Positions 1 to 64,000 of a DNA stretch of 64,000 bases are shown one piece after another. Numbering within the stretch: the stretch's first letter is position 1; each line of letters opens with the position of its first letter. Where the stretch lies: the NCBI RefSeq assembly GCF_907163125.1, contig NZ_OU015319.1:1674001-1738000 (forward strand), read 5' to 3'. The notes below the pieces were generated by a model. It ran no database searches. It saw only the letters and a list, made by a program, of their open reading frames with translations, and had not been told where the DNA came from. The translations under genes and the position numbers were made by a program. The stretch is from Cloacibacterium caeni (lineage in GTDB: Bacteria > Bacteroidota > Bacteroidia > Flavobacteriales > Weeksellaceae).

Positions 1-377
1 AAGGCATGGAAGCAGAAATTTTCTTTACTTTCTTCGGACTAGATGCTGTAATTAAGGACAGACTAAAAGACATTCATGTGGCTACAGTAGGAAATCCTGC
101 AATGCACATGCCTACCATGTTAGGCGGTTTACCAGGAATGGAAGCTCTGGCTACCAAAATGATGAAATCTAAAATGGAAAAATTAGACATTCCGCCAATT
201 GATGAATTTCTAGAAATTTTATCAGCTTCTGGTTGCAGACTTTGGGTTTGTAAATTGGCTTTTGAAATGTTTGATTTAAAAGAAGAAGACTTAACTCCAG
301 AAGTGGAAGGCATCTTAACTGTAGGTGATTTCTACGCAAGAGCAGCTGGAGAAGGCACTCAAATTATTTTTATCTAA
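1..377 (+). CDS. DsrE/DsrF/DrsH-like family protein (5' partial)
   Basis: The reading frame enters from the left edge of the window and ends at TAA 375-377; the first in-window ATG (position 6) is probably internal because it sits in a GMEAEIFFTFFG strand typical of the middle of this fold. Visible features are a Met-rich stretch and the conserved GCRLWVCKLAFEMF segment carrying two Cys. Members of this DsrE-like family (often labelled peroxiredoxin-family) are small cytoplasmic proteins linked to sulfur transfer; the exact substrate is not known. The nearby CoA-disulfide reductase-rhodanese gene (5963-7603) would fit a persulfide theme, but that is inference. Followed by a strong hairpin terminator. 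Confidence 0.75.
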   Translation, partial: GMEAEIFFTFFGLDAVIKDRLKDIHVATVGNPAMHMPTMLGGLPGMEALATKMMKSKMEKLDIPPIDEFLEILSASGCRLWVCKLAFEMFDLKEEDLTPEVEGILTVGDFYARAAGEGTQIIFI

Positions 378-395
378 ATAAAAACTTTTGTGTTG

Positions 396-436
396 AAAAA
401 ATCCCCACCGAGAAATTGGTGGGAATTTTTATTTTT
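396..436 (+). terminator. Rho-independent terminator of the DsrE-like gene
   Basis: Stem CCCACC (404-409) with GGTGGG (418-423), flanked by an A-run and followed by a T-rich tract, 20-30 nt after the stop codon at 377. Confidence 0.75.
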
Positions 437-444
437 TCTAAATC

Positions 445-473
445 AAAAAACCTCCCAAATTCGGGAGGTTTTC
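445..473 (-). terminator. Terminator of the nifJ operon (symmetrical hairpin)
   Basis: AAAACCTCCC paired with GGGAGGTTTT around a short AAATTC loop. T-runs lie on both sides, so it can work in both directions; it lies about 30 nt beyond the stop of the leftward gene at 503. Confidence 0.75.
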
Positions 474-474
474 A

Positions 475-502
475 TTTTCAATTTTCAACTTTCAATTTTC
501 AA
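475..502. repeat. Four tandem heptads TTTTCAA/CTTTCAA
   Basis: Four consecutive 7-nt units (TTTTCAA, TTTTCAA, CTTTCAA, TTTTCAA) abut the stop codon of the leftward nifJ gene. Unrelated heptad arrays (GGAAGNN) occur at 22725 and 22851, so short heptad arrays are a recurring intergenic form here. Confidence 0.7.
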
Positions 503-3500
503 TTAAAAAGTCGGTTGGAAGTTTTCAGCTCCAAGTGAAGCCATATCTTCGTACGTTTTCCATCTTAAATCGACTATTTCCTGAGCTAATTTCATTAAAT
601 GTTCAGCATCTTGTGGTTGCGTTTGTTTTAGAACTCGGTAACGCAACTCATTGTACGCATATTCTTCAAACGGAATTGTAGGACGAATAGAATCTAAGAT
701 AAACGGATTTTTATTATTTTTTCTCAACACAGGATTGAATCTAATCAATGGCCAATAACCACTTGCTACAGCCATTTTTTGTTGGTTCAAACCTTTTTCC
801 ATATCAATTCCGTGTGCAATACAATGACTGTACGCTAAAATTAATGAAGGTCCGTCATAAGCTTCTGCTTCACGCATTGCTAATAATGTTTGTTGAGGAT
901 TTGCTCCCATCGCAACCGTTGCTACATAAACATTTCCGTAAGAAATAGCTTGCATCGCCAAATCTTTTTTGCCAACACGTTTTCCTGCAGTTGCAAATTT
1001 TGCAGAAGCTGCAGTTGGCGTAGCTTTAGAACTTTGTCCACCCGTATTACTATAAACCTCAGTATCTAAAACCAAAACATTGATATTTCTTCCTGTAGAA
1101 AGTGCGTGGTCTAAACCTCCACTTCCGATATCATAAGCCCAACCATCACCACCAATGAGCCAAACAGCACGGTGAACCAAGTGGTCTGCAAGAGAATAGA
1201 GGTGTTTCGCATCTGGATTTTCAGAAAATTGCAATCTATTTTTTAGAATTTCAACTCTTTCTCTTTGTTTGATGATTTGACTTTCTAATTTTTGAGGTGC
1301 ATTTAGAATTTCATTGATGAAATCTTCGCCCAACTCTGGTTTTAATTTTTCGGCGTAATAATGAGCCATTTGCAATTGCTTATCTGCAGAAAGTCTCATT
1401 CCTAAACCAAATTCGGCATTATCTTCGAAGAGAGAATTGCTCCAAGCTGGTCCTTTTCCTTTAGAATTAGAACTCCAAGGTGTAGTTGGTAAATTTCCTC
1501 CGTAGATTGATGAACAACCCGTTGCATTGGCTACCATTAATCTATCACCAAAAAGTTGAGTAAGAACTTTAATGTAAGGTGTTTCTCCACAACCTGCACA
1601 AGCTCCAGAAAACTCGAACATCGGTTCTAAGAATTGTACGCCGTGAACTGTAGAATAATTCACCATATTTTTATCGTGAATTGGCAATTTCTCAAAATAA
1701 GAAATCACTTTTCTATGTTTTTTAAGGTCTGGATTTTTTGGTAAAATATTAATCGCGCGCAATTCTTCGTTTTCCTGATCAATTACTGGACATGCTTCGT
1801 AGCATAATTTACAACCAGTACAATCTTCTTCATAAACCTGAAGCGTGAACTTGGTTTCAGGGAAACCTCTTGCATTAATTGGCGCAGATTGGAAACCTTC
1901 TGGAACTTCGGTCAATAAATCTTTGTGATAAAATTTAGAACGAATTACAGAATGAGGACAAACAAAACTACAATTACCACATTGAATACAGATATCTGCA
2001 TTCCAATGGGCTACTTTTTCAGAAATATTTCGTTTTTCCCATTTAGTCGTTCCATTAGGGTAAGTTCCATCAGCAGGAATGGCACTTACAGGCAATTCAT
2101 CGCCTTTGCCAATCATCATTTTGTAAGTGATATTTTTCACAAAATCTGGCGCATTTTCGTCAACAGTTTGCTCCTCTCCTTTTTCGGCGGTTACTGCATT
2201 TGGAATTTTAACTTCGAATAAATTGGCTAACGTTTGATCAACAGCTAAGAAATTTTTATCTACAACAGCTTGTCCTTTTTTGATGTACGTTTTTTCAATT
2301 GCTTTTTTGATTTGTTTTATGGCTTCTTCCTCTGGCAAAACTCCTGAAAGTTTGAAAAAACAAGTTTGCATAATGGTATTAATTCTGCCTCGCATCCCTG
2401 TTTTTTCGGCAACTTCATTGGCATCTATCACAAAAAATCTAATATTTTTTTCAATCAATTGTTGCTGAACTTGGTAAGGCAATTTATCCCAAACTTCATC
2501 TTTAGAATAGGGTGAATTCAATAAAAATTTAGCTCCATTTTTAGCAAAACTGAGCATATCTTCATTTTCTAAAAATTTAAAGAAATGACAAGCGATGAAA
2601 TCTGCTTTTGAAATTAAATAAGGCGCTTCAATTGGTTCATGCCCAAAACGAAGGTGAGAAACAGTTTTCGCTCCAGATTTTTTAGAATCATAAACGAAAT
2701 ATCCTTGCGCTGAAAGTTCAGTGTTTTCGCCAATAATCTTAATCGAATTTTTATTTGCTCCTACTGTTCCATCTGCTCCCAAACCGAAAAACAGCGCTTG
2801 GTTCCATCCAGAATCATCTAATTTGAAGTTATAATCTACATTAATACTAGTAAAACTTACATCATCTGTAATCCCTACCGTAAAATGGTTTTTAGAATTT
2901 TCGGTTTTTAAATTATCATAAACCGCTTTTACCATAGCTGGTGTAAATTCTTTAGACGAAAGTCCGTATCTACCACCAATAATTTTTGGCATTTTTTCTA
3001 AAGTTCCATTGGTGAGTGCTTCTGTAAGGCAAACCAGAACATCTTGATACATTGGTTCACCATTGCTTCCAGGTTCTTTGGTTCTGTCTAAAACAGCAAT
3101 TTTTTTCACTGATTTTGGTAAAACCGAAATAAAATCTTCATTTGGGAATGGTCTAAACAACGAGATTTTCAGAACACCTGTTCTTTCTCCATTTTTATTC
3201 AGAAATTCTGAAGTTGGAATCACGGTTTCTACGCCAGAACCCATAATTACGATAACATTTTCTGCTTCTGGATGTCCGAAATACGTTACAGGAGCATAAT
3301 TTCTACCTGAAATTTTAGAGAATTTCTTCATTTCTTCCTTTAAAATGGTAGGAATTTTAGCATAATAAGGATTAGAAGTTTCTCTTCCTTGGAAATAAAC
3401 ATCAGGATTCTGAGCAGTTCCTCTTACAAAAGGTTTATCAGGATTTAAACTTCTATTTCTGTGTGCAATCACCAATTCATCATCTATCATTGCACGAATT

Positions 3501-4087
3501 TGGTCGTCATTTAAAAGATTAATTTTGTTCACTTCGTGAGAAGTTCTAAAACCGTCAAAGAAATGAATAAAGGGAATTCTCGCTCTCAAAGTGGTAGCTT
3601 GGGCAATAAGCGCCATATCGTGTGCTTCTTGAACACTTGCAGAAGAAAGCATCGCAAAACCAGTAGTTCTGGCTGCCATTACATCTTGATGGTCACCAAA
3701 AATCGACAAAGCTTGTGCTGCTAAAGAACGTGCTGCAACGTGAAAAACTGCACTTGTAAGTTCTCCCGCAATTTTGTACATATTCGGAAGCATCAGCATT
3801 AAACCTTGTGAAGCCGTAAAAGTGGTGGTTAATGCACCAGCTTGAAGTGAACCATGAACTGTACCAGCTGCACCACCTTCACTTTGCATTTCTATAATTT
3901 CGGGAACGTTTCCCCAGATATTTTTAATTCCTTTAGACGCCCATTCGTCTGCCAATTCTGCCATAGTAGAAGATGGCGTAATAGGATAAATGGCGCAAAC
4001 TTCGTTTACTCTGTACGCGATGTACGCTGCAGCTTCGTTGCCGTCGATGGTTGCTATAATTTTATTTTGATTTTTCATTTTTTTCAA
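503..4087 (-). CDS. nifJ: Pyruvate:ferredoxin (flavodoxin) oxidoreductase
   Basis: This 1194-residue single-chain enzyme has the full length of the NifJ/Por family. It oxidatively decarboxylates pyruvate to acetyl-CoA and CO2 and reduces ferredoxin or flavodoxin in the cytoplasm. The N-terminal pyruvate-binding domain starts with IDGNEAAAYIAYRVNE and has YPITPSSTMAE. A ferredoxin-like domain near residues 690-760 carries CIQCGNCSFVCPH and CTGCKLCYEACP for two 4Fe-4S clusters. The C-terminal thiamine-diphosphate part has CAGCGETPY, ATGCSSIYGG and IGGDGWAYDIGSGG. The gene begins 4 nt after the flavoprotein gene 4092-5726, so the two are almost surely co-transcribed. No frameshift or missing motif was seen. 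Confidence 0.97.
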   Translation of the reverse strand: MKKMKNQNKIIATIDGNEAAAYIAYRVNEVCAIYPITPSSTMAELADEWASKGIKNIWGNVPEIIEMQSEGGAAGTVHGSLQAGALTTTFTASQGLMLMLPNMYKIAGELTSAVFHVAARSLAAQALSIFGDHQDVMAARTTGFAMLSSASVQEAHDMALIAQATTLRARIPFIHFFDGFRTSHEVNKINLLNDDQIRAMIDDELVIAHRNRSLNPDKPFVRGTAQNPDVYFQGRETSNPYYAKIPTILKEEMKKFSKISGRNYAPVTYFGHPEAENVIVIMGSGVETVIPTSEFLNKNGERTGVLKISLFRPFPNEDFISVLPKSVKKIAVLDRTKEPGSNGEPMYQDVLVCLTEALTNGTLEKMPKIIGGRYGLSSKEFTPAMVKAVYDNLKTENSKNHFTVGITDDVSFTSINVDYNFKLDDSGWNQALFFGLGADGTVGANKNSIKIIGENTELSAQGYFVYDSKKSGAKTVSHLRFGHEPIEAPYLISKADFIACHFFKFLENEDMLSFAKNGAKFLLNSPYSKDEVWDKLPYQVQQQLIEKNIRFFVIDANEVAEKTGMRGRINTIMQTCFFKLSGVLPEEEAIKQIKKAIEKTYIKKGQAVVDKNFLAVDQTLANLFEVKIPNAVTAEKGEEQTVDENAPDFVKNITYKMMIGKGDELPVSAIPADGTYPNGTTKWEKRNISEKVAHWNADICIQCGNCSFVCPHSVIRSKFYHKDLLTEVPEGFQSAPINARGFPETKFTLQVYEEDCTGCKLCYEACPVIDQENEELRAINILPKNPDLKKHRKVISYFEKLPIHDKNMVNYSTVHGVQFLEPMFEFSGACAGCGETPYIKVLTQLFGDRLMVANATGCSSIYGGNLPTTPWSSNSKGKGPAWSNSLFEDNAEFGLGMRLSADKQLQMAHYYAEKLKPELGEDFINEILNAPQKLESQIIKQRERVEILKNRLQFSENPDAKHLYSLADHLVHRAVWLIGGDGWAYDIGSGGLDHALSTGRNINVLVLDTEVYSNTGGQSSKATPTAASAKFATAGKRVGKKDLAMQAISYGNVYVATVAMGANPQQTLLAMREAEAYDGPSLILAYSHCIAHGIDMEKGLNQQKMAVASGYWPLIRFNPVLRKNNKNPFILDSIRPTIPFEEYAYNELRYRVLKQTQPQDAEHLMKLAQEIVDLRWKTYEDMASLGAENFQPTF

Positions 4088-4091
4088 TTGA

Positions 4092-5726
4092 TTAATGTTC
4101 TAAAACCATATCTAAAGCGTGACAAGGACATTGTTCTGCGCAAACGCCACAACCTGTACACAAATCGTAATTGATGGTGTAACCTTCTCCTTTTCCGTTT
4201 TTGGAAATCGCACCTTCCGGACACGCTCCGTAACAACTATCGCACTCGAAACAATTACCGCAAGAAAGACAACGTTGTGCTTCGTAAACTGCTTCTTCAG
4301 TAGTATAACCTGCTACAATTTCGTCAAAAGTTTCTACTGCTTTCTCAATTTCTAAATGTTGTTGAGCTTTCTTTTCAGCATCTGTTTTGAACCAAATTTG
4401 TAGTTTTTCGATAGTAACTAAAGGATTGTTGGATGGTTTTTCGTAAGTAGTATTTCTAAGCCAAGCGTCAATATTTCTTGCTGCTTTTTTACCATGACCT
4501 GTAGCAATCGTTACTGTTCTTTCACTAGGAACCATATCTCCTCCTGCAAAAATTCCAGGATAACCTGTCATCATTGATGCATTTACCTCAACGGTTGTTC
4601 CATCCTCTTTGAAGGTAATTCCTTCAATATGTTTTAAGAAATCGGTATCTGCTTCTTGTCCGAGAGCTAGAATTAAAGAATCTGCTTCCAAAGTTTCGTA
4701 TTCACCAGTTGGGACGGCTTTTCCATTAACCACTTGCATTTTTTCAACTGTGATAGAAGAAGTTTCCATATTTTTAATGGTGCTCAACCAATGGATTTTC
4801 ACCCCCTCGCTTAAAGCTTCATCTGCTTCAAATTCGTGAGCAGGCATATGTTCGCGATCTCTTCTGTAAATAATCATGGCTTCATCTGCACCTAATCTTT
4901 TAGCAGTTCTCGCTGCATCCATTGCGGTATTTCCACCTCCGTAAATGGCGACTCTTCTTCCTAAAAGTGGTTTATTATCACTATTTTCATCAGCTTCTTT
5001 CAAGAAAGAAACCGCATCTAAAATTTTACTCGCTTCTTGAGCAGGAATATTTACTTTTTTGGCTAAATGCGCTCCAATAGCTACAAAAACTGCATCGAAA
5101 CCACCATTTTCTTTTTCTTGGAGAATATCTTGAACTTTATAATTCAGAACAATTTTCACTCCGAAATTTTCAATTCTTTTAATTTCAGCTTGAAGAATAT
5201 TTCTAGGCATTCTGTACGCAGGAATCCCAAAATTCATCATTCCACCAGCAACAGGTCCTGCTTCGAAAATCGTTACTTCGTGACCTAATTTTCTAAGATG
5301 ATAAGCCGCCGAAAGTCCAGAAGGACCTGCACCTACAATCATAATTTTCTTACCGGTAAGTGTTTTCGGAGGATAAAATTGCCAATTATTTTTTAATGCT
5401 TCGTCTCCTAAGAATCTTTCTACGGCGTGAATACTCACCGAAGAATCTAAATCTTTTCTATTGCAAGAATTTTCGCAAGGATGATAACAAACTCTCCCAT
5501 GAATCGCAGCCATAGGATTTTGCTCGGTCAATTTTCTCCAAGCGTCTTCTATTTTTCCTTCTTGAGCCAGAGAAAGCCAAGCCTGAATATTTTCGCCAGC
5601 TGGACAAGCGTTATTACAAGGTGGAAAAAAATCAACGTATTCTGGTTTGCTTTTCCTAATAGAACCAGTTCCCTTGCTTTTATTAAGGTTTGCAAGTTTG
5701 GTTAAATCCGTTTTAATAAAACTCAT
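4092..5726 (-). CDS. NAD(P)-binding Fe-S flavoprotein, GltD-like, with C-terminal 2x[4Fe-4S] domain
   Basis: The 544-residue protein resembles the small subunit of NADPH-dependent glutamate synthase but has extra Fe-S domains. N-terminal Cys motifs CNNACPAGE and CYHPCENSCNR are typical of the GltD/PreT Fe-S domain; IMIVGAGPSGLSAAYHLRK is the FAD Rossmann fold; AIYGGGNTAMDAARTAKRL is the NAD(P) fold; the C terminus holds CLSCGNCFECDSC and CTGCGVCAEQCPC, a bacterial ferredoxin-type domain. It is the first gene of a two-gene unit with nifJ, 4 nt apart. I infer that it moves electrons between NAD(P)H and the ferredoxin used by the pyruvate oxidoreductase. No glutamate synthase large subunit is present nearby, so gltD is not a safe name. 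Confidence 0.85.
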   Translation of the reverse strand: MSFIKTDLTKLANLNKSKGTGSIRKSKPEYVDFFPPCNNACPAGENIQAWLSLAQEGKIEDAWRKLTEQNPMAAIHGRVCYHPCENSCNRKDLDSSVSIHAVERFLGDEALKNNWQFYPPKTLTGKKIMIVGAGPSGLSAAYHLRKLGHEVTIFEAGPVAGGMMNFGIPAYRMPRNILQAEIKRIENFGVKIVLNYKVQDILQEKENGGFDAVFVAIGAHLAKKVNIPAQEASKILDAVSFLKEADENSDNKPLLGRRVAIYGGGNTAMDAARTAKRLGADEAMIIYRRDREHMPAHEFEADEALSEGVKIHWLSTIKNMETSSITVEKMQVVNGKAVPTGEYETLEADSLILALGQEADTDFLKHIEGITFKEDGTTVEVNASMMTGYPGIFAGGDMVPSERTVTIATGHGKKAARNIDAWLRNTTYEKPSNNPLVTIEKLQIWFKTDAEKKAQQHLEIEKAVETFDEIVAGYTTEEAVYEAQRCLSCGNCFECDSCYGACPEGAISKNGKGEGYTINYDLCTGCGVCAEQCPCHALDMVLEH

Positions 5727-5914
5727 TTTATGTGTTTATTTGATGTTATCTACATTTATAAAAAGTGACTTTTAGAAAAGATTGGTCACAAAAGTTCAAT
5801 TAACAAATTTATTAATTAACGCATAAGAACTTTGAGTTTTATAAGCATACATTTGTCATGTTTTGGAGATTTCTGATTAAAATCATATTATTATTGAACA
5901 ATTATTGAAATAAA

Positions 5915-5945
5915 AAAGGCTCCAATAAAAATTGAAGCCTTCTTG
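5915..5945 (-). terminator. Terminator of the CoA-disulfide reductase gene
   Basis: On the minus strand AAGGCTTCAAT pairs with ATTGGAGCCTT (one mismatch) around a 4-nt loop and is followed by TTTTTTA, about 20 nt after the stop at 5963. Confidence 0.7.
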
Positions 5946-5962
5946 TTAACAAAAAACTATTA

Positions 5963-7603
5963 CTATGATTGAACTTTTGACCAAAGATTGTACCCTCCGT
6001 TTAAGTTCACGGCTCGAAAACCGTTATTTCTCATAATTCTATTGGCTAAATAACCACGCAAACCAACTTGGCAATAAATGGCATACATTTTATTCTTATC
6101 TAATTTTTCGAGATTTGCTCGTAAATCATCTACGTTAATATTTATTGCGCCTTCAATTGCGCCTCCTGAAAATTCTTTGGAAGTTCTTACATCTAAAATT
6201 ACCGCATCATTTTCTTTCACAAAATCCCAAAATTCATCATAATTCACCATTTCTAAATCCCCTTTCAAAATATTTTCCGCAGCATAACCAGCTATGTTTA
6301 CAGGATCTTTCGCAGAGTTAAAAGGCGGAGCATAAGTAATTTCAATTTCTGGTAAATCATAAACAGTGAGATTTCCTTTGATAGCCGTTGCAATTACATC
6401 AATTCTTTTATCAACTCCAGCTTCGCCAACAGCTTGAGCCCCGAAGATTTTTCCGTTTTCATCAAAAATAAGTTTTAAAACCATATTTTTTGCTCCAGGA
6501 TAATAACCCGCGTGATGACCGCGAGTTACAATGGCAGTTTTATAAGGAATTCCGAAACGTTTTAATGTTTTTTCATTGAGTCCAGTTGAAGCCACAGAAA
6601 GTTCGAAAAATTTCAAAATAGAAGAACCCAAACTTCCTGTATATTTGTATTGATTTCCTAGAACGATATTGTCAGCTACTATTCTACCTTGTCTGTTTGC
6701 TGGCCAAGCTAAAGGAATCAACACTTTTTTATTGTTGATGTAATGCGCTACTTCTATTGCGTCTCCAACTGCATAAATATCAGGATTAGAGGTTTGCATA
6801 AATTCGTTCACCAAAATTCCACGAGTTTCTCCGATTTCCAAACCCGCTTCTATTGCTAATTTGGTTTCGGGTTTTACACCGATTGCAAGAATTACCGCAT
6901 CTGTTTCTAAAGAAGTTCCATTGTTTAAGAACACTTCTATGGTTTCGCCTTTGTCATTGAATTTTTCTACGCCAACGTTTAACAACAATTCAAGCCCTTT
7001 TTGTTTGGCTTTTTCGTGAACGAAACTTGCGATATCAAAATCTACTGGTGCCATTACTTGGTTACCGAGTTCTACCAACTTCACATTCTTACCTGCTTCA
7101 ATGAGATTTTCTGCTACTTCAAGACCAATGAAACCACCACCTACAACTACAAAATTCTGTGCATTTTTGGTTTTTGCCACAATTTTATCCATATCAGGAA
7201 TATTTCTGAGTGTAAAAATTTTATCAGAATCAATTCCTTCAAAAGGTGGTTTTATAGGTTCTGCACCTGGTGCAAGCAATAGTTTGTCGTAGTTTTCTAA
7301 GTAAATTTCGCCAGTTTGTAAATTTTTTACTGAAACTTTTTTATCGACTGTATAAATAGATAAAACTTCTGTAAGAACTCTTACATCTAAGTTGTATCTT
7401 TCTTTAAGAGATTCTGGTGTTTGTAATAAAAGAGCGTCTCTCTTGTCAATCGTTCCGCTGATATGATAAGGCAAACCGCAATTCGCAAAACTTACATATT
7501 GTCCTTTTTCAAAAATTATGACTTCGTTTTCTTCTGAGAGTCTTCTTAATCTGGTTGCTGCTGTTGCGCCTCCTGCAACTCCTCCTACAATTAGTATTTT
7601 CAT
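5963..7603 (-). CDS. CoA-disulfide reductase-like FAD oxidoreductase fused to a rhodanese domain
   Basis: The 546-residue protein belongs to the class III pyridine nucleotide-disulfide oxidoreductases. The FAD-binding glycine motif GGVAGGATAATRLRR is at the N terminus. The single redox Cys sits in SFANCGLPYH near residue 43, as in CoA-disulfide reductases. A second glycine motif, VVVGGGFIGLEVAENL, binds NAD(P)H. From about residue 450 follows a rhodanese domain with VILDVRTSKEF and catalytic YCQVGLRGY. Such fusions reduce CoA disulfide, CoA persulfide or polysulfide in the cytoplasm. The gene is monocistronic, with a terminator at 5915 and a -7 box plus two palindromes upstream. The exact persulfide substrate cannot be told from sequence. 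Confidence 0.85.
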   Translation of the reverse strand: MKILIVGGVAGGATAATRLRRLSEENEVIIFEKGQYVSFANCGLPYHISGTIDKRDALLLQTPESLKERYNLDVRVLTEVLSIYTVDKKVSVKNLQTGEIYLENYDKLLLAPGAEPIKPPFEGIDSDKIFTLRNIPDMDKIVAKTKNAQNFVVVGGGFIGLEVAENLIEAGKNVKLVELGNQVMAPVDFDIASFVHEKAKQKGLELLLNVGVEKFNDKGETIEVFLNNGTSLETDAVILAIGVKPETKLAIEAGLEIGETRGILVNEFMQTSNPDIYAVGDAIEVAHYINNKKVLIPLAWPANRQGRIVADNIVLGNQYKYTGSLGSSILKFFELSVASTGLNEKTLKRFGIPYKTAIVTRGHHAGYYPGAKNMVLKLIFDENGKIFGAQAVGEAGVDKRIDVIATAIKGNLTVYDLPEIEITYAPPFNSAKDPVNIAGYAAENILKGDLEMVNYDEFWDFVKENDAVILDVRTSKEFSGGAIEGAININVDDLRANLEKLDKNKMYAIYCQVGLRGYLANRIMRNNGFRAVNLNGGYNLWSKVQS

Positions 7604-7662
7604 CTATAAATCTTTAATGGATTAAAAAACTTCATTTCTAAAGTGAAACAAAATTGATACTG

Positions 7663-7706
7663 CAAAATTACGGTTGGTTTTTACCAATTTCGGTAACAGA
7701 TGTTAC
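7663..7706 (-). promoter_or_regulatory. Promoter and double palindrome before the CoA-disulfide reductase gene
   Basis: On the minus strand TAATTTTG (7663-7670) matches the -7 box TAnnTTTG. Just upstream are two overlapping inverted repeats, TTACCAATTTCGGTAA (7681-7696) and GTAACAGATGTTAC (7693-7706). If the transcript starts near 7656, the second is centred about 43 bases upstream, a position used by Crp/Fnr-type activators. The regulator is not identified. Confidence 0.5.
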
Positions 7707-7807
7707 AATGAAAACGTGATTTTTGTCAAAAACAAAAATTATTAAAATTTACACTTGAAATTTTTATACCTGATAATCAGCAACTTAATTAAATCACTAG
7801 AAAATTT

Positions 7808-7852
7808 TTACTACTTTGTATTGCATAATACTAAATTTTATATATATCTTTG
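7808..7852 (+). promoter_or_regulatory. Promoter of the small PspC gene with shared 28-bp element
   Basis: TATCTTTG (7845-7852) is a perfect -7 box, with TTG at 7821-7823 spaced 21 nt. The 28 nt at 7808-7835 recur with two changes at 8176-8203, before the padR promoter. The element contains GTATT-GCAT-AATAC, an inverted repeat, and covers the -33 region, so it is probably an operator; PadR is the obvious candidate ligand (inference). Confidence 0.6.
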
Positions 7853-7879
7853 CATAAGAAAATCACAAAAATCATTAAA

Positions 7880-8158
7880 ATGAAAACTTATCAACAAAAC
7901 GAAAACCAATATTACACTGGTTGTAGAGCAAAACTAACTCGCGATGGAGACAATAGAAGAATCGCTGGGGTTTGTTCAGGACTTGGAAGATATTTCGGGA
8001 TAGATGTCTCTTTAGTAAGAGTTGCATGGTTCTTACTGGCATTCTTCGGAATATTTTCGGCGGGAATTTCTACGTTTATGGTCGTATTCGTCTATTTTTT
8101 ACTTTGGTTACTTTTACCAAAAACGAGAACGATTCATTACTTCGAAGAAAGAAAATAG
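7880..8158 (+). CDS. Small PspC-domain membrane protein
   Basis: This 92-residue protein is one PspC domain: GDNRRIAGVCSGLGRYFGID, then a hydrophobic hairpin (WFLLAFFGIFSAGIST and VVFVYFLLWLLLP) reaching to residue 85. PspC proteins are inner-membrane members of phage-shock/envelope-stress responses. I chose ATG 7880 because the earlier in-frame ATG at 7850 lies inside the -7 box and before the likely transcript start. It resembles the PspC part of the larger protein at 8627 and shares its upstream 28-bp element, so all three genes of the module are probably controlled together. Confidence 0.85.
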   Translation: MKTYQQNENQYYTGCRAKLTRDGDNRRIAGVCSGLGRYFGIDVSLVRVAWFLLAFFGIFSAGISTFMVVFVYFLLWLLLPKTRTIHYFEERK

Positions 8159-8175
8159 TAATATATTTTTTTGCA

Positions 8176-8218
8176 TTACTACTTTGCATTGCATATTACT
8201 AAAAAATACCTATTTTTG
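8176..8218 (+). promoter_or_regulatory. Promoter of the padR-pspC operon with second copy of the 28-bp element
   Basis: TATTTTTG (8211-8218) is a perfect -7 box with TTG at 8189-8191 (19-nt spacing). The 28 nt at 8176-8203 match 7808-7835 at 26 positions and overlap the -33 region, as expected for repression, possibly autoregulation by PadR. Confidence 0.6.
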
Positions 8219-8286
8219 TTCAACAGAAAAAAATTCGTAAAATGAATGTTATAACAAATTATAAAAACCACTAATAACTAAAAAAC

Positions 8287-8616
8287 ATGAACACAGAAAA
8301 TACCAAAGCGCAAATGCGAAAAGGAATTCTAGAGTTCTGTATTTTGAGCCTTATCAATAATAAAGAAATGTATGTTTCTGATTTAATAGACGAACTCAAA
8401 AAAGGAAAGCTAGATGTAGTAGAAGGAACTCTTTATCCGCTACTTACAAGATTGAAAAATGGAGAATTTCTTGCTTACAGATGGGAAGAATCTACCAGTG
8501 GACCGCCAAGAAAATACTACCAAATTACTGAAAAAGGAAAAACCTTTTTAGCAGAATTACAAAATACTTGGAATGAATTAACAGAATCTGTAAACCAAAT
8601 CACCAAAACATCATAA
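8287..8616 (+). CDS. PadR-family transcriptional regulator
   Basis: The 109-residue protein is a winged helix-turn-helix regulator of the short PadR type. Typical landmarks are RKGILEFCILSLINNKEMY at the N terminus, VEGTLYPLLTRLKNGEFLAYRW (recognition helix and wing) and GPPRKYYQITEKGKTFL. A C-terminal helix serves dimerisation. It is followed after 10 nt by a large PspC protein, an arrangement common in Bacteroidota. PadR proteins are usually repressors that leave DNA on ligand binding or stress; the ligand here is unknown. Repeated operator-like elements lie before this gene and before the small pspC gene at 7880. Confidence 0.9.
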   Translation: MNTENTKAQMRKGILEFCILSLINNKEMYVSDLIDELKKGKLDVVEGTLYPLLTRLKNGEFLAYRWEESTSGPPRKYYQITEKGKTFLAELQNTWNELTESVNQITKTS

Positions 8617-8626
8617 AAACTAAACT

Positions 8627-10363
8627 ATGAACAAAACATTATCAATAGGACTTGCTGGTTTTTCTTTCGTAATAGAAGAACACGCATACATAAAACTGAG
8701 TGACTACCTCGCTGCACTGAGAAGTTCTCTAGAGGAATCAGAAGCAGACGAAATTATGCATGATATCGAAATTAGAATTGTAGAAATTCTAAAAGATAAC
8801 ATGGGAAAAAGAGAAGTGGTAAATGATGATGATATAGAAAAAGTAATTGCCCAAATTGGTAAACCAGAAGTTATAGAAGAGCAAGAAGAAGCTTATTTTT
8901 CTGATAAAACTGCCAATAAAAAATCAAGACCTTCATTTTCTTCGGCACAGCAAAAACAACTGTTCCGTGATCCAGAAAATATGAAATTAGCAGGTGTTTG
9001 CTCTGGTCTGGCTGCCTATTTCGGGATGGATGTAACTTGGATGAGAGTAATTTGGTTTGGTGTAGCATTTTTAGGATTGTTCACCGCTGGAATCTCTACT
9101 AGTCTTATCATTTTCTTATATGTAGTTTTTTGGATTATCCTTCCAAAAGCAGAAACGGCAGCAGATTTTCTTAAAATGAAAGGTAAACCCTTGAATTTTG
9201 ACAACTTAAAAGAAGAATCTAGCAATATCGTAAAATTTGCCAATGAATCTACTGCAAAAGTGGGTGAAATGTACAATGAAGCTAAACCTGTAGTAACTTC
9301 TGCTGGTAGCGGATTGCTAAACGTTTTAAGAGTTCTTTTCGGTGCTATTTTCGCTTTCTTAGCACTTGGAGCAATCATCGGTTTATTCTTCTTTTTCAAT
9401 TTATTTGGAAATCCAGATTTTCCTGGTGTAAGCAAAATGAACTTCTTATTTGACGATGGCGGAATGAAATATATCCTTTCTTCTCTGATTGTATTAGGAA
9501 CATTATTTCCTGCGGTTCTTTTCAGCTTAATCAGCATCAAATTATTATCTCCTAAAACTAAATTAAGAAATTTAGGATATGTATTGGGTGGTTTATTCTT
9601 AGCAATTGTGCTTTTAGGAACTTATTTCGGAGTAAACATGGCAAAAATAGATATGTCTTATAAAGGCGACAAAGAAGAAACCGAAAATATTTCTATCAAT
9701 GTTCAGCCAACTGATAGCCTTATCATTGACAAAAAACAAGTAAACATTCCAGCGAATTATACTGCTTATGATGATGATATTTTCTCTGACAAGAAAATGG
9801 TTTTCGAAGAAGATTATCCAAACGTAGAAGTCGTAAGAAATGCTAATATTACTCAGCCGTACCTCATCATCAAAAAATATGCGGAAGGTTACAACAAACC
9901 TCTAGAACTTAATGTTCCTGTAGAAGTGGTAGGCAACAAAATTTTATTGCCAAATTTCGTAAGTTATCCTTACCAATACAGATTCAGACATTACAGTGTA
10001 GATTATGAATTGGTAGTTCCGAAAGACATGAAAGTTGCAAAAGGAAACGAACATCTGAATGTAAACGGTGACCTTAATGCAAACGGAATAGATGATGACG
10101 ATGAAAATAACAACAATAAAAATGGAGATATCGTTATCGAAAAAAATAAAATCAATATCAACGGAACTACGATAGAATACGATTCTGAAAATGCTGACAG
10201 TGTAATTATAAACGGAAAAAAATATCCTAAAAAAGTTGCAGACAGCATTTTAGAAAAAGACATCAAAAATATTAACAGTCTAAAAGATTTAGAAAATTTA
10301 AAAAACCTTAATATTTCAATTAAAGATGGTGATTCTAAAATAGAAATTAACACCAAGAAATAA
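8627..10363 (+). CDS. Large PspC-domain membrane protein
   Basis: The 578-residue protein starts with a soluble helical segment of about 90 residues rich in Glu/Asp (LAALRSSLEESEADEIMHDI), like the HAAS-type regions found before PspC domains. A PspC domain follows at about residues 105-170 (NMKLAGVCSGLAAYFGMDV plus two membrane segments). More membrane spans lie at about 230-260, 280-305 and 315-335. The C-terminal 240 residues are polar and Asn/Asp/Lys-rich, without recognised catalytic motifs, and probably periplasmic. It lies 10 nt after padR, in one operon. Role in envelope-stress sensing is inferred from the family. Confidence 0.85.
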   Translation: MNKTLSIGLAGFSFVIEEHAYIKLSDYLAALRSSLEESEADEIMHDIEIRIVEILKDNMGKREVVNDDDIEKVIAQIGKPEVIEEQEEAYFSDKTANKKSRPSFSSAQQKQLFRDPENMKLAGVCSGLAAYFGMDVTWMRVIWFGVAFLGLFTAGISTSLIIFLYVVFWIILPKAETAADFLKMKGKPLNFDNLKEESSNIVKFANESTAKVGEMYNEAKPVVTSAGSGLLNVLRVLFGAIFAFLALGAIIGLFFFFNLFGNPDFPGVSKMNFLFDDGGMKYILSSLIVLGTLFPAVLFSLISIKLLSPKTKLRNLGYVLGGLFLAIVLLGTYFGVNMAKIDMSYKGDKEETENISINVQPTDSLIIDKKQVNIPANYTAYDDDIFSDKKMVFEEDYPNVEVVRNANITQPYLIIKKYAEGYNKPLELNVPVEVVGNKILLPNFVSYPYQYRFRHYSVDYELVVPKDMKVAKGNEHLNVNGDLNANGIDDDDENNNNKNGDIVIEKNKININGTTIEYDSENADSVIINGKKYPKKVADSILEKDIKNINSLKDLENLKNLNISIKDGDSKIEINTKK

Positions 10364-10364
10364 A

Positions 10365-10431
10365 TAGTTCTAGTTTAGTTGGGTTGCTGATGATAACAAC
10401 AGAAACTTCCGCAACCCTACACTAGAAACTA
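10365..10431 (+). other. Long imperfect hairpin after the pspC gene
   Basis: GGGTTGC (10381-10387) pairs with GCAACCC (10411-10417), and the outer flanks (CTAGTTTAG and CTAGAAACT regions) extend the stem with internal loops. There is no T-run, so it is a structured 3' UTR rather than a classical terminator. Confidence 0.45.
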
Positions 10432-10555
10432 AGTAGCCGAAGAGAACGATATTTTATAAAATTTTAACATTTAAAATATTTTAAAATTAAAAATAATTAA
10501 TAACTTCGCTAAGTGAATGAAACTCACATAAAACAAACAAAAAACACTTGAAATT

Positions 10556-10618
10556 ATGATACAATTTGTCTTAGAAATCGTGATGAAAATAATGGAGTTC
10601 ATCAGCAGTCTATTTTAG
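10556..10618 (+). CDS. Possible 20-residue hydrophobic small protein
   Basis: ATG at 10556 opens a 20-codon frame (MIQFVLEIVMKIMEFISSLF) ending in TAG. It would be a short hydrophobic or amphipathic helix. It lies between a structured 3' UTR and a strong terminator (10651-10689), so it would be the last gene of the PspC transcript. There is no clear ribosome-binding site, which is normal for this phylum. Coding status is unproven; conservation of the peptide in related PspC loci would decide it. Confidence 0.3.
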   Translation: MIQFVLEIVMKIMEFISSLF

Positions 10619-10650
10619 AAAGATTATAATCTATAAAATAATTATATTTG

Positions 10651-10689
10651 CAAGTAACCTTTTTGCTAGGGTTACTTGTTTTGTTTTTT
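10651..10689 (+). terminator. Strong Rho-independent terminator
   Basis: CAAGTAACC (10651-10659) pairs perfectly with GGTTACTTG (10670-10678), followed by TTTTGTTTTTT. It ends the PspC operon 13 nt before the start of the next gene. A -7-like TATATTTG (10643-10650) directly precedes the hairpin, so the hairpin might instead act as an attenuator in the leader of the acyltransferase gene. Confidence 0.75.
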
Positions 10690-10701
10690 AAAGAGAAATA
10701 T

Positions 10702-11277
10702 ATGAAATTTATTAAGAAAATTATTGCAAAGTTTATCCTTTGGGTTTGGGGTTGGAAGATTGTGTTAGAAGGTCCCGCAAGCAATTTAGACCGTTGCATT
10801 TTAGTCGTAGCTCCACACACTGCCAATGATGAATACATTTTAGGAAATCTAGCTTATTGGGTTCTAGACAAGAAACTAAAAGTTATCATAAAAGATGCTC
10901 ACACAAAGGCTTGGTACGGTTTTATCGTAAAAGCATTGGGAGGAGTTGGAATCGATAGAAGCCAAAGAAATGACTTGGTAAATTTTGTAAAAAATGAATT
11001 TGCAAAAGATGATTTCAGCTTAGTAATTACACCAGAAGGAACCAGAAGTTTTGTTAACAAATGGAGAAAAGGATTCTATCACATGGCAAAAGAATCAAAC
11101 GTTCCTATCGTTATTGCTGCTGGAGATTTTAAAACCAAAAGTATTCATTTAGGAAAACAAATTTCAGTAGAAGACATTCAGACCAGAAGCTACGAAAGCA
11201 TCATGGAAGAATTACAAGAATATTACAAAAAAATCACTCCAAAATATCCAGAAAAGTGGAATCCAAAAATCTACTAA
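10702..11277 (+). CDS. PlsC-type lysophospholipid acyltransferase
   Basis: The 191-residue protein has the fold of 1-acyl-glycerol-3-phosphate acyltransferases. An N-terminal hydrophobic segment (FIKKIIAKFILWVWGW) is followed by APHTANDEYILG at the place of the NHX4D catalytic block, and by the well-kept TPEGTRS block that binds the phosphate. In the first block the residue four positions after His is Glu rather than Asp (Asp is one position earlier), a departure from the canonical motif. I chose ATG 10702 over the upstream frame because the terminator hairpin lies within that extension. The acceptor lipid is unknown. The hot-dog thioesterase and isochorismate synthase genes follow at 18 nt. 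Confidence 0.85.
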   Translation: MKFIKKIIAKFILWVWGWKIVLEGPASNLDRCILVVAPHTANDEYILGNLAYWVLDKKLKVIIKDAHTKAWYGFIVKALGGVGIDRSQRNDLVNFVKNEFAKDDFSLVITPEGTRSFVNKWRKGFYHMAKESNVPIVIAAGDFKTKSIHLGKQISVEDIQTRSYESIMEELQEYYKKITPKYPEKWNPKIY

Positions 11278-11295
11278 TCTAAAAGTTGAATTTTT

Positions 11296-11724
11296 ATGAT
11301 GACCAACGAAGAAAAATTAGCACAGCTCAACCTTTGGAATAAAAACACTTTAATGGAAACTTTAGAAATCGTTTTCACCGATTTGGGAGACGATTATTTG
11401 GTAGGAACTATGCCCGTAAATTCTAGAGTTCATCAACCATTAGGTTTATTGCATGGTGGTGCTAATATTGCATTTGCAGAAAGTTTAGGCTCATGTCTTT
11501 CTAATATTTTGGTAGCTCACGAAGGAAAAGCTGCTGTAGGAACCAATATCAATTCTAATCACCTGAAAAGCAAAACCGAAGGAACCATTACTGGAACGGC
11601 TAGAATGATTAGAAAAGGACAAACCCTCCATTTTCTGGAAATAGAAATAAAAGACGAAAACGGAAGTTTACTGTGTCATTCTACGATGACGAACATGGTA
11701 ATTAACCGAAAAATAGAAAAGTAA
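11296..11724 (+). CDS. Hot-dog fold thioesterase (PaaI type), likely DHNA-CoA thioesterase
   Basis: The 142-residue protein belongs to the PaaI/hot-dog thioesterases: HQPLGLLHGGANIAFAESLGS contains the HGG-A/E active-site region and GTNINSNHLKSKTEG the following strand. Its stop codon overlaps the start of the isochorismate synthase gene (TAATG), so the two are translationally coupled. Given this partner, hydrolysis of 1,4-dihydroxy-2-naphthoyl-CoA in menaquinone synthesis (the MenI step) is the most likely job; this rests on context. A start at 11299 is equally possible (two ATGs in a row). Confidence 0.8.
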   Translation: MMTNEEKLAQLNLWNKNTLMETLEIVFTDLGDDYLVGTMPVNSRVHQPLGLLHGGANIAFAESLGSCLSNILVAHEGKAAVGTNINSNHLKSKTEGTITGTARMIRKGQTLHFLEIEIKDENGSLLCHSTMTNMVINRKIEK

Positions 11725-12698
11725 TGAAAGCTATTTTCAGATTACCTTTTGACGAAAAATTTATCCTGATAAATCATCATGAAGCTGCAAGAAATGTGGC
11801 TTCTTTTTTTCCTTTCACCAATGGGAAAACCATCCATTTAAAAGCAAAAAATCTAGAAGTTTGTACTTCAGAAGAACTCAAATCTTCTTTTTTTGAGGTA
11901 GAAAATTTTCCTGATATTAATGCTGAACTAAATATTCCTCAGCATGAAGAATATCTCCAAAAATTAGAAAAAGCGATTGAAATCATCAAGCAGAATAACT
12001 TACCAAAACTTGTTATTTCTAGACCTATTGCTAAAGAAATTTCTTCCATCAATTTAGAAGAAACATACCAACTGCTTTGCAAAAAATACCCAAATACGCT
12101 TTGTTATCTTCTCATTACTGATGAAGAAATTTGGATAGGTGCAACTCCTGAAATTTTGGGAAAATTCAATAAAAAAACACATGAATTTTTCACCATGAGT
12201 TTGGCAGGAACACTTCCAGTAGATGAAGAATGGAGCGAAAAAGAAATCGAAGAGCAGAAACCTGTTACCCATTATATTTCTGAAATTTTAAAAAAATATG
12301 TCACTCTGAGCGAGGTCGAAGAGTCTGAAACTTACAATCATATTTCGGGGAATATTAAGCATCTCAGAACTGATTTCACTGCTAAAATTGAAGATAATAG
12401 ACTTGAAGAATTAATTGAAGAACTACACCCTACTCCTGCAGTCTGTGGAATTCCGAAGGAATTTTGCAAAGAAAAAATTATAGAAATCGAACAATATAAC
12501 CGTGAATTTTACGCAGGTTACATTAAAATAGAAACCGAGGAAGAAATTTATTACTTTGTGAATCTTAGATGTGCAAAAATTTACAAAAATCAAGTAATCG
12601 CTTTTGCTGGTGGCGGAATTACGGCACTTTCTTCGCCAGAAAAAGAATGGCGAGAAACCGAACTAAAATCTCAAGCTATTCTTCATCATTTACAATAA
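11724..12698 (+). CDS. menF: Chorismate-binding enzyme, isochorismate synthase (MenF/EntC type)
   Basis: The 324-residue protein is a short member of the chorismate-binding family, which converts chorismate to isochorismate for menaquinone. Conserved blocks are KLVISRPIAKEI, WIGATPEILGKF, MSLAGTLPVDE, ELHPTPAVCGIPKEF, REFYAGYIK and the C-terminal AFAGGGITALSSPEKEW with Mg-binding Glu. It overlaps the thioesterase gene by one base. At residues 193-202 (VTLSEVEESE) the coding DNA is a copy of a dispersed intergenic repeat inserted in frame, see 12300-12330. Its terminator has been split by an IS element. Short length compared with EntC/MenF (about 390-430) is usual in Flavobacteriia. Confidence 0.85.
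   Translation: MKAIFRLPFDEKFILINHHEAARNVASFFPFTNGKTIHLKAKNLEVCTSEELKSSFFEVENFPDINAELNIPQHEEYLQKLEKAIEIIKQNNLPKLVISRPIAKEISSINLEETYQLLCKKYPNTLCYLLITDEEIWIGATPEILGKFNKKTHEFFTMSLAGTLPVDEEWSEKEIEEQKPVTHYISEILKKYVTLSEVEESETYNHISGNIKHLRTDFTAKIEDNRLEELIEELHPTPAVCGIPKEFCKEKIIEIEQYNREFYAGYIKIETEEEIYYFVNLRCAKIYKNQVIAFAGGGITALSSPEKEWRETELKSQAILHHLQ
12300..12330 (+). repeat. Dispersed repeat inserted in frame within menF
   Basis: The stretch containing CTGAGCGAGGTCGAAGAG within the isochorismate synthase gene has the form of the flavobacterial intergenic repeat CTGAGCGGAGTCGAAG, seen at 61061-61076 in reverse (CTTCGACTCCGCTCAG). It is translated as TLSEVEES between a conserved helix and a strand, apparently as a tolerated surface insertion. 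Confidence 0.55.
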
Positions 12699-12758
12699 AA
12701 AAATCCGCTTCTAGTGGACTGCCCCCAAAAAGTTAGACACTTTTTAGGGGCATTTTTT

Positions 12759-13283
12759 ATGGGGAAAAGTAAATATTCAGTAGACTTTAAATTAAAAGCT
12801 ATAAAGAGATATCACAAAGGGGATATTGGAACAGACGATTTAGGAAAACGTATTGGAGTTTGTGGTTCCTTGGTTCGTAAATGGATAAAATTTTATGAAC
12901 TTTATGGCGTTTCAGGACTTGTTCGGCTTTCCAATACGCATTACACAAAAGATTTTAAATTAAAGATTTTATCAGTAATTGAGAAAGAGAATTTAAGTTT
13001 AAAAGAAGCGTCGAGAAGGTTTAATATTCCTGCGGAGTCCAGTATTCTTAGTTGGCAGCGTAATTACAAAAAAAATGGTATTTTAGGTTTAGAAAACAGA
13101 CCCAAAGGAAGACCTAAAACCATGAGTAATTACAAGCGAAAAAAAAAGAAAACAGGCAAACCCTTAACAAGGGAGGAAGAACTGTTGGAGAGGATTTATT
13201 ATTTAGAAGCCGAGAACGCCATTTTAAAAAAGTTAGACGCCTTAATTCAGGAAAGGAAAAATCCAAAGCCATCGAAGAGTTAA
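12759..13283 (+). CDS. IS3-family OrfA (helix-turn-helix DNA-binding subunit)
   Basis: The 174-residue protein begins MGKSKYSVDFKLKAIKRYHK and has two successive helix-turn-helix domains (about residues 5-55 and 60-115), then a basic hinge and a leucine-zipper-like end (LLERIYYLEAENAILKKLDAL), as in the IS150 subgroup. I start at ATG 12759; an in-frame GTG at 12714 would begin outside the element. A -1 frameshift near the end can join it to OrfB. Role: recognises IS ends and contributes to the OrfAB transposase. Confidence 0.9.
   Translation: MGKSKYSVDFKLKAIKRYHKGDIGTDDLGKRIGVCGSLVRKWIKFYELYGVSGLVRLSNTHYTKDFKLKILSVIEKENLSLKEASRRFNIPAESSILSWQRNYKKNGILGLENRPKGRPKTMSNYKRKKKKTGKPLTREEELLERIYYLEAENAILKKLDALIQERKNPKPSKS
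13226..13232 (+). promoter_or_regulatory. A AAA AAG slippery heptamer for -1 frameshift
   Basis: AAAAAAG is in the right phase (A AAA AAG) of the orfA frame, and the -1 frame from here runs open into orfB. A second A-run (13257-13261) lies where the two protein families would join most naturally (ERK to SKAIEELR), so the exact site is not certain. Confidence 0.5.
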
Positions 13284-13324
13284 GGCAGGACTTTGATTTA
13301 GCAGTACTACTGCATTGTACATCG

Positions 13325-14113
13325 ATGGCAAGAAGCAGTTTTTATTACTATCAAAAACGCTTTCAAATGAAAGATAAATATGCGGAAATAAAAGAAATGA
13401 TTAAGCAGATTTATCATCGTCACAAAGGAAGGTTGGGCTATAGAAGAATTACTTTGCTTTTGAAAGAAAAAGGAATTTTGATTAATCACAAAACTGTTTT
13501 ACGACTTATGAAAATATTAGGTTTAAAGAGTATTATCCGAGTGAAGAAATATAAATCTTACAAGGGAGAGCAAGGGAAAATTGCGCCCAATGTTCTACAG
13601 AGGAATTTCAAATCGGACACTCCTAATCAGAAATGGGCAACCGATGTTACAGAGTTTAATGTATCGGGTAATAAACTTTATCTATCTCCAATCATCGATT
13701 TATTTAATGGTGAAATTGTCAGTTTTGACTTATCTGAAAGACCTGTGTTTAGCCAAATCATCAGAATGCTAAAGAAATCATTCAGAAAAGTAAAATCTAC
13801 ACAAAACATCATTCTACATTCTGATCAAGGTTGGCAATATCAAATGAAACATTACCAAAACTTGTTAAAAGAAAAAGGTATTATTCAAAGTATGTCCCGA
13901 AAAGGAAACTGTTTGGACAATGCGGTGATAGAAAACTTTTTTGGAACGATAAAATCAGAAATGTTTTATGCCAGAAAGTTTGGTTCCATTCAGGAACTTA
14001 AGATGGAAATAGTGAAGTACATTCACTATTACAACAATGATAGAATAAGACTCAATCTCAAAGGAAAGAGTCCGGTACAGTACCGAACTCTTTCCTTTGA
14101 AAATATTGTTTAA
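13325..14113 (+). CDS. IS3-family OrfB (DDE integrase domain)
   Basis: The 262 residues from ATG 13325 form the catalytic half of the transposase. The rve-type core has WATDVTEF (first Asp), LHSDQGWQYQ (second Asp) and NCLDNAVIENFFGTIKSE (Glu). The frame is open upstream to at least 13232 and encodes KAIEELRQDFDLAVLLHCTS, the usual family sequence before MARSSFYYY, so the active product is expected to be an OrfAB fusion made by -1 frameshifting. No damage is visible. Confidence 0.93.
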   Translation: MARSSFYYYQKRFQMKDKYAEIKEMIKQIYHRHKGRLGYRRITLLLKEKGILINHKTVLRLMKILGLKSIIRVKKYKSYKGEQGKIAPNVLQRNFKSDTPNQKWATDVTEFNVSGNKLYLSPIIDLFNGEIVSFDLSERPVFSQIIRMLKKSFRKVKSTQNIILHSDQGWQYQMKHYQNLLKEKGIIQSMSRKGNCLDNAVIENFFGTIKSEMFYARKFGSIQELKMEIVKYIHYYNNDRIRLNLKGKSPVQYRTLSFENIV

Positions 14114-14158
14114 TTTTGTCTAAACTTTTGGGTGCAGTCTATAGAAGCGGATTTTTCA

Positions 14159-14356
14159 TTAACTATTTTTCTGCGAAAGTTTTTTCCAAGTGTTCATAAC
14201 CAGAGTAACTAAAATTCCTATAATAGATGCGACTATAGAGAATAAGAATTTATTGTTTTCTGAATGCATAAAACCTAAATTCCAGTCGATTGCATAAAGA
14301 TTAACTCCTAAAAATATAATAAAAAGCACTAAAAAAACTTTGTAAAACGTTGTCAT
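14159..14356 (-). CDS. Small two-span membrane protein of unknown function
   Basis: The 65-residue protein has two hydrophobic segments (KVFLVLFIIFLGVNLYAI and FLFSIVASIIGILVTLVMN) and a lysine-rich tail (TWKKLSQKNS). I do not recognise a named family; small proteins of this form are common in Flavobacteriia. It lies 34 nt after marC in the same direction and just inside the terminator arm split by the IS3 element. It has an ordinary ATG start and base composition like its neighbours. Confidence 0.6.
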   Translation of the reverse strand: MTTFYKVFLVLFIIFLGVNLYAIDWNLGFMHSENNKFLFSIVASIIGILVTLVMNTWKKLSQKNS

Positions 14357-14389
14357 TGGTATGAGATTTATGATTTAATGTTGATAATT

Positions 14390-14986
14390 TTAAAATTGTA
14401 CGTAAGTAGAAAATAACTGCGCAAAGTTAGCGGTAAATAATTTAATAGAAATCGCTAAAAGGATAATTCCAAAAACTTTTTTGAAAATCATCAGCGTAGC
14501 ATCTCCTATTTTTTCTTCTAAGAAATTGGCAGATTTTAGAACGATGTAAACCAAAATGGTATTGAGCAAAATCCCTAAAATTATATTCACTACATGAAAT
14601 TCTGCACGAAGTGATAAGGTAGTCGTCAATGTTCCAGCTCCGGCTACTAAAGGAAACGCAATCGGAACGATAGAAGCAGCCTTCACGTTTTCTACTTTGT
14701 GAATTTCTATTCCCAAAATCATTTCCAAAGCAATAATAAAAATAACCAAAGCTCCCGCAATCGCAAACGAATTCACGTCTATCCCGATGAATTTTAGCAT
14801 TTCTTTTCCTACAAAAAGAAAAACAATCATCAATGCTCCAGAAACAATCGATGCTCTTTCTGCATCAATATGCCCGAATTGCTTTCTAAGAGAAACAATA
14901 ATAGGAACAGAGCCTAAAATATCAATTACTGCAAACAAAACCATAAAACAAGTCAAGGTTTCTTTAAAAGAAAACGATTCTAACAT
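14390..14986 (-). CDS. MarC-family integral membrane protein
   Basis: The 198-residue protein has six hydrophobic segments and family landmarks: FAVIDILGSVPIIVSLRKQ at the N terminus and SIVPIAFPLVAGAGTLTTTLSL in the middle. MarC proteins are inner-membrane proteins resembling transporters, without established substrate; the old link to multiple antibiotic resistance was not upheld. A -7 box (TACTTTTG, minus strand 15011-15018) lies 25 nt before the start codon, so the gene is probably transcribed separately from batD. Confidence 0.9.
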   Translation of the reverse strand: MLESFSFKETLTCFMVLFAVIDILGSVPIIVSLRKQFGHIDAERASIVSGALMIVFLFVGKEMLKFIGIDVNSFAIAGALVIFIIALEMILGIEIHKVENVKAASIVPIAFPLVAGAGTLTTTLSLRAEFHVVNIILGILLNTILVYIVLKSANFLEEKIGDATLMIFKKVFGIILLAISIKLFTANFAQLFSTYVQF

Positions 14987-15010
14987 AGTGTGATTTTTTT
15001 ATTATTTTCA

Positions 15011-15018
15011 CAAAAGTA
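15011..15018 (-). promoter_or_regulatory. -7 box of marC
   Basis: TACTTTTG on the minus strand, 25 nt before the marC ATG and between marC and the end of batD. Confidence 0.5.
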
Positions 15019-15031
15019 TGAAATACTTTTA

Positions 15032-16744
15032 TTATTCCATAATTTCAGAATACATCGCAGTTATAGAGTTGTAAAGCTCTTCTAAATGAGAGTCGTCATG
15101 AATAGGCGAGTATTTTTCTATTGAAATTTGTTGTTCTAAATTTCTGAAATCTTCGGTGAACTGAGAACCTTTGTAATTTTCTAAAAATGCTTTCAATCCC
15201 ATTCCAAATTTTTGCTGAATATGCTGTTCTGCATCTTGTTGCAATTCTTCATAAGTAGCAAAAAATGCTGAATAGTCTCTATTAGAAATGAGTATTTTCA
15301 GATATTCTAAATTCGCTTCAAAGCCTGGTTTTAGAAGATTTTTAATTTTTTCTTCTTCTTCTCTAATCGTAGTTATTGGTTTATTTTCTACAGTAACTAG
15401 AGCTTTTTTCTTAGGTCTAATCCACAAGAAGAAAAGGAAAGTTCCCATTACAAGCACTGCCAAACCAGAGAATAAATTTTTAAAATTAAAACGGTAAGAC
15501 TGTGTGTGTTTTTCTTTTTCGATAACAGGTAAAGGAACACTGTTTAAAACATTAGCAGTATAATCATCTACAATGTCAATCGTTGATTTCTGTGCCGCAA
15601 TTTGAGCTGAATTTAGGACATTCAACACAATACTTTTCACCCCCAAATCAATGTACTGATTCAGTTCTGGATTAAAAAACGAAAACGGTTCAGTAGAAAT
15701 ATTGATTTTACCTTCATGTTTAGGAATCACCACATATTTTGCAGTAATTGAACCTTTCACTCCTTCTTTATTGGTAGATAATTTGCTTATAATCTGAGGT
15801 TTGAAAAAAGTGTAATCTTTAGATTCTATTAATTTCGGCAATTTATCTTCGTCTAAATTTCCTAAACCTGAAATTTTCACCAAAACGTCAATCGGTTTGT
15901 TTACTTCCAGAGGTTCTGTTTTTGCAATTTCTTTAATGGAAACCTGAAATTTCCCTACCGCATTTTTAAAATTCTCTGGAGAATCTTTCGGCAAAGTTTT
16001 TACATTAATTTTAACCTTATTCGAAATAATTTTACTGATTTCTGGCGTTTTCACCATTGCCGAAACTGGCTCTATTTCTACATTACCAGCTTCTTCTGGG
16101 AAAATAATAAACATAGCAATCACTTGCGAAGCCATTTCGCCATTTATATTTTCTATGTCTTGTTTTTTGTAACTGATAGGCTTAATTCTCGCATTATTTT
16201 GCTGCGGAAATTTTATATTCTCTAACTTTCTGAAGTTATCATAATTCTTGCTATAAGCTCTCAAAACCGCTACAGTTGGCTGATTTTCATAAACTTCCTT
16301 GTCTTGAACTTCTACATTCAGATACACATCTTTAGAAAGATATTCGGTTTCTGCTCGTGACGTTTCTTTCACCAAAATGTCAAAAGGTTCTGATTTATAA
16401 ATTTTACCATTTACGGTAAGTAAAGCCGAGCCAATTTTCACTTTTCCCGTAACTTTTGGCTGAAGATATAATTGATAAATGATTTGGTTTACTCTAATTC
16501 CTCTTTTTTGGTCAATGAAAGTATTTTGTTCGGAAGCACTTCCTACAATATCGAATTTTGATAAATCAGGAAGACGAAGCGGACTCTGCTGTTCCATGTT
16601 TTCGCCTACCACTTCTTGTACAATGGTGAGAACAACGGGTTCATTTTGCTTCGGTTCTTTGGTGTTGACATCAGTCAAAACGGTAACTTGTCCGTAAGAA
16701 ATTGCAGACATTACAAAAAATAATATGTTGAGAATTTTTTGCAT
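15032..16744 (-). CDS. batD: BatD family protein
   Basis: The 570-residue protein has an N-terminal signal peptide (KILNILFFVMSAISYGQ), several beta-sandwich repeats with the family pattern of bacterial Ig-like modules (DVNTKEPKQNEPVVLTIVQE, LEVNKPIDVLVKISGLGN), a membrane span near residue 425 (GLAVLVMGTFLFFLWIRP) and a cytoplasmic tail. It is the last gene of the Bat operon, 3 nt after batC. Bat proteins are linked to aerotolerance in Bacteroides and are thought to work with a MoxR ATPase as an envelope complex; the biochemical role is not settled. Confidence 0.9.
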   Translation of the reverse strand: MQKILNILFFVMSAISYGQVTVLTDVNTKEPKQNEPVVLTIVQEVVGENMEQQSPLRLPDLSKFDIVGSASEQNTFIDQKRGIRVNQIIYQLYLQPKVTGKVKIGSALLTVNGKIYKSEPFDILVKETSRAETEYLSKDVYLNVEVQDKEVYENQPTVAVLRAYSKNYDNFRKLENIKFPQQNNARIKPISYKKQDIENINGEMASQVIAMFIIFPEEAGNVEIEPVSAMVKTPEISKIISNKVKINVKTLPKDSPENFKNAVGKFQVSIKEIAKTEPLEVNKPIDVLVKISGLGNLDEDKLPKLIESKDYTFFKPQIISKLSTNKEGVKGSITAKYVVIPKHEGKINISTEPFSFFNPELNQYIDLGVKSIVLNVLNSAQIAAQKSTIDIVDDYTANVLNSVPLPVIEKEKHTQSYRFNFKNLFSGLAVLVMGTFLFFLWIRPKKKALVTVENKPITTIREEEEKIKNLLKPGFEANLEYLKILISNRDYSAFFATYEELQQDAEQHIQQKFGMGLKAFLENYKGSQFTEDFRNLEQQISIEKYSPIHDDSHLEELYNSITAMYSEIME

Positions 16745-16747
16745 TAA

Positions 16748-17539
16748 TTACCAGTCTTTTGTATTGCTTTCTGGTGAATAGTAACCATTTTTATTGAGTA
16801 ACTTTTTAGCGGTTTCTCTTTCTTGATTTGCACTTCTTTGTAGAATCAATTTTTGCAAATCTTTAGGAATTTTATTCGGGTCATTAGGATTTTGCGGTTC
16901 GTTTTTTTGGTTTTGCTTTTCCGCTCCTTGATTTCCTTTCCCTTTATTTTGGTCACCTATATTACCGTTCGGTTGATTTTTAGTATTGTTATTTTTATTT
17001 TCTTGATTTTGGTCTCCTTGCTGATTTTGATTATTATCTTGGTTTTTATTTTGGTTATTTTGTTGATTTTGCTGTTGGTTTTGTTGATTTTGTTTATTGT
17101 CTTTTTGCTTTTGCTTCTTCTTGGCAATTTGTAAATTTTTTAAAATCGCTTCATTATCTGGATCATACTTCAGTGCATTTTTATAAGCATTAACTGCTTT
17201 TTCACCATCACCATTTTGAAGATGAGCATTTCCTTCGTTGTAATAAGAAGCAGCTTTTTCATCTTTATTGTTGGTGTTTTTTTGTGCTTTTTGATATTCG
17301 GCAATCGCTTCGTCGTACTTTTTTATTTTATACAAAGAATTGCCCAAATTATAATGCGCACCAAAATCTTTTTCATTTTTTTTCACCGCTTCCGAAAATG
17401 TGGAAATAGCTTCGCCATACTTTTGTTTGTCGAAGCTTCGGTTTCCTCTGAAGATTAGGGTGTTTAAACTTTCTTGAGCCTTAACAGTAACGAGACCAAG
17501 AAAAATTAAGCTAATATGTACAAAAAACTTTCTCAACAT
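16748..17539 (-). CDS. batC: BatC-like tetratricopeptide-repeat protein with Q/N-rich linker
   Basis: A signal peptide (MLRKFFVHISLIFLGLVTVKAQ) is followed by three to four TPR units (FGAHYNLGNSLYKIKKYDEA, KAASYYNEGNAHLQNGDGEKA, YDPDNEAILKNLQIA). A linker of about 90 residues consists almost only of Gln, Asn, Lys and Gly, then a conserved tail with ILQRSANQERETAKKLL. I use ATG 17539 because the earlier TTG at 17551 overlaps a perfect -7 box (TATTTTTG, minus strand 17549-17556). This suggests an internal promoter in the operon, though the leader would be only a few bases. Product: periplasmic scaffold of the Bat system (inference). Confidence 0.85.
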   Translation of the reverse strand: MLRKFFVHISLIFLGLVTVKAQESLNTLIFRGNRSFDKQKYGEAISTFSEAVKKNEKDFGAHYNLGNSLYKIKKYDEAIAEYQKAQKNTNNKDEKAASYYNEGNAHLQNGDGEKAVNAYKNALKYDPDNEAILKNLQIAKKKQKQKDNKQNQQNQQQNQQNNQNKNQDNNQNQQGDQNQENKNNNTKNQPNGNIGDQNKGKGNQGAEKQNQKNEPQNPNDPNKIPKDLQKLILQRSANQERETAKKLLNKNGYYSPESNTKDW

Positions 17540-17662
17540 TTGTTGGTACAAAAATATCGCTTTAATTGTTAAAATTAAATCTTAGAAATGTTAAATAATT
17601 GATAAAAAAGTAGTTTTTTGAGACTAAAATTCAAGGTTTTGCGTTTTCTAAAGTTTTCATTT

Positions 17663-18670
17663 TTAAAAATTGAAATCTTTTTTAGGATTAAAAAGAAAAA
17701 TAATCACAAATATAAAAAGCGAAACGCCCAAAAACCACTGATAATAATGAACCGCAGATTGTGTATTTACCAATGTTTCCGAAGCTCCTTTTTGGTTTCT
17801 GAGTTGCAAAACAATTTTATTGACTGCTGCTTCCATATCATTACCGTCTACATATTCTCCGTTGGTATCAAAAGCGAGAGACATCAATGCTTCTGTTTGT
17901 CTTTTGGTAATAATCGTCTCGCCGAGAATATCGGTTTTATAGCCCATTAATTGCCCAAATTCATAAATAGGAATTGGCGCTCCATCGTCTTTTCCTATTC
18001 CTACAGAATTGATGGTTATTCCTTGTCTCAATGCTTCATCTATCGCCGCTTTGTCATTTCCTTCATTGTCTTCGCCATCGCTAATTAATACGATTTTTCT
18101 AGCACCTTTCGGAACATTTTTAAATTTTTCTGTGGCTACTTCTACTGCTTTTAGAAAATCTGTCCCTTGTTTCCCAATCGTAGTGGTTTCTATCGCTCCA
18201 ATATACGTTTCGGCGGCAGAATAATCTGTAGTCAAAGGCATTATAGATTGTGCATCTCCTGCAAAAACTACGATTCCGACTTTGTCATCACCCAAATTTT
18301 GTATGGTATTGATCAAAATGTTTTTGGCTTGTTCTAATCGAGAAGGTTGCACATCTTGCGCGTTCATAGAGTTAGAAACATCTAGCAAAAAAATCACAGA
18401 ATTTACTTTTTGTTGGATTTTCATCTCTTCTTTTCCTCCCAGAAAATCTACCATTGCTAAAATCAAAAAAACAAAAGCCAACAAATATAAAACTGGGAAA
18501 AATTTAGAAAATTGATAATCTTTCGGAAATAAATCTTCTTGAAATTGAGCTTCAGCAAAAATATTTCTCCTTTCTGATTTCCATTTTTTGAAACCAAAAA
18601 GAAGCAACGCTATTACCGGTAAAAGCAATAACAAAAGTAAATACCAAATATTTCCTAGACTAAAATTCAT
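17663..18670 (-). CDS. batB: BatB, VWA-domain membrane protein
   Basis: The 335-residue protein has two N-terminal membrane segments, a von Willebrand factor A domain with the metal site VIFLLDVSNSMNAQDVQPSR (DxSxS), TTIGKQGTDF and LISDGEDNEGND, and a C-terminal membrane anchor (YYQWFLGVSLFIFVIIFLF). Family members form the VWA pair BatA/BatB in the inner membrane with the domain facing the periplasm. It lies 10 nt after batA and 112 nt before batC. Confidence 0.92.
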   Translation of the reverse strand: MNFSLGNIWYLLLLLLLPVIALLLFGFKKWKSERRNIFAEAQFQEDLFPKDYQFSKFFPVLYLLAFVFLILAMVDFLGGKEEMKIQQKVNSVIFLLDVSNSMNAQDVQPSRLEQAKNILINTIQNLGDDKVGIVVFAGDAQSIMPLTTDYSAAETYIGAIETTTIGKQGTDFLKAVEVATEKFKNVPKGARKIVLISDGEDNEGNDKAAIDEALRQGITINSVGIGKDDGAPIPIYEFGQLMGYKTDILGETIITKRQTEALMSLAFDTNGEYVDGNDMEAAVNKIVLQLRNQKGASETLVNTQSAVHYYQWFLGVSLFIFVIIFLFNPKKDFNF

Positions 18671-18679
18671 TTCTATTTT

Positions 18680-19663
18680 TTAATTAAAAATCCTAAAAAT
18701 TCTCCATCTTAAAACTGCATCTATCAATAAAAACACCAAGGCAATCCAAAGAAAAACTCTGAAATATTCTTCGTAATTGTAAATTTTATTGGTTTTAATT
18801 TTCGATTTTTCTAAAGAGTTAATCTCGTTATATACATTTTCTAAACTCGTATTAGAAGTGGCTCTGTAATATTTTCCACCTGTTAAAGTCGCAATTTCAG
18901 AAAGCGTAGCTTCATCAATCTGCACTTCTTGTTCGAAAAATTGTATTCCAAAAGATGTAATCTGCGGAAATAGTGCAAAACCATTCGTTCCGATTCCTAT
19001 CGTGTACACTTTAATTCCGTAGGATTTTGCCAATTCACCTGCAAATTGTGGTGGCATCGCATTCGGAACCGTATTTACTCCATCAGTCATTAAAATAATG
19101 ATTTTAGACTTTGATTTACTGTCTTTCAAATGATTTACCGCTACAGAAAGTCCTTCTCCAATCGCTGTTCCCGTAAGTTCTTCACTCGGACTCATGTCTC
19201 TAATTTCATCCAAAACCACTTGATGGTCAGAAGTGAGCGGAACTTTTGTAATTCCTTCTCCCCAATATTCCACAATTCCTATTCTATCACCTTCCCTTTT
19301 TTTGACAAAATCCGTCGCAATTTTTTTCAAAGCAGTAATTCTATCAGGCTCTAAATCTTGAGCCAACATACTGGGCGAAATGTCAATCGCTAGGAAAATA
19401 TCAATGCCTTTGGTTTCGTCTCTATCGCTAAAAATGGTGTAAGTTCTAGGCCTTGCCAAAGCAATAATCAGCGCAGAAAGAATGATGTATTTAGAAAATT
19501 GTAAAAATTTTTGAACCCAAGAAAAACTTCCTGCTACAGACATATTTCGAGTAGTCGGAACATTAATCCCCGAATTTTTCTTCTTGCTAAAATCCCTTAT
19601 CAAAAGCGGAATAAAAAGCATAAAAAGCAATAAAAAATATGGACTATCTATCTGAAAATTCAT
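18680..19663 (-). CDS. batA: BatA, VWA-domain membrane protein
   Basis: The 327-residue protein is paralogous to the neighbour batB. Two N-terminal hydrophobic segments surround a short loop, then the VWA domain: IFLAIDISPSMLAQDLEPDR (DxSxS metal site), TGTAIGEGLSVAV and ILMTDGVNTVP. A C-terminal span (FRVFLWIALVFLLIDAVLRW) closes the protein. One base separates it from the upstream gene 19665-20672, indicating tight co-translation. Confidence 0.92.
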   Translation of the reverse strand: MNFQIDSPYFLLLFMLFIPLLIRDFSKKKNSGINVPTTRNMSVAGSFSWVQKFLQFSKYIILSALIIALARPRTYTIFSDRDETKGIDIFLAIDISPSMLAQDLEPDRITALKKIATDFVKKREGDRIGIVEYWGEGITKVPLTSDHQVVLDEIRDMSPSEELTGTAIGEGLSVAVNHLKDSKSKSKIIILMTDGVNTVPNAMPPQFAGELAKSYGIKVYTIGIGTNGFALFPQITSFGIQFFEQEVQIDEATLSEIATLTGGKYYRATSNTSLENVYNEINSLEKSKIKTNKIYNYEEYFRVFLWIALVFLLIDAVLRWRIFRIFN

Positions 19664-19664
19664 C

Positions 19665-20672
19665 TTAATGCACTTCTCTTAAATGTTCTGCTTCAATATC
19701 TGTAACCGAACGCTCTACAAATTCATAAATATCTAAAAAATCACGCTCCATTAATTCTTGATTTGGAATGATTTTGGCAAATTTCACCAAATCTCCTCTC
19801 AGAAAAACCTCCTCCACTATTTTTTCATTGTCTGGCGAAATTTTATTGGTATGTTTCATCACATCGATTAAGTCATCGGTCAACAAAACATCTGCAGGAA
19901 TATGATATTGTTTTACCAAAAACGCTCTGGTTATGTCTATCAATTCTACATAAAACATTCTGTAATTCCCTTTTTCTGCGTATTTTTTCTTTTCTAGATT
20001 TTTCAGATCCTGTAATGTTTTATGAATTGGACTTTTCTCTTTTCCAGAATTTCTGAAAACCCCATTTTTGAAGAAACTTAAAAATAAAAATAGGGAAGTA
20101 AAAATGACCAAACCTCCTAAAATATACCATTTATACATTTCCCAATAATCACTAAAACCCAAATCAACTTGCTTATTGTTCATAATATCGTTGATTTGAT
20201 CATCTGCATTCACAGGATTATAAACCGTGATTTCATAGGGAATCGTTTTGATGGTTTCTGCTCCATTTATCGAAAACTCAAGTTCTGGAATGGTAAATTT
20301 CCCTTCCTCAAAAACCTGAAATTCTACAGTTCTGGTGTATTGATCGTATGTTTTATTGATTTCGTCTTTAGTTTCTTCTAAATGAAAAGGCAAGAGTTCA
20401 TTTTTAGGTTTAGAAATCACATCTTTTCCTTCTAAACCATTGATGGTTACTCGAAAGGTTGCTTTTTCGCCTAGCGCAATTTTTTCTTTAGATAAATTAG
20501 AAGAAAGCGTCTGTGCAGAAAAACATTGAGCAACAAAAACAAACAACAAAGCCAATTTTTTAATCACTCCAAAAGCAACAAAAGGCCATTTAAACCTTTT
20601 AAGATTTGGCGAAACTTTATCGAGTTGTCTGTCTATATATTGATTGAAAATTTTTAAAAAATTTTTCTTCAT
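19665..20672 (-). CDS. BatD-like/DUF4381-type membrane protein of the Bat operon
   Basis: The 335-residue protein has a basic N terminus, a signal-anchor (KKLALLFVFVAQCFSAQ), one Ig-like module resembling those of BatD (SKEKIALGEKATFRVTINGL), a membrane span near residue 190 (YILGGLVIFTSLFLFLSFF) and a helical cytoplasmic tail with YRMFYVELIDITRAFLVKQY. It occupies the usual slot between the DUF58 gene and batA. The family has no assigned biochemical activity. The signal-like segment starts unusually far in (residue 38), so the true start might be internal, but no other ATG is available. Confidence 0.75.
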   Translation of the reverse strand: MKKNFLKIFNQYIDRQLDKVSPNLKRFKWPFVAFGVIKKLALLFVFVAQCFSAQTLSSNLSKEKIALGEKATFRVTINGLEGKDVISKPKNELLPFHLEETKDEINKTYDQYTRTVEFQVFEEGKFTIPELEFSINGAETIKTIPYEITVYNPVNADDQINDIMNNKQVDLGFSDYWEMYKWYILGGLVIFTSLFLFLSFFKNGVFRNSGKEKSPIHKTLQDLKNLEKKKYAEKGNYRMFYVELIDITRAFLVKQYHIPADVLLTDDLIDVMKHTNKISPDNEKIVEEVFLRGDLVKFAKIIPNQELMERDFLDIYEFVERSVTDIEAEHLREVH

Positions 20673-20685
20673 TAATTGCTATTTT

Positions 20686-21549
20686 CTATTTTTTTTGAAA
20701 ATAATTATACAAAATTTTGGTATAATCTTCCTCTGCTTTTACTTCTACAAAACTGGCAGAACTTTTCTCAAAAGCTTCTCTCAGGTGTCTTATTTTTTGT
20801 TTTTGAGCTTCTGCATAATTGTAACGCCATCTTTGGTTAGACGTATTCACCCAAATTTGTTTTCCTGTTTCTATATCTCTGAAAAAAGCATAACCTACAT
20901 CTGGAATTTCATTGTCTTTTTCGTCAAAAACTCTCAAACCTAATAATTGATGTTTTTTGGATGCAATTTTCAATAATTTTTCGTCAAATTCATCTGCAAA
21001 ATCAGAAAAAAGAAACGCTAGAGATTTCTTTTTAAAAACATGCATCATGTATTCTAAAGCAGCATCTATATTGGTTTCTGCCTGCACATAATCTGCGGTC
21101 AAAATCGTGGAAATTATCGCTAAAATATGTTTTCTGCCTTTCTGTGGCGGAATGACTTTATAGACTTTATCCGCAAACAAAATAAGTCCCACTTTATCAT
21201 TATTTCCTGCCGCCGAAAACCCTAAACTTGCCGAAATTTCTGCCACCAATTCACGTTTCAGTTGAATTTTTGTTCCATAATTCATAGAGGCAGAAATGTC
21301 TACCAAAATCATCATCGTGAGTTCACGTTCTTCTTCCATTACCTTCACATAAGGTTCTTTGAAACGTGCGGTTTTGTTCCAATCAATTCTGCGAATATCA
21401 TCTCCAAATTGATAAGGACGAACTTCCGCAAAAGCCATTCCTTGACCTTTAAAAGCACTGTGATATTGCCCCATCAAAGTATTTTCCGTTCTCTTTCGAG
21501 TACGGATTTCTATTTGTTTTACTTTTTTTACAATATCTTTTATTTGCAT
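20686..21549 (-). CDS. DUF58-domain (VWA-like) protein of the MoxR-Bat operon
   Basis: The 287-residue cytoplasmic protein has the DUF58 signature GQGMAFAEVRPYQFGDDIRR-IDWNKTAR and a degenerate VWA metal site (MILVDISASMNYGT). DUF58 proteins are the usual partners of MoxR AAA+ ATPases and probably deliver substrates or act as adaptors. I choose ATG 21549 (MQIKDIVKKVKQIEIRTRK), since an upstream in-frame extension is coded by a palindromic intergenic repeat. It follows moxR by about 75 nt and precedes the next gene by 13 nt. Confidence 0.88.
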   Translation of the reverse strand: MQIKDIVKKVKQIEIRTRKRTENTLMGQYHSAFKGQGMAFAEVRPYQFGDDIRRIDWNKTARFKEPYVKVMEEERELTMMILVDISASMNYGTKIQLKRELVAEISASLGFSAAGNNDKVGLILFADKVYKVIPPQKGRKHILAIISTILTADYVQAETNIDAALEYMMHVFKKKSLAFLFSDFADEFDEKLLKIASKKHQLLGLRVFDEKDNEIPDVGYAFFRDIETGKQIWVNTSNQRWRYNYAEAQKQKIRHLREAFEKSSASFVEVKAEEDYTKILYNYFQKK

Positions 21550-21552
21550 AAT

Positions 21553-21620
21553 ATGGTTGTTGGTTATCGGTTGATAGTTGTCAGAAATTACAATCAACCG
21601 ACAACTATTAACTGACAACT
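21553..21620. repeat. Palindromic intergenic repeat between moxR and the DUF58 gene
   Basis: GTTGATAGTTGTC (21571-21583 region) faces GACAACTATTAAC (21602-21614 region) as an inverted repeat with one mismatch; further GGTT/AACC units surround it. Such GTTGNNNGTTG-type repeats are frequent between flavobacterial genes. It fills nearly the entire gap. Confidence 0.55.
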
Positions 21621-21623
21621 AAA

Positions 21624-22628
21624 TTACGGCGCTTGAACTTTTCCCAAAATTTTATCAACAATTGCGTCTGCATCTACATCTTCTGCTTCCGCTTCGAAGC
21701 TGAGACCAATTCTGTGACGCAAAACATCTTTCGCAATCGCTTTTACATCTTCAGGAATTACAAAAGCTCTTCCTTTCAAAAATGCAAATGCTCGTGAAGC
21801 AATCGCTAAATTGATAGAAGCTCTAGGAGACGCCCCAAAACTGATGTAATTTTTCAGTTCAGAAAGTCCATATTTCTCTGGAAATCTGGTTGCAAAAACC
21901 ATATCGAGAATATATTTCTCAATTTTTTCGTCTAGATAAATTTGATTAATGATTTTCTTGGCTTCCACTATTTGTTCCAAAGAAATCACTGGTTTTATTT
22001 GAGGAATATCCGAAGTAGAAACCATTCTCATGACTTGTCTTTCTTCCTCAAATTCTGGATAATCAATTTTGCATTTCAGCATAAAACGGTCGGTTTGTGC
22101 TTCTGGCAAAAGATAAGTTCCTTCTTGGTCAATTGGGTTTTGCGTCGCTAAAACCAAAAAAGGTGTTGGTAATTTCATGGTTTCATCACCAATGGTAACT
22201 TGTTTTTCTTGCATTACTTCCAAAAGTGCAGATTGCACTTTTGCAGGAGCACGGTTGATTTCATCTGCCAAAACAAAATTTGCAAAAACAGGACCTTTTT
22301 TGATGGAAAAATCGTTTTCTTTCACATTATAAATCTGCGTACCGATAACGTCTGCTGGCAATAAATCTGGCGTAAACTGAATTCTAGAAAACGCTCCATG
22401 AACCGCTTCTGAAAGGGTTTTGATGGCTAAAGTTTTTGCCAAACCAGGAACACCTTCCAGCAAAACGTGACCATTTCCTAATAGACCTATTAAAAGTCTG
22501 TCTACCATGTATTCTTGTCCGATAATTGCTCTGTTAATTTCCTTTTTCAAAAGTGAAAAGTAAACGTTCTGTTCTTTTACTTTTTCGGTGAGTTGTTTAA
22601 TATCTTCGGCTTGATTAAGTTCTTGCAT
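21624..22628 (-). CDS. MoxR-family AAA+ ATPase
   Basis: The 334-residue protein has Walker A GVPGLAKTLAIK, Walker B FVLADEINRAPAKVQSALLE, sensor LVLATQNPIDQEGTYLLPEAQ-TDRF and the C-terminal lid with SFGASPRASINLAIASRA. MoxR ATPases act as chaperone-like partners of VWA proteins; here the downstream genes DUF58, BatA and BatB are the expected partners. I start at ATG 22628 (MQELNQAEDIKQL); the longer frame has no support. It is the first gene of the leftward seven-gene operon. Confidence 0.93.
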   Translation of the reverse strand: MQELNQAEDIKQLTEKVKEQNVYFSLLKKEINRAIIGQEYMVDRLLIGLLGNGHVLLEGVPGLAKTLAIKTLSEAVHGAFSRIQFTPDLLPADVIGTQIYNVKENDFSIKKGPVFANFVLADEINRAPAKVQSALLEVMQEKQVTIGDETMKLPTPFLVLATQNPIDQEGTYLLPEAQTDRFMLKCKIDYPEFEEERQVMRMVSTSDIPQIKPVISLEQIVEAKKIINQIYLDEKIEKYILDMVFATRFPEKYGLSELKNYISFGASPRASINLAIASRAFAFLKGRAFVIPEDVKAIAKDVLRHRIGLSFEAEAEDVDADAIVDKILGKVQAP

Positions 22629-22724
22629 AATTTTTTGAAAAATTAGACTGTAAATTTCACGATTTTCAAGGAATTGGCAACACAATTAATGCCAAATTTT
22701 GGTTAAAGTTTGTTAAAAAAAGAT

Positions 22725-22878
22725 GGAAGTCGGAAGTCAGAAGTCAGAAGTTAAAAAATTGACAATCTTTTTCCGCACAAAAATAATCATTAAAATATTG
22801 ATTTTCAATAAATTAAAACAACAAAAAAACTTTAAGAATATTTTATAAAAAACTTCCATCTTCCAACTTCCATCTTCC
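22725..22878. repeat. Two facing arrays of four GGAAGNN heptads
   Basis: At 22725-22752 stand GGAAGTC, GGAAGTC, AGAAGTC, AGAAGTT; at 22851-22878 the other strand has the same kind of units (AACTTCC, ATCTTCC, AACTTCC, ATCTTCC). The two arrays face each other across about 100 bp of AT-rich DNA between moxR and the DinB-like gene, and could form a long stem. Confidence 0.7.
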
Positions 22879-22890
22879 GTTCAATTTCAG

Positions 22891-22898
22891 TATTTTTG
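22891..22898 (+). promoter_or_regulatory. -7 box of the DinB-like gene
   Basis: TATTTTTG, 21 nt before ATG 22919, directly after the right-hand heptad array. Confidence 0.55.
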
Positions 22899-22918
22899 GA
22901 GATTAAAATCAATTTTAA

Positions 22919-23389
22919 ATGAATACTCATTTTCAAAATCATAGAGCAGTAAGAAAAAACCTTCTGAATATTCTACAAAATACGTCTCACAAAGACTTGT
23001 TGACCATTCCAGATGGCTTTAACAATAATATTTATTGGAATATTGCACATTGCGTAGCTACTCAGCAACTTTTGTGTTATTATTTAAGCGGAAATCCTTT
23101 TAGAATAGACAAATATTGGGTAGATACTTACAAAAAAGGCACTCTTCCTAATCTGGATGTTTCTGAATCTGAAGTGGAAGATTTAGGTTTCCTACTTATC
23201 GAAACTTCTAAAATTCTGATGAAAGATTATGACGATGATTTTTTCCCAGATTACACCGCTTATTCTACAAGTTTTGGAATTGATTTAAAAAATATTCAGG
23301 ATGCAATCATTTTCAACAATATGCACGAAAGTTTACATTTTGGATATGCAATGGCTCAAAAACGTGCTTTAGCTGGAGAACAGTTTTAG
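22919..23389 (+). CDS. DinB-like four-helix protein
   Basis: The 156-residue protein fits the DinB/YfiT superfamily: helical throughout, with the likely metal-binding histidines in YWNIAHCVATQQ and in NNMHESLHFGYA. Family members are metal-dependent hydrolases or thiol transferases in some organisms; no activity can be assigned here. It is transcribed alone from the promoter at 22891. The next gene starts 129 nt downstream after a TTCCGTAGGAAC repeat. Confidence 0.75.
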   Translation: MNTHFQNHRAVRKNLLNILQNTSHKDLLTIPDGFNNNIYWNIAHCVATQQLLCYYLSGNPFRIDKYWVDTYKKGTLPNLDVSESEVEDLGFLLIETSKILMKDYDDDFFPDYTAYSTSFGIDLKNIQDAIIFNNMHESLHFGYAMAQKRALAGEQF

Positions 23390-23469
23390 GTAAAGGTAAA
23401 GGCAAAATTTAAATCTTGCTCTGTGAGAGCAAAAAGTTTGTAGAATACAGTAGAAAAATATCATTTTGA

Positions 23470-23482
23470 GTTCCGTAGGAAC
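23470..23482. repeat. GTTCCGTAGGAAC palindromic repeat, copy 1
   Basis: Perfect palindromic core TTCC-GTA-GGAA between the DinB-like gene and rlmB. Two more copies (24395, 24447) follow rlmB. Confidence 0.7.
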
Positions 23483-23517
23483 GACACAAATAGAATTCAA
23501 ATTTAAAAATCAAAAAA

Positions 23518-24375
23518 TTGGGAGAATTTAATAAAAAATATAACTCAGGCGAGAGGAGAAGTTTTGGGCCAAAAAATTTCGATAGAAAACCTCGTTTTGA
23601 CAATAGAAACTCGGAACACGAATCTAAAAATGAAAAAGAAGATTTCATTTTCGGTTTGAGACCTGTAATGGAAGCGATAGAAGCTGGAAAAACCATTGAC
23701 AAAATTTTTGTACAAGGTGGTTTGCAAGGTGAGATTTATTCAGAATTAAAAAAATTACTAAAAAAATACAACATCAGACCCAACACGGTTCCAATTGAAA
23801 AACTGAATCGTTTTACGAGAAAAAATCACCAAGGAGTAGTCGCATTTATCTCAGAAATTCCGTTTTATAAAATCGAGGATTTGTTGCCACAAATTTTTGA
23901 AGAAGGAAAAATTCCTTTTTTATTGATTTTAGACCGTTTAACTGATGTTAGAAATTTCGGAGCGATCGCCAGAACTGCAGAATGTGTAGGAATAGACGCA
24001 ATTGTAATTCCAGACAAAGGAGCTGCTCCTATCAATTCTGATGCCATCAAAACTTCGGCTGGAGCGCTTTACAACGTAAAAATTTGTAAAGAAAATAATC
24101 TGGCTCACGTAGTAGATTTTCTTCAGCAATCAGGAGTTACCGTTTTTGCAGCCACTGAAAAGGCAGAAAAAATGATTTATGACGCTCATTTTTCAGAACC
24201 TTGCGCCATCGTAATGGGAAATGAAGAAACAGGAATCTCGAAAGAAGTAATGCATCATGCTGATGAAAAAATAAAATTGCCAATCACTGGAAAAACACAA
24301 TCTCTGAACGTTTCTGTAGCTTGTGGAGCGATTCTTTATGAAGCGGTGAGACAGAAAATGGTGGGAGAATTGTAG
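23518..24375 (+). CDS. rlmB: 23S rRNA 2'-O-methyltransferase, RlmB/TrmH (SpoU) family
   Basis: The protein (285 residues from TTG 23518) has the substrate-binding domain EDFIFGLRPVMEAIEAGK and a SPOUT methyltransferase domain with the three motifs LDRLTDVRNFGAIARTAECV, AIVMGNEETGISKEV and KLPITGKTQSLNVSVACGAI. RlmB methylates G2251 of 23S rRNA (E. coli numbering) with S-adenosylmethionine. The 40 residues before the first domain are basic and low in complexity. There is no ATG before the core, so TTG 23518 is the best start, but a later rare start cannot be excluded. Confidence 0.88.
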   Translation: MGEFNKKYNSGERRSFGPKNFDRKPRFDNRNSEHESKNEKEDFIFGLRPVMEAIEAGKTIDKIFVQGGLQGEIYSELKKLLKKYNIRPNTVPIEKLNRFTRKNHQGVVAFISEIPFYKIEDLLPQIFEEGKIPFLLILDRLTDVRNFGAIARTAECVGIDAIVIPDKGAAPINSDAIKTSAGALYNVKICKENNLAHVVDFLQQSGVTVFAATEKAEKMIYDAHFSEPCAIVMGNEETGISKEVMHHADEKIKLPITGKTQSLNVSVACGAILYEAVRQKMVGEL

Positions 24376-24394
24376 AGTTGGAGAGTATTTTTAG

Positions 24395-24463
24395 GCGTTC
24401 CGTAGGAACGCAATATGTGTAGAAATATAATTGACAATAAAAAAGGCGGTTCCGTAGGAACCG
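24395..24463. repeat. Two more TTCCGTAGGAA palindromes after rlmB
   Basis: GCGTTCCGTAGGAACGC (24395-24411) and CGGTTCCGTAGGAACCG (24447-24463) keep the same core, while the outer bases differ but remain complementary. This compensatory change indicates selection for a hairpin. The second is followed by a T-run and may terminate rlmB. Confidence 0.65.
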
Positions 24464-24516
24464 AATGTTTTTTACTTAAAATTGGTAAATAATCAAACGA
24501 AAAACTGAAACATGAA

Positions 24517-24690
24517 TAATAGCCCTGATTGACTCCTTAAAATCGTCGAACCACTTCGTTGGGTTTGAGCGATGTGTTTGAGCTCTTTTTGTTTTTTTCA
24601 GATGTTTCCACTCTGATCAATAAGATAAAAAAACAAAAAAGCGAGTCGCGAAAGCAGGACTTAAAGTGAATAAAAAGGCAAGATTCTTGC
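24517..24690 (+). ncRNA. Candidate structured element (AGCCCTGAT ... GCAGGACT type)
   Basis: AGCCCTGATT (24521-24530) has CCTG that can pair with CAGG in GCAGGACT (24654-24661). Between them a long hairpin is formed by CTCTTTTTGTTTTTTT (24583-24598) and AAAAAAACAAAAAAGCGAG (24627-24645). The layout (AGCCC-GAT, variable long hairpin, GCGAG-GCAGGACT) matches an intergenic element I recall from many flavobacteria, but I cannot name it safely. It stands just before a lipoprotein gene. An inverted copy of a dispersed repeat (24545-24566) is lodged inside. Confidence 0.45.
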
Positions 24691-24718
24691 TTCAAATGAT
24701 ACAAAATAATTAAAATCA

Positions 24719-25771
24719 ATGAAAAAAATTACAGCAATTGCGCTGCTTTCAATAGCAATCGTTTCTTGTCAAAAAGAAACAAAAACCGTAACCAAAGTTG
24801 ACCCAAAAACTGGAAAAACCATCACTATAGAAGTTCCTGTGGAAGATAAAGAAACGGCAAAAGTAGAAAATCCTGCCATCAAAGATTCTCTAGGTGTTTA
24901 CCATGCAAATTTTAAATTAGAAAAAGGAAAAACGTATCCTTTCAGCACTTACCAAAGAGATGTGCAAACGCTTTCTGACGGGAAACAAAACATTTCTGGA
25001 ACGAATGAATCTACAGACGAAATGACGTTTACCGTAGATAATATCGATGCAAAAGGAAACTACGAAATTTCTATGACGCTTGTTGGGAAAAGAATGTCTG
25101 CAACTTCTCAAGGAAAAACCCAAGCGATAGACACGAAAGGAAACGCTCCTGAAGATGCTCAACAAAAATTTATGTGGGCGGTACAAAAAGCACAAACAGG
25201 TAATAAATTAAAAATTACCATGGACAAAACTGGGAAAATTCTTTCTATTAAAGGTTTTGAACCCGTTTATAAAAAAACCAATGATGCGGCTGCTTCGGTG
25301 ATTAAAGATGCTGCTCAACTTAAAAATTTCATGGAAGGATTTAAATTAAGTTTCAACGAGAAGTTTTTAAAAGAACAATTTGGAAAAAACCTAAATATTC
25401 TTCCAGCAAAAGGCGTAAAATTAGGCGGAACATGGACACAGTCTGACAATGTAACTCCAGATGGAAGCGTGAAAATAAATACCACTTATACCCTAGCAAA
25501 AGTAGAAGACGGAATTGCAGAAATTACTGTAAAAGGTGGAATTCCTAGAAAAGCAAAAACACAGTCTAAAAACGGAATGACGCATTCTGTAAGCATAGAA
25601 GGTGTACAAACGGGAACCATAAAAATAGACGCCAACTCTGGTTGGATTCTAGGCTCTAAAATCCAAATGAACACTACGGAAAAAGAAAGTTTGAGCGACG
25701 GAAAACAATCTCAAAGCATGTCTAAAAAGACCAACTCTTTAGTTACAATCAATCCTAGTTATAAATTTTAA
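24719..25771 (+). CDS. DUF6263-like lipoprotein
   Basis: The 350-residue protein has a lipoprotein signal peptide (MKKITAIALLSIAIVSCQKE, Cys at position 17) and a body of beta strands with FKLEKGKTYPFSTYQRDVQT, LGGTWTQSDNVTPDG and a Ser/Lys-rich C terminus. It resembles the DUF6263 family of Bacteroidota surface or periplasmic lipoproteins, for which no function is known. The small DUF4834 gene and yfhO follow on the same strand with short gaps, so they may share a transcript. The structured element at 24517 forms its leader region. Confidence 0.7.
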   Translation: MKKITAIALLSIAIVSCQKETKTVTKVDPKTGKTITIEVPVEDKETAKVENPAIKDSLGVYHANFKLEKGKTYPFSTYQRDVQTLSDGKQNISGTNESTDEMTFTVDNIDAKGNYEISMTLVGKRMSATSQGKTQAIDTKGNAPEDAQQKFMWAVQKAQTGNKLKITMDKTGKILSIKGFEPVYKKTNDAAASVIKDAAQLKNFMEGFKLSFNEKFLKEQFGKNLNILPAKGVKLGGTWTQSDNVTPDGSVKINTTYTLAKVEDGIAEITVKGGIPRKAKTQSKNGMTHSVSIEGVQTGTIKIDANSGWILGSKIQMNTTEKESLSDGKQSQSMSKKTNSLVTINPSYKF

Positions 25772-25774
25772 AAA

Positions 25775-26008
25775 ATGGCACTGGTTAAATATTTATTCGA
25801 ATTAGTTTTAGCAACCATCATTATATTCTTTGTTTGGAATATTTTGAAAAGGATATTCTTTAATCAATTTTATAAAAATTTCCCTAGTCTTAATCCCAGA
25901 AACAGAGAAAACGTTTCACCCAAACCTGCAAAACCTACTAAAGAACAAGTAAAATGGGATGCAGAAACTGTGGAATATGAAGAAGTAGAGGAAAAAGAAA
26001 AAAGGTAG
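25775..26008 (+). CDS. DUF4834-family small membrane protein
   Basis: The 77-residue protein has one N-terminal membrane helix (YLFELVLATIIIFFVWNIL) and a charged tail with KEQVKWDAETVEYEEVEE, the layout of DUF4834. It starts 3 nt after the lipoprotein gene and is followed by yfhO at 69 nt. This small protein is regularly found before yfhO in flavobacteria; its role is unknown. Confidence 0.75.
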   Translation: MALVKYLFELVLATIIIFFVWNILKRIFFNQFYKNFPSLNPRNRENVSPKPAKPTKEQVKWDAETVEYEEVEEKEKR

Positions 26009-26077
26009 AGTAACGACCTAAATCATACAACCGGAGTTTTTCCGAAACAAACAACAAAAGATAAATTTTTGCAAAAT

Positions 26078-28615
26078 ATGCTGAAAAATAAAAACATTCT
26101 TTACATCGTCATTTCATTGGCGATTTTTGTAGTTTTAGCTTTAGTTTACAACAGTCCTATCATTTCTGGGAAACAACTTTTGCAACATGACATTGTACAA
26201 TACAAAGGTGGCGCAAAAGAACTACTAGACTACAGAGCCGAAAATGGCAAAGAAACCTATTGGAGTGATGCGATGTTTGGCGGAATGCCTACTTATCAAT
26301 CAGGTTCACAGTTTAGAGGTGATATCATCAAAAAAATAGATGACACGCTGAACTTTTTGCCAAAACCTGCGAATTTTATTTTTCTGCTTTTTGCTGGATT
26401 TTTCTTACTCGGTTATGTTGCGACTAAAAATTGGAAATACGCTTTGTTAGGCGCCACTTTTTTTGGACTTTCCACGTATTTCTACATCATCATCGCAGCT
26501 GGTCATAATGGTAAAGTTGCCACTTTAACTTATTTCGCACCACTTTTAGCGGGAATTTTACTCGTCTATATTCGTAAAAAATATATTCTTGGCTTTATTG
26601 TCACAGCACTTTTCATGGGATTGCAAATTGCTGCAAACCATCCACAAATGACGTATTACCTTTTCTTGGCATTAGGATTTTTATTCTTGTCTGAATTGGT
26701 AAGAGCAGCTACAGGAAAAACACCATGGAAACATTTCTTCATTTCTTCAGGAATTTTGGCTTTGGCGATGATTCTGGGAATTGGAATGAACAGTCAGAGA
26801 CTTCTTGCCAATTCTGAATATGTAAAAGAAACCGTTCGTGGAAAACAAATTCTGAAATCTGAACACAATGCAGCAGATAATGACGGAATGAAAAAACAAG
26901 AAATTCTGAACTGGAGCTATGGAAAACTAGAAACCTTGAACTTATTCATTCCAAGAGTAATGGGAGGAGCAAGCGATGAAGAAGGCTCAGAAGAAATGAT
27001 GAAAAAAGTTCAGGAATTGGTACAAGAAAATGTAACCTCTCAAGAAGAATATGACCAAATTTCTAAAGGATTTGGAGGAAGTTTAACGTATTGGGGAAAC
27101 CAACCAGGAACTTCTGGACCGGCTTATCAAGGAGCTATTGTGGTATTTTTAGCCATTTTAGGATTTTTCTTCGGGTGGAAAAAATACCGTTATTGGATTT
27201 TAGGCGCGTCTGTACTTTCTGTGCTTTTAGCTTGGGGAAGTAATTTCATGCCGCTTTCTGAATTATTCATAAAATTCGTTCCGTTTTACGACAAATTTAG
27301 AGCACCAAGTTCTATATTAGTTGTAGTAGAATTATTATTTCCACTGATTGCAATCCTTGGATTATACAGATTTTTCAATGACGAAAAACTTACTTATGAA
27401 TACAAACAAAAAGTTTTAGTTTACGGAAGTTCTGCAGTTCTTGGAATTACTCTATTATTGGTTATTTTTGGGAAAAGCTTACTCGGATTTGCTACTTCAA
27501 ACGAAACTGCTTATTTGCCTTCATATTTATTAGATTATTTGGTTGGCGAACGCTTCACGATGTTTAGAATCGATGCTATTAAAGCCATGATTTATGTTTC
27601 TATCACTGCTTTAGCACTATATTTTGCATTGAAGAAAAAATTATCTCAAAACATTGCTTTAATCATTATAGGATTGGTAAGTTTATTTGATTTATGGTCT
27701 GTGAACAAACGCTATTTAAACAGCGATAATTTTGTAGATAAAGCTTTTGCACAAACTCCATTTGTGACCGAAAATTCAGATTATTTAGCTGGAAAAGCAG
27801 GTGATAATCCACTTTTAAATGATTTGCTTTCTCGAGCGAATATGAATAAAACTTTAGAAGAAATTACCGAAAAAGATAAAACCCATTATAGAATTTTCAA
27901 CCAACTTCTAGGGCCTTTTAATGAAACCAATACTTCTTATTACAAAGCTTCTGTAGGTGGTTATCACGCTGTGAAATTAAGAAGATATGACGATTTAATC
28001 AATCATTATTTCTATGCTGAAGACAGTGTGAAGTCTGCTCAAATCCCGCAAATTCTCAATTTATTGAACACCAAATATGTAGTTGGCGGAACATTGGAGA
28101 AACCTCAAGTTCAGATCAATCCGAATGCGAATGGAAATGCTTGGCTGGTTTCTGATGTGAAATTTGTGAATACTCCGAATGAAGAAGTAGATGAAATAGG
28201 AAATATAGATTCTAAAAAAACAGCGGTTATTTCGAATGATGATAAAAAATATTTTGAAGGAAAAACTTTAGCGACTGATTCTACTGCTTTTGTAAATTTA
28301 ACAAAATATCAAGCAGACGAACTAGAATATAAAACACAGTCTAAAACGCCACAATTGGCTGTTTTTTCTGAAATTTATTATCCAAAAGGCTGGAAAATGT
28401 TTGTAGACGGAAAAGAAGTTCCATACATCAAAGCTGATTATTTATTGAGAGCCGTTTACGTTCCAGCAGGAACTCATACGGTAAAAATGATATTCGAACC
28501 AGAAGTAATAGCCAAAGGAAAAACCATTTCCTTAGTTGCTTTTGGTTTGTTTGTATTGCTTTCTTTGGTGGGGATATTTTTATTAAACCGCAAAAGCGAC
28601 AAAAGAAATAATTGA
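26078..28615 (+). CDS. YfhO-family multi-span membrane protein
   Basis: The 845-residue protein has about a dozen hydrophobic segments and a large C-terminal extracytoplasmic domain (FSEIYYPKGWKMFVDGKEVPYIKADYLLRAV, a family hallmark) before a last membrane span. YfhO proteins resemble GT-C glycosyltransferases and have been linked to glycosylation of lipoteichoic acid in Gram-positives; in Bacteroidota the substrate is unknown. ATG 26078 is preferred to an in-frame TTG three codons upstream. The last codons (NRKSDKRNN) coincide with the outer left inverted repeat of the GxxExxY element. Confidence 0.85.
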   Translation: MLKNKNILYIVISLAIFVVLALVYNSPIISGKQLLQHDIVQYKGGAKELLDYRAENGKETYWSDAMFGGMPTYQSGSQFRGDIIKKIDDTLNFLPKPANFIFLLFAGFFLLGYVATKNWKYALLGATFFGLSTYFYIIIAAGHNGKVATLTYFAPLLAGILLVYIRKKYILGFIVTALFMGLQIAANHPQMTYYLFLALGFLFLSELVRAATGKTPWKHFFISSGILALAMILGIGMNSQRLLANSEYVKETVRGKQILKSEHNAADNDGMKKQEILNWSYGKLETLNLFIPRVMGGASDEEGSEEMMKKVQELVQENVTSQEEYDQISKGFGGSLTYWGNQPGTSGPAYQGAIVVFLAILGFFFGWKKYRYWILGASVLSVLLAWGSNFMPLSELFIKFVPFYDKFRAPSSILVVVELLFPLIAILGLYRFFNDEKLTYEYKQKVLVYGSSAVLGITLLLVIFGKSLLGFATSNETAYLPSYLLDYLVGERFTMFRIDAIKAMIYVSITALALYFALKKKLSQNIALIIIGLVSLFDLWSVNKRYLNSDNFVDKAFAQTPFVTENSDYLAGKAGDNPLLNDLLSRANMNKTLEEITEKDKTHYRIFNQLLGPFNETNTSYYKASVGGYHAVKLRRYDDLINHYFYAEDSVKSAQIPQILNLLNTKYVVGGTLEKPQVQINPNANGNAWLVSDVKFVNTPNEEVDEIGNIDSKKTAVISNDDKKYFEGKTLATDSTAFVNLTKYQADELEYKTQSKTPQLAVFSEIYYPKGWKMFVDGKEVPYIKADYLLRAVYVPAGTHTVKMIFEPEVIAKGKTISLVAFGLFVLLSLVGIFLLNRKSDKRNN

Positions 28616-29119
28616 AAAAATAGCCATTAAAAAGTAAAAAAAGAGTTAATGATTACGCAACAATATCTTACCGATTTAACATATAAAATTAATGGAGCTT
28701 GTATTGAGGTTCATAAAATTTTAGGTGCAGGTTTAGCAGAAGTTGTTTATCACAAAGCTTTAGAAGAAGAATTCAAATTAAGAAATTTAAATTTCAAGTC
28801 AGAATTTCAAATTCCTGTTTTTTATAAAGAAAAGAAATTAGATTGTGATTTTAAATGTGATTTTCTGATTGAAGATTTAATCGTTTTAGAGTTAAAATCT
28901 GTCTCTCACATTTTAGATGTTCATAAATTTCAAGTTTTGAATTACATGAATTTACTTAAAGTACCGAAAGGAATTTTAGTAAATTTTAATGTTAAAAATC
29001 TTTATCATCATGGACAAGAAACATATATTAATAAATATTACGATGAATTAATGTAAAATCTTTTTTTACTTTTGAAAAACTTATAATACATAGAAAATCT
29101 TTTGTCGCTTTTGCGGTTT
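28585..29119 (+). mobile_element. Compact GxxExxY gene cassette framed by nested inverted repeats
   Basis: A perfect 22-bp inverted repeat beginning AAACCGCAAAAGCG (28585-28606) is matched at 29098-29119. Inside it a perfect 15-bp inverted repeat AAAAGTAAAAAAAGA (28630-28644) is matched at 29059-29073, with 23 and 24 nt between the two pairs. The GxxExxY gene fills the interior: ATG 5 nt after the left inner repeat and stop codon 3 nt before the right one. No target duplication was recognised. Confidence 0.6.
28649..29056 (+). CDS. GxxExxY protein (PD-(D/E)XK-like)
   Basis: The 135-residue protein has the family signature GACIEVHKILGAGLAEVVYHKAL (GLAEVVY is the GxxExxY box) and a likely nuclease core CDFLIEDLIVLELKSV (Asp ... 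Glu-x-Lys). The family is widespread in Bacteroidota, has no proven function and is often placed in the PD-(D/E)XK nuclease superfamily. The gene is alone inside the nested inverted repeats between yfhO and a glycosyltransferase. A second member is at 54175, next to related repeats. This suggests a link between protein and repeats (inference). Confidence 0.88.
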   Translation: MITQQYLTDLTYKINGACIEVHKILGAGLAEVVYHKALEEEFKLRNLNFKSEFQIPVFYKEKKLDCDFKCDFLIEDLIVLELKSVSHILDVHKFQVLNYMNLLKVPKGILVNFNVKNLYHHGQETYINKYYDELM

Positions 29120-29132
29120 AAAAATTATAAAC

Positions 29133-30476
29133 TTGAAACAAAAAAAAATACTCATCATCTCTTATTACTGGCCTCCAGCTGGCGGACCGGGAGTTCAGCG
29201 TTGGTTAAAATTTGTAAAATATTTGCCTGATTTCGGTTGGGAACCTACCGTTTTTATTCCAGAAAACCCTAGTTATCCGATTGTTGATGAAACATTAAAA
29301 AAAGATGTTCCGAAGAATCTCAAAATGATTAAAACCAAAATTTGGGAACCGTACCAATTTGCAGAAAAATTTGGGAAAGACAATAAAAAATTCAAAGCGG
29401 GACAATTTGATGTCGGCGAAAATCAATCATGGAAAGCCAAACTTTCGATTTTTGTTCGCGGCAATTTCTTTATTCCAGATGCGCGTGTTTTTTGGGTAAA
29501 ACCTTCCGTAGAATTTTTAGAAAAATACTTGAAAGTCAATCACTATGATGTTTTGGTAACAACTGGTCCACCACATTCTTTGCACTTGATTGGATTAAGT
29601 TTAAAGAAGAAATTCCCAGACTTAAAATGGATTGCAGATTTCCGTGATCCATGGACTGAAATTTCGTATTACAAATACTTGAAACTGACTAAAATTGCCG
29701 ATAAAAAGCATAGAAAATTAGAATCTGAAGTGTTTAAAAATGCAGATGTTACTTTGGCAACAAGTTATACCGATGCTGAAAATTTCAGAAAAAAAAGCGC
29801 AAATGCTTTCTGCATTACGAATGGGTTTGACTCTGAAGTAAAGTCACAGATTCGTGAAGTTGTAGAATCGGTTGATAATAAAAACGACTTAACGACCTCA
29901 CAACTTAACGATTTTACAGAAAAATTCACATTAAGTTACATCGGTATTTTAGAACAACTCAGAAATCCTGAAATTTTATGGGAAACTTTAAATGATTTGG
30001 TTGAAGAAAATGCAGACTTCAAAAACGATTTTGAGTTGAAGTTTGTAGGAAGATTAGATGATAAAATTTTACAAAAAATAGTAAGTTCAGCTCTTAAAAA
30101 TAACTTAACCAATTTGGGTTATCAAACGCACGATGTTGCGCTAAAACACATGCAGGATTCAACAATTTTATTGATGACGAATTTCCCACAAGAATCTTCA
30201 AAAGGGATTATTCCAGGAAAAATTTTCGAGTATTTGGCAACGGGAAAAACGATTCTTTCTTTCGGTCCAAAAGATGCTGATGTAGAAAAAATCTTGAACG
30301 AAACCAAAGCTGGAAAACATTTTGGCTATGATGAAAAAGAAAATCTAAAGAAATTCTTTTTAGAATCTTACCAAAATTGGAAATTGGGAACGCTGAACCA
30401 AAACGCTGAAAACATTGAGCAATTTTCTAGAAAAAATTTGACTCAGAAATTGGTTGATTTAATGAATAAGATTTAA
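29133..30476 (+). CDS. Glycosyltransferase family 4
   Basis: The 447-residue protein has a GT-B fold: ISYYWPPAGGPGVQRWLKFVK at the N terminus (glycine-rich acceptor loop), DFRDPWTE in the middle and the nucleotide-sugar site with GIIPGKIFEYLATGKTILSFG near residue 355. Such enzymes add sugars to lipid-linked or surface glycans at the cytoplasmic membrane. No ATG lies near; TTG 29133 is the apparent start, only 13 nt after the right end of the GxxExxY cassette. The insertion has therefore probably replaced its native leader; it may once have directly followed yfhO. Confidence 0.85.
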   Translation: MKQKKILIISYYWPPAGGPGVQRWLKFVKYLPDFGWEPTVFIPENPSYPIVDETLKKDVPKNLKMIKTKIWEPYQFAEKFGKDNKKFKAGQFDVGENQSWKAKLSIFVRGNFFIPDARVFWVKPSVEFLEKYLKVNHYDVLVTTGPPHSLHLIGLSLKKKFPDLKWIADFRDPWTEISYYKYLKLTKIADKKHRKLESEVFKNADVTLATSYTDAENFRKKSANAFCITNGFDSEVKSQIREVVESVDNKNDLTTSQLNDFTEKFTLSYIGILEQLRNPEILWETLNDLVEENADFKNDFELKFVGRLDDKILQKIVSSALKNNLTNLGYQTHDVALKHMQDSTILLMTNFPQESSKGIIPGKIFEYLATGKTILSFGPKDADVEKILNETKAGKHFGYDEKENLKKFFLESYQNWKLGTLNQNAENIEQFSRKNLTQKLVDLMNKI

Positions 30477-30642
30477 ATCAATAGAAGTTTTAAAATTTCT
30501 CATTAACACTATAACGTTCAGTTGTAATTTTTCATCCAATAATGGTAATTTTTATTGATTAACAGTACTTTACATTCATTTTAATCAAAATTCTACTTAA
30601 CTTTCTGTTGTAATTTTTGTCTAATATAAAAATCTCACAGAA

Positions 30643-31320
30643 ATGAAAACCAAATCTTTCACCTTAGTTATTCTTGCGATTTTCGGAATGGTAATTTTTA
30701 CCAATTACACTTCTAAAAATACAAAAGAAACAGATGCTTCTTCTCTCCTCTTCATGCTAGAAGAAGAAAAATTAGCGCGTGATGTGTACACTTTTTTTTA
30801 TTCAAAATGGGAAACTAGACCTTTTGCCAATATCAAAGAAAGTGAAAAAGTGCATATGCAAAAAGTACAAGAACTTTTAGACCAAAATAAAATTTCTTAC
30901 GAAATTCTTCCCGAAGGAAAATTTAAAAATCAAAATCTTCAAAAATTATACAATGACCTTACTGCAAAAGGAAAAGTTTCAGAAATTGAAGCTTTAAAAG
31001 CTGGAGCAACGATAGAAGATGTAGATATTTACGACTTGCAAAGATTAACCAAAGAAACTCAAAATCAAGACATCGCCAATGTTTACAAATTTCTAGAATG
31101 TGCTTCTAGAAATCATTTGAGAGCTTTTTCACGTAATTTAGAAATGAGAAACGCTAAGTACGTTCCTCAGTATATTTCTAAAAATGATTACGAAAAAATC
31201 ATCAATGCAGAACATGAACAATGTGGTATGCAAAATGGTATGCAATGCCAAAATCAAGGAAAAGGTAGAGGAAATAGAGGAAGAGGAAATGGTTTTGGAA
31301 ATGGAAATTGCATGAATTAA
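30643..31320 (+). CDS. DUF2202 (ferritin-like) secreted protein
   Basis: The 225-residue protein has a signal peptide (KSFTLVILAIFGMVIFTNYT) and a four-helix DUF2202 domain with LLFMLEEEKLARDVYTFFYSKW, ESEKVHMQKVQEL and FLECASRNHLRAFSRNLE. The spaced Glu and His residues suggest a ferritin-like metal site. The tail is Gly/Asn/Gln/Arg-rich with three Cys and ends CMN. The IS256-type element begins right after its stop codon, and the stop lies within the target duplication TGAATTAA, so the protein is unchanged. Confidence 0.85.
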   Translation: MKTKSFTLVILAIFGMVIFTNYTSKNTKETDASSLLFMLEEEKLARDVYTFFYSKWETRPFANIKESEKVHMQKVQELLDQNKISYEILPEGKFKNQNLQKLYNDLTAKGKVSEIEALKAGATIEDVDIYDLQRLTKETQNQDIANVYKFLECASRNHLRAFSRNLEMRNAKYVPQYISKNDYEKIINAEHEQCGMQNGMQCQNQGKGRGNRGRGNGFGNGNCMN

Positions 31321-31351
31321 GGTAGTATTTCATTAACTGTGTAAGTTGAAA

Positions 31352-31408
31352 AGTTATTCTGAAAAATTTTGAGCAATAAAAGCTCAAAAAATTTTTCGGA
31401 AATAACTT
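31352..31408 (+). terminator. Large hairpin inside the IS, before the transposase
   Basis: AGTTATT...GAAAAATTTTGAGC pairs with GCTCAAAAAATTTTTC...AATAACT around an AATAAAA loop, followed by TTTT. Likely an anti-readthrough terminator, common in insertion sequences. Confidence 0.6.
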
Positions 31409-31435
31409 TTTACTATTTTATATATTTACATAGTT

Positions 31436-32638
31436 ATGATTGACAAAGAAGACTTATTAAACAACAAGGATTTCTACAAATCCTTTAAGAATGGAGAAGA
31501 TTTAACCTCATTCTTTAAACAAATGCACAAACGAGCTGTAGAACACATGCTCGAAGCCGAACTTGATGCTCATCTCGACAACGAGAAACACGAAAAAACC
31601 ACCACTGGAAACTATCGTAACGGACACGGAACCAAAAAGATAAAATCCTCATTTGGTGAATCTGAAATAAAAATTCCCAGAGATAGAGAAAGTAGTTTTG
31701 AACCAGCTCTAGTTCCTAAAAGACACAATATTATAGAAGGTTTAGAAAATATCATTATCTCCTTTTATGCTAAAGGAATGAGCGTGAGCGATATTGAGGA
31801 GCAAATTCGTGAGATGTATGATTTTGAAGTCTCTACTTCTACCATTTCTAGGATTACTGATGCAGTTGCAAGCGAAGTAGTGAGTTGGCAGAATAGACCA
31901 TTAGAAGACCTTTATCTCATTGTTTGGATGGATGGAATTGTCTTTAAAGTTCGTGAAAACTCAAAAGTCATCAATAAAACCATCTATTTAGCGGTAGGTT
32001 TAAACCGTGATGGCAAGAAAGAAGTTCTCGGAATGTGGCTCGGAAAAAACGAAAGTTCTAGTTTTTGGATGAATGTTTTAACCGATTTAAAAGCTCGTGG
32101 TGTAGAAGATATTTTAATTACAGCTACCGATAATTTGAATGGATTTACCCAGACTATTCGCTCAATTTTTCCTGAATCTCAAACCCAAATCTGTGTAGTT
32201 CATCAAATTAGAAACGCCTGTAAATACGTGGTTTGGAAAGACAGAAAAGACTTTACTGCCGATATGAAGCACATCTATAATGCTCCAAATAAACAAGCGG
32301 CAGAAGCCGCTCTGAATGATTTTGCAGAAAAATGGGAATCCAAATATGCTTATGCGATAAAATCGTGGAGAGATAATTGGGACGAACTGACTGTATTTTT
32401 TGACTTTCCTTTGGAAATCCGTAAAATTATTTACACTACTAATTTAATTGAAAATCTCAATGGAAAAATCAGAAAATATACCAAAAACAAAATGTCTTTC
32501 CCTACGGATGATGCAGTCTTGAAGTCGGTTTTTCTTGCTTTAAAGGAAGCTACCAAAAAATGGTCAATGCCAATCCAAAATTGGGGTATTGTTTTAAACC
32601 AATTTATGCTTATTTTTGACAAAAGGCTCAGATTATAA
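31436..32638 (+). CDS. IS256-family transposase
   Basis: The 400-residue transposase is full length and intact. It has the N-terminal [12 protein letters not shown]-type region, [18 protein letters not shown], and the DDE residues in [11 protein letters not shown] (Asp), [11 protein letters not shown] (Asp) and [17 protein letters not shown] (Glu). The C-H motif of the insertion domain ([14 protein letters not shown]) is present. Exact target duplication and intact frame suggest a recent insertion. Confidence 0.95.
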
Positions 32639-32703
32639 AATCCAAGCCTTAACTTTTTAACTTACACACTTTTTGGGATAGTGTCTGAATTAATAAAAAA
32701 TAG

Positions 32704-32793
32704 CTTTTTCCTCAGTTTATTTCACAGGCAGATTATGACGCTATCATTCTTTCGCCAAATGAAATTGTGGAAATTAATTTTGATTTGATATAA
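32704..32793 (+). pseudogene. Possible 3' remnant of a lost gene
   Basis: A frame without start codon reads ...SQADYDAIILSPNEIVEINFDLI and stops at TAA 32791-32793, right at a terminator hairpin. The composition looks like the end of a real protein, but no family was recognised. A stop TAG at 32701 precedes it. It lies between the right target duplication of the IS256 element and cysK. Confidence 0.25.
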
Positions 32794-32826
32794 AAAATCG
32801 GGAAGATTGCTCTTCCCGATTTTATT
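32793..32826. terminator. Bidirectional terminator
   Basis: AAAATCGGGAAGA pairs perfectly with TCTTCCCGATTTT around TTGC. It ends the leftward cysteine synthase gene at 32850 and anything coming from the left. Confidence 0.8.
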
Positions 32827-32849
32827 TATTTTGAATAGATTTTTTTGTA

Positions 32850-33833
32850 TTAATCTAGCCAACCCATTTCTCTCATCCAATCATCATTGTAGATTTTCCC
32901 TACATATCTAGAACCGTGGTCATGAAGTAAAACTACTATGATATCATCTTTGGTAAATTGATCTTGCATTTGCTTAATCGCAGCAATCGCACTTCCTGCA
33001 GAATAACCACAGAAAATCCCTTCTTCTTTAGCTAATTTTCTTGCATAGATCGCGCCATCTTTATCGGTAACTTTCTCAAAATGGTCTATCACAGACATGT
33101 CATAGTTTTCAGGTAAAATATCTTCGCCAATTCCTTCTGTAATATAAGTGTAAGCATTTTCTAAGTGAATTTCGCCCGTTTCATGAATTTCTTTCAAAAT
33201 AGAACCATAAGTATCTACACCAATTACTTTGATGTCTTTACTTTTTTCTTTGAAAAAAGTTCCACAACCTGTAATCGTACCTCCTGTTCCTGCTCCTACT
33301 ACAAAATGAGTCAACTTCCCTTCGGTTTGTTCCCAAATTTCTGGTGCAGTAGATTCATAATGCGCTGCTCTGTTAGAAAGATTATCGTATTGGTTTACGT
33401 ACCAAGCGTTTTCAGTTTCTTCAGTTAATCTTTTTGCAGTTTGGTAGTAAGAACGCGGATCGGTAGGTTTTACATCAGTAGGACAAATCACCACTTCTGC
33501 ACCTAAAGCACGTAAAATATCTGCTTTTTCTTTTGATTGTTTAGAATTGGTTACGAAAATACACTTGTAACCTTTGATAATAGCTGCTAAAGCCAATCCC
33601 ATTCCTGTATTTCCAGAAGTTCCTTCGATGATGGTTCCTCCCGGTTTCAGACGACCGTCTTTTTCAGCATCTTCAATCATTTTCAGTGCCATTCTGTCTT
33701 TTACAGAATTCCCAGGATTGAAGGTTTCTACTTTTGCTAAAACCAATGCAGGAAAATCTTCTCCTAAAACTTTGTTTAGCTTTACCAGTGGCGTATTTCC
33801 TATCGTTTCTAAAATATTTTTTGCGTAGTTCAT
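32850..33833 (-). CDS. PLP-dependent cysteine synthase / cystathionine beta-synthase family enzyme
   Basis: The 327-residue enzyme has the PLP lysine in NPGNSVKDRMALKMIEDAEK, the substrate loop EGTSGNTGMGLALAAI, the phosphate-binding glycines VVGAGTGGTITGCGTF and the C-terminal FCGYSAGSAIAAIKQM. It uses serine or O-acetylserine for cysteine or cystathionine synthesis. Segments such as RLKPGGTIIEGTSGNTG and SYYQTAKRL look closer to cystathionine beta-synthase catalytic domains than to CysK, so cystathionine formation is possible; sequence alone does not settle this. It has its own promoter and terminator. Confidence 0.85.
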   Translation of the reverse strand: MNYAKNILETIGNTPLVKLNKVLGEDFPALVLAKVETFNPGNSVKDRMALKMIEDAEKDGRLKPGGTIIEGTSGNTGMGLALAAIIKGYKCIFVTNSKQSKEKADILRALGAEVVICPTDVKPTDPRSYYQTAKRLTEETENAWYVNQYDNLSNRAAHYESTAPEIWEQTEGKLTHFVVGAGTGGTITGCGTFFKEKSKDIKVIGVDTYGSILKEIHETGEIHLENAYTYITEGIGEDILPENYDMSVIDHFEKVTDKDGAIYARKLAKEEGIFCGYSAGSAIAAIKQMQDQFTKDDIIVVLLHDHGSRYVGKIYNDDWMREMGWLD

Positions 33834-33850
33834 TGTAAAAATCTGAGCCG

Positions 33851-33858
33851 CAAAAATA
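33851..33858 (-). promoter_or_regulatory. -7 box of the cysteine/cystathionine synthase gene
   Basis: TATTTTTG on the minus strand, 17 nt before ATG 33833. Confidence 0.55.
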
Positions 33859-33932
33859 CGATTTTTATTTTTAGAAAATGACCAAAAAATTAAAACCTGA
33901 CCTTTAACTGTTGATTAAATTTTAGAAAATAA

Positions 33933-35162
33933 TTAATTATACTTAATCGCTTTTACAGGAGAAATTTTAGAAATCAGATAACTTGGCAAAATAAGAGCGA
34001 ATGCAGAAATCGCCAAAATCCCAACAGAAATTCCCAAAATGTAGACAGGGTTTAAATCTACAGGAACCGTGCTTACATAGTAATTCTCAGGATTAAGTTT
34101 GATAAATCCAAAGATTTTTTGAAGCACCAAAAATCCTAAACCTATTACATTCCCCATAATCAATCCAGGAATCATAATCAGCAAAGTATAGTTGATGAAA
34201 ATCGCTCGAATTTGTCCGTTGGTTGCGCCTAATGTTTTGAGCATCCCAATAGAATTGGTGCGCTCAATAATGAGAATAAGCAAAACCATAATGATATTAA
34301 TGACTACAACAATCAGCATAATCGTGATAATCAGTCCGATGTTGGTATCAAAAATATTAATCCAATCTACGATTTGTGGATATTTATCTGTCGCTTTTTC
34401 TGCGTAATTTTTGTAACCTATTAGCTTTTCAATTTTTGGATAAATGGCATCTATATTATCACTGTCTTTCAAGAAAATATCTATTCCTCCCACATCAGTT
34501 TTTGCCATATCCTGAATTTTTCTCACGTGATTAATATCGCCGATGATAAACAAATCATCTATCATTTTGATGTCTGTCTTGTAAATTCCAGAAATTTCAA
34601 ATTTTCTATAAATGGGTTGTTGGTCTTCTTTAGAAAAAATAGCAACGATACTGTCTTTGGGTTTCAAATGCAAATCATTGGCAATTTTATCAGAGAGAAT
34701 AACTTGGTTGTTATAGCCTTCTTCGGTAAATTTTGGAACTTCTCCAGCTACCATAAAATTCTGAAAACGTTCTGCATCAAAATCTTTGGCAACTCCTTTT
34801 AGAATAACCCCCGCAAAGTTTTCTTCAGTTCTCAGAATCCCAGAAACCGTAGCATAAGATTGCGTATTAGAAACATCAGGAAGATTTTGAATTCCATTTA
34901 CATTTAATCCTTCTTGGTGAAGCACCGAAGAATTATAAGAGGAATTGCTTTTGGTAGATTTCACAGAAATATGTCCCACAAAATCTGCCATACGATTTTT
35001 AATGGCTTTTTTGGAGCCTAAACCCGTAGAAACCGTCACCAATGAAACAATAATTCCCAGCGCTACAGAAAGCCTTCCGATAAAGACAATCACGCGTGAA
35101 AGATTATTTTTGTTATCTTTGGAGAACGCTATTTTTTTAGAAAAATATATTGGAAATTTCAA
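33933..35162 (-). CDS. FtsX/LolE-type ABC transporter permease
   Basis: The protein of about 410 residues has an N-terminal membrane span (VIVFIGRLSVALGIIVSLVTV), a large extracytoplasmic MacB-like domain (about 60-240) and three C-terminal spans with IGMLKTLGATNGQIRAIF, the coupling helix typical of LolC/E and FtsX. It likely belongs to a lipoprotein-release or similar transporter, with the ATPase encoded elsewhere. The start is unusual: no ATG; TTG 35162 gives MKFPIYFSKKIAFS, while TTG 35168 would add two residues and abut the start of namZ. Its -7 box lies inside the namZ coding region. Confidence 0.85.
   Translation of the reverse strand: MKFPIYFSKKIAFSKDNKNNLSRVIVFIGRLSVALGIIVSLVTVSTGLGSKKAIKNRMADFVGHISVKSTKSNSSYNSSVLHQEGLNVNGIQNLPDVSNTQSYATVSGILRTEENFAGVILKGVAKDFDAERFQNFMVAGEVPKFTEEGYNNQVILSDKIANDLHLKPKDSIVAIFSKEDQQPIYRKFEISGIYKTDIKMIDDLFIIGDINHVRKIQDMAKTDVGGIDIFLKDSDNIDAIYPKIEKLIGYKNYAEKATDKYPQIVDWINIFDTNIGLIITIMLIVVVINIIMVLLILIIERTNSIGMLKTLGATNGQIRAIFINYTLLIMIPGLIMGNVIGLGFLVLQKIFGFIKLNPENYYVSTVPVDLNPVYILGISVGILAISAFALILPSYLISKISPVKAIKYN
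35105..35121 (+). promoter_or_regulatory. namZ promoter inside the permease coding region
   Basis: Two overlapping perfect -7 boxes, TATTTTTG (35105-35112) and TATCTTTG (35114-35121), lie 48-57 nt before ATG 35169, within the 5' end of the leftward permease gene. Confidence 0.5.
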
Positions 35163-35168
35163 AATCAA

Positions 35169-36428
35169 ATGAATTTAAGTGTCAAAATTAAAGATTTAGT
35201 TCTTATTATGCTAATGATTTTTGGGTTACAAAGTTGTAGCACTCAAAAAAACAATGCAAATCCCACTCCAGAACCTGTAAAAACGGTAGAAATTGCCTTA
35301 GAAAAACCAAAAAATAAAGAAGAAAATTGTTTCAAAAACGCTGCAGACAGACCAGAACTCTATTTGCCTCTTCTGAAAAATAAAACTGTTGCAATAGTTG
35401 CCAATCAAACCAGTTTATTGGCAGACAAAACGCATTTGGTAGATTTTTTGGTTCAAAATAATATCAAAATCAAACATATTTTCGCACCAGAACACGGTTT
35501 CCGTGGAACTGCAGATGCTGGTGAACATGTAAAAAACGGAATTGATACCAAAACAGGTTTACCGATTATTTCACTATATGGCGACAATAAAAAACCAAAA
35601 TCTGAACAATTACAAGGCGTAGATATTGTGCTTTTTGACATTCAAGATGTGGGCGTAAGATTTTACACGTACATTTCTACACTCACTTACGTAATGGAAG
35701 CTGCCGCAGAAAATGGCAAAGAAATCATTGTTCTAGACCGCCCGAATCCTCATGATGGTTATACAGACGGACCAGTTTTGAAGGAAAAATGGACGAGTTT
35801 CGTAGGATTACACAAAGTTCCTGTAGTCTATGGATTAACGATTGGCGAATACGGAAAAATGGTGAATGGTGAAAAATGGATGAAAAATGCAGTGCAGGTA
35901 AAATATACACTCATCCCAATGCTGAATTATCATAAAAACAAAAGATATCCAATTTCAGAAAAACCTTCGCCTAATTTACCGAATGATCAATCTATCAATC
36001 TCTATCCTAGCCTTTGTTTCTTCGAAGGAACGCAGGTTTCAGTAGGAAGAGGAACAGATTCTCCTTTTCAAGTGTATGGAAGTCCTTGGTTAAAAAATCA
36101 GGAATTTTCTTTCACTCCTAAACCCACTTCAGGTGCAAAAGATCCATTCTTATATGGTAAATTGTGCTACGGGAAAGATTTACGTCAATTCCCAGAAATT
36201 AAAGGAAAATTAGATTTAAGTTTCGTGATCGATGCATATCAAAATTTTGACAAAAAAACTCAAGATTTCTTCTTAAAAAACCTTTGGTTTGATACTTTGG
36301 CAGGAACAGATGAATTTCGCAAACAAATTATTTCGGGAACTCCAGAAGCAGAAATTAAAAAATCTTGGCAAAAAGATTTAGAAAACTTCGAGAAAATCCG
36401 TCGCAAATATATTCTCTACGAAAACTAG
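35169..36428 (+). CDS. namZ: Exo-beta-N-acetylmuramidase NamZ-type (DUF1343) lipoprotein
   Basis: The 419-residue protein has a lipoprotein signal (LVLIMLMIFGLQSCSTQ), then the DUF1343 domain: KTVAIVANQTSLL, HIFAPEHGFRGTADAGEHV, LFDIQDVGVRFYTYISTL, VLDRPNPHDG, PSPNLPNDQSINLYPSLCFF and GRGTDSPFQVYG. NamZ enzymes release terminal MurNAc from peptidoglycan fragments (glycoside hydrolase family 171) and serve cell-wall recycling. The lipid anchor suggests a periplasmic, membrane-bound enzyme. It starts 6 nt from the divergent permease start. A transporter gene follows 10 nt downstream. Confidence 0.9.
   Translation: MNLSVKIKDLVLIMLMIFGLQSCSTQKNNANPTPEPVKTVEIALEKPKNKEENCFKNAADRPELYLPLLKNKTVAIVANQTSLLADKTHLVDFLVQNNIKIKHIFAPEHGFRGTADAGEHVKNGIDTKTGLPIISLYGDNKKPKSEQLQGVDIVLFDIQDVGVRFYTYISTLTYVMEAAAENGKEIIVLDRPNPHDGYTDGPVLKEKWTSFVGLHKVPVVYGLTIGEYGKMVNGEKWMKNAVQVKYTLIPMLNYHKNKRYPISEKPSPNLPNDQSINLYPSLCFFEGTQVSVGRGTDSPFQVYGSPWLKNQEFSFTPKPTSGAKDPFLYGKLCYGKDLRQFPEIKGKLDLSFVIDAYQNFDKKTQDFFLKNLWFDTLAGTDEFRKQIISGTPEAEIKKSWQKDLENFEKIRRKYILYEN
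35183..35190 (-). promoter_or_regulatory. Permease promoter inside the namZ coding region
   Basis: TAATTTTG on the minus strand (35183-35190), 20 nt before the permease TTG start and within codons 5-8 of namZ. Confidence 0.5.
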
Positions 36429-36438
36429 TTAATTGTAA

Positions 36439-37224
36439 ATGGATTTTTTCTCTGATTACAGTCTTTATACACTATTCTTTTTAGCTGCATTTGCCTTTAT
36501 TGCGGGGTTTTTAGATGCAATAGTTGGCGGTGGTGGTTTGATACAATTGCCCGCTTTGTTGATTCAGTTTCCTCAATTAGCATTGCCTTCACTTTTTGGA
36601 ACCAATAAAATCGCAGCGCTTTCTGGAACCAGCATTGCAGCGGTACAATATGCCAAAAGAATTCGCTTCAACTGGAAAGTTTTGCTTTCTATCTCGCTTT
36701 TTTCCTTCCTGTTTTCATTTTTGGGAGCGAGAACAGTGAGTTACTTGGATTCTGAAGCATTAAAACCTTTAATTTTAATTATTCTGATTGCGATTGCGAT
36801 TTATACTTTCATCAAAAAAGATTTAGGAAATGTCGCGACCAAAGATTTAAGCACCGCTAAAAAAATGATCTTCGGAGCAGTGATTGGAGCGGTAATTGGT
36901 TTCTACGATGGATTTTTCGGACCGGGAACAGGAAGTTTTTTTGTTTTGGCTTTCGTGGTGATTTTAGGATTTGATTTTCTTTCGGCTTCTGCTTATGCTA
37001 AAGTGGTGAACTGCATCACCAATATTTCAGCGCTTTTGGTTTTCGTGAGACACGGAAATTATTTGTTAGAAATAGCCATCTTAATGGCCATTTTCAATGT
37101 TTTAGGAAACTTTCTAGGAACAAAAATTGCCTTTAAAAAAGGCAATGGATTTATCAGAATTGTATTTTTAATTATCGTAATGCTGATGATTTTACGATAC
37201 AGCAAAGAAGTTTTTTGGACTTAA
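36439..37224 (+). CDS. TauE/SafE-type (TSUP) membrane transporter
   Basis: The 261-residue protein has seven to eight hydrophobic segments and the two family repeats starting AFIAGFLDAIVGGGGLIQLP and VIGAVIGFYDGFFGPGTGSF. The family exports or imports sulfite, sulfoacetate or related small organic anions. The substrate here is unknown. It is 10 nt after namZ and probably in the same operon; a link with MurNAc recycling is not established. Confidence 0.88.
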   Translation: MDFFSDYSLYTLFFLAAFAFIAGFLDAIVGGGGLIQLPALLIQFPQLALPSLFGTNKIAALSGTSIAAVQYAKRIRFNWKVLLSISLFSFLFSFLGARTVSYLDSEALKPLILIILIAIAIYTFIKKDLGNVATKDLSTAKKMIFGAVIGAVIGFYDGFFGPGTGSFFVLAFVVILGFDFLSASAYAKVVNCITNISALLVFVRHGNYLLEIAILMAIFNVLGNFLGTKIAFKKGNGFIRIVFLIIVMLMILRYSKEVFWT

Positions 37225-37225
37225 T

Positions 37226-37432
37226 TTAATCGAAATGTTGCGGGCCAGATTGGTCATTTTTACTTCGGTTATAAATCATCATCCCGATGGTAAGTCCCAC
37301 CATTCCGCCAAGTCCATTTAGTAAAGCGCTTTGTAATTTGTCTGGTTGTGTATTCCCGATGTAATTCATCAAAAACACGATGACGAACGTAATCACCAAA
37401 ACCACTAAAAATTTAACACTTTTTATTTCCAT
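37226..37432 (-). CDS. Small two-span membrane protein of unknown function
   Basis: The 68-residue protein has two hydrophobic segments (FLVVLVITFVIVFLMNYIG and GLGGMVGLTIGMMIYNR) and a polar tail with SKNDQSGPQHFD. I do not recognise it. The stop codon lies 1 nt from the stop of the convergent transporter gene, so there is no terminator between them. It follows the DUF3575-like gene by 1 nt, hence is co-translated. Confidence 0.6.
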   Translation of the reverse strand: MEIKSVKFLVVLVITFVIVFLMNYIGNTQPDKLQSALLNGLGGMVGLTIGMMIYNRSKNDQSGPQHFD

Positions 37433-37433
37433 A

Positions 37434-38000
37434 TTATTTAATTTGATAAGAAATCATTACGCCACCCTTATAAGGAATCCATTCTCCACTTCCGTTAATA
37501 GAAGCTCCTTCTTCTTTGTCTGCTCTTATGTCTGGGAAAGCATTATAATAAGATCTATATTTAGATTGTGCATTGCCACCACCTAAAAATATATCTAAGT
37601 TTATTTTATCATTCACTTTTACTACATAACCTACAGTTCCGCCTAAAAGTATAGAATATCCTTCTTGATGAATTCCCAAATTAAGATGGTTATACTTTTG
37701 CATTTTATAAATCGACACTCCTGTATTAGCAGCCACATACCAATTTTTAAAACTTTCGGTAAAATAATAACGATATTCTAAGGTACCTATAGCAAAAAGC
37801 ATTCTATTTCCGAAAAGTGATTTCCAAGGGGAAACAAAAACATCTGCTTGAAAAGTAGTTTTATCCGTAAGTTTCGTTTCTATTCCTGCGTTTAACATCA
37901 GTGCAGGAAGGGTAAAACCATTGACTTTAACATACGTTTGCGCACTAACATTTATTCCAATACTAAAGAGTATGAGAAAATAGTAATTTTTTAAAAGCAT
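37434..38000 (-). CDS. DUF3575-like outer-membrane barrel protein
   Basis: The 188-residue protein has a signal peptide (YFLILFSIGINVSAQ) and alternating beta strands typical of an eight-strand barrel: LEYRYYFTESFKNWYVAANTGVSIY and LLGGTVGYVVKVNDKINLDIFLGGG, ending in an aromatic-poor strand MISYQIK. The pattern matches DUF3575 of Bacteroidota, whose role is unknown. It sits 6 nt after a thioredoxin-like gene. Confidence 0.7.
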   Translation of the reverse strand: MLLKNYYFLILFSIGINVSAQTYVKVNGFTLPALMLNAGIETKLTDKTTFQADVFVSPWKSLFGNRMLFAIGTLEYRYYFTESFKNWYVAANTGVSIYKMQKYNHLNLGIHQEGYSILLGGTVGYVVKVNDKINLDIFLGGGNAQSKYRSYYNAFPDIRADKEEGASINGSGEWIPYKGGVMISYQIK

Positions 38001-38006
38001 TTGTGT

Positions 38007-39179
38007 TTAATTTATCTTTTTTAATAATTCTTCAGTTGATGCATATTCATCTCCTTTTGCTTTAGCAATTTCGATAGATTTTTTTGCCCAAAGTTTAGCA
38101 TTTTTATTATCTCCCAATTTATAATAAATATTGGCTAAAGTATCTGTATTCTGGCTATTTTCTTCTTTTTTTAGTCCTTCTAAACACAATTGCGTCACTT
38201 GAGTCAACAAAGTTTTATCTGCAACATAGAGATAAAAATTCCAAGCGACATTATTGAGTTCGTCAGTGGCAAAATCTTTTGGATTTTGATAATAATTCAA
38301 AGCTGATTTAGCATAATCATCGTATTTTTTTTGAGTAAAAAACAAATCCATATTGATTTTATTCAAAAGTTGATTTGCTTCTTTTTCACCATAAATTTTT
38401 GTTCCTTCTGCTAAAAAAACTTGTTCATTAATACTTTGTGTATTGGCATCGAAAGATTTTTGTAAAACCGTGTTCAATTTGAGTTGCTTATCATATTCCG
38501 CCAAATAACTTTCTGGAATTTGCTGTGAAAGTTCTGCCTTTTTTGCCGTGAAGATTTTATACAAATCATCATCTATGGTTTTGGTAAAAAACAACAACAT
38601 TCCTGCTTCTTCTTTAGAATAAGTAGCGTCCGTTCTCGTTTGGAAATAACGGGTAGCTACTTTTTGTGCCAAAGAAAAATCTGATGAATACGTGTTTTTA
38701 ATCAGTCCCATCAAAAATTCTGGGTCTTTTTCTCCCGCTTCAAACTTCGCTATTTTATTTTCTAAAGTATTTTCTGGATTCAAGGCTTCTTTGGCAATAC
38801 TGATGAGTTCTTGTGGACTCATGTAACCTGCAGCTTTATACACCACTTTTCCGTCTCCGTCTATGAATAGCAATGTAGGATAAGAATAAATGCTGTATTT
38901 TTTTGCAATTTCTATTCCTTCCCCTTTTTCCATGTCAATGTGAAGATTCAGGAAATTGGCATTGAAATAATCGCCCACTTCTTTTTTAGGAAATACATTT
39001 TTGTCTAACAATTTACACGGACCACACCATGAAGCAAAAGCATCTAAAAAAATGAGTTTATTTTCTTTTTTGGCTTGTTCTAATGTTTTAGCAAAAGACT
39101 GTTTTCCGAATTTTATTCCATCTTGAGAAAAAAGTGTTGTAGAAATCAACAAGAAAAGGAACGGTATAATTTTTTTCAT
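38007..39179 (-). CDS. Secreted thioredoxin-fold protein with helical C-terminal domain
   Basis: A signal peptide (KKIIPFLFLLISTTLFSQ) precedes a thioredoxin domain with ASWCGPCKLLDKNVF (redox pair CGPC), YPTLLFIDGDGKVV and a following helix. The remaining 240 residues are alpha-helical, with TPR-like features near the C terminus (NTDTLANIYYKLGDNKNAKLW). Such proteins act as periplasmic thiol oxidoreductases in Bacteroidota. I start at ATG 39179 (second Met of a close pair). A shorter relative with the same signature is at 44059. Confidence 0.85.
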   Translation of the reverse strand: MKKIIPFLFLLISTTLFSQDGIKFGKQSFAKTLEQAKKENKLIFLDAFASWCGPCKLLDKNVFPKKEVGDYFNANFLNLHIDMEKGEGIEIAKKYSIYSYPTLLFIDGDGKVVYKAAGYMSPQELISIAKEALNPENTLENKIAKFEAGEKDPEFLMGLIKNTYSSDFSLAQKVATRYFQTRTDATYSKEEAGMLLFFTKTIDDDLYKIFTAKKAELSQQIPESYLAEYDKQLKLNTVLQKSFDANTQSINEQVFLAEGTKIYGEKEANQLLNKINMDLFFTQKKYDDYAKSALNYYQNPKDFATDELNNVAWNFYLYVADKTLLTQVTQLCLEGLKKEENSQNTDTLANIYYKLGDNKNAKLWAKKSIEIAKAKGDEYASTEELLKKIN

Positions 39180-39235
39180 TATCATTTAAAAATTGAGCTA
39201 CGAAGATAAAATTTTTTAAGGGAACAAAAAATTAA

Positions 39236-39490
39236 AACCCAAAATTATACCAATTTAAAATCTCTATAATAAGGCATTTTTCCGAAATACAAATTCTGAA
39301 TGAACAGATAAAGTATCATCTCTTATATATCAGTCCTTTCACTTTACTTTTTTTAACGATTGGAAACCCTGTATTACAAAAGATTTTCAGTTTCGAATAT
39401 CCTGGTCATCAACATTTTCTTACGTCTATTATTAGAACGGTAAATTTGTCATTGACTTTTAAATTGATTAAAATTTTTAAATTAAAATAA
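39236..39490 (+). pseudogene. 84-codon open frame without start, possible remnant of a membrane protein gene
   Basis: A frame open from 39236 to TAA 39488-39490 reads ...NEQIKYHLLYISPFTLLFLTIGNPVLQKIFSFEYPG..., with a plausible hydrophobic helix. The helix-plus-short-amphipathic pattern recalls the C-terminal half of Wzx/MurJ-type flippases, but similarity is only impressionistic. No start codon precedes it. Its position before an exopolysaccharide-like operon fits a decayed polysaccharide gene. Confidence 0.3.
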
Positions 39491-39848
39491 CTCAATAAAA
39501 AGTAAATTTATGCTATCTATCATTATAAAATTAATAAATAAATTTATATATCAATAATTTAAAACAAAAGCTAAATAAAATAAATTTAAATAAAAAAATA
39601 TTCATTATAAAATAAATCAATAATTTAAATAGGGAAAAAATTAAAAAATCCGCAAATCTACTATAGAATTATGTTTTTTGATTTATGTCATCAAAAGCCT
39701 TTATAATATTTAATTATTAATTCATAATTTTGTACCCAATTAAAGGGTTTAATAAAATAAAAAGAGTAATTGATTTTTTTCATAATTAAAAAAAATAATT
39801 AAGTTTATCCTTTTTAGCTACAAATAGCAAAACAACAAACACAACGAA
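39491..39848 (+). promoter_or_regulatory. Very AT-rich upstream region of the receiver-HEAT-GT2 operon
   Basis: These 358 nt are almost only A and T, with a repeated word ATCAATAATTTAAA (two copies near 39552 and 39618). A perfect -7 box TAATTTTG is at 39725-39732, giving a leader of about 110 nt before ATG 39849. No gene was seen. AT-richness may bend DNA or bind a silencing protein (inference). Confidence 0.4.
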
Positions 39849-40247
39849 ATGAAAATATTGGTTACGGAAAAGAATGAGATAATAAGAAACCTAATTTTAC
39901 ACATTCTCACAAAAGAAGGTTATGATCTAAAGTTAGCTTCTAACGGAAAAGAAGCATTTACTTTTTTGTCTGAAGAAAAATTTGACATAATAATTTCAAA
40001 TATTCACTTACAATACTATTCTGGATTCGAACTTATTACTTTTATTAAATCTAATGCACATTTAAAAGACACCAAAATTGTAATTTTATCTGACAATTTT
40101 ACTCCAGAAAACATTTTAAGACTCTACAAAATGGGAATAGATGACATGATTGAAAAACCATTTACTCCTATGGAAATGATTTGTAGACTAGGAAAATTAT
40201 CAGAATTAATAACTAAAGAAAAAAATCTTGGGAAATTTACTTCATAA
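39849..40247 (+). CDS. Receiver-domain protein lacking the phosphorylatable Asp (pseudo-receiver)
   Basis: The 132-residue protein is one CheY-like domain without an output domain: MKILVTEKNEIIRNLILHIL, DIIISNIHLQYYSGFELI, TKIVILSDNF and DDMIEKPFTPMEM. At the usual phosphorylation position the sequence is ISNIH, with Asn in place of Asp, and the N-terminal acidic pair is changed to EKNE. The Lys of EKPF and the Ser after VIL remain. It probably cannot be phosphorylated and may act as an adaptor, or bind a ligand. It overlaps the next gene by 20 nt in a four-gene operon. Confidence 0.85.
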   Translation: MKILVTEKNEIIRNLILHILTKEGYDLKLASNGKEAFTFLSEEKFDIIISNIHLQYYSGFELITFIKSNAHLKDTKIVILSDNFTPENILRLYKMGIDDMIEKPFTPMEMICRLGKLSELITKEKNLGKFTS

Positions 40248-41310
40248 TATACCTACCTATCTATTAGATTTTTTCTTATTCAATATTATTGTAATTAATA
40301 TTGGAATGTTTCTCGTATTTATCTATAACATTCCTGTATTAATCAATAGCAATAACAATAAAAAACTAAGAAATATTTTCAGCGAAATTCTTAGCGAAAT
40401 TATTCTTTTAGAAAATTACGAAAACACAGAAAAAATAAAAATTTTAAAAAAATTAAAAGTTCAAAAAAACCGAAGAATCAGAACTATATTTATAAAAGTT
40501 TTAAAAGAATACACGATATTTTTAAAGGGCACCGAATTTGCTACTCTTACTGATGTTTATAAATCTTTAGGACTGCATGTAAAAGATATAAAAGATTTAG
40601 ACAGTATTTTCGCTACAAGGGTTTTAGAAGCATTAGATCGTCTTAATAGATTTAAAATTGTTGTCAACCGAACAAAAATCAAAAAGTTACAAAAGCATAA
40701 AAATTCTGACATACGAGAACTTGCCAACGCTTATACCCTCAATATTTATGACAGTGATGACATTTATGATTTTTTTGATTTTACAACAGAACCTTTCACA
40801 CCATGGCAGCAATTAGAATATTTTCAATTAATCACTAATAGGCCTCTTGCGCCTAAAGCCGATTTCGGCAAATGGATTAATCCCAAATATGAAAATTCAA
40901 TAATAAACTTATCATTAGATTTGGTTGCTTACTATCATCAAGAGACTGCTATTGAGCCTATCCATAGCATGATTAAGATAGACCACACCAAAATGAGACG
41001 TAAAATGATTAGAACGCTTGGTATTCTAAATCAAAAACAGTCTATTGATGTTTTGATGGATCTTTATATTGAAGAGGATGATATGAAATGTAAAACAGAA
41101 ATTATTAAAAGTCTTGGATACATGGGATATAAAAATGAAAAAGTAATTCACTTTTTAGAAGAATTACTTAAAACAGAATTCCACACCAACTTTAGAAAGG
41201 CTATTTTAATTGCTTTATCAAGAGCTACAGCTTCAGAATCTATTTTAGAAAATAAAATATATCGTTATGAGCTTGAAAAAACAGTTCCTAACGAACAAAA
41301 AATTTTATAA
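40228..41310 (+). CDS. Membrane-anchored HEAT-repeat protein
   Basis: The protein (360 residues from TTG 40228) has one N-terminal membrane helix (LDFFLFNIIVINIGMFLVFIY) and a cytoplasmic helical solenoid. HEAT units are visible at about 250-330 (IHSMIKIDHTKMRRKMIRTLG, SIDVLMDLYIEEDDMKCKTE, VIHFLEELLKTEFHTNFRKA). HEAT scaffolds bind other proteins; the neighbour receiver and glycosyltransferase are the likely partners. The TTG start overlaps the receiver gene by 20 nt; the first ATG (40306) would cut the membrane helix. Its stop overlaps the start of the glycosyltransferase gene (TAATG). Confidence 0.75.
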   Translation: MGNLLHNIPTYLLDFFLFNIIVINIGMFLVFIYNIPVLINSNNNKKLRNIFSEILSEIILLENYENTEKIKILKKLKVQKNRRIRTIFIKVLKEYTIFLKGTEFATLTDVYKSLGLHVKDIKDLDSIFATRVLEALDRLNRFKIVVNRTKIKKLQKHKNSDIRELANAYTLNIYDSDDIYDFFDFTTEPFTPWQQLEYFQLITNRPLAPKADFGKWINPKYENSIINLSLDLVAYYHQETAIEPIHSMIKIDHTKMRRKMIRTLGILNQKQSIDVLMDLYIEEDDMKCKTEIIKSLGYMGYKNEKVIHFLEELLKTEFHTNFRKAILIALSRATASESILENKIYRYELEKTVPNEQKIL

Positions 41311-42764
41311 TGGAAGACATTTTATATACAGCATTAGATTATTATAAAGGAATAGAATTTTCTGATTTTTACAACTCTTCTATGAGAGCTGCTGCTATAG
41401 GAATGTTCTTGAGCCTATTTTTGACCAATTTACTATCATTTCTAGCAATAAAAAAATACCTTTTCAAAAGAAAATTTTCTCAGAGCAAAAAACTGGCTTT
41501 AATGAATCATGCTCCTGGAATAAGTATGATAACTGGAGCTTATAACGAATCTGTAACCATTATAGATAATGTACACTCATTACTTTCTATCAATTATCAT
41601 AAATTCGAACTTGTAGTAGTAAATGACGGAAGTAGCGATGATACATTAGACAAATTGATTAAAGAATTTAAACTAGAAGAGACCAAATATATTTTTGAAA
41701 CAATAGTACAATCTTCGCCCATTAGAGGTATCTATCGCTCTACAGATATGGCCTACAAAAATCTCGTAGTGATTGATAAATTTAATGGTGGTGGTAAAGC
41801 CGACGCCATCAATGCAGGACTTAATATCGCTAAATACGACTATTTTTTAAATATAGATGTAGATTGCGTTTTGGATTTTGATACTTTACTCATTATGATG
41901 GATGTAGTACTTAATGAGAAAAAAAGATGTATAGGAGTAGGAGCTACTCTAAGAATGTCTAATTCTAGCTTTGTAAACAGAGGTACTATGGAAAATGTAG
42001 GCGTTCCTAAAAATATATTGGTAAGGTTTCAGGAATTAGAATACATCCGTTCTTTTGTACTGGGAAAAATGGCATGGTCTTATTTGAATGCAGTTCCTAA
42101 TATTTCTGGAGGTTTAGGTTTGTTTGACAAAGAAATTGTATTAAAAATTGGGGGTTATGATAAAAATTCTTTGGGCGAAGACATGGACTTAGTTTTTAGG
42201 ATGGTAGGTTACATGCAAGAGACCAATCAGCCTTATTGTGTAAGAAGTGTCCCCAGAACTCTTTGCTGGACAGAAGGTCCAGAAACATTAAAAATACTTG
42301 TAAGACAACGTATAAGATGGTCTAGAGGCTTGTTTCAAATATTGAAAAAGAATAAAAAAGTATTCCTTAACCCTAAATATGGAAGAATGGGATTTATTAT
42401 TTTTCCTTATAATTTATTCTTTGAATTTTTGTCTCCATTTGTAGAATTCATAGGCATTTTTGTTTTAATTTACAATTATTTCTATGACCCTGTAGCATTT
42501 ATGAATATTCTTTACCTTATAATAGCAGTCATAAGTTTTTATATAGGATTAAGCTTCTCCGCTGTTTTTTTAGATCGAAAGGTATTTAACTATTATAAGA
42601 ATGGTTTTGTAACGCTTGGCATCTCTGCAATGGCAATATTAGAACCATTTATATATCATCCTATTATAGTATATTGCAGTTTAAAAGGATATTATGATGA
42701 ACTTACAGGCAAGAAAAAGAAATGGGGAGTGATGACAAGAAAAGGCTTTAACAAAACAAATTAA
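41310..42764 (+). CDS. Processive glycosyltransferase family 2, membrane-bound
   Basis: The 484-residue protein has an N-terminal span (AAAIGMFLSLFLTNLLSFLAI), the GT2 domain with VVVNDGSSDDTLDKL, LNIDVDCVLDFDTL (DxD), SLGEDMDLVFRM and the processive-synthase motif VRQRIRWSRGL (QxxRW), then three to four C-terminal spans. The layout is that of hyaluronan, poly-GlcNAc (PgaC/IcaA) and cellulose synthases, which polymerise a sugar from UDP/GDP-sugar and extrude it. The product is unknown. No PgaB-type deacetylase or PilZ domain is found nearby; the receiver and HEAT proteins may provide control. Confidence 0.9.
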   Translation: MEDILYTALDYYKGIEFSDFYNSSMRAAAIGMFLSLFLTNLLSFLAIKKYLFKRKFSQSKKLALMNHAPGISMITGAYNESVTIIDNVHSLLSINYHKFELVVVNDGSSDDTLDKLIKEFKLEETKYIFETIVQSSPIRGIYRSTDMAYKNLVVIDKFNGGGKADAINAGLNIAKYDYFLNIDVDCVLDFDTLLIMMDVVLNEKKRCIGVGATLRMSNSSFVNRGTMENVGVPKNILVRFQELEYIRSFVLGKMAWSYLNAVPNISGGLGLFDKEIVLKIGGYDKNSLGEDMDLVFRMVGYMQETNQPYCVRSVPRTLCWTEGPETLKILVRQRIRWSRGLFQILKKNKKVFLNPKYGRMGFIIFPYNLFFEFLSPFVEFIGIFVLIYNYFYDPVAFMNILYLIIAVISFYIGLSFSAVFLDRKVFNYYKNGFVTLGISAMAILEPFIYHPIIVYCSLKGYYDELTGKKKKWGVMTRKGFNKTN

Positions 42765-42768
42765 AATT

Positions 42769-43617
42769 ATGGAACAACTTTGGAAGAAAAAAAGCGTAAC
42801 TTTTTTAGCAATTATTTTTAGCGGTTTTATCTTTGCTCAAAATCACAGTGATTCTATAAAAATTAAACAATCTGTAATCAAAGAAAATCCAACAGATTCT
42901 TTAAAAGCACCACTTAATCAAGTAGGTCTCTCCCAAGTACAAAGCATTTATAGTGGTGGAATTTCTACCATGAGCACTACTTCTCTGCACTACATGAGAA
43001 AAACTAAAAACCAAAAATTAACCTTTATAGGTAGAGTAAACCTAAAATCTAGAGTAGAAATCACCAGCTTAAAATATGACGTAGAAGTCTACGCAAAACA
43101 TGGTAAAAACCATTATTCATTTATCGGAGCAAGTGTATCTGACCAAAAACTATTTCCTAATTATGAACTGTTCTACTCATTTTACACTAATCTAGGAAAA
43201 GGCTGGGAATTAGAAACAGGAACTAAGTTTTTAGCTGCAGAAAACTTTGATTTGGTAACACCCATTTTAGGAATCACAAAAGAAACCGACCACAACAGAA
43301 TCAGTCTCAGAAATTTCATCAGCTTCAGCCAAGGAAATACTTACTATTCTAACATGCTACAGTGGCGTAACTTTTTCAATGAAAAAAGAGATAATTTTTC
43401 TGTAGTGACTGGTTTTGGTAACGCTCCAGACAGTAGAAACATAGACCTTGCACAAGATTTTATTACCAACAAAACATTTTTTGCGGGATTAGGATACGAA
43501 AAGAACTTCAAGCCCTTTAAAATTTCTGCTACCTCCGTTTATAACAAAAATCAATACAGCACTGGTAGAACATTTAATCAGTATGATATCTATCTTACAT
43601 TAATGTATGATTTCTAA
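42769..43617 (+). CDS. YaiO-type outer-membrane beta-barrel protein
   Basis: The 282-residue protein has a signal peptide (SVTFLAIIFSGFIFAQ) and an even series of beta strands (LTFIGRVNLKSRVEITSLKYDVEVYAK, ELETGTKFLAAENFDLVTP) ending in the outer-membrane closing strand YDIYLTLMYDF with terminal Phe. It resembles the YaiO family of barrel proteins encoded with polysaccharide synthases. It follows the glycosyltransferase by 4 nt, so polymer export through the outer membrane is the simplest role (inference). Confidence 0.8.
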   Translation: MEQLWKKKSVTFLAIIFSGFIFAQNHSDSIKIKQSVIKENPTDSLKAPLNQVGLSQVQSIYSGGISTMSTTSLHYMRKTKNQKLTFIGRVNLKSRVEITSLKYDVEVYAKHGKNHYSFIGASVSDQKLFPNYELFYSFYTNLGKGWELETGTKFLAAENFDLVTPILGITKETDHNRISLRNFISFSQGNTYYSNMLQWRNFFNEKRDNFSVVTGFGNAPDSRNIDLAQDFITNKTFFAGLGYEKNFKPFKISATSVYNKNQYSTGRTFNQYDIYLTLMYDF

Positions 43618-43881
43618 AAAAAACAAAATACCCTGCTCAAGTTTCCCTAGATAAAACTATTGCAAAAGTAATTTAATGTTTTATGAGTGTTATATAATAA
43701 TTAATTCAAAAAATATGATTTAGATATCCACTTATATTAATACTTGTAAATTTACAGTTTAAAAGTTTTATTTTTATTTGGTTTTTTGTACAGAATACGA
43801 CATCGTAGGATTTATATATTCAATGTTTTGAGATTTGAATTTTTATGATGTGAATTTAAGAGAATTTGTTTAAAACTAAAA

Positions 43882-43915
43882 AAGAAAGACCTTCAATAAT
43901 GAAAGTCTTTTTTAT
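43882..43915 (+). terminator. Terminator downstream of the exopolysaccharide-like operon
   Basis: AAAGAC-C-TTCA pairs with TGAA-A-GTCTTT around ATAA (one mismatch), followed by TTTTTT. It stands 265 nt after the operon; the stretch 43618-43880 holds no gene that I can see. Confidence 0.65.
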
Positions 43916-43920
43916 TATGT

Positions 43921-43973
43921 TTTGGCTAAAGCCAAATTGTTTTTATGATTTCTAAAACGGACTAAAGTCCGTT
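43921..43973. repeat. GGCTAAAGCC and GGACTAAAGTCC palindromic repeats
   Basis: TTTGGCTAAAGCCAAA (43921-43936) and AACGGACTAAAGTCCGTT (43956-43973) stand together. A degenerate first unit (TTTGGCTAAATC) and a full second unit appear again, in the same order, at 50134-50186. The pair therefore behaves as one mobile repeat. Confidence 0.7.
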
Positions 43974-44058
43974 CCTATTGATAAAAATATTCATAAATCC
44001 TGTGAATTACTTCATTATTTCATTCCTCGCAAATATTTTTCAAAAATCATAACTCGAA

Positions 44059-44595
44059 TTACTCTTTAATCTTTGATTTAAACTTCTTTTGATAATTTTC
44101 CCATTGTTCACGGGTTTTGATGTTTTTATATTCGCCTTTAGAAAACATAGTGATATAAGGCTCTAATTCTTTGGCAGAGAAATATCCCATCAAATTGGTA
44201 ATGGGTTGAGCATTTTCGTCTAAAAATACCAGAGCTGGATATCCATTGACATTCATAAACTTCGCGAACTGGTGCATTGCATTTTTGCTTTCTGCCTTGT
44301 TAGCAAAATCTGGATTGGTAAAAACTCTGTCGTAAAAATTAACCGTCTGATTGCCTTCTGCGTTGAATTTTACAGCATAAAAATTTTCATTGATGTATTT
44401 CGAAATAATAGGATGTGAATAGGTCTGTTTATCCATCAATTTACACGGTCCACACCAATCTGCATAAAAATCGATGAGAATCTTTTTTGGATTGGTTTTT
44501 TGAGCAGTTAACGCTTGTTCCATCGTCATCCAATTCACTTGTGAAAAGGAAAAACTGAACACCCAAAGAAATAACATCGATAAAGTAGTTTTCAT
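44059..44595 (-). CDS. Secreted thioredoxin-fold protein
   Basis: The 178-residue protein has a signal peptide (TLSMLFLWVFSFSFSQ) and a single thioredoxin-like domain with DFYADWCGPCKLMDKQTYSH (CGPC), MNVNGYPALVFLDENAQP and helical ends. It likely works as a periplasmic thiol-disulfide oxidoreductase, a shorter relative of the protein at 38007. It lies 18 nt after a peptide transporter gene and is probably co-transcribed. Confidence 0.88.
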   Translation of the reverse strand: MKTTLSMLFLWVFSFSFSQVNWMTMEQALTAQKTNPKKILIDFYADWCGPCKLMDKQTYSHPIISKYINENFYAVKFNAEGNQTVNFYDRVFTNPDFANKAESKNAMHQFAKFMNVNGYPALVFLDENAQPITNLMGYFSAKELEPYITMFSKGEYKNIKTREQWENYQKKFKSKIKE

Positions 44596-44613
44596 AAAGT
44601 AGTTTTTATGTAG

Positions 44614-46125
44614 TTAATGAACCTCTTGCATTAATTTTTTCACAAAAGGAGATATCAAAATCAGTACCAAACCAGCTACTAAAGCATAGATTCCTAAATC
44701 TTTATATCCTTCTGTGTAAGTAATTAGTTTTTCATAGTTGGTTGCACCTTCCTTTGCTGAAGCCATGTTTGCACCAATAATTCCTGCAACATATTGTCCG
44801 TAAGCTGAAGCCAAAAACCACATTCCCATCATCATTCCTTGTAACTTTTCAGTAGAAAGTTTCGTCATAATAGACAAACCAATTGGCGATAAGCATAATT
44901 CGCCAAAAGTAATGATCAATAAAGCAATTGTGAAAATATTGAGAGAAGTTATCCCTTGAAGATTCGCGAAAAATTTAGTCGCAAAAAGTACGTAATATCC
45001 TAATCCTAAAAAGATAAATCCTAATCCGAATTTGATTAAAGTATTGGGTTCCAGTTTTCTTTCACTTAACCAAATCCATAATAAACCAATAATTGGTGCT
45101 AAGAAAATAATGAAAAATGCACCTCCAGAATTGTTCACTCCATTCGGATCTAATCCTAGTAAGTCTTTGTTCAGATTATTCGCAGCAAAAATGCTCAAAG
45201 AACCTCCACTCTGCTCATAAATTCCCCAGAAAAGAATAGAGAAAATAATAAAAACCAAAGCTGCCCAAAGTTTTTTTCTTTCGGCAGGTGTAACCTTTGT
45301 CATTTCATAGAATAGATAAATGAGCGTCAATGGACCTACAATATACATAAACAAATCTGTGTATTCGGTTATAGAAACCATCGTCATAATTATAGGTACA
45401 AAAACCAAAGAAAGGACATAAACTCCATATTCTTTCCATTTTGCCATAGGTGAAAAAGTTCCATCTGCATTTAATGTTTGAGGCTGTAAACCAATTGGTC
45501 CTAATCTTCTTTGAGTAAAGATAAAATTCACCAAACTTACCACCATAACAATAGCTGCCAAACTGAAAGCTACGTTCCATCTTTTATCTTCTGGAATAAA
45601 ACTAGAAAACATTTCGCCTTTACCAATAGCGATACAGAAATAACCACCCAATAAAGCGCCTAAGTTGATTCCTGCATAAAAAAGTGAGAAACCTGCATCT
45701 GTTCTAGAATCTCCCGCTTTATAAAGTTTTCCTACCATAGTAGAAATATTGGGTTTAAAAAAACCTGTTCCAATTACCGTAAAAGCAATTCCTAAAAAGA
45801 AAAACTGATGTGGATCTATAGATAAAATAATACTCCCAACAATCATCAGTAAACCTCCCCAAAATAAAGATTTTCTAAAACCAAGGATTTTATCTGCAAA
45901 AAGTCCGCCCACAAAAGTAAAAGCATATACAAAAGCTTGAGTAGCTCCATATTGAAGATTGGCTTGTTCGTCTCCGAAATTGAGTTGAGAAATCATGAAG
46001 AACACAAGCATTCCGCGCATTCCGTAGAAGCAGAAACGTTCCCACATTTCAGAGAAAAAGAGTGACCAAATCTGGCGAGGATATTTGCCTTTAAAATCTT
46101 GAATTTGTTCGAGAGTTAAATTCAT
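44614..46125 (-). CDS. POT/PTR2-family proton-dependent peptide transporter (copy 1)
   Basis: The 503-residue protein has about 14 membrane spans and PTR2 signatures: FFSEMWERFCFYGMRGML in span 1, GFFKPNISTMVGKLY after span 4, FSLFYAGINLGALLGGY and GELCLSPIGLSIMTKLS. POT transporters import di- and tripeptides with protons. ATG 46125 is preferred; a longer frame enters the inverted-repeat region. It is the last of three consecutive paralogues on this strand. Confidence 0.93.
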   Translation of the reverse strand: MNLTLEQIQDFKGKYPRQIWSLFFSEMWERFCFYGMRGMLVFFMISQLNFGDEQANLQYGATQAFVYAFTFVGGLFADKILGFRKSLFWGGLLMIVGSIILSIDPHQFFFLGIAFTVIGTGFFKPNISTMVGKLYKAGDSRTDAGFSLFYAGINLGALLGGYFCIAIGKGEMFSSFIPEDKRWNVAFSLAAIVMVVSLVNFIFTQRRLGPIGLQPQTLNADGTFSPMAKWKEYGVYVLSLVFVPIIMTMVSITEYTDLFMYIVGPLTLIYLFYEMTKVTPAERKKLWAALVFIIFSILFWGIYEQSGGSLSIFAANNLNKDLLGLDPNGVNNSGGAFFIIFLAPIIGLLWIWLSERKLEPNTLIKFGLGFIFLGLGYYVLFATKFFANLQGITSLNIFTIALLIITFGELCLSPIGLSIMTKLSTEKLQGMMMGMWFLASAYGQYVAGIIGANMASAKEGATNYEKLITYTEGYKDLGIYALVAGLVLILISPFVKKLMQEVH

Positions 46126-46148
46126 TTTAATTGTATTTCTTGTTAAAA

Positions 46149-46181
46149 ACTTTGTCAAAGATTTTTAAACTTTGACAAAGT
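46149..46181. promoter_or_regulatory. Inverted pair of CTTTGTCAAAG palindromes before transporter copy 1
   Basis: CTTTGTCAAAG (46150-46160) and its reverse complement CTTTGACAAAG (46170-46180) are separated by nine A/T-rich bases. Each is itself nearly palindromic. The pair lies 24-55 nt before the start codon, fitting either a regulator site or a leader hairpin. Confidence 0.5.
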
Positions 46182-46192
46182 AGTACGAAAAT

Positions 46193-46226
46193 AAAAAAAA
46201 CCTCTGACATTGCAGAGGTTTTAGTG
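46193..46226 (-). terminator. Terminator of transporter copy 2
   Basis: On the minus strand AAAACCTCTG pairs with CAGAGGTTTT around six bases, followed by TTTTATTTT, 20 nt after the stop at 46242. Confidence 0.8.
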
Positions 46227-46241
46227 AGTTTTATGATAATT

Positions 46242-47747
46242 TTAATTTACGCCGTGCATTTTCTTTTCTAACCATCTACTCATCACGAATAGAACTGCTG
46301 CTGCAACTCCACACATTACAATGAATACTAAGAAGAAATCAAATAAATTAGCAATTTGGAAACCTAAGAAAGAAGTAGTAGCAGCGTCTTCTCCAGCTTC
46401 TCCACCTCCAGGAATTAATGCTGAAAGTGTTCCTGCAAATTTATTCGCTGCTGCATTCGCTAGGAACCAAGTTCCCATCAATAATGATGAAAATCTAGCA
46501 GGTGAAAGTTTAGAAACCATTGATAATCCAATTGGTGACAAACAAAGTTCTCCCATCGTGTGAATCACATAAAGACCGATTAACCAGAACATAGATACTT
46601 TGTCCATTGCTCCTAAACCGTAAACTGCAAATGCGATTACTACATAACCAAGAGCTACTAAAGATAAACCAATCGCCATTTTTTTAGGAGAAGTAGGTTC
46701 TAATCCTCTGTTTCCTAATCTTAACCAAAGTGAAGAAAATAATGGTGCTAAAAGGATAATTGCTAATGGATTTACAGATTGGAAATAAGAAGCTGGCATT
46801 TCCCAACCGAATAAAGTTCTATCTGTTTGTCTGTCTGCAAAAATAGTAAGCGAAGCTCCTGCCTGTTCAAATGCTCCCCAGAAGAAAATCACGAAAAACG
46901 CCAGAATGAAGATCACCATAATTCTGTCTCTTTCGTCTTTTGTAAGGGATTTATCTGTTAAAATAATAAGCGGCATTGCAATCATCGCTCCGTAAATTAA
47001 ATATCCAATAATATCTAACTCGCTATTGAACATCGTTTTGAAGTTCATTAAGAAGAAAATCAAAGCGGTAGCTGCGATTACAATTCCTATTTGTTTTACG
47101 CCAAATTTCTGTGTAGGCATTCCAATAGGGTTATTGTCTGCATCTACTAAAAGTTTATTTTTTTGAGCTACGAAAGTGATCAAACCAATAATCATCCCGA
47201 TTCCAGCTGCTAAAAAGCCCCATTTGAAGTCTATTTTTTCAGCTAAAGTTCCACAAATTAATGGTGAAAAGAACGCTCCTAAGTTAATTCCCATGTAGAA
47301 AATGGTAAATGCAGCATCTACTCTTCTGTCTCCTTTTGGATACAACTGACCTACCATTGTAGAAATATTTGGTTTAAAGAAACCGTTTCCAATGATGAGT
47401 AAAGTAAGACCTACCCACATTAATGAAATAGCAGCACCACCTGAAGCTGAAGCACTAAAAAACATCGCAAACTGACCAAGAGCCATTAATATACCTCCAA
47501 TTTCTATACTTCTTCTGTTTCCTAAAAATCTATCAGAAAGATAACCTCCCAAAAGTGGTGTTAAGTATACCAAACCTGTATAACTACCGTAGATATTAGA
47601 AGCGTCAGAATCTGGCATAAGAAGCATTTTCGTCATGTATAAGATAAAAATTGCTCTCATACCGTAGTAAGAGAAACGTTCCCACATTTCAGTCATGAAT
47701 AAAAGGTATAGTCCTTTAGGATGTCCTTTTTGTTGTGCTGTATCCAT
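46242..47747 (-). CDS. POT/PTR2-family proton-dependent peptide transporter (copy 2)
   Basis: The 501-residue paralogue keeps the same motifs: LFMTEMWERFSYYGMRAIF, GNGFFKPNISTMVGQLYP, FTIFYMGINLGAFFSP and GELCLSPIGLSMVSKLSP. It has its own promoter (47779) and terminator (46193), so the three copies are separately controlled. The specificity may differ from the neighbours but cannot be read from sequence. Confidence 0.93.
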   Translation of the reverse strand: MDTAQQKGHPKGLYLLFMTEMWERFSYYGMRAIFILYMTKMLLMPDSDASNIYGSYTGLVYLTPLLGGYLSDRFLGNRRSIEIGGILMALGQFAMFFSASASGGAAISLMWVGLTLLIIGNGFFKPNISTMVGQLYPKGDRRVDAAFTIFYMGINLGAFFSPLICGTLAEKIDFKWGFLAAGIGMIIGLITFVAQKNKLLVDADNNPIGMPTQKFGVKQIGIVIAATALIFFLMNFKTMFNSELDIIGYLIYGAMIAMPLIILTDKSLTKDERDRIMVIFILAFFVIFFWGAFEQAGASLTIFADRQTDRTLFGWEMPASYFQSVNPLAIILLAPLFSSLWLRLGNRGLEPTSPKKMAIGLSLVALGYVVIAFAVYGLGAMDKVSMFWLIGLYVIHTMGELCLSPIGLSMVSKLSPARFSSLLMGTWFLANAAANKFAGTLSALIPGGGEAGEDAATTSFLGFQIANLFDFFLVFIVMCGVAAAVLFVMSRWLEKKMHGVN

Positions 47748-47778
47748 ATTTTTATTGTTAATTTTTTGTTAAGACTAG

Positions 47779-47807
47779 CAAATATAGTTTTTTTTTGGTT
47801 TAGTCAA
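47779..47807 (-). promoter_or_regulatory. Promoter of transporter copy 2
   Basis: On the minus strand TATATTTG (47779-47786) is a perfect -7 box, with TTG near 47805 at 18-nt spacing. The start codon is 31 nt downstream. Confidence 0.6.
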
Positions 47808-47808
47808 T

Positions 47809-47840
47809 AAAAAAGTCAGCACTAAAAGTACTGACTTATA
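47809..47840 (-). terminator. Terminator of transporter copy 3
   Basis: On the minus strand AAGTCAGTACTTTTAGTGCTGACTT forms a hairpin (AAGTCAG/CTGACTT outer stem) followed by TTTTATTG. It abuts the promoter of copy 2. Confidence 0.75.
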
Positions 47841-47849
47841 TCTTCTTAA

Positions 47850-49505
47850 TTAGTGACCTTGGTCTTTCATAATTTTATTCAAACGCTTTAGCATAGATGC
47901 TCCTAGTAGAGTCGCAAAGATGAGTAAAGCAAAATTCACCAAGAAATAATTCATCTTATTGTCATAGCTGTACCAAGTACTTGCCAAAATTCCTGAAAGT
48001 TTGTTTCCTACTGAATTGGCCAAGAAGAAACCACCCATCATTAAAGCGGTGATTCTCGCTGGCGAAAGTTTTGACACGAAAGAAAGTCCCATCGGTGATA
48101 AACATAATTCCCCAACCGTAATCACTCCATAACTTGCTACTAACCACCACGGTGAAACTTTTACGGCTCCATTGTCACCAGCATAAACTGCAAGAACCAT
48201 CACCAAACAAGAAAGTGCTGAGATAAATAATCCCAAAACAATTTTAGTTGGAGTTAAAGGTTCTTTTCCTTTTCTTCTGAGCATTGCCCAGAATGCTACA
48301 ATTACTGGCGTTAACGCAATTACCCAAAATGGATTAATGGATTGGAATAATTCTGTATTGTATAAGAATACTTTCTGGGAAGGATTTTGCTCTAATTGCG
48401 CTTTTTGTTCAGGCTTAATATTTCTGAAATAGATATCTTTCCCTTGAGTTTTTAACGTCTTACCGTCTTCTCCTTTTTGGGTTTGATATTGGTCATCATA
48501 CACAGAAACTTCCTTGTCTTTGAAGTCTTTTCCATCAACCATATAAATATCTTCCAAAGGTTTTTCTACACCTGCAGGAACACTTCTATCGGTATAATAG
48601 TTTGCCCAACGTGTTAAAGCGGTTCCGTTTTGCTTGAAAACCGCCCAGAAAAACATCGAAATTAAAAAGATAGACAATAATGCTCCAATTGCAGGTTTTT
48701 CTTTCTGATTCGCTTTGAAATAAAGAGAAACATAAAAATAAATAACAGGAATACATGCAAAAATAAACGCATCTGTACTATCACTTCCGAAAATTTCTCC
48801 TGGTAAGAACCAACCGATTGCTCCTGCAATAATTGCAGGTAAGAATACTTTAACCAAAATTTCAGAAAGTTTGGTATCTCCTTCCTGTACTGGCTTCATT
48901 TCTGCAGCCTGTCTGTAATGTTTCATTCCTACGGTAAAGACAACTAAACCAACCAACATCCCGATTCCTGCTGTTATAAACGCTTCTCCCCAACCGAATT
49001 TATTACGCATAAATGCTGCAATAATATTACAGATGAAAGCTCCGATATTAATTCCCATGTAGAAAATGTTATAACCAGAATCTTTATTGGCTTTATATTT
49101 TTCGTCTGAATAAAGATTTCCTAAAAGTGTAGAAATAGTAGGCTTAAAGAAACCATTCCCCACAATAATTAATCCTAAAGAAGTATAAAAAAGTGGTAAA
49201 TCTTTGAAAACGCCCATCCCAATGTAACCTGCAGCCATCAAAATACCACCCAAATAAATAGATTTCACGTATCCTAGAACTCTATCTGCCAAGAAACCAC
49301 CGATAAATGGAGTAAGATAAGTAAGAGCAATATAAGTCCCGAAGATATCATCTGCCATTTTATCAGGAAGACCTAATCCTCCTCTCATTCCTTCTGGCTC
49401 AATAAGATATAATACAAAAATTCCTAAAATTAAATAGTAGCCGAATCTTTCCCACATTTCTGTGAAGAACAAATACGGTAAACCTTTTGGATGTTTATTG
49501 TTCAT
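47850..49505 (-). CDS. POT/PTR2-family proton-dependent peptide transporter (copy 3, with long loop)
   Basis: This 551-residue paralogue has LFFTEMWERFGYYLILGIF, GNGFFKPTISTLLGNLYS, YNIFYMGINIGAFICN and GELCLSPMGLSFVSKLSP. It differs from the other two by a hydrophilic insertion of some 70 residues (about 300-385: YMVDGKDFKDKEVSVYDDQY and following), expected on one membrane face. The start ATG 49505 is chosen by its distance from the -7 box at 49521. Confidence 0.93.
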   Translation of the reverse strand: MNNKHPKGLPYLFFTEMWERFGYYLILGIFVLYLIEPEGMRGGLGLPDKMADDIFGTYIALTYLTPFIGGFLADRVLGYVKSIYLGGILMAAGYIGMGVFKDLPLFYTSLGLIIVGNGFFKPTISTLLGNLYSDEKYKANKDSGYNIFYMGINIGAFICNIIAAFMRNKFGWGEAFITAGIGMLVGLVVFTVGMKHYRQAAEMKPVQEGDTKLSEILVKVFLPAIIAGAIGWFLPGEIFGSDSTDAFIFACIPVIYFYVSLYFKANQKEKPAIGALLSIFLISMFFWAVFKQNGTALTRWANYYTDRSVPAGVEKPLEDIYMVDGKDFKDKEVSVYDDQYQTQKGEDGKTLKTQGKDIYFRNIKPEQKAQLEQNPSQKVFLYNTELFQSINPFWVIALTPVIVAFWAMLRRKGKEPLTPTKIVLGLFISALSCLVMVLAVYAGDNGAVKVSPWWLVASYGVITVGELCLSPMGLSFVSKLSPARITALMMGGFFLANSVGNKLSGILASTWYSYDNKMNYFLVNFALLIFATLLGASMLKRLNKIMKDQGH

Positions 49506-49520
49506 AAAATTTATTTTTCC

Positions 49521-49528
49521 CAAAAATA
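49521..49528 (-). promoter_or_regulatory. -7 box of transporter copy 3
   Basis: TATTTTTG on the minus strand, 15 nt before ATG 49505. Confidence 0.55.
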
Positions 49529-49557
49529 AGTTTTTTAAATGGAATGAAAAATTTTTC

Positions 49558-49565
49558 TAACTTTG
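49558..49565 (+). promoter_or_regulatory. -7 box of the toxin-antitoxin operon
   Basis: TAACTTTG, 21 nt before ATG 49587, divergent to the transporter promoter at 49521. It excludes the in-frame TTG at 49563 as start. Confidence 0.6.
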
Positions 49566-49586
49566 ATAAAAATAAATTCTAAAAAA

Positions 49587-49835
49587 ATGGAAATCACAAT
49601 AAAAGATTTAGAAAGAAATCTAAAGACACTTCCCAAAGAACTTTTAGGAAATGTGAATGATTATATTGATTTCTTGAAGGAGAAATACTTAGATAAAGAT
49701 TGGGCAAATCAATTATCTGAAACTCAAAAAAAATCTATTGAAAAAGGAATTTCAGATATAGAAAATGGGAACATCATTTCGCATGAAGAAGCCAAACAAA
49801 AAATTAGAAATTACCTTCAATCAAAAGCCATTTAA
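49587..49835 (+). CDS. Antitoxin of a RelE/ParE-type module
   Basis: The 82-residue acidic, helical protein (MEITIKDLERNLKTLPKELL, then WANQLSETQKKSIEKGISDIENGNIISHEEAKQKI) has the layout of small antitoxins whose C-terminal helix wraps the toxin; HEEAKQKI is typical. It is directly followed by the toxin gene (TAA then ATG, no gap). It probably neutralises the toxin and represses its own promoter. Its N-terminal DNA-binding family is not clear. Confidence 0.8.
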   Translation: MEITIKDLERNLKTLPKELLGNVNDYIDFLKEKYLDKDWANQLSETQKKSIEKGISDIENGNIISHEEAKQKIRNYLQSKAI

Positions 49836-50114
49836 ATGAAAATTGTTTGGTCTAAAGAAACTCTAGAAAACTATTTAAAAGTTTTAGATTATTTACTAGA
49901 AAACTGGACAATAAAAGAAATTGAAAGATTTGAAAATAATTTTAACGAACTGATTGAAAGGTTAAAATCACACAAAGAAATTTGTCCAAAATCTAAACTT
50001 CTAAATTTCAGAAAATGCAAAATAGACGAAAATAATTCTTTAATTTATCAAGAAGTAAATCATACAATTTTCCTTATCACAATTATAGATAATAGAAGCT
50101 TTCATAGCTACTAA
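49836..50114 (+). CDS. RelE/ParE-family toxin
   Basis: The 92-residue protein has the ParE/RelE fold pattern: VWSKETLENYLKVLDYLLENW at the N terminus, FENNFNELIERLKSHKEICP, a central FRKCKIDENNSLIYQEV sheet and the C-terminal FLITIIDNRSFHSY. Toxins of this family cleave mRNA on ribosomes or poison gyrase; which applies is not known. The module lies alone between the peptide transporter and peptidase genes, suggesting lateral gain. Confidence 0.82.
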   Translation: MKIVWSKETLENYLKVLDYLLENWTIKEIERFENNFNELIERLKSHKEICPKSKLLNFRKCKIDENNSLIYQEVNHTIFLITIIDNRSFHSY

Positions 50115-50133
50115 AATTCGAAAATTTAATAAG

Positions 50134-50187
50134 TTTTGGCTAAATCTAATGGAATTTTCATAAAAAAAGCGGACTAAAGTCCGCTTA
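50134..50187 (-). terminator. GGACTAAAGTCC repeat acting as terminator of the DPP gene
   Basis: AAGCGGACTAAAGTCCGCTT (50167-50186) is a perfect palindrome with an A-run on its left, so on the minus strand it ends in TTTTTTTA, 20 nt after the DPP stop at 50208. It belongs to the same repeat family as 43956-43973, here used as a terminator. Confidence 0.7.
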
Positions 50188-50207
50188 ATATTGAGTTTCT
50201 GACTATT

Positions 50208-52337
50208 TTACAAATTCTCTAAAATAAAATCAGTCATTTTTTTATACAATTGAGGTCTTGTGTTTCCGCCATAAATTCCGTGATTTTTATCTGGATACGC
50301 CATAAATTCAAACTGCTTATTGTTTTGAATTAACGCTTCAGAAAATTCCATAGAATTTTGGAAATGTACGTTGTCATCAGCTGTTCCGTGAATGAGAAGG
50401 AATTTGCCTTTTAGTAATTTCGCAAAAGTTGTAGGCGAATTCTGGTCGTAACCTTCAGGATTTTCTTGTGGTGTTTGCAAGAATCTTTCGGTGTAAATGC
50501 TGTCATAATATCTCCAATTGGTAACTGGTGCTACCGCAATTCCTGCTTTGAAAACATCTGCACCTTTTGTCATGGCTAAGCTTGCCATATAACCACCATA
50601 ACTCCACCCAAAAATACCAATTCTAGACTTGTCAATATAAGATTGATTTCCTAACCATTTTGCAGCAGCAATTTGGTCTTCTATTTCGTATTTTCCTAGA
50701 TTTTTATAGGTTACTTTTTTGTATTTTGTTCCTCTATAACCTGTTCCGCGACCGTCTACACAAACTACGATATATCCTTTTTGAACCAAATGATTGAACC
50801 AAAGTCCGTTTCCACCGTCCCAAGAATTAGAAACTTGCTGAGAACCCGGTCCTGAATATTGGAACATGAAAAGTGGATATTTTTTATTTGGGTCAAAATC
50901 CTTTGGTTTCATGATGTAAGCATTCATTTGGTCTCCTGCTTCATTCGGAATCATCATAAATTCTTTGGTAACCAAATTATCCGCATTTAATTTGCTTAAA
51001 AGTGCATCATTATTCTGCAATTCTTTCACAAATTTCCCGTTTCCATCTTTTAAAGTATAGGTAAATGGTTTTTTAGCAGTAGAATTGGTCTCAATAAAAT
51101 ATTGGAAATTTTTAGAAAAATCTGCTCTGTTATTTCCTTCCGCTTGAGAAAGTAATACAGATTTCCCTGATGAAATATTAAATTTAGAAACTACTTTATT
51201 GATGCTTCCTTTCTCGGTTGTTTGTAAGAAAACTTCTTTCGTTTTTGGGTTAAAACCATAATAATCAGTGATTTCCCAGTTTCCTTTGGTTACTTGCTTG
51301 TTCAGTTTTCCTTTTGCATCATACCAATACAGATGTCTGAAACCACTTCTCTCTGAAGCCCATAAAAATGAATTGTCCTCTAAAAATTCTAACGTAAGAT
51401 TATCGGTATCAATCCAAGCTGGGTCTGTTTCGGTTAATAATTTAGAAACGGTTCCAGAAGCAGTATTAATTTTTAAAATTTCTACTTTATTCTGATGTCT
51501 GTTGGAAGTGGCAATCGCTACCTCATCATTTTTAGCAGTACTGAAAACTTGAGGAATGTAATAGTTCTCGAAACCTGCCAAATCTAAATGGACGGTTTTA
51601 CCAGAATTTACCTGATATAAATGCGCAGAAACTTCTGAATTTTTTTCTCCCGCTTTTGGATATTTAAAACGGTAATCTGTAGGATAAAGCGATTTATTAT
51701 ACATCTGCATGTTCATCTCTGGAACTTGCGATTCATCAAATCTTACAAAAATGATGGCATCACTTCCTTTGTTCCACTGATAGAAATCTGCATGCCCGAA
51801 TTCTTCTTCATACACCCAATCTCCCAATCCATTAATCACTGAATTTTTCTTACCATCATTGGTAATTTGGGTGATTTTTCCTGATTCTAAATCTTGATAA
51901 AATAAATTATTGTCTGAAATAAAAGCCACCAATTTTCCATTAGGTGAAAATTTAGGCTCTTGAACGAAATTTCCGTTGTTCAGACTGATTATTTTTCCTG
52001 AAGTAAGGTCTTTAACATCAAATTTCCCTAAAAATGAATGTCTATAAATAGGCTCAGATTCTTTTTGCAAAAGAATTTTTGATTCATCATCAGAAAAAAT
52101 ATAACTCTCAAAACTTCCGTCTACAATATTGCCCACTTTTTCAGTGGTTTTGTAAGAATATTTTGCAATACCGCCTCTTTCGATTACGGCATAGTTCTCT
52201 CCATTTTTAAGAGAAGCGATTCCTGCAATGTTTTTGCCGCGGTAGTAACCCGAATAGATTTTTTCTAGAGTAATTTCTTGAGCAAAGCCAAAATGCATCA
52301 TTCCCAAGAAACCTAATGTTAAAAACAATTTCTTCAT
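50208..52337 (-). CDS. Secreted S9-family dipeptidyl peptidase (DPP-IV-like)
   Basis: The 709-residue protein has a signal peptide (KKLFLTLGFLGMMHFGFAQ), a beta-propeller N-terminal domain (to about 460) with GDWVYEEEFGHADFYQW that matches the DPP-IV Glu pair binding the substrate N terminus, and an alpha/beta-hydrolase domain with Ser in GIFGWSYGGYMAS, Asp in HGTADDNVHF and His in PDKNHGIYGG. Such enzymes cut dipeptides from Xaa-Pro/Ala ends in the periplasm. With three dipeptide transporters next door, it forms a peptide-use locus. It follows glucokinase by 30 nt. Confidence 0.93.
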   Translation of the reverse strand: MKKLFLTLGFLGMMHFGFAQEITLEKIYSGYYRGKNIAGIASLKNGENYAVIERGGIAKYSYKTTEKVGNIVDGSFESYIFSDDESKILLQKESEPIYRHSFLGKFDVKDLTSGKIISLNNGNFVQEPKFSPNGKLVAFISDNNLFYQDLESGKITQITNDGKKNSVINGLGDWVYEEEFGHADFYQWNKGSDAIIFVRFDESQVPEMNMQMYNKSLYPTDYRFKYPKAGEKNSEVSAHLYQVNSGKTVHLDLAGFENYYIPQVFSTAKNDEVAIATSNRHQNKVEILKINTASGTVSKLLTETDPAWIDTDNLTLEFLEDNSFLWASERSGFRHLYWYDAKGKLNKQVTKGNWEITDYYGFNPKTKEVFLQTTEKGSINKVVSKFNISSGKSVLLSQAEGNNRADFSKNFQYFIETNSTAKKPFTYTLKDGNGKFVKELQNNDALLSKLNADNLVTKEFMMIPNEAGDQMNAYIMKPKDFDPNKKYPLFMFQYSGPGSQQVSNSWDGGNGLWFNHLVQKGYIVVCVDGRGTGYRGTKYKKVTYKNLGKYEIEDQIAAAKWLGNQSYIDKSRIGIFGWSYGGYMASLAMTKGADVFKAGIAVAPVTNWRYYDSIYTERFLQTPQENPEGYDQNSPTTFAKLLKGKFLLIHGTADDNVHFQNSMEFSEALIQNNKQFEFMAYPDKNHGIYGGNTRPQLYKKMTDFILENL

Positions 52338-52367
52338 TCCTTAATTTTTAAATTTTTCTAAATGTTA

Positions 52368-53408
52368 TTATTCAGAAAAAGCTCCATAATATGCTGCTCC
52401 ATATAATGCTGTTTTGCTATTTAGGTTTAAATAAATAGGAATTCCAGCTAAAAGCGGTTCCATTTCGTCACATTTTAAGAAGCTTTCTTCTATTTTATCT
52501 TTGTTGATAAAGTTATAAATTCTTGGCGGAATTCCACCTGCTAAAATTAATCCACCTGTTGCTTTATAATTCAGCACCATATTATTGGCTCTTCTCGCCA
52601 TAAAATCTACCAGCATTTCCATTGCCAAAACGCAAGTGGTACATAATCCAGACATTGCAGTTTCACTGATTACGGCAGATTTATCTTTAGCTTCTGCTAA
52701 TTTTTGGGTAAGCCAAGCTTGTTCTTCGTAGCCTTTTACATCTCTCAAAAATTCGTAGATTTTGTAAATAGCTGGTCCAGAAACCAATCTTTCCCAAACG
52801 ATGATTTCGCCATAGGTTTTTTGTAAAAATTTCACCAATTCAAATTCTACATCTGTTCTCGGCGCAAATTCACTGTGACCACCTTCAGAAGGCATTGGTC
52901 TTAAATGTTTTCCGTCCCAGAAAAGACAAGCTTCGCCTAAACCTGTTCCTGGAGCCAAAATAGCAATATGACCACCAATAGAAGGATTTCCGTTTCTCAT
53001 GGTAATGATAAACTCGTCATCTACTTCTGTCATTCCAAAAGCCGTAGCTTCTAAATCATTAATGAGATAGACTTTATCTATTTGTAGGTCTCTACTGAGT
53101 TCTGTTACATCTATTTTAAATTTTATATTGGTAGTGTGGCAAATTCCGTTTACTACAGGACCTGCAGCTCCAATAGAAATTCTGTCTGGCTTCTCGAAAT
53201 TATTTTTTTTGATAAAATCTAGAATAATTTCTGTCAAAGAATTATGATGATTGGTGGTATACGTTTCTTCTAACTGAAGAACCATTTTGCCATTTTGCGA
53301 AACAAATTGTGCAATATTGGTTTTGGTTCCACCTACATCTGCTGCTAGAATTGAAAGGTTATTGTTTGCTGGATTTTCGATTTGTGGTAAATAAAGCGGA
53401 AATTTCAT
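52368..53408 (-). CDS. glk: Glucokinase (Glk family)
   Basis: The 346-residue protein begins with the ATP-binding sugar-kinase motif LAADVGGTKTNIAQF and continues with GAAGPVVNG, LINDLEATAFG, LAPGTGLGEACLFW, PSEGGHSEFAPR (catalytic His-Glu) and GGLILAGGIPPR. It phosphorylates glucose to glucose 6-phosphate in the cytoplasm. It is the non-ROK Glk type of E. coli. It may share a transcript with the DPP gene downstream, although no functional tie is obvious. Confidence 0.92.
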   Translation of the reverse strand: MKFPLYLPQIENPANNNLSILAADVGGTKTNIAQFVSQNGKMVLQLEETYTTNHHNSLTEIILDFIKKNNFEKPDRISIGAAGPVVNGICHTTNIKFKIDVTELSRDLQIDKVYLINDLEATAFGMTEVDDEFIITMRNGNPSIGGHIAILAPGTGLGEACLFWDGKHLRPMPSEGGHSEFAPRTDVEFELVKFLQKTYGEIIVWERLVSGPAIYKIYEFLRDVKGYEEQAWLTQKLAEAKDKSAVISETAMSGLCTTCVLAMEMLVDFMARRANNMVLNYKATGGLILAGGIPPRIYNFINKDKIEESFLKCDEMEPLLAGIPIYLNLNSKTALYGAAYYGAFSE

Positions 53409-53516
53409 AGTGTGAAAATTTTAAATATTGTGTTGTTTAATTTTAATAAAATTGCTTTGAAAAAAATTCCCCTAAAAGTACGGATTTTCAGCAATTTAAA
53501 CCTCATAGAAAACGCC

Positions 53517-54173
53517 CTAAAAACATGATTTTAGTCTTGTTATTTCGTGGAAATCCGCAACCTCTCCTTCTAGAATTGCAGACGAATGAAAGCTCTTGGC
53601 ATGAGTGAAATTTTTAATCTCAACAAGGTTAGAAGAACGTAAACCACCTCCGCATAAAATGTCTATTCTTCCCGCTGAAATTCCCACTAATTTTTGGAGC
53701 ATTTCTTTGCCTTCTTCTACATTAGATTTTCCACCAGACGTCAAAACGGTAGAAAAACCACAATTGATAAGCTTTTCCAGTGATTTTTCTAGATTTTTAG
53801 TTCTATCAAAAGCACGATGAAAAGTACATGGTTTTCCTTTTGCAAATTGGACAAGTTCCTTGCATTGCTCTTCGTTTACCTCATCATTTTGGTCTAAAAT
53901 TCCAAAAACAAAACCATCTGCTCCAGCGTTATAAAAATTTTGCAATTGGTGTTTCATCAAACTGAAGCCTTCGTCTGAATAGAAAAAATCTCCACCTCTC
54001 GGACGAATCATCACGTAAATAGGTACATCTATTTCCTTTTTTAAATTTTTGAAATCTTCTAAATCAGGAGTGGTTCCGCCCAAATGAAAATCTGCACAAA
54101 ACTCTATTCTATCTGCTCCAGCTTTTGCTGCGATAACAGCAGATTCTTTATTAAAACAAGCTATTTCTAACAT
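53517..54173 (-). CDS. cutC: CutC family protein
   Basis: The 218-residue TIM-barrel protein has the family features LEIACFNKESAVIAAKAGADRIEFC, DVPIYVMIRPRGGDFFYSD, CTFHRAFD and VLTSGGKSNVEEG. CutC was named for copper homeostasis, but its biochemical role is uncertain. The gene starts 1 nt after the stop codon of the GxxExxY gene upstream (TAA-A-ATG), so the two are translated together. Confidence 0.9.
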   Translation of the reverse strand: MLEIACFNKESAVIAAKAGADRIEFCADFHLGGTTPDLEDFKNLKKEIDVPIYVMIRPRGGDFFYSDEGFSLMKHQLQNFYNAGADGFVFGILDQNDEVNEEQCKELVQFAKGKPCTFHRAFDRTKNLEKSLEKLINCGFSTVLTSGGKSNVEEGKEMLQKLVGISAGRIDILCGGGLRSSNLVEIKNFTHAKSFHSSAILEGEVADFHEITRLKSCF

Positions 54174-54174
54174 T

Positions 54175-54552
54175 TTACAATTTGTTTACGATTCTGTGAA
54201 TTCCATCTTTTAATAACTGAGTTTTAAAATTGATTAATAATCCCAATTTTAAACCTGTAAATTTCAAATAAGTATTGGTTTGCGCAAAATGAATAGGATT
54301 TAATTCTAATACTGATTTCACTTCTACAATCACTTTTTCTTCAACTAAAATATCAATTCTATAAGCATTGTCTATTTCAATTTCTTTATAATTAAGAGCA
54401 AGTGCGTATTGTTGCTTTACCTTTAAACCTAATTTTTGAAGTTCATACACAAGTGCAGTTTCATAAGCACTTTCTAATAGTCCAACTCCGAGGTTTTTGT
54501 GCACTTCTAATGCTGCGCCAATTATTTTATAGGAAATTTCATTTTCTGTCAT
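54175..54552 (-). CDS. GxxExxY protein (second copy; PD-(D/E)XK-like)
   Basis: The 125-residue protein has IIGAALEVHKNLGVGLLESAY (GLLESAY is the GxxExxY box) and the likely nuclease motif RIDILVEEKVIVEVKSV (Asp ... Glu-x-Lys), plus LLINFKTQLLKDGIHRIVN at the end. It is only distantly similar to the copy at 28649. Its stop touches the cutC start, and five tandem palindromic units with CGCAAAG-type ends begin 24 nt before its start codon. Function unknown; the association of both copies with related repeats is the notable point. Confidence 0.88.
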   Translation of the reverse strand: MTENEISYKIIGAALEVHKNLGVGLLESAYETALVYELQKLGLKVKQQYALALNYKEIEIDNAYRIDILVEEKVIVEVKSVLELNPIHFAQTNTYLKFTGLKLGLLINFKTQLLKDGIHRIVNKL

Positions 54553-54576
54553 AGGTGTTATTAGTTTTTATTTTTT

Positions 54577-55604
54577 AAACGCAAAGTCTTACGAAATTTA
54601 TTTAAATATTAAGTGAGCAAAATTCTTATCAACGAGTTGATTTTATTAAGTTCCTGCATAAATTCTCATCTTAAATATAAAAAATATTTTCAAGCTCTTT
54701 CAATTCGCTTGCGAATAAAACTTTGCTTGCTTAAAAAGTTTTAGACATTAAAAAAACCTTTGCGTTTAAAAATTAAATAAACTTAAATGTAAGGTTTTAC
54801 GAAATTATTTAAATATTAAGTGAGCAAAATTCTTATCAACGAGTTGATTTTATTAAGTTCCTGAATAGATTCTCATCTTAAATATAAAAAATATTTTCAA
54901 GCTCTTTCAATTCGCTTGCGAATAAAACTTTGCTTGCTTAAAAAGTTTTAGACATTAAAAAAACCTTTGCGTTTAAAAATTAAATAAACTTTAAACGCAA
55001 AGTCTTACGAAAATTATTTAAATATTAAGTGAGCAAAGTTCTTATCAACGAGTTGATTTTATTAAGCTCTTGTTTAATTTCTCATCTTAAATATAAAAAA
55101 AAATATTTTCAAGCTCTTTCAATTCGCTTGCGAATAAAACTTTGCTTGCTTAAAAAGTTTTAGATCTTAAAAAAACCTTTGCGTTTAAAAATTAAATAAA
55201 CTTTAAATGTAAGGTTTTACGAAATTTATTTAAATGTTAAGTGAGCAAAGTTCTTATCAACGAGTTGATTTTATTAAGCTTCTGCAATAGATTCTCATCT
55301 TAAATATAAAAAATATTTTCAAGCTCTTTCAATTCGCTTGCGAATAAAACTTTGCTTGCTTAAAGAGTTTTAGATGTTAAAAAATCTTTGCGTTTAAAAA
55401 ATTAAATAAACTTTAAATGTAATGTTTTACGAAATTTATTTAAATGTTAAGTGAACAAAGTTCTTATCAACGAGTTGATTTTATTAAGCTCTTGTTTAAT
55501 TTCTCATCTTAAATATAAAAAATATTTTCAAGCTCTTTCAATTCGCTTGCGAATAAAACTTTGCTTACTTAAAAAGTTTTAGATATTAAAAAACCTTTGC
55601 GTTT
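54577..55604. repeat. Five tandem palindromic units of about 208-212 bp
   Basis: Unit starts are near 54577, 54785, 54993, 55205 and 55415. Each runs from AAACGCAAAG or AAATGTAAGG to CTTTGCGTTT plus a short AT linker. Inside lie TTAAGTGAGCAAAGTT facing AACTTTGCTTGCTTAA, and two perfect small hairpins, ATCAACGAGTTGAT and ATTCGCTTGCGAAT. Most positions are identical among units; a window of some 15 nt before TCTCATC varies (TTCCTGCATAAAT, CTCTTGTTTAATT and others). The array fills the entire gap between the glycosylasparaginase and GxxExxY genes. It is not a CRISPR. Confidence 0.9.
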
Positions 55605-55612
55605 AATCAATT

Positions 55613-56592
55613 TTAAATTAAGCTTTTGGCATCCATTAAGACATTGCTTTCTTGAGTGTGAACCGCGTAATTGAACCCTTTTTGCAAACAAAACGCACCT
55701 GTTTCACCAAATTTGTTGATGGCAATAAAACCAATCTGAGTATCTTTCACATTTCGGTTTTGATTCACGAAATTCTTATAAATTCTCTTCACTGCTTCTT
55801 CACACGCTTGTTGAGGAGATTTTCCTTGTCGCATTAACTCTACCACCAAATGTGAACCGCAAGTTCTAATCACTTCTTCACCATGACCAGTTGCAGTTGC
55901 AGCGCCCACTTCATTATCTACAAAAAGCCCCGCTCCAATTATGGGCGAATCCCCAACTCTACCATGCATTTTAAACGCCATTCCAGAAGTTGTGCACGCT
56001 CCAGAAAGATTTCCGTGTTCATCAAGTGCTATCATACCAATTGTGTCATGGTTTTCTATATTTACCACAGGTTTATATTCTGATGTTTTGAGCCAATCTT
56101 TCCATTCTTTTTCAGATTCTGGTGTGAGTAAATTCATTTTTTCAAAACCTTGAGAAACCGCAAATTGCAAGGCTCCATCGCCAACTAACATGACGTGAGG
56201 CGTTTTTTCCATCACGGCTCTGGCTACAGAAATTGGATTTTTGATATGTTCTAAAGATGCCACCGAACCAATATTCGCTTTTTCATCCATAATACACGCG
56301 TCTAGCGTAACTCTTCCGTCTCTGTCTGGTCTTCCTCCGTAACCTACGCTTCTTTCATTCGGGTCGTCTTCTACCAACCTTACTCCTTTTTCTACAGCAT
56401 CCAGAGCTTTTCCTCCTTGAGAAAGAACTTTCCACGCTTCTTCATTGGCTTGAATACCAAATCTCCAAGTCGAAAGCACGACTGGTTTTCTGATTTTTTT
56501 TTCGGAAGAATTTCTTCAGCTTTTAAAGGATTCAAAGCCAAGATTGCAGATAAAATTCCTGCATTTTTCAAAAATTTTCTTCTGGTAGTCAT
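55613..56592 (-). pseudogene. Glycosylasparaginase with a frameshift at an A9 tract
   Basis: The 5' part (56592 down to about 56500) encodes a Tat-like signal peptide (MTTRRKFLKNAGILSAILAL), the 3' part (from about 56500 to 55613) the mature enzyme: VLSTWRFGIQANEEAWKVL, SVGYGGRPDRDGRVTLDACI, NHDTIGMIALDEHGNLSGAC (catalytic Thr of the autoprocessing site) and GHGEEVIRTCG. The two frames meet at nine adenines (minus strand, 56495-56503); ten would restore one frame, KKIRKPVVLSTW. Everything else is intact. The enzyme cleaves GlcNAc-Asn links of glycoproteins in the periplasm, as in Elizabethkingia. Either decay, phase variation or a sequencing error. Confidence 0.85.
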
Positions 56593-56730
56593 TTATTTTA
56601 GGTTTTTATAAAGTGATCACACTAACTACAAATGAAAATACATACGCTGATAAGTCAGTTTATGAAAACTGAATTTATAGTTACAAGATAAATTATTTTT
56701 TCTAATACTAAATGATTATAGTATTAATAA

Positions 56731-56768
56731 AATCTGGGGCGCTTCCTTTGGAAGCGCCCCAGACGTAA
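56731..56768 (-). terminator. GC-rich hairpin terminator of the phosphorylase gene
   Basis: TCTGGGGCGCTTCC pairs perfectly with GGAAGCGCCCCAGA around TTT, much richer in GC than its surroundings, followed on the minus strand by TTTTATT. It lies 20-55 nt after the stop at 56787. Confidence 0.75.
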
Positions 56769-56786
56769 AAAATATTAATATATGGA

Positions 56787-58445
56787 TTAATTATTATACA
56801 TAATTTTGTAATATTCATCAGCCATTCTATCAGAATTGAACTGCTCTTTTACATCATCCATTGCATTTTTCACTACTTGTCTCCATTCATCTGGTCTTTC
56901 GTAGTACATTGGTAAAATTTGGTTTTCTAAGATGTCATACAATTGGTTCATATCATAATTGTCTACATCGAAAACGCTCATATTTGCATAATCTGCTTTT
57001 GGAACCACAAAAGAGTTCACACCATTTTTTGCAAATTCTGGAATCCAACCATCATCTGTAGAAAGGTTTACAGAAGCGTTCATAGAAGCCGTCATACCAG
57101 AAGTACCAGAAGCTTCTCTAAGAACTCTTGGGTTGATTAACCAAACATCAGAACCTTGTTTTAGAGATTTACTTAATGACAATTCATACCCTGTAAGAAC
57201 CGCCATGTTTTTATGATTTTTACTTTCTTCAACCAAGTTGTTAAAAGTAGAAATCGCTGCAAAATCTACTGGATAAGGTTTTCCTGCAAAGATAATTTGC
57301 ACTGGATATTTTTTGTTTTCCAATAATTTTCTGAATCTTTCTTTATCTTGAAGCAATAAATCTGCTCTTTTGTATCCTGCAAATCTTCTTGCCCAAACCA
57401 TTGTAAATACGTGCGGATTAAACAATTTACCACATTGGTCTGCTACAATTCTGAAAGTTCTCTTTTTAAGATATTTTTTTCTGAAATCGAATTCTTCGTC
57501 TTCTCTTTCTTCTCTAGCGTTATAGAGTGGTTTATCTGCCCAATATTTGAAATCTTGTGCATTGGTAATGGCTTTAATTTCGCAGATACCTGGATATTTA
57601 CCCCACATTTCGTTAGAAACTACACCGTGTAACTGAGAAACTCCATTCGCAATTCTTGCCATTCTCAAAGCACACAATGAGTGGTTAAATTGGTCGTTAT
57701 CTTGTCCTTCAATTTTCTTTACTTCTTCTAAGCTTAAGCCAGAGAAATAAGACATTTGGTGACAAGTGTGTACATTGTGTTTTTCGTTTCCTGCTTCTTC
57801 TGGAGTGTGCGTAGTGAAAACCAATCTTTCTTTTACTTTTTCTAAATCTCCACCGAATTTTTTCAACAAATAGAATGCTGCTGGTAAACCGTGCGGTTCG
57901 TTTAAGTGATATACTTCTCTTTCTAGGTTTAATTCGTCTAAAAGTTTAGCTCCTCCTTTTCCTAGAAGGATGTATTGAGCCAATTTTGTAGATTCATTCG
58001 CATCGTATAATCTGTGGCAGATGGTTTTAGAAACGTGGTCATTTTCTGGCACATCTGTAGAAAGTAAAAAGATAGGTGCAGTTTTAAACGTTTCTGGGTT
58101 CAGGTACATTACTTTTACCCAAACTGGTGCATCGTGAATGTCAATTTGGAATTTAATTCCTGTATCTTCCAAGAAGCTGTACATTTTCTTAGTCCAAACT
58201 GGATTAAGCGTTTGATCGTGATTTCTAGCTTGGTCATAATAACCAAATTTCCACAAAATACCGATTCCGACAGTGTCTTGCTTCAGATTATAAACACTTC
58301 TCATGTGAGAACCAGCCAAAAATCCTAAACCTCCACTGTATATTTTCAATGCTTGATCAATGGCAAATTCCATCGAAAAATACGCAACTTTCTTGCTGTA
58401 ATTCGGGTTGATGCTATAAGGCATCTGATAATTTTTAAAATCCAT
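56787..58445 (-). CDS. glgP: Alpha-glucan (glycogen) phosphorylase, short form
   Basis: The 552-residue protein is a short GT35 phosphorylase: KVAYFSMEFAIDQALKIYSGGLGFLAG, VYHLNEPHGLPAAFYLL, FTTHTPEEAGNEKH, WARRFAGYKRADLLL and the PLP/active-site block LREASGTSGMTASMNASVNLSTDDGW. It releases glucose 1-phosphate from alpha-1,4-glucans in the cytoplasm. The typical enzymes have about 800-850 residues; this compact form is common in Bacteroidota. A -7 box lies 26 nt before the start. Glucokinase, 3.4 kb away, serves the same sugar metabolism. Confidence 0.9.
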   Translation of the reverse strand: MDFKNYQMPYSINPNYSKKVAYFSMEFAIDQALKIYSGGLGFLAGSHMRSVYNLKQDTVGIGILWKFGYYDQARNHDQTLNPVWTKKMYSFLEDTGIKFQIDIHDAPVWVKVMYLNPETFKTAPIFLLSTDVPENDHVSKTICHRLYDANESTKLAQYILLGKGGAKLLDELNLEREVYHLNEPHGLPAAFYLLKKFGGDLEKVKERLVFTTHTPEEAGNEKHNVHTCHQMSYFSGLSLEEVKKIEGQDNDQFNHSLCALRMARIANGVSQLHGVVSNEMWGKYPGICEIKAITNAQDFKYWADKPLYNAREEREDEEFDFRKKYLKKRTFRIVADQCGKLFNPHVFTMVWARRFAGYKRADLLLQDKERFRKLLENKKYPVQIIFAGKPYPVDFAAISTFNNLVEESKNHKNMAVLTGYELSLSKSLKQGSDVWLINPRVLREASGTSGMTASMNASVNLSTDDGWIPEFAKNGVNSFVVPKADYANMSVFDVDNYDMNQLYDILENQILPMYYERPDEWRQVVKNAMDDVKEQFNSDRMADEYYKIMYNN

Positions 58446-58471
58446 TTTTATCGTTTCTTTAAAATCAGGTG

Positions 58472-58479
58472 CAAAGATA
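58472..58479 (-). promoter_or_regulatory. -7 box of glgP
   Basis: TATCTTTG on the minus strand, 26 nt before ATG 58445. Confidence 0.55.
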
Positions 58480-58638
58480 TTATTTTTTTAGAAAACTGAA
58501 GCGGAATGTATGTTAAGAATAGAAAATTTGATAAAAATCATAAATTCTTTTATAAAATCAGCAATCTTGCATGATGTAAATCATCTCAAAATCGGTGTCA
58601 TAAAACACAGTTTTTAATAATTTTACCAACTGAAAATC

Positions 58639-59232
58639 ATGCAAGTAAAAATTATGGAAAGAACAATGAATAAACCCCTAGCCCAAACTTTAGAAGACTT
58701 ACAAAATGTCTCGGCAGACTTTAATACCGTTGTAGAAAACCTATTCGAATTCAGTTTCGAAGAATACAACCAAGTTTTCAAAATCAACGAACTAGATGTT
58801 CCTGCCAAAACGTATAAAAGATTCCCTGTTTTTAACAATGAAAATGCTGTAGCAATTCTCATGTTATGGGGCGCTGAAAATAAAACAGCGATTCATGACC
58901 ACAAAAACTACGAGGGAAAAATAAAAGTCCTAAAAGGTGAATTAACCGAAGTGTATTACAAAGAAACCAAAGATTTTATAGAATATGAAGGCGCTGGTGT
59001 AGCAATAGAAGGTATTTCTTTCGCCGAAGAAATGGGCGGAATTCACAGTATCGTGAACAATAAACCTACGCTATCTGTAAGTTTACATATTTACAAAACC
59101 AACCAACTGAACCTAAGTGGAGTTAGAATTTTCGACTTAGAACATAAGAAATGGGCGGTTCTTAATGACAAAGCACCATCTTGCACTTGGAATTTACCAG
59201 AAGAAGCTTTTGAAAAAATTTATCAACTATAA
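58639..59232 (+). CDS. Cysteine dioxygenase-family cupin
   Basis: The 197-residue protein is a cupin of the cysteine dioxygenase type. The first motif NKTAIHDHKNYEGKIKVLKGE gives two iron-binding His (H-x-H) and the second has GGIHSIVNN with the third His. Tyr in SLHIYKTN corresponds to the catalytic region. It oxidises cysteine or a related thiol to the sulfinate. ATG 58639 is the first of three close in-frame ATGs (also 58654, 58669), so the start is uncertain by ten codons. A terminator follows. Confidence 0.82.
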   Translation: MQVKIMERTMNKPLAQTLEDLQNVSADFNTVVENLFEFSFEEYNQVFKINELDVPAKTYKRFPVFNNENAVAILMLWGAENKTAIHDHKNYEGKIKVLKGELTEVYYKETKDFIEYEGAGVAIEGISFAEEMGGIHSIVNNKPTLSVSLHIYKTNQLNLSGVRIFDLEHKKWAVLNDKAPSCTWNLPEEAFEKIYQL

Positions 59233-59265
59233 ACACAAAACCATATAAACTCAAACTTATCTTTC

Positions 59266-59302
59266 CAAAAATCCACAAGTTCTAGAATTTGTGGATTTTT
59301 TA
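59266..59302 (+). terminator. Terminator of the cysteine dioxygenase-like gene
   Basis: AAATCCACAAGTTC pairs with GAATTTGTGGATTT (one G-T pair) around TA, followed by TTTTTT. Confidence 0.8.
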
Positions 59303-59351
59303 TGTTTTAAAGCCTCGTTACATCGAAAAATTTGCCCCAAAAACCACTTTT

Positions 59352-59389
59352 GTTCGAATCATGTTCGAATCAAGCTCGAATCAGCTTCG
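59352..59389. repeat. Short 11-nt tandem repeat TTCGAATCANG
   Basis: Units TGTTCGAATCA, TGTTCGAATCA, AGCTCGAATCA and a partial GCTTCGG follow one another. TTCGAA is itself palindromic. A purpose is not evident. Confidence 0.55.
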
Positions 59390-59506
59390 GAAAACGGGTA
59401 CTTTTTCCGAACAAAACCCGAACTTGACTCGACTTTAATTGCCACTAAACTCGGAAATTTATAGTTTTTAGATTTTGTATGAAAAAACATTTCCAAGAAA
59501 TTTTTC

Positions 59507-59597
59507 TTTTCCCCACCCTAAAGGTTGGAAAAATATCTTGAAAATTTTATCAAAATTACACCTTTTAGGGACGGGGAAATTAATTTTGATAAAATTT
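59507..59597 (+). other. Two interleaved inverted repeats in the mtaB upstream region
   Basis: Arm A (TTTTCCCCACCCTAAAGG, 59507-59524) pairs with A' (CCTTTTAGGGACGGGGAAA, 59561-59579). Arm B (AAATTTTATCAAAATTA, 59542-59558) pairs perfectly with B' (59581-59597). The order is A-B-A'-B', so the two long stems interlock; linkers of 2 and 1 nt make both at once unlikely, hence they would be alternative structures. The rest of the 59303-59640 gap has no gene. Confidence 0.55.
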
Positions 59598-59638
59598 CTT
59601 CTCAAGCTCTGTTCAGTTCATTCTAAATATTTTTTCCG

Positions 59639-59646
59639 TAAATTTG
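59639..59646 (+). promoter_or_regulatory. -7 box of mtaB
   Basis: TAAATTTG, 13 nt before ATG 59660, downstream of the interleaved inverted repeats. Confidence 0.55.
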
Positions 59647-59659
59647 CACCCAATTTATT

Positions 59660-61009
59660 ATGGAAAATTTCACTACAAAAACCGCTGCTTTTCACACGCT
59701 AGGCTGTAAACTGAACTTTGCGGAAACCTCTACTATCGCCAGACAATTGACTGGTGCGGGTTACCAAAAAGTAAGTTTTGACGATGCTGCGAATGTTTAT
59801 ATCATCAATACTTGTTCTGTAACCGATAATGCAGACAAGGAATGTAAACTTCACGTAAAACGCGCGATGAAAGCCAATCCAGATGGTTTGGTGGTGATTG
59901 TAGGTTGCTATGCCCAACTAAAACCCGAAGAAATTTCTGCCATTGAAGGCGTAGATTTGGTTTTGGGCGCCAAAGAAAAATTCAATATTCTAAGTTACCT
60001 CGAAGATTTAGAAAAGACAGAACATCACGCCGAAGTTCACTCTTGCGAAATAGAAGAAGCAGATTTTTTCATCGGAAGTTATTCTATTGGCGACAGAACC
60101 AGAGCTTTTTTGAAGGTTCAAGACGGTTGCGATTATAAATGTACCTATTGCACGATTCCTTTAGCTAGAGGAATTTCTAGAAGTGACACCGTAGAAAACG
60201 TAGTGAAAAATGCCAAAGAAATTGCCGAAAAAGACATCAAAGAAATTGTTTTGACAGGTGTAAATATTGGCGATTACGGAAAAGGCGAATTTGGCAATAA
60301 AAAACACGAACATACTTTCTTAGATTTGGTGAAAGAACTCAATAAAGTAGAGGGAATTGAAAGAATTAGAATTTCTTCTATCGAACCGAATTTATTGAAA
60401 GACGAAACCATAGATTTGGTAGCTGAAAGCAAGAGTTTTGTACCGCATTTTCATATTCCGTTGCAAAGTGGAAGCGATGATTTGCTCAAAAAAATGAAGC
60501 GAAGATACCTCTCCAAATTGTACAGCGACAGAGTTTCTAAAATTAGAGAAGTAATGCCCGATGCTGCGATTGGTGTAGATGTAATTGTAGGATTTCCGGG
60601 AGAAACCGAAGAGAAATTTTTAGAAACTTATAATTTCATTAACGAATTACCAATCAGTTATTTACACGTTTTTACGTATTCTGAAAGAGAAAATACCGAA
60701 GCCGTAGAAATGGAAGGTGTTGTACCGATTGCTGAACGTAAAAAACGCAACAAAATGCTCCGAATTCTTTCTGAGAAAAAGAAAATGGCATTTTACCAAA
60801 CACAACTAGGGAAAACCTTGCCTGTACTTTGGGAACACGAAGAAAAAGACGGAAAAATGTTTGGCTTCACCGAAAATTATGTACGCGTTCAGAAACCTTT
60901 TGACGCAAGTTCTATCAACCAAATAGAAATGGTAAAACTGGATAAAATTCAACCAGACGGAACCGTTTCTATCTCTCCTATTTTCGAGGAGTTTTTAGCG
61001 AAGGTTTAG
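59660..61009 (+). CDS. mtaB: tRNA t6A37 methylthiotransferase MtaB
   Basis: The 449-residue enzyme has the UPF0004 N-terminal domain (HTLGCKLNFAETSTIARQL, NTCSVTDNADKECK and IVGCYAQLKPEEI give three Cys for the first 4Fe-4S cluster), the radical SAM core with VQDGCDYKCTYCTIPLARG (CxxxCxxC) and VDVIVGFPGETEEKF, and a C-terminal TRAM domain. It converts t6A37 in tRNA for ANN codons to ms2t6A. All cluster ligands are present and length is normal. It has its own promoter. Confidence 0.95.
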   Translation: MENFTTKTAAFHTLGCKLNFAETSTIARQLTGAGYQKVSFDDAANVYIINTCSVTDNADKECKLHVKRAMKANPDGLVVIVGCYAQLKPEEISAIEGVDLVLGAKEKFNILSYLEDLEKTEHHAEVHSCEIEEADFFIGSYSIGDRTRAFLKVQDGCDYKCTYCTIPLARGISRSDTVENVVKNAKEIAEKDIKEIVLTGVNIGDYGKGEFGNKKHEHTFLDLVKELNKVEGIERIRISSIEPNLLKDETIDLVAESKSFVPHFHIPLQSGSDDLLKKMKRRYLSKLYSDRVSKIREVMPDAAIGVDVIVGFPGETEEKFLETYNFINELPISYLHVFTYSERENTEAVEMEGVVPIAERKKRNKMLRILSEKKKMAFYQTQLGKTLPVLWEHEEKDGKMFGFTENYVRVQKPFDASSINQIEMVKLDKIQPDGTVSISPIFEEFLAKV

Positions 61010-61050
61010 GAGCAAGACGCTTTTGTATCTTTAGACTTTCAGTCTTGCTT

Positions 61051-61086
61051 AAATAGGTGACTTCGACTCCGCTCAGTCACCTATTT
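61051..61086. repeat. Perfect hairpin with CTTCGACTCCGCTCAG loop
   Basis: AAATAGGTGACT (61051-61062) pairs with AGTCACCTATTT (61075-61086). The loop and inner stem carry the dispersed CTTCGACTCCGCTCAG word, also found in reverse in menF (12300-12330). Confidence 0.75.
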
Positions 61087-61192
61087 AAAAGATTTCCACT
61101 GCAAACCTTACACAGTGATTCAACAAAATAAATCTAGGTTAGATTTTAATTTTATGTTTTCTTAATTACTTTTCAAAACTTTCTAACATAGA

Positions 61193-61253
61193 CTTTGTCA
61201 TTGACTGCGTCTAATCTTCGATTTCCGTAAGAAACCTAACGAAGTGGTTCGAC
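61193..61253. repeat. Left copy of 41-bp flanking repeat, joined to a 22-bp dispersed repeat
   Basis: 61193-61233, read on the minus strand, matches 63460-63500 at 37 of 41 positions (core TACGGAAATCGAAGATT). Directly adjoining, 61232-61253 (core AACGAAGTGGTTCGAC) matches 24545-24566 in reverse at 21 of 22 positions. Confidence 0.7.
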
Positions 61254-61347
61254 AAAGTCAGTCTAAATTTAACGCAACTATATGTAGAGATTCTTTCAGA
61301 ATGACAAACGCTGTGGTAAATGATAAAATAATGTTCTTAGTTTGGTT

Positions 61348-61386
61348 CCCCTCTTTTAGAGGGGTGTCAAAATCTATGATTTTGAC
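61348..61386. repeat. CCCCTC...GAGGGG and GTCAAAATC...GATTTTGAC hairpin pair
   Basis: Two adjacent hairpins, CCCCTCTTTTAGAGGGG (61348-61364) and GTCAAAATC/GATTTTGAC (61366-61386), in a form I recall as a common dispersed element of Bacteroidota. The rest of 61010-61523 consists of such repeats and holds no gene. Confidence 0.65.
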
Positions 61387-61523
61387 GGGGTGTTTAGAAA
61401 AATTTAGATGATTTTTAGCATTTTATGTTTTTCCGTAATGTAGTATGGATTTTATTTTTTAATTTAGTACAAATTTAATTTTTTTGAAAACATATATAAA
61501 TTTTTAATAATAAAACTAATACT

Positions 61524-61796
61524 ATGACAAAAACTTATTTAATTGGCTATGATTTAAACAAGTCAGGCCAAGATTATTCTACATTAATTGAAAAAATAAA
61601 AGAATTAGGAGATTGGTGGCATTGTTTAGACAGTGCTTTCATAATTAAATCCACCTCTACATCAATATCAATTAGAGACTATCTAACAAATTTTATTGAT
61701 GTAAATGATGAATTATTAGTTGTTGGATTGAACGGAGAAGCTGCATGGCATGGATTTAATTCTGAATGCTCAAATTGGTTGAAAAATAATCTTTAA
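61524..61796 (+). CDS. Cas2-fold-like small protein (SinR-like), not linked to CRISPR
   Basis: The 90-residue protein starts TKTYLIGYDLNKSGQDYSTL and continues with KELGDWWHCLDSAFIIKS, IRDYLTNFIDVNDELLVVGL and GEAAWHGF, a ferredoxin-like beta-alpha-beta pattern with the first-strand Asp (YDLN) as in Cas2 and VapD. Proteins of this type are known as stand-alone Cas2-like or SinR-like families with unknown role, some related to ribonucleases. No CRISPR repeat or Cas1 is nearby. It opens an AT-rich island of three genes flanked by inverted repeats. Confidence 0.65.
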   Translation: MTKTYLIGYDLNKSGQDYSTLIEKIKELGDWWHCLDSAFIIKSTSTSISIRDYLTNFIDVNDELLVVGLNGEAAWHGFNSECSNWLKNNL

Positions 61797-61841
61797 TTTT
61801 TTGAAACCTATATTTTTCATTAAATAATAAATGTAAAATTT

Positions 61842-62618
61842 ATGGAAATACTTTTTTTTTTAGTTTATGCTATTTTTTGTATCACTATAGCATACAATAT
61901 AGGAATAGAAAAAAAGATTGGTTTTAGTTACTCTTTTTTATTATCATTCTTCTTAACTCCTATTCTGGGTTTTTTTATTTCATTTTACTCAAATAAAATT
62001 CCAAATAATGACAAAATAAATAGAATATATAAAATTGTAGGTAGTCTATTATTTTATCCATCTTTAATATTATCAATATTTACTTTATTTTTCTTTTATA
62101 GAGAATTTAAACAAATTGATGAAAATCCTAACAAGATTATTAATGATTCAATTTCAATAAGTAGTAAATATCATCCGAATGAGATAAATAAAATAATTTA
62201 TTCCAAAGGAATATTAATGGCTGAGCTAAAATCTGGAAATTTTGAACTTATTGATGATACTCTTATATATAAGTCTTACATCTCAATTCCCCAAAAAACC
62301 GTATATGAAAATAGTATTAGAGAATTGTTTTTAACTATCACTAAATTAGAACTTGAAATCAATTCAAAAATTAAAAATGGAGAAAAACCAACAAAAAAAA
62401 TCAATAAACATAATGAGTTATTAAAAAAATACAATCAAAATGTTAAAGAGCTTAATTTAATTAATGAAAAAATTAAGAACGATTACATAACTTATAAAAT
62501 AGAAAATCCTTCTTGGTGGTATTTTAAAAGTAATCAAAGAATGGTATATATATTTTTAGTTTTAATCATTTTGACTTTAATTGGAAAGTTTTTACTATTT
62601 GTAAGTAAAATAAAGTAA
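61842..62618 (+). CDS. Multi-span membrane protein with coiled coil, unknown
   Basis: The 258-residue protein has three N-terminal hydrophobic segments (LFFLVYAIFCITIAYNIG, YSFLLSFFLTPILGFFISFY, IVGSLLFYPSLILSIFTLFFFY), a soluble stretch with a probable coiled coil (about 165-215, LFLTITKLELEINSKIKNGE onward) and a last span near the C terminus (MVYIFLVLIILTLIGKFLLFV). I recognise no family. The coding DNA is more A/T-rich than the core genes. It lies 45 nt after the Cas2-like gene and 52 nt before the next membrane protein. Confidence 0.6.
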   Translation: MEILFFLVYAIFCITIAYNIGIEKKIGFSYSFLLSFFLTPILGFFISFYSNKIPNNDKINRIYKIVGSLLFYPSLILSIFTLFFFYREFKQIDENPNKIINDSISISSKYHPNEINKIIYSKGILMAELKSGNFELIDDTLIYKSYISIPQKTVYENSIRELFLTITKLELEINSKIKNGEKPTKKINKHNELLKKYNQNVKELNLINEKIKNDYITYKIENPSWWYFKSNQRMVYIFLVLIILTLIGKFLLFVSKIK

Positions 62619-62670
62619 TAATGAAAACAAAATGCTTTTTTAATGTTTTTTTCGCTATTAAAACTTATCT

Positions 62671-63402
62671 ATGAAAAATCCATTTGAATTAATAAGAGAA
62701 ATTGAATATAATAATTTAGAAACTTCAAGAAAGAATTTCCAAACAAACATTTCAAATATTGAGAGTTTCATCATATGGATTGTTAGTTTTGCAATAACTG
62801 GAATTGGATTAATGATCTCAAATTTAGAAAAACTAAAATTAGCAATTTCATATGAAAATGTTAAATGTGTATTAGTTTTTTTTGTTTGCACGTTAATTTT
62901 TGGCATTTTTAATCGTTATTCTATTTTCCGTTTTTTAATACTTTCCCAAAGAATTGAAAACTACGTAAAACTATCATTATCTAATTCAGATTTCCCAGAA
63001 ATTAATCCTAACAAACTTCCTAATGATATAAATTTTTCAGAACTTATTGATAAATTTAAATTAGACTATGATTTAGATTATTCTAATCATTTTGAAGTAT
63101 ACGAAAAGCTTAACTCGACTGAAAAAATAAAAGCTATTAATGACTTAAAAGCTAGATATTATGAAGTTGGTGAGTTTTTACACAAAACCTATAACGAAGG
63201 TTTAGAAAATGTAAGAAATATTTACAAAGAAGCATATGGTATAAGCGAGAGTAAAAGCAGAAAAATATTTTATATGAAACAATCTAAAATTTCTAAAAAT
63301 TTTAACTTGTGGAAATGTTTTGTTGATTTATCATTTATTTTTTCTTGTCTTTCCTTCATAATAGCAATTTTAATTTTAGTTATAGGAACATTTTATAATT
63401 AG
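62671..63402 (+). CDS. Membrane protein with two N-terminal spans and one C-terminal span, unknown
   Basis: The 243-residue protein has spans near 32-48 (FIIWIVSFAITGIGLMIS), 66-82 (CVLVFFVCTLIFGIF) and at the C terminus (SFIFSCLSFIIAILILVIGTFY), with a helical, charged domain of about 120 residues between them. This layout recalls membrane effectors of defence or signalling systems, but no family was recognised. It is the last gene of the AT-rich island. An inverted repeat follows 57 nt after its stop. Confidence 0.6.
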   Translation: MKNPFELIREIEYNNLETSRKNFQTNISNIESFIIWIVSFAITGIGLMISNLEKLKLAISYENVKCVLVFFVCTLIFGIFNRYSIFRFLILSQRIENYVKLSLSNSDFPEINPNKLPNDINFSELIDKFKLDYDLDYSNHFEVYEKLNSTEKIKAINDLKARYYEVGEFLHKTYNEGLENVRNIYKEAYGISESKSRKIFYMKQSKISKNFNLWKCFVDLSFIFSCLSFIIAILILVIGTFYN

Positions 63403-63459
63403 AAAACAACTTTTCCGAATTCTCTGACTTCGGAGTATTAATTTTTTTCTATGTAAAGA

Positions 63460-63500
63460 TTCCTACGGAAATCGAAGATTCGACGGAGTCAATGACAAAC
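63460..63500. repeat. Right copy of the 41-bp flanking repeat
   Basis: Inverted relative to 61193-61233 with four differences. It follows the last gene of the AT-rich island. Confidence 0.7.
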
Positions 63501-63573
63501 TATGTGTAAAAAATTATATTTCTAAAAATTTAACCTTCCCGCCAAATCTCCATCAAAGAGCTAAAACCAGTTG

Positions 63574-64000
63574 ATGAAAACTTTGAGAATTTTACCGTTT
63601 TTAGTGTTACTCCCGTTTTTTGGTTGCAGCAGTAGTGAAGATGAACCTACGCCAACTCCCACAGAAACGATGTATTTCCCTAATAATACAGACAGCAATT
63701 GGGAAACCAAATCTATTGCCAGTCTCGGTTGGAACCAAAGTGCAGTGCAACCGCTTAAAGATTTCTTGGCAGAAAAACATTCTAAATCTTTTATGATTCT
63801 CGTAAACGGTAGAATTGTGATGGAAGAATATTTCAACGGACACAATGCTACTGCAACTTGGCAATGGAACAGCGCAGGAAAAACGCTGGTTTCTACCACC
63901 ACAGGAATTGCTCAACAAGAAGGTTTACTGAACATCAACAATAAAGTTTCTCAATATTTAGGAAACGGCTGGACAAGCGAACCTCTGGAAAAAGAAAACC
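63574..64000 (+). CDS. Lipoprotein serine hydrolase, class C beta-lactamase type (3' partial)
   Basis: ATG 63574 opens a frame that runs off the right edge. A lipoprotein signal (MKTLRILPFLVLLPFFGC) is followed by SSSEDEPTPTPTE, an acidic Ser/Asp/Glu stretch of the type that sends lipoproteins to the surface in Bacteroidota. The hydrolase domain begins with FMILVNGRIVMEEYFNGHNA and has WNSAGKTLVSTTTGIAQQEG with the active-site SxxK (SAGK). The substrate (beta-lactam, peptide or ester) cannot be judged from the 142 residues available. Confidence 0.85.
   Translation, partial: MKTLRILPFLVLLPFFGCSSSEDEPTPTPTETMYFPNNTDSNWETKSIASLGWNQSAVQPLKDFLAEKHSKSFMILVNGRIVMEEYFNGHNATATWQWNSAGKTLVSTTTGIAQQEGLLNINNKVSQYLGNGWTSEPLEKEN

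Follow-up and report, generated by a model that had tools for sequence, protein, structure and literature searches.

The 64-kb window, by which we mean the whole stretch of DNA analysed, holds a small GxxExxY gene in the loop of a nested inverted repeat, and the same nested arms recur as a gene-less hairpin repeat of about 130 bp that is dispersed across the genus. With a probability of about 0.6, we read the unit as a mobile hairpin repeat that carries a gene and whose GxxExxY protein would act on its own arms. The first-pass annotation had left a choice between repeats that are ends recognised by the protein and a gene that rides with a repeat element; the latter is established by the gene-less copies, and the unit is therefore no private gene cassette. 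The features concerned are:

26069..28615, plus strand: upstream host gene for a yfhO-type membrane protein (name from the earlier reading), its C-terminal codons overlapping the left arm
28583..28606, plus strand: left outer arm TTAAACCGCAAAAGCGACAAAAGA, encoding the final residues of the yfhO-type protein
28607..28629, plus strand: left spacer of 23 nt with the yfhO-type stop codon
28630..28644, plus strand: left inner arm AAAAGTAAAAAAAGA, shared with gene-less units
28649..29056, plus strand: GxxExxY gene occupying the hairpin's apical loop; product of 135 aa, PD-(D/E)XK-like
29059..29073, plus strand: right inner arm
29074..29097, plus strand: right spacer of 24 nt
29098..29121, plus strand: right outer arm, matching the reverse complement of the left outer arm at every base
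29133..30476, plus strand: downstream host gene, glycosyltransferase (name from the earlier reading), TTG start
54175..54552, minus strand: second GxxExxY gene of the window
54574..55606, no strand assigned: hairpin unit of 209 bp repeated in tandem (4.9 copies), its arms being TTTAAACGCAAAG / CTTTGCGTTTAAA

The outer repeat is perfect, as had been annotated, but 24 and not 22 bp long, and its arms belong to the motif family AACC[AG]CAAAAGnn[AG]CAAAAG. No perfect inverted repeat of the 64 kb whose arms lie 300-700 nt apart is longer; when the window was simulated 12 times with a first-order Markov model, the longest such repeat had 12-14 bp. Given these simulated maxima, the inner repeat, confirmed as perfect over 15 bp (28630-28644 and 29059-29073), is on its own hardly above chance. 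The spacers of 23 and 24 nt were found as described, as was the overlap of the left outer arm with the C-terminal codons of the yfhO-type frame, which has its stop codon at 28613-28615. The gene fits the interior tightly, although the gaps are 4 nt between the left inner arm and the ATG at 28649 and 2 nt between the TAA at 29054-29056 and the right inner arm, so that the earlier values of 5 and 3 nt were off by one. The glycosyltransferase frame begins with TTG at 29133, the right outer arm ending 11 nt before it. The unit sits between two protein-coding frames and not in an rRNA gene. The second GxxExxY gene of the window is adjoined by the tandem hairpin array.

The GxxExxY gene is intact. 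Its protein matched TIGR04256 (1e-37, 128.7 bits, curated cut-off 35) and PF13366 (PDDEXK_3; 8e-37, 126.6 bits, curated cut-off 22) and no other Pfam or NCBIfam profile; a tyrosine (HUH/Y1) transposase domain was not among these matches. The annotated PD-(D/E)XK-like Asp...Glu-x-Lys core held up, with Asp71, Glu81 and Lys83 unchanged throughout two alignments (20 and 30 sequences), and likewise Q95 and Y99; from alignment A4, 12 of the 42 rows first named were left out, of which L384 and L415 contained stop codons and the other ten were dropped without a test. A Q-x3-Y motif marks RecB/Cas4-type nucleases. For the AF2 model (pLDDT 88.9, pTM 0.82), the top Foldseek match was Cas4 4ic1, with a probability of 0.99 but weak (E 0.013, TM 0.45), followed by Bax1, RecE and soon also RNA polymerase subunits; no Foldseek match reached E<=0.001. 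Solved structures searched by sequence gave the weak 4ic1 match alone (E 0.48). The gene is under purifying selection, with a median dN/dS of 0.058; 17 of the 24 yfhO-site genes were compared, the other seven being omitted, and 69 of their 136 pairs were usable. We propose that the protein is a small putative PD-(D/E)XK nuclease.

Compared with L292, a gene-less unit of a congener, the window unit showed 84 % identity in its left half (G000 1702580-1702643) and 81 % in its right half (1703060-1703128), the gene occupying only the loop position. A model (R1) was trained on 15 gene-less units taken from G000, G003, G006 and G001. For six congeners, including two that had supplied no training unit, it gave counts of about 12, 12, 16, 12, 5 and 10, with matches halved since the unit is palindromic. 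The seventh congener, G002, had no R1 unit, was alone among the seven in lacking the exact arm 20-mer, and is the only one without GxxExxY. The tie of the repeats to the exact GxxExxY subfamily is not strict, since G001 and G004 carry about 12 and 5 gene-less units and had no protein matching that of the window unit at E<=1e-30. At three orthologous places the gene-less units differed by 0-0.9 % and their flanks by 2-18 %, whereas in one counter-example (L333/L346) the unit diverged more than the flanks, 24 % versus 8.6 %; the list of orthologous units repeats some of them, palindromes being matched on both strands, and the distinct places are these three and the counter-example. Four four-helix-bundle genes were recorded in G002.

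Immobile palindromes with a regulatory role, as terminators or as mRNA stabilisers maintained by selection, would suit the placement of the hairpins: in the 29 gene-less rows, some of which are the same unit matched on both strands, there was no overlap with an ORF and no position between divergent genes. Their presence or absence between close species, the lack of R1 matches in G002 and the joint occurrence with the GxxExxY gene render this extremely unlikely.

Gene and arms co-occur. Among 100 genomes of the family, 39 had arms and gene, 2 arms only, 14 the gene only and 45 neither (p=2e-13); across the phylum, with a different arm pattern, the corresponding numbers in 148 genomes were 42, 4, 32 and 70 (p=4e-12; within-family permutation 8/5000), genomes not listed as matching being counted as without match in both tables. 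Arm-positive genomes without any GxxExxY match amounted to 2/41 in the family and 4/46 in the phylum, gene-positive genomes without an arm match, for the single pattern used, to 14/53 and 32/74. GxxExxY genes were matched in 97 of 148 family genomes and in 74 of 148 phylum genomes. Clear paired inverted arms (score of at least 18) were present at 14 of 56 and 25 of 76 sampled GxxExxY loci, four of the 80 wide loci having been dropped as too short. Two observations that the first-pass annotation had named as arguing against a mobile unit were thus made in part: most sampled loci of homologous genes are without clear arms, and G004 keeps a right-arm remnant at the yfhO site without the gene.

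The arm type follows the protein group. At the fumarylacetoacetase/flavin-reductase site, the arms (CACAAAAG, CACATAAG, CACTTAAG) differ from one protein group to another. Across different sites, arm similarity was higher above 60 % protein identity (Spearman 0.35; 0/300 permutations) and flat with identity below 60 %, in a test dominated by one subfamily. The outer arms' left-right concordance at 71 of 90 gene loci was above that of shuffles, to which the relatedness of the loci contributes. That the repeats are ends recognised by the protein, as had been suggested, is in line with the match of arm type and protein group and with the co-occurrence; the recognition itself we infer from these sequence patterns. 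The hairpins could alternatively be MITEs moved by an unrelated transposase, the GxxExxY gene being a passenger caught in one loop. Short inverted-repeat units, present or absent between species, would agree with this, and a transposase-like ORF, which we take from its looks to be of the IS256 type, starts about 2.3 kb beyond the unit. However, in many genera, and in some other phyla too, GxxExxY genes are flanked by arms of similar style, the arm type tracks the protein group and no target duplication was seen, which makes a passenger gene very improbable.

The first-pass suggestion of a single-gene mobile unit is supported at the yfhO site. The three pairs of G000, G003 and G006 had 6, 3 and 5 differences in 539 positions inside the unit (0.6-1.1 %) and 4.3-9.9 % divergence in the flanking genes, and the site between yfhO and the glycosyltransferase gene is empty in the close relatives G005 and G002. 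A unit divergence far below that of the flanks, together with empty sites in relatives, strongly suggests by sequence comparison a recent spread of the unit between species, while ordinary interspecies recombination could account for part of the low divergence. With the empty state as the ancestral one, the change would have replaced about 70 nt, C-terminal codons of yfhO among them. As in the first annotation, no target duplication was recognised when filled and empty sites were compared at two places, and no fixed junction was found. The yfhO tails of G012 and G031, without GxxExxY at this place, also read YRKRDK and YRKRED, which prompted the idea that the right arm is native yfhO coding sequence copied in inverted orientation. 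This was rejected: the same arm type occurs at other host sites, which argues that the arm belongs to the element, although host and arm sequence may overlap.

The GxxExxY genes occupy five conserved host sites and their clades are largely site-wise, the yfhO site forming one clade (97/89). The tree omits six of the 90 subfamily loci, L161 for a stop codon, L228 for a shortened frame, L183 for want of a downstream class, and L190, L201 and L218 without a test. A plain homing element, that is, a free-standing homing endonuclease which cleaves a single intergenic site in its empty allele, with insertion of the unit by repair from transferred DNA and with hairpins as by-products, would be in accordance with these site-wise clades, with the two relatives having an empty site and with a low-divergence tract that reaches no further than 20-60 nt beyond the unit. 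Alone, it leaves unexplained the gene-less hairpins at many places and the arm types that follow the protein group at one host site, and we consider it unlikely.

GxxExxY genes were co-oriented with both neighbours at 102 of 121 loci and antisense to both at four; for four-helix-bundle genes the numbers were 34 and 0 of 38, for background ORFs 133 and 16 of 231. The count was restricted to loci with an ORF within 800 bp on both sides, which retained 69 of the 80 wide loci. Since it is mostly co-directional with its neighbours, the gene is probably transcribed as part of the host operon. This orientation would also be expected of an RNA-level element resembling the intervening sequences of 23S rRNA, where the hairpin is co-transcribed and RNase III frees the ORF loop, the element being tolerated owing to its self-removal from the message; the Coxiella element, in the account of it given in PMC4990558, likewise has its ORF in an inverted-repeat loop in host sense. 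Base-pair covariation in the gene-less units was not above shuffles, so that selection on pairing is not supported and was rejected as an explanation. Without a compensatory excess, with ten of the 29 gene-less rows (some units matched on both strands) between convergent genes, and with the dispersal left unexplained, an RNA-level element appears quite improbable.

For the mobile hairpin repeat with a resident protein, the following course may be envisaged. The repeat would be an extragenic palindrome of outer arms (here AACC[AG]CAAAAG-nn-[AG]CAAAAG), spacer, inner arms and a loop that is empty in most copies and in some would house the GxxExxY gene, transcribed from the host operon. The protein would recognise the arms of its own family and cut the hairpin or cruciform DNA, or else the empty allele; repair would then copy the hairpin, gene-bearing or gene-less, into new intergenic places and also to the identical place in related strains. 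We infer this cutting and copying step. In the literature searched, we found neither an account of GxxExxY function or of these repeats nor a reported cutting activity for the family; a passage of PMC8934634 names the domain in passing, and one of PMC12306157 tabulates REP counts for two Flavobacterium genomes. As a wider and tentative idea, somewhat less probable than not, a widespread class of mobile hairpin repeats, not dependent on tyrosine transposases, may have GxxExxY proteins as its enzymes; in each lineage a PD-(D/E)XK nuclease would co-evolve with the lineage's own short arm repeats, and both gene-less dispersal and gene-bearing homing would be driven by it; four-helix-bundle (rRNA-IVS-type) and GIY-YIG genes may represent parallel gene-in-hairpin classes. 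If true, the GxxExxY family gains a role, a class of intergenic repeats is explained, and a second system, unrelated to RAYTs, becomes available in which to study how non-coding repeats and a resident nuclease maintain each other. Pairs of gene-less and gene-bearing units together with empty sites make this reading directly testable.

Free-standing homing endonuclease genes show a site-bound spread and a tight low-divergence tract. The divergence pattern at the yfhO site is compatible with such a gene, and the likeness comprises the site-bound spread between species, the tight tract and a predicted nuclease-like fold; here, however, gene-less hairpin copies lie at many other places. MITEs and insertion sequences have terminal inverted repeats and non-coding copies. 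Both are found here too, but no target duplication was seen and the unit contains no DDE transposase. With the 23S rRNA intervening sequences that carry an S23p/four-helix-bundle ORF, the unit has a common plan, a long inverted repeat whose loop holds a single small ORF, sense to the host transcript (as described in PMC4990558), whereas its location is outside rRNA and its protein family a different one. In REPIN-RAYT systems, as portrayed in PMC3116915, extragenic inverted REP doublets form hairpins and flank the gene of the REP-associated tyrosine transposase, which stays at stable sites. Here, too, inverted doublets with the potential to fold into hairpins are dispersed outside genes, the same repeats flank the gene, in one case as a tandem cluster beside it, the gene is kept at stable sites, and repeats and gene occur together. 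The units differ in being longer, with nested arms and the gene inside the hairpin loop, and the compensatory changes called common in that account (PMC3116915) had no counterpart here as an excess; the protein is a PD-(D/E)XK-like GxxExxY protein and not a tyrosine (HUH) transposase. By analogy, the system looks like one that works in the manner of a REPIN-RAYT or a homing element, but with a protein of the PD-(D/E)XK type.

The nested inverted repeats that the first-pass annotation had described around the GxxExxY gene are real. They enclose an ORF of 135 aa, identified as a GxxExxY protein by matches to the TIGR04256 and PF13366 profiles:

28583-28606 and 29098-29121, outer arms, 24 bp, perfect
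28630-28644 and 29059-29073, inner arms, 15 bp
spacers from outer to inner arm, 23 and 24 nt

Within the 64 kb, no repeat of this spacing is longer than the outer one; the maximum in 12 simulated windows was 12-14 bp. The window's genome (G000) holds six GxxExxY matches, one with an in-frame stop. About 2.3 kb downstream of the unit, an ORF (31436-32638) presumably resembles an IS256-type transposase. Asp71, Glu81, Lys83, Gln95 and Tyr99 of the GxxExxY protein were invariant in two alignments. Its AF2 model is confident (pLDDT 88.9, pTM 0.82), and the top PDB matches in Foldseek were Cas4 (4ic1), Bax1 and RecE, which we take to be PD-(D/E)XK proteins; all had E > 0.001, with unrelated proteins close behind. 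The GxxExxY genes at the yfhO site had a median dN/dS of 0.058 (based on 17 of the 24 genes, with 69 of 136 pairs usable), despite which the copy in G003, of the same genus, has a stop at codon 5. In-frame stops are carried by several GxxExxY copies (L384, L387, L400, L403, L415, L161), which include 5 of the 80 loci from named genomes and this G003 copy.

The empty site sought in relatives was found: among seven genomes of the genus (G000-G006), the yfhO-glycosyltransferase junction is empty in G005 and G002 and carries the unit with identical ends in G000, G003 and G006. Of 539 positions inside the unit, 6 differ between G000 and G003, 3 between G000 and G006 and 5 between G003 and G006, against 4.3-9.9 % divergence in the flanking genes of these pairs; the contrast with yfhO gave p values of 1e-5, 1e-7 and 4e-5. 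The nearest differences outside the unit lie ~20-60 nt beyond the arms on both sides. Divergence of yfhO was 4.2-4.4 % between the empty G005 and the filled species and 4.3-4.9 % among the latter. Gene-less units, dispersed hairpin repeats with the same kind of arms, showed 0-1 differences per 115-129 nt at three orthologous places with flanks of 2-18 %, the values of 16-18 % coming from pairs with G000, whose flank carries an insertion; a fourth place, G001 versus G004, was opposite (unit 24 %, flanks 8.6 %). Between hairpin copies from different sites of the genus, divergence is mostly 12-26 %, which makes it unlikely that sequence constraint by itself keeps the unit divergence low. These comparisons point to a recent spread of the window unit at the yfhO site. 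Other occupants of the junction were an orphan ORF with a small GTCATTC-type hairpin and a right-arm remnant in G004 (L026), and in a further genome, G012 (L039), an ORF, in our reading GIY-YIG-like, inside TGTCATTCTGACGAAGGAAGAATCTC inverted repeats; unrelated gene-in-hairpin units thus share one junction.

The exact 20-base arm pattern AACCRCAAAAGNNRCAAAAG was present in 41 of 100 family genomes with up to 121 copies; read backwards, it was absent from all 100. Inward-facing pairs with no gene between make up many of the listed places; 20 hand-chosen ones spanned 126-229 bp. A gene-less unit of G003 consists of outer arm, 22-nt spacer, inner arm CAAAAGTAAAAAAAGTA, short loop and the mirror image; a DNA search with it matched the left (84 %) and right (81 %) halves of the window unit separately. 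The window unit is thus the dispersed repeat with its loop alone replaced by the GxxExxY gene. A covariance model built from 15 gene-less units of G000, G003, G006 and G001 yielded 24 matches in G000, 24 in G003, 32 in G006, 24 in G001, 10 in G004 and 20 in G005; as a palindrome is hit once per strand, the units number about half of this. The hairpin might be explained as an RNA structure, but its base pairs in gene-less units had no compensatory excess, which counts against this. G002 had no covariance model match and, as the only one of the seven genomes, neither a GxxExxY match nor an exact arm; it has four four-helix-bundle genes (TIGR02436, rRNA-IVS-type).

Arms and gene occurred together in 39 of the 100 family genomes, arms only in 2, gene only in 14 and neither in 45 (Fisher 2e-13); in 148 phylum genomes, with the pattern ACCRCARAGNNCRCARAG, the numbers were 42, 4, 32 and 70 (4e-12), both counts including arms of the GxxExxY loci themselves. 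With gene status permuted within families, the observed phylum value was reached in 8 of 5000 cases, and ACCRCARAGNNCRCARAG backwards had one match among the 148 genomes. In several genomes arms were well above twice the gene number. Against a strict link speak G001 and G004: both have hairpins, yet none of their proteins matches that of the window with E<=1e-30.

Paired repeats flank other GxxExxY genes more often than controls, but at a minority of loci. Inverted arms scoring >=18 in ~150-bp flanks were found at 14 of 56 GxxExxY and 17 of 38 four-helix-bundle loci, some of them orthologous copies. Only 2 among 244 control ORFs had them, and the rates with mispaired flanks were 7.7 % and 3.2 %. 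Of the 80 loci from named genomes, 76 were usable and 25 reached this score, compared with 1 of 206 displaced-flank controls and 4.9 % of mispaired flanks. The gene-in-hairpin plan is general, not universal. Arms at these loci were mostly TTTAACC[GA]CAAAGnnCGCAAAG or near variants, a type shared by a cyanobacterium (L430, score 26), seen at scores of 14-15.5 in a planctomycete (L392), Pyrinomonadaceae (L429) and Melioribacter-type genomes (L372, L374), and absent at the Acidobacteria (L425), Spartobacteria (L426) and Chlorobiaceae (L438) loci. Four-helix-bundle genes, with 13 matches in the window's genome (L007-L019; also L135-L159), often have degenerate 7-8-nt tandem repeats as inverted arms, different at each locus. 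Like GxxExxY genes, they follow the gene-in-hairpin plan and lie in host-sense orientation. Heptameric repeats ahead of the ORF are also described for the Coxiella rRNA element (PMC4990558).

Among loci with a near neighbour on both sides, orthologous loci counted separately, GxxExxY genes shared the direction of both neighbours at 47 of 52 loci in one set and 55 of 69 in another, and opposed both at 2 in each. The corresponding numbers were 34 and 0 of 38 for four-helix-bundle genes, and 133 and 16 of 231 for background ORFs. Orientation-blind insertion between same-strand genes would make the two classes equal in number; read-through expression or an RNA step would explain the GxxExxY bias.

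Arm types track the protein group. Ninety loci of the window protein's subfamily occupied five host sites, named by our reading of the ORFs: fumarylacetoacetase/flavin reductase (53 loci and one without downstream class), yfhO/glycosyltransferase (24) and others (6, 3, 3). A tree of 84 rows placed the yfhO-site proteins in one clade (97/89) and those of the fumarylacetoacetase site in two well separated sets. At the latter site (54 loci), 36 of the 39 closer loci had CACAAAAG arms on both sides with <=1 edit each. Thirteen further rows were a separate clade (100/100), in which five (clade, 100/99) had CACTTAAG-type arms and the remaining eight, placed around the five and not monophyletic, CACATAAG-type arms. 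Of the remaining two loci, L248 had AACCACAAAGTCACAAAGG on both sides; the flanks of L241 had no clear repeat. Between different sites, mean arm similarity was 0.24-0.28 for proteins less than 60 % identical, 0.41 for those in the 60-70 % range and 0.54 for those in the 70-90 % range (Spearman 0.35; 0 of 300 permutations), in a set of 141 of 210 loci with inverted repeat dominated by the window's subfamily. Gene-less units of another genus (L279-L287) were nested, CACAAAAG arms outside and CACTTAAG- and CACATAAG-like arms inside, most with a GAAAATC/GATTTTC core, as though units belonging to several protein groups had been placed one within another.

Most likely, the substrate of the GxxExxY protein is arm or hairpin DNA, and the hairpin is then copied by repair. 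Gene-bearing copies would provide the enzyme on which gene-less copies depend; this enzyme may cut either the empty allele, as in homing, or the element. The literature searched, with subscription papers mostly outside it, yielded no description of these repeats or of what GxxExxY proteins do. A second GxxExxY gene in the window (54175-54552, minus strand) adjoins a tandem array (54574-55606) in which a 209-bp hairpin unit is repeated 4.9 times; its CTTTGCGTTTAAA arm occurs in 6 exact copies versus none expected. The array closely resembles the REPIN clusters described beside RAYT genes (PMC3116915). The window unit belongs to neither of the two nearest systems, because enzyme type and rRNA location do not fit: REPIN-RAYT is nearest in its way of working (PMC3116915), and the 23S rRNA intervening sequences are nearest in the gene-in-loop, host-sense layout (PMC4990558).
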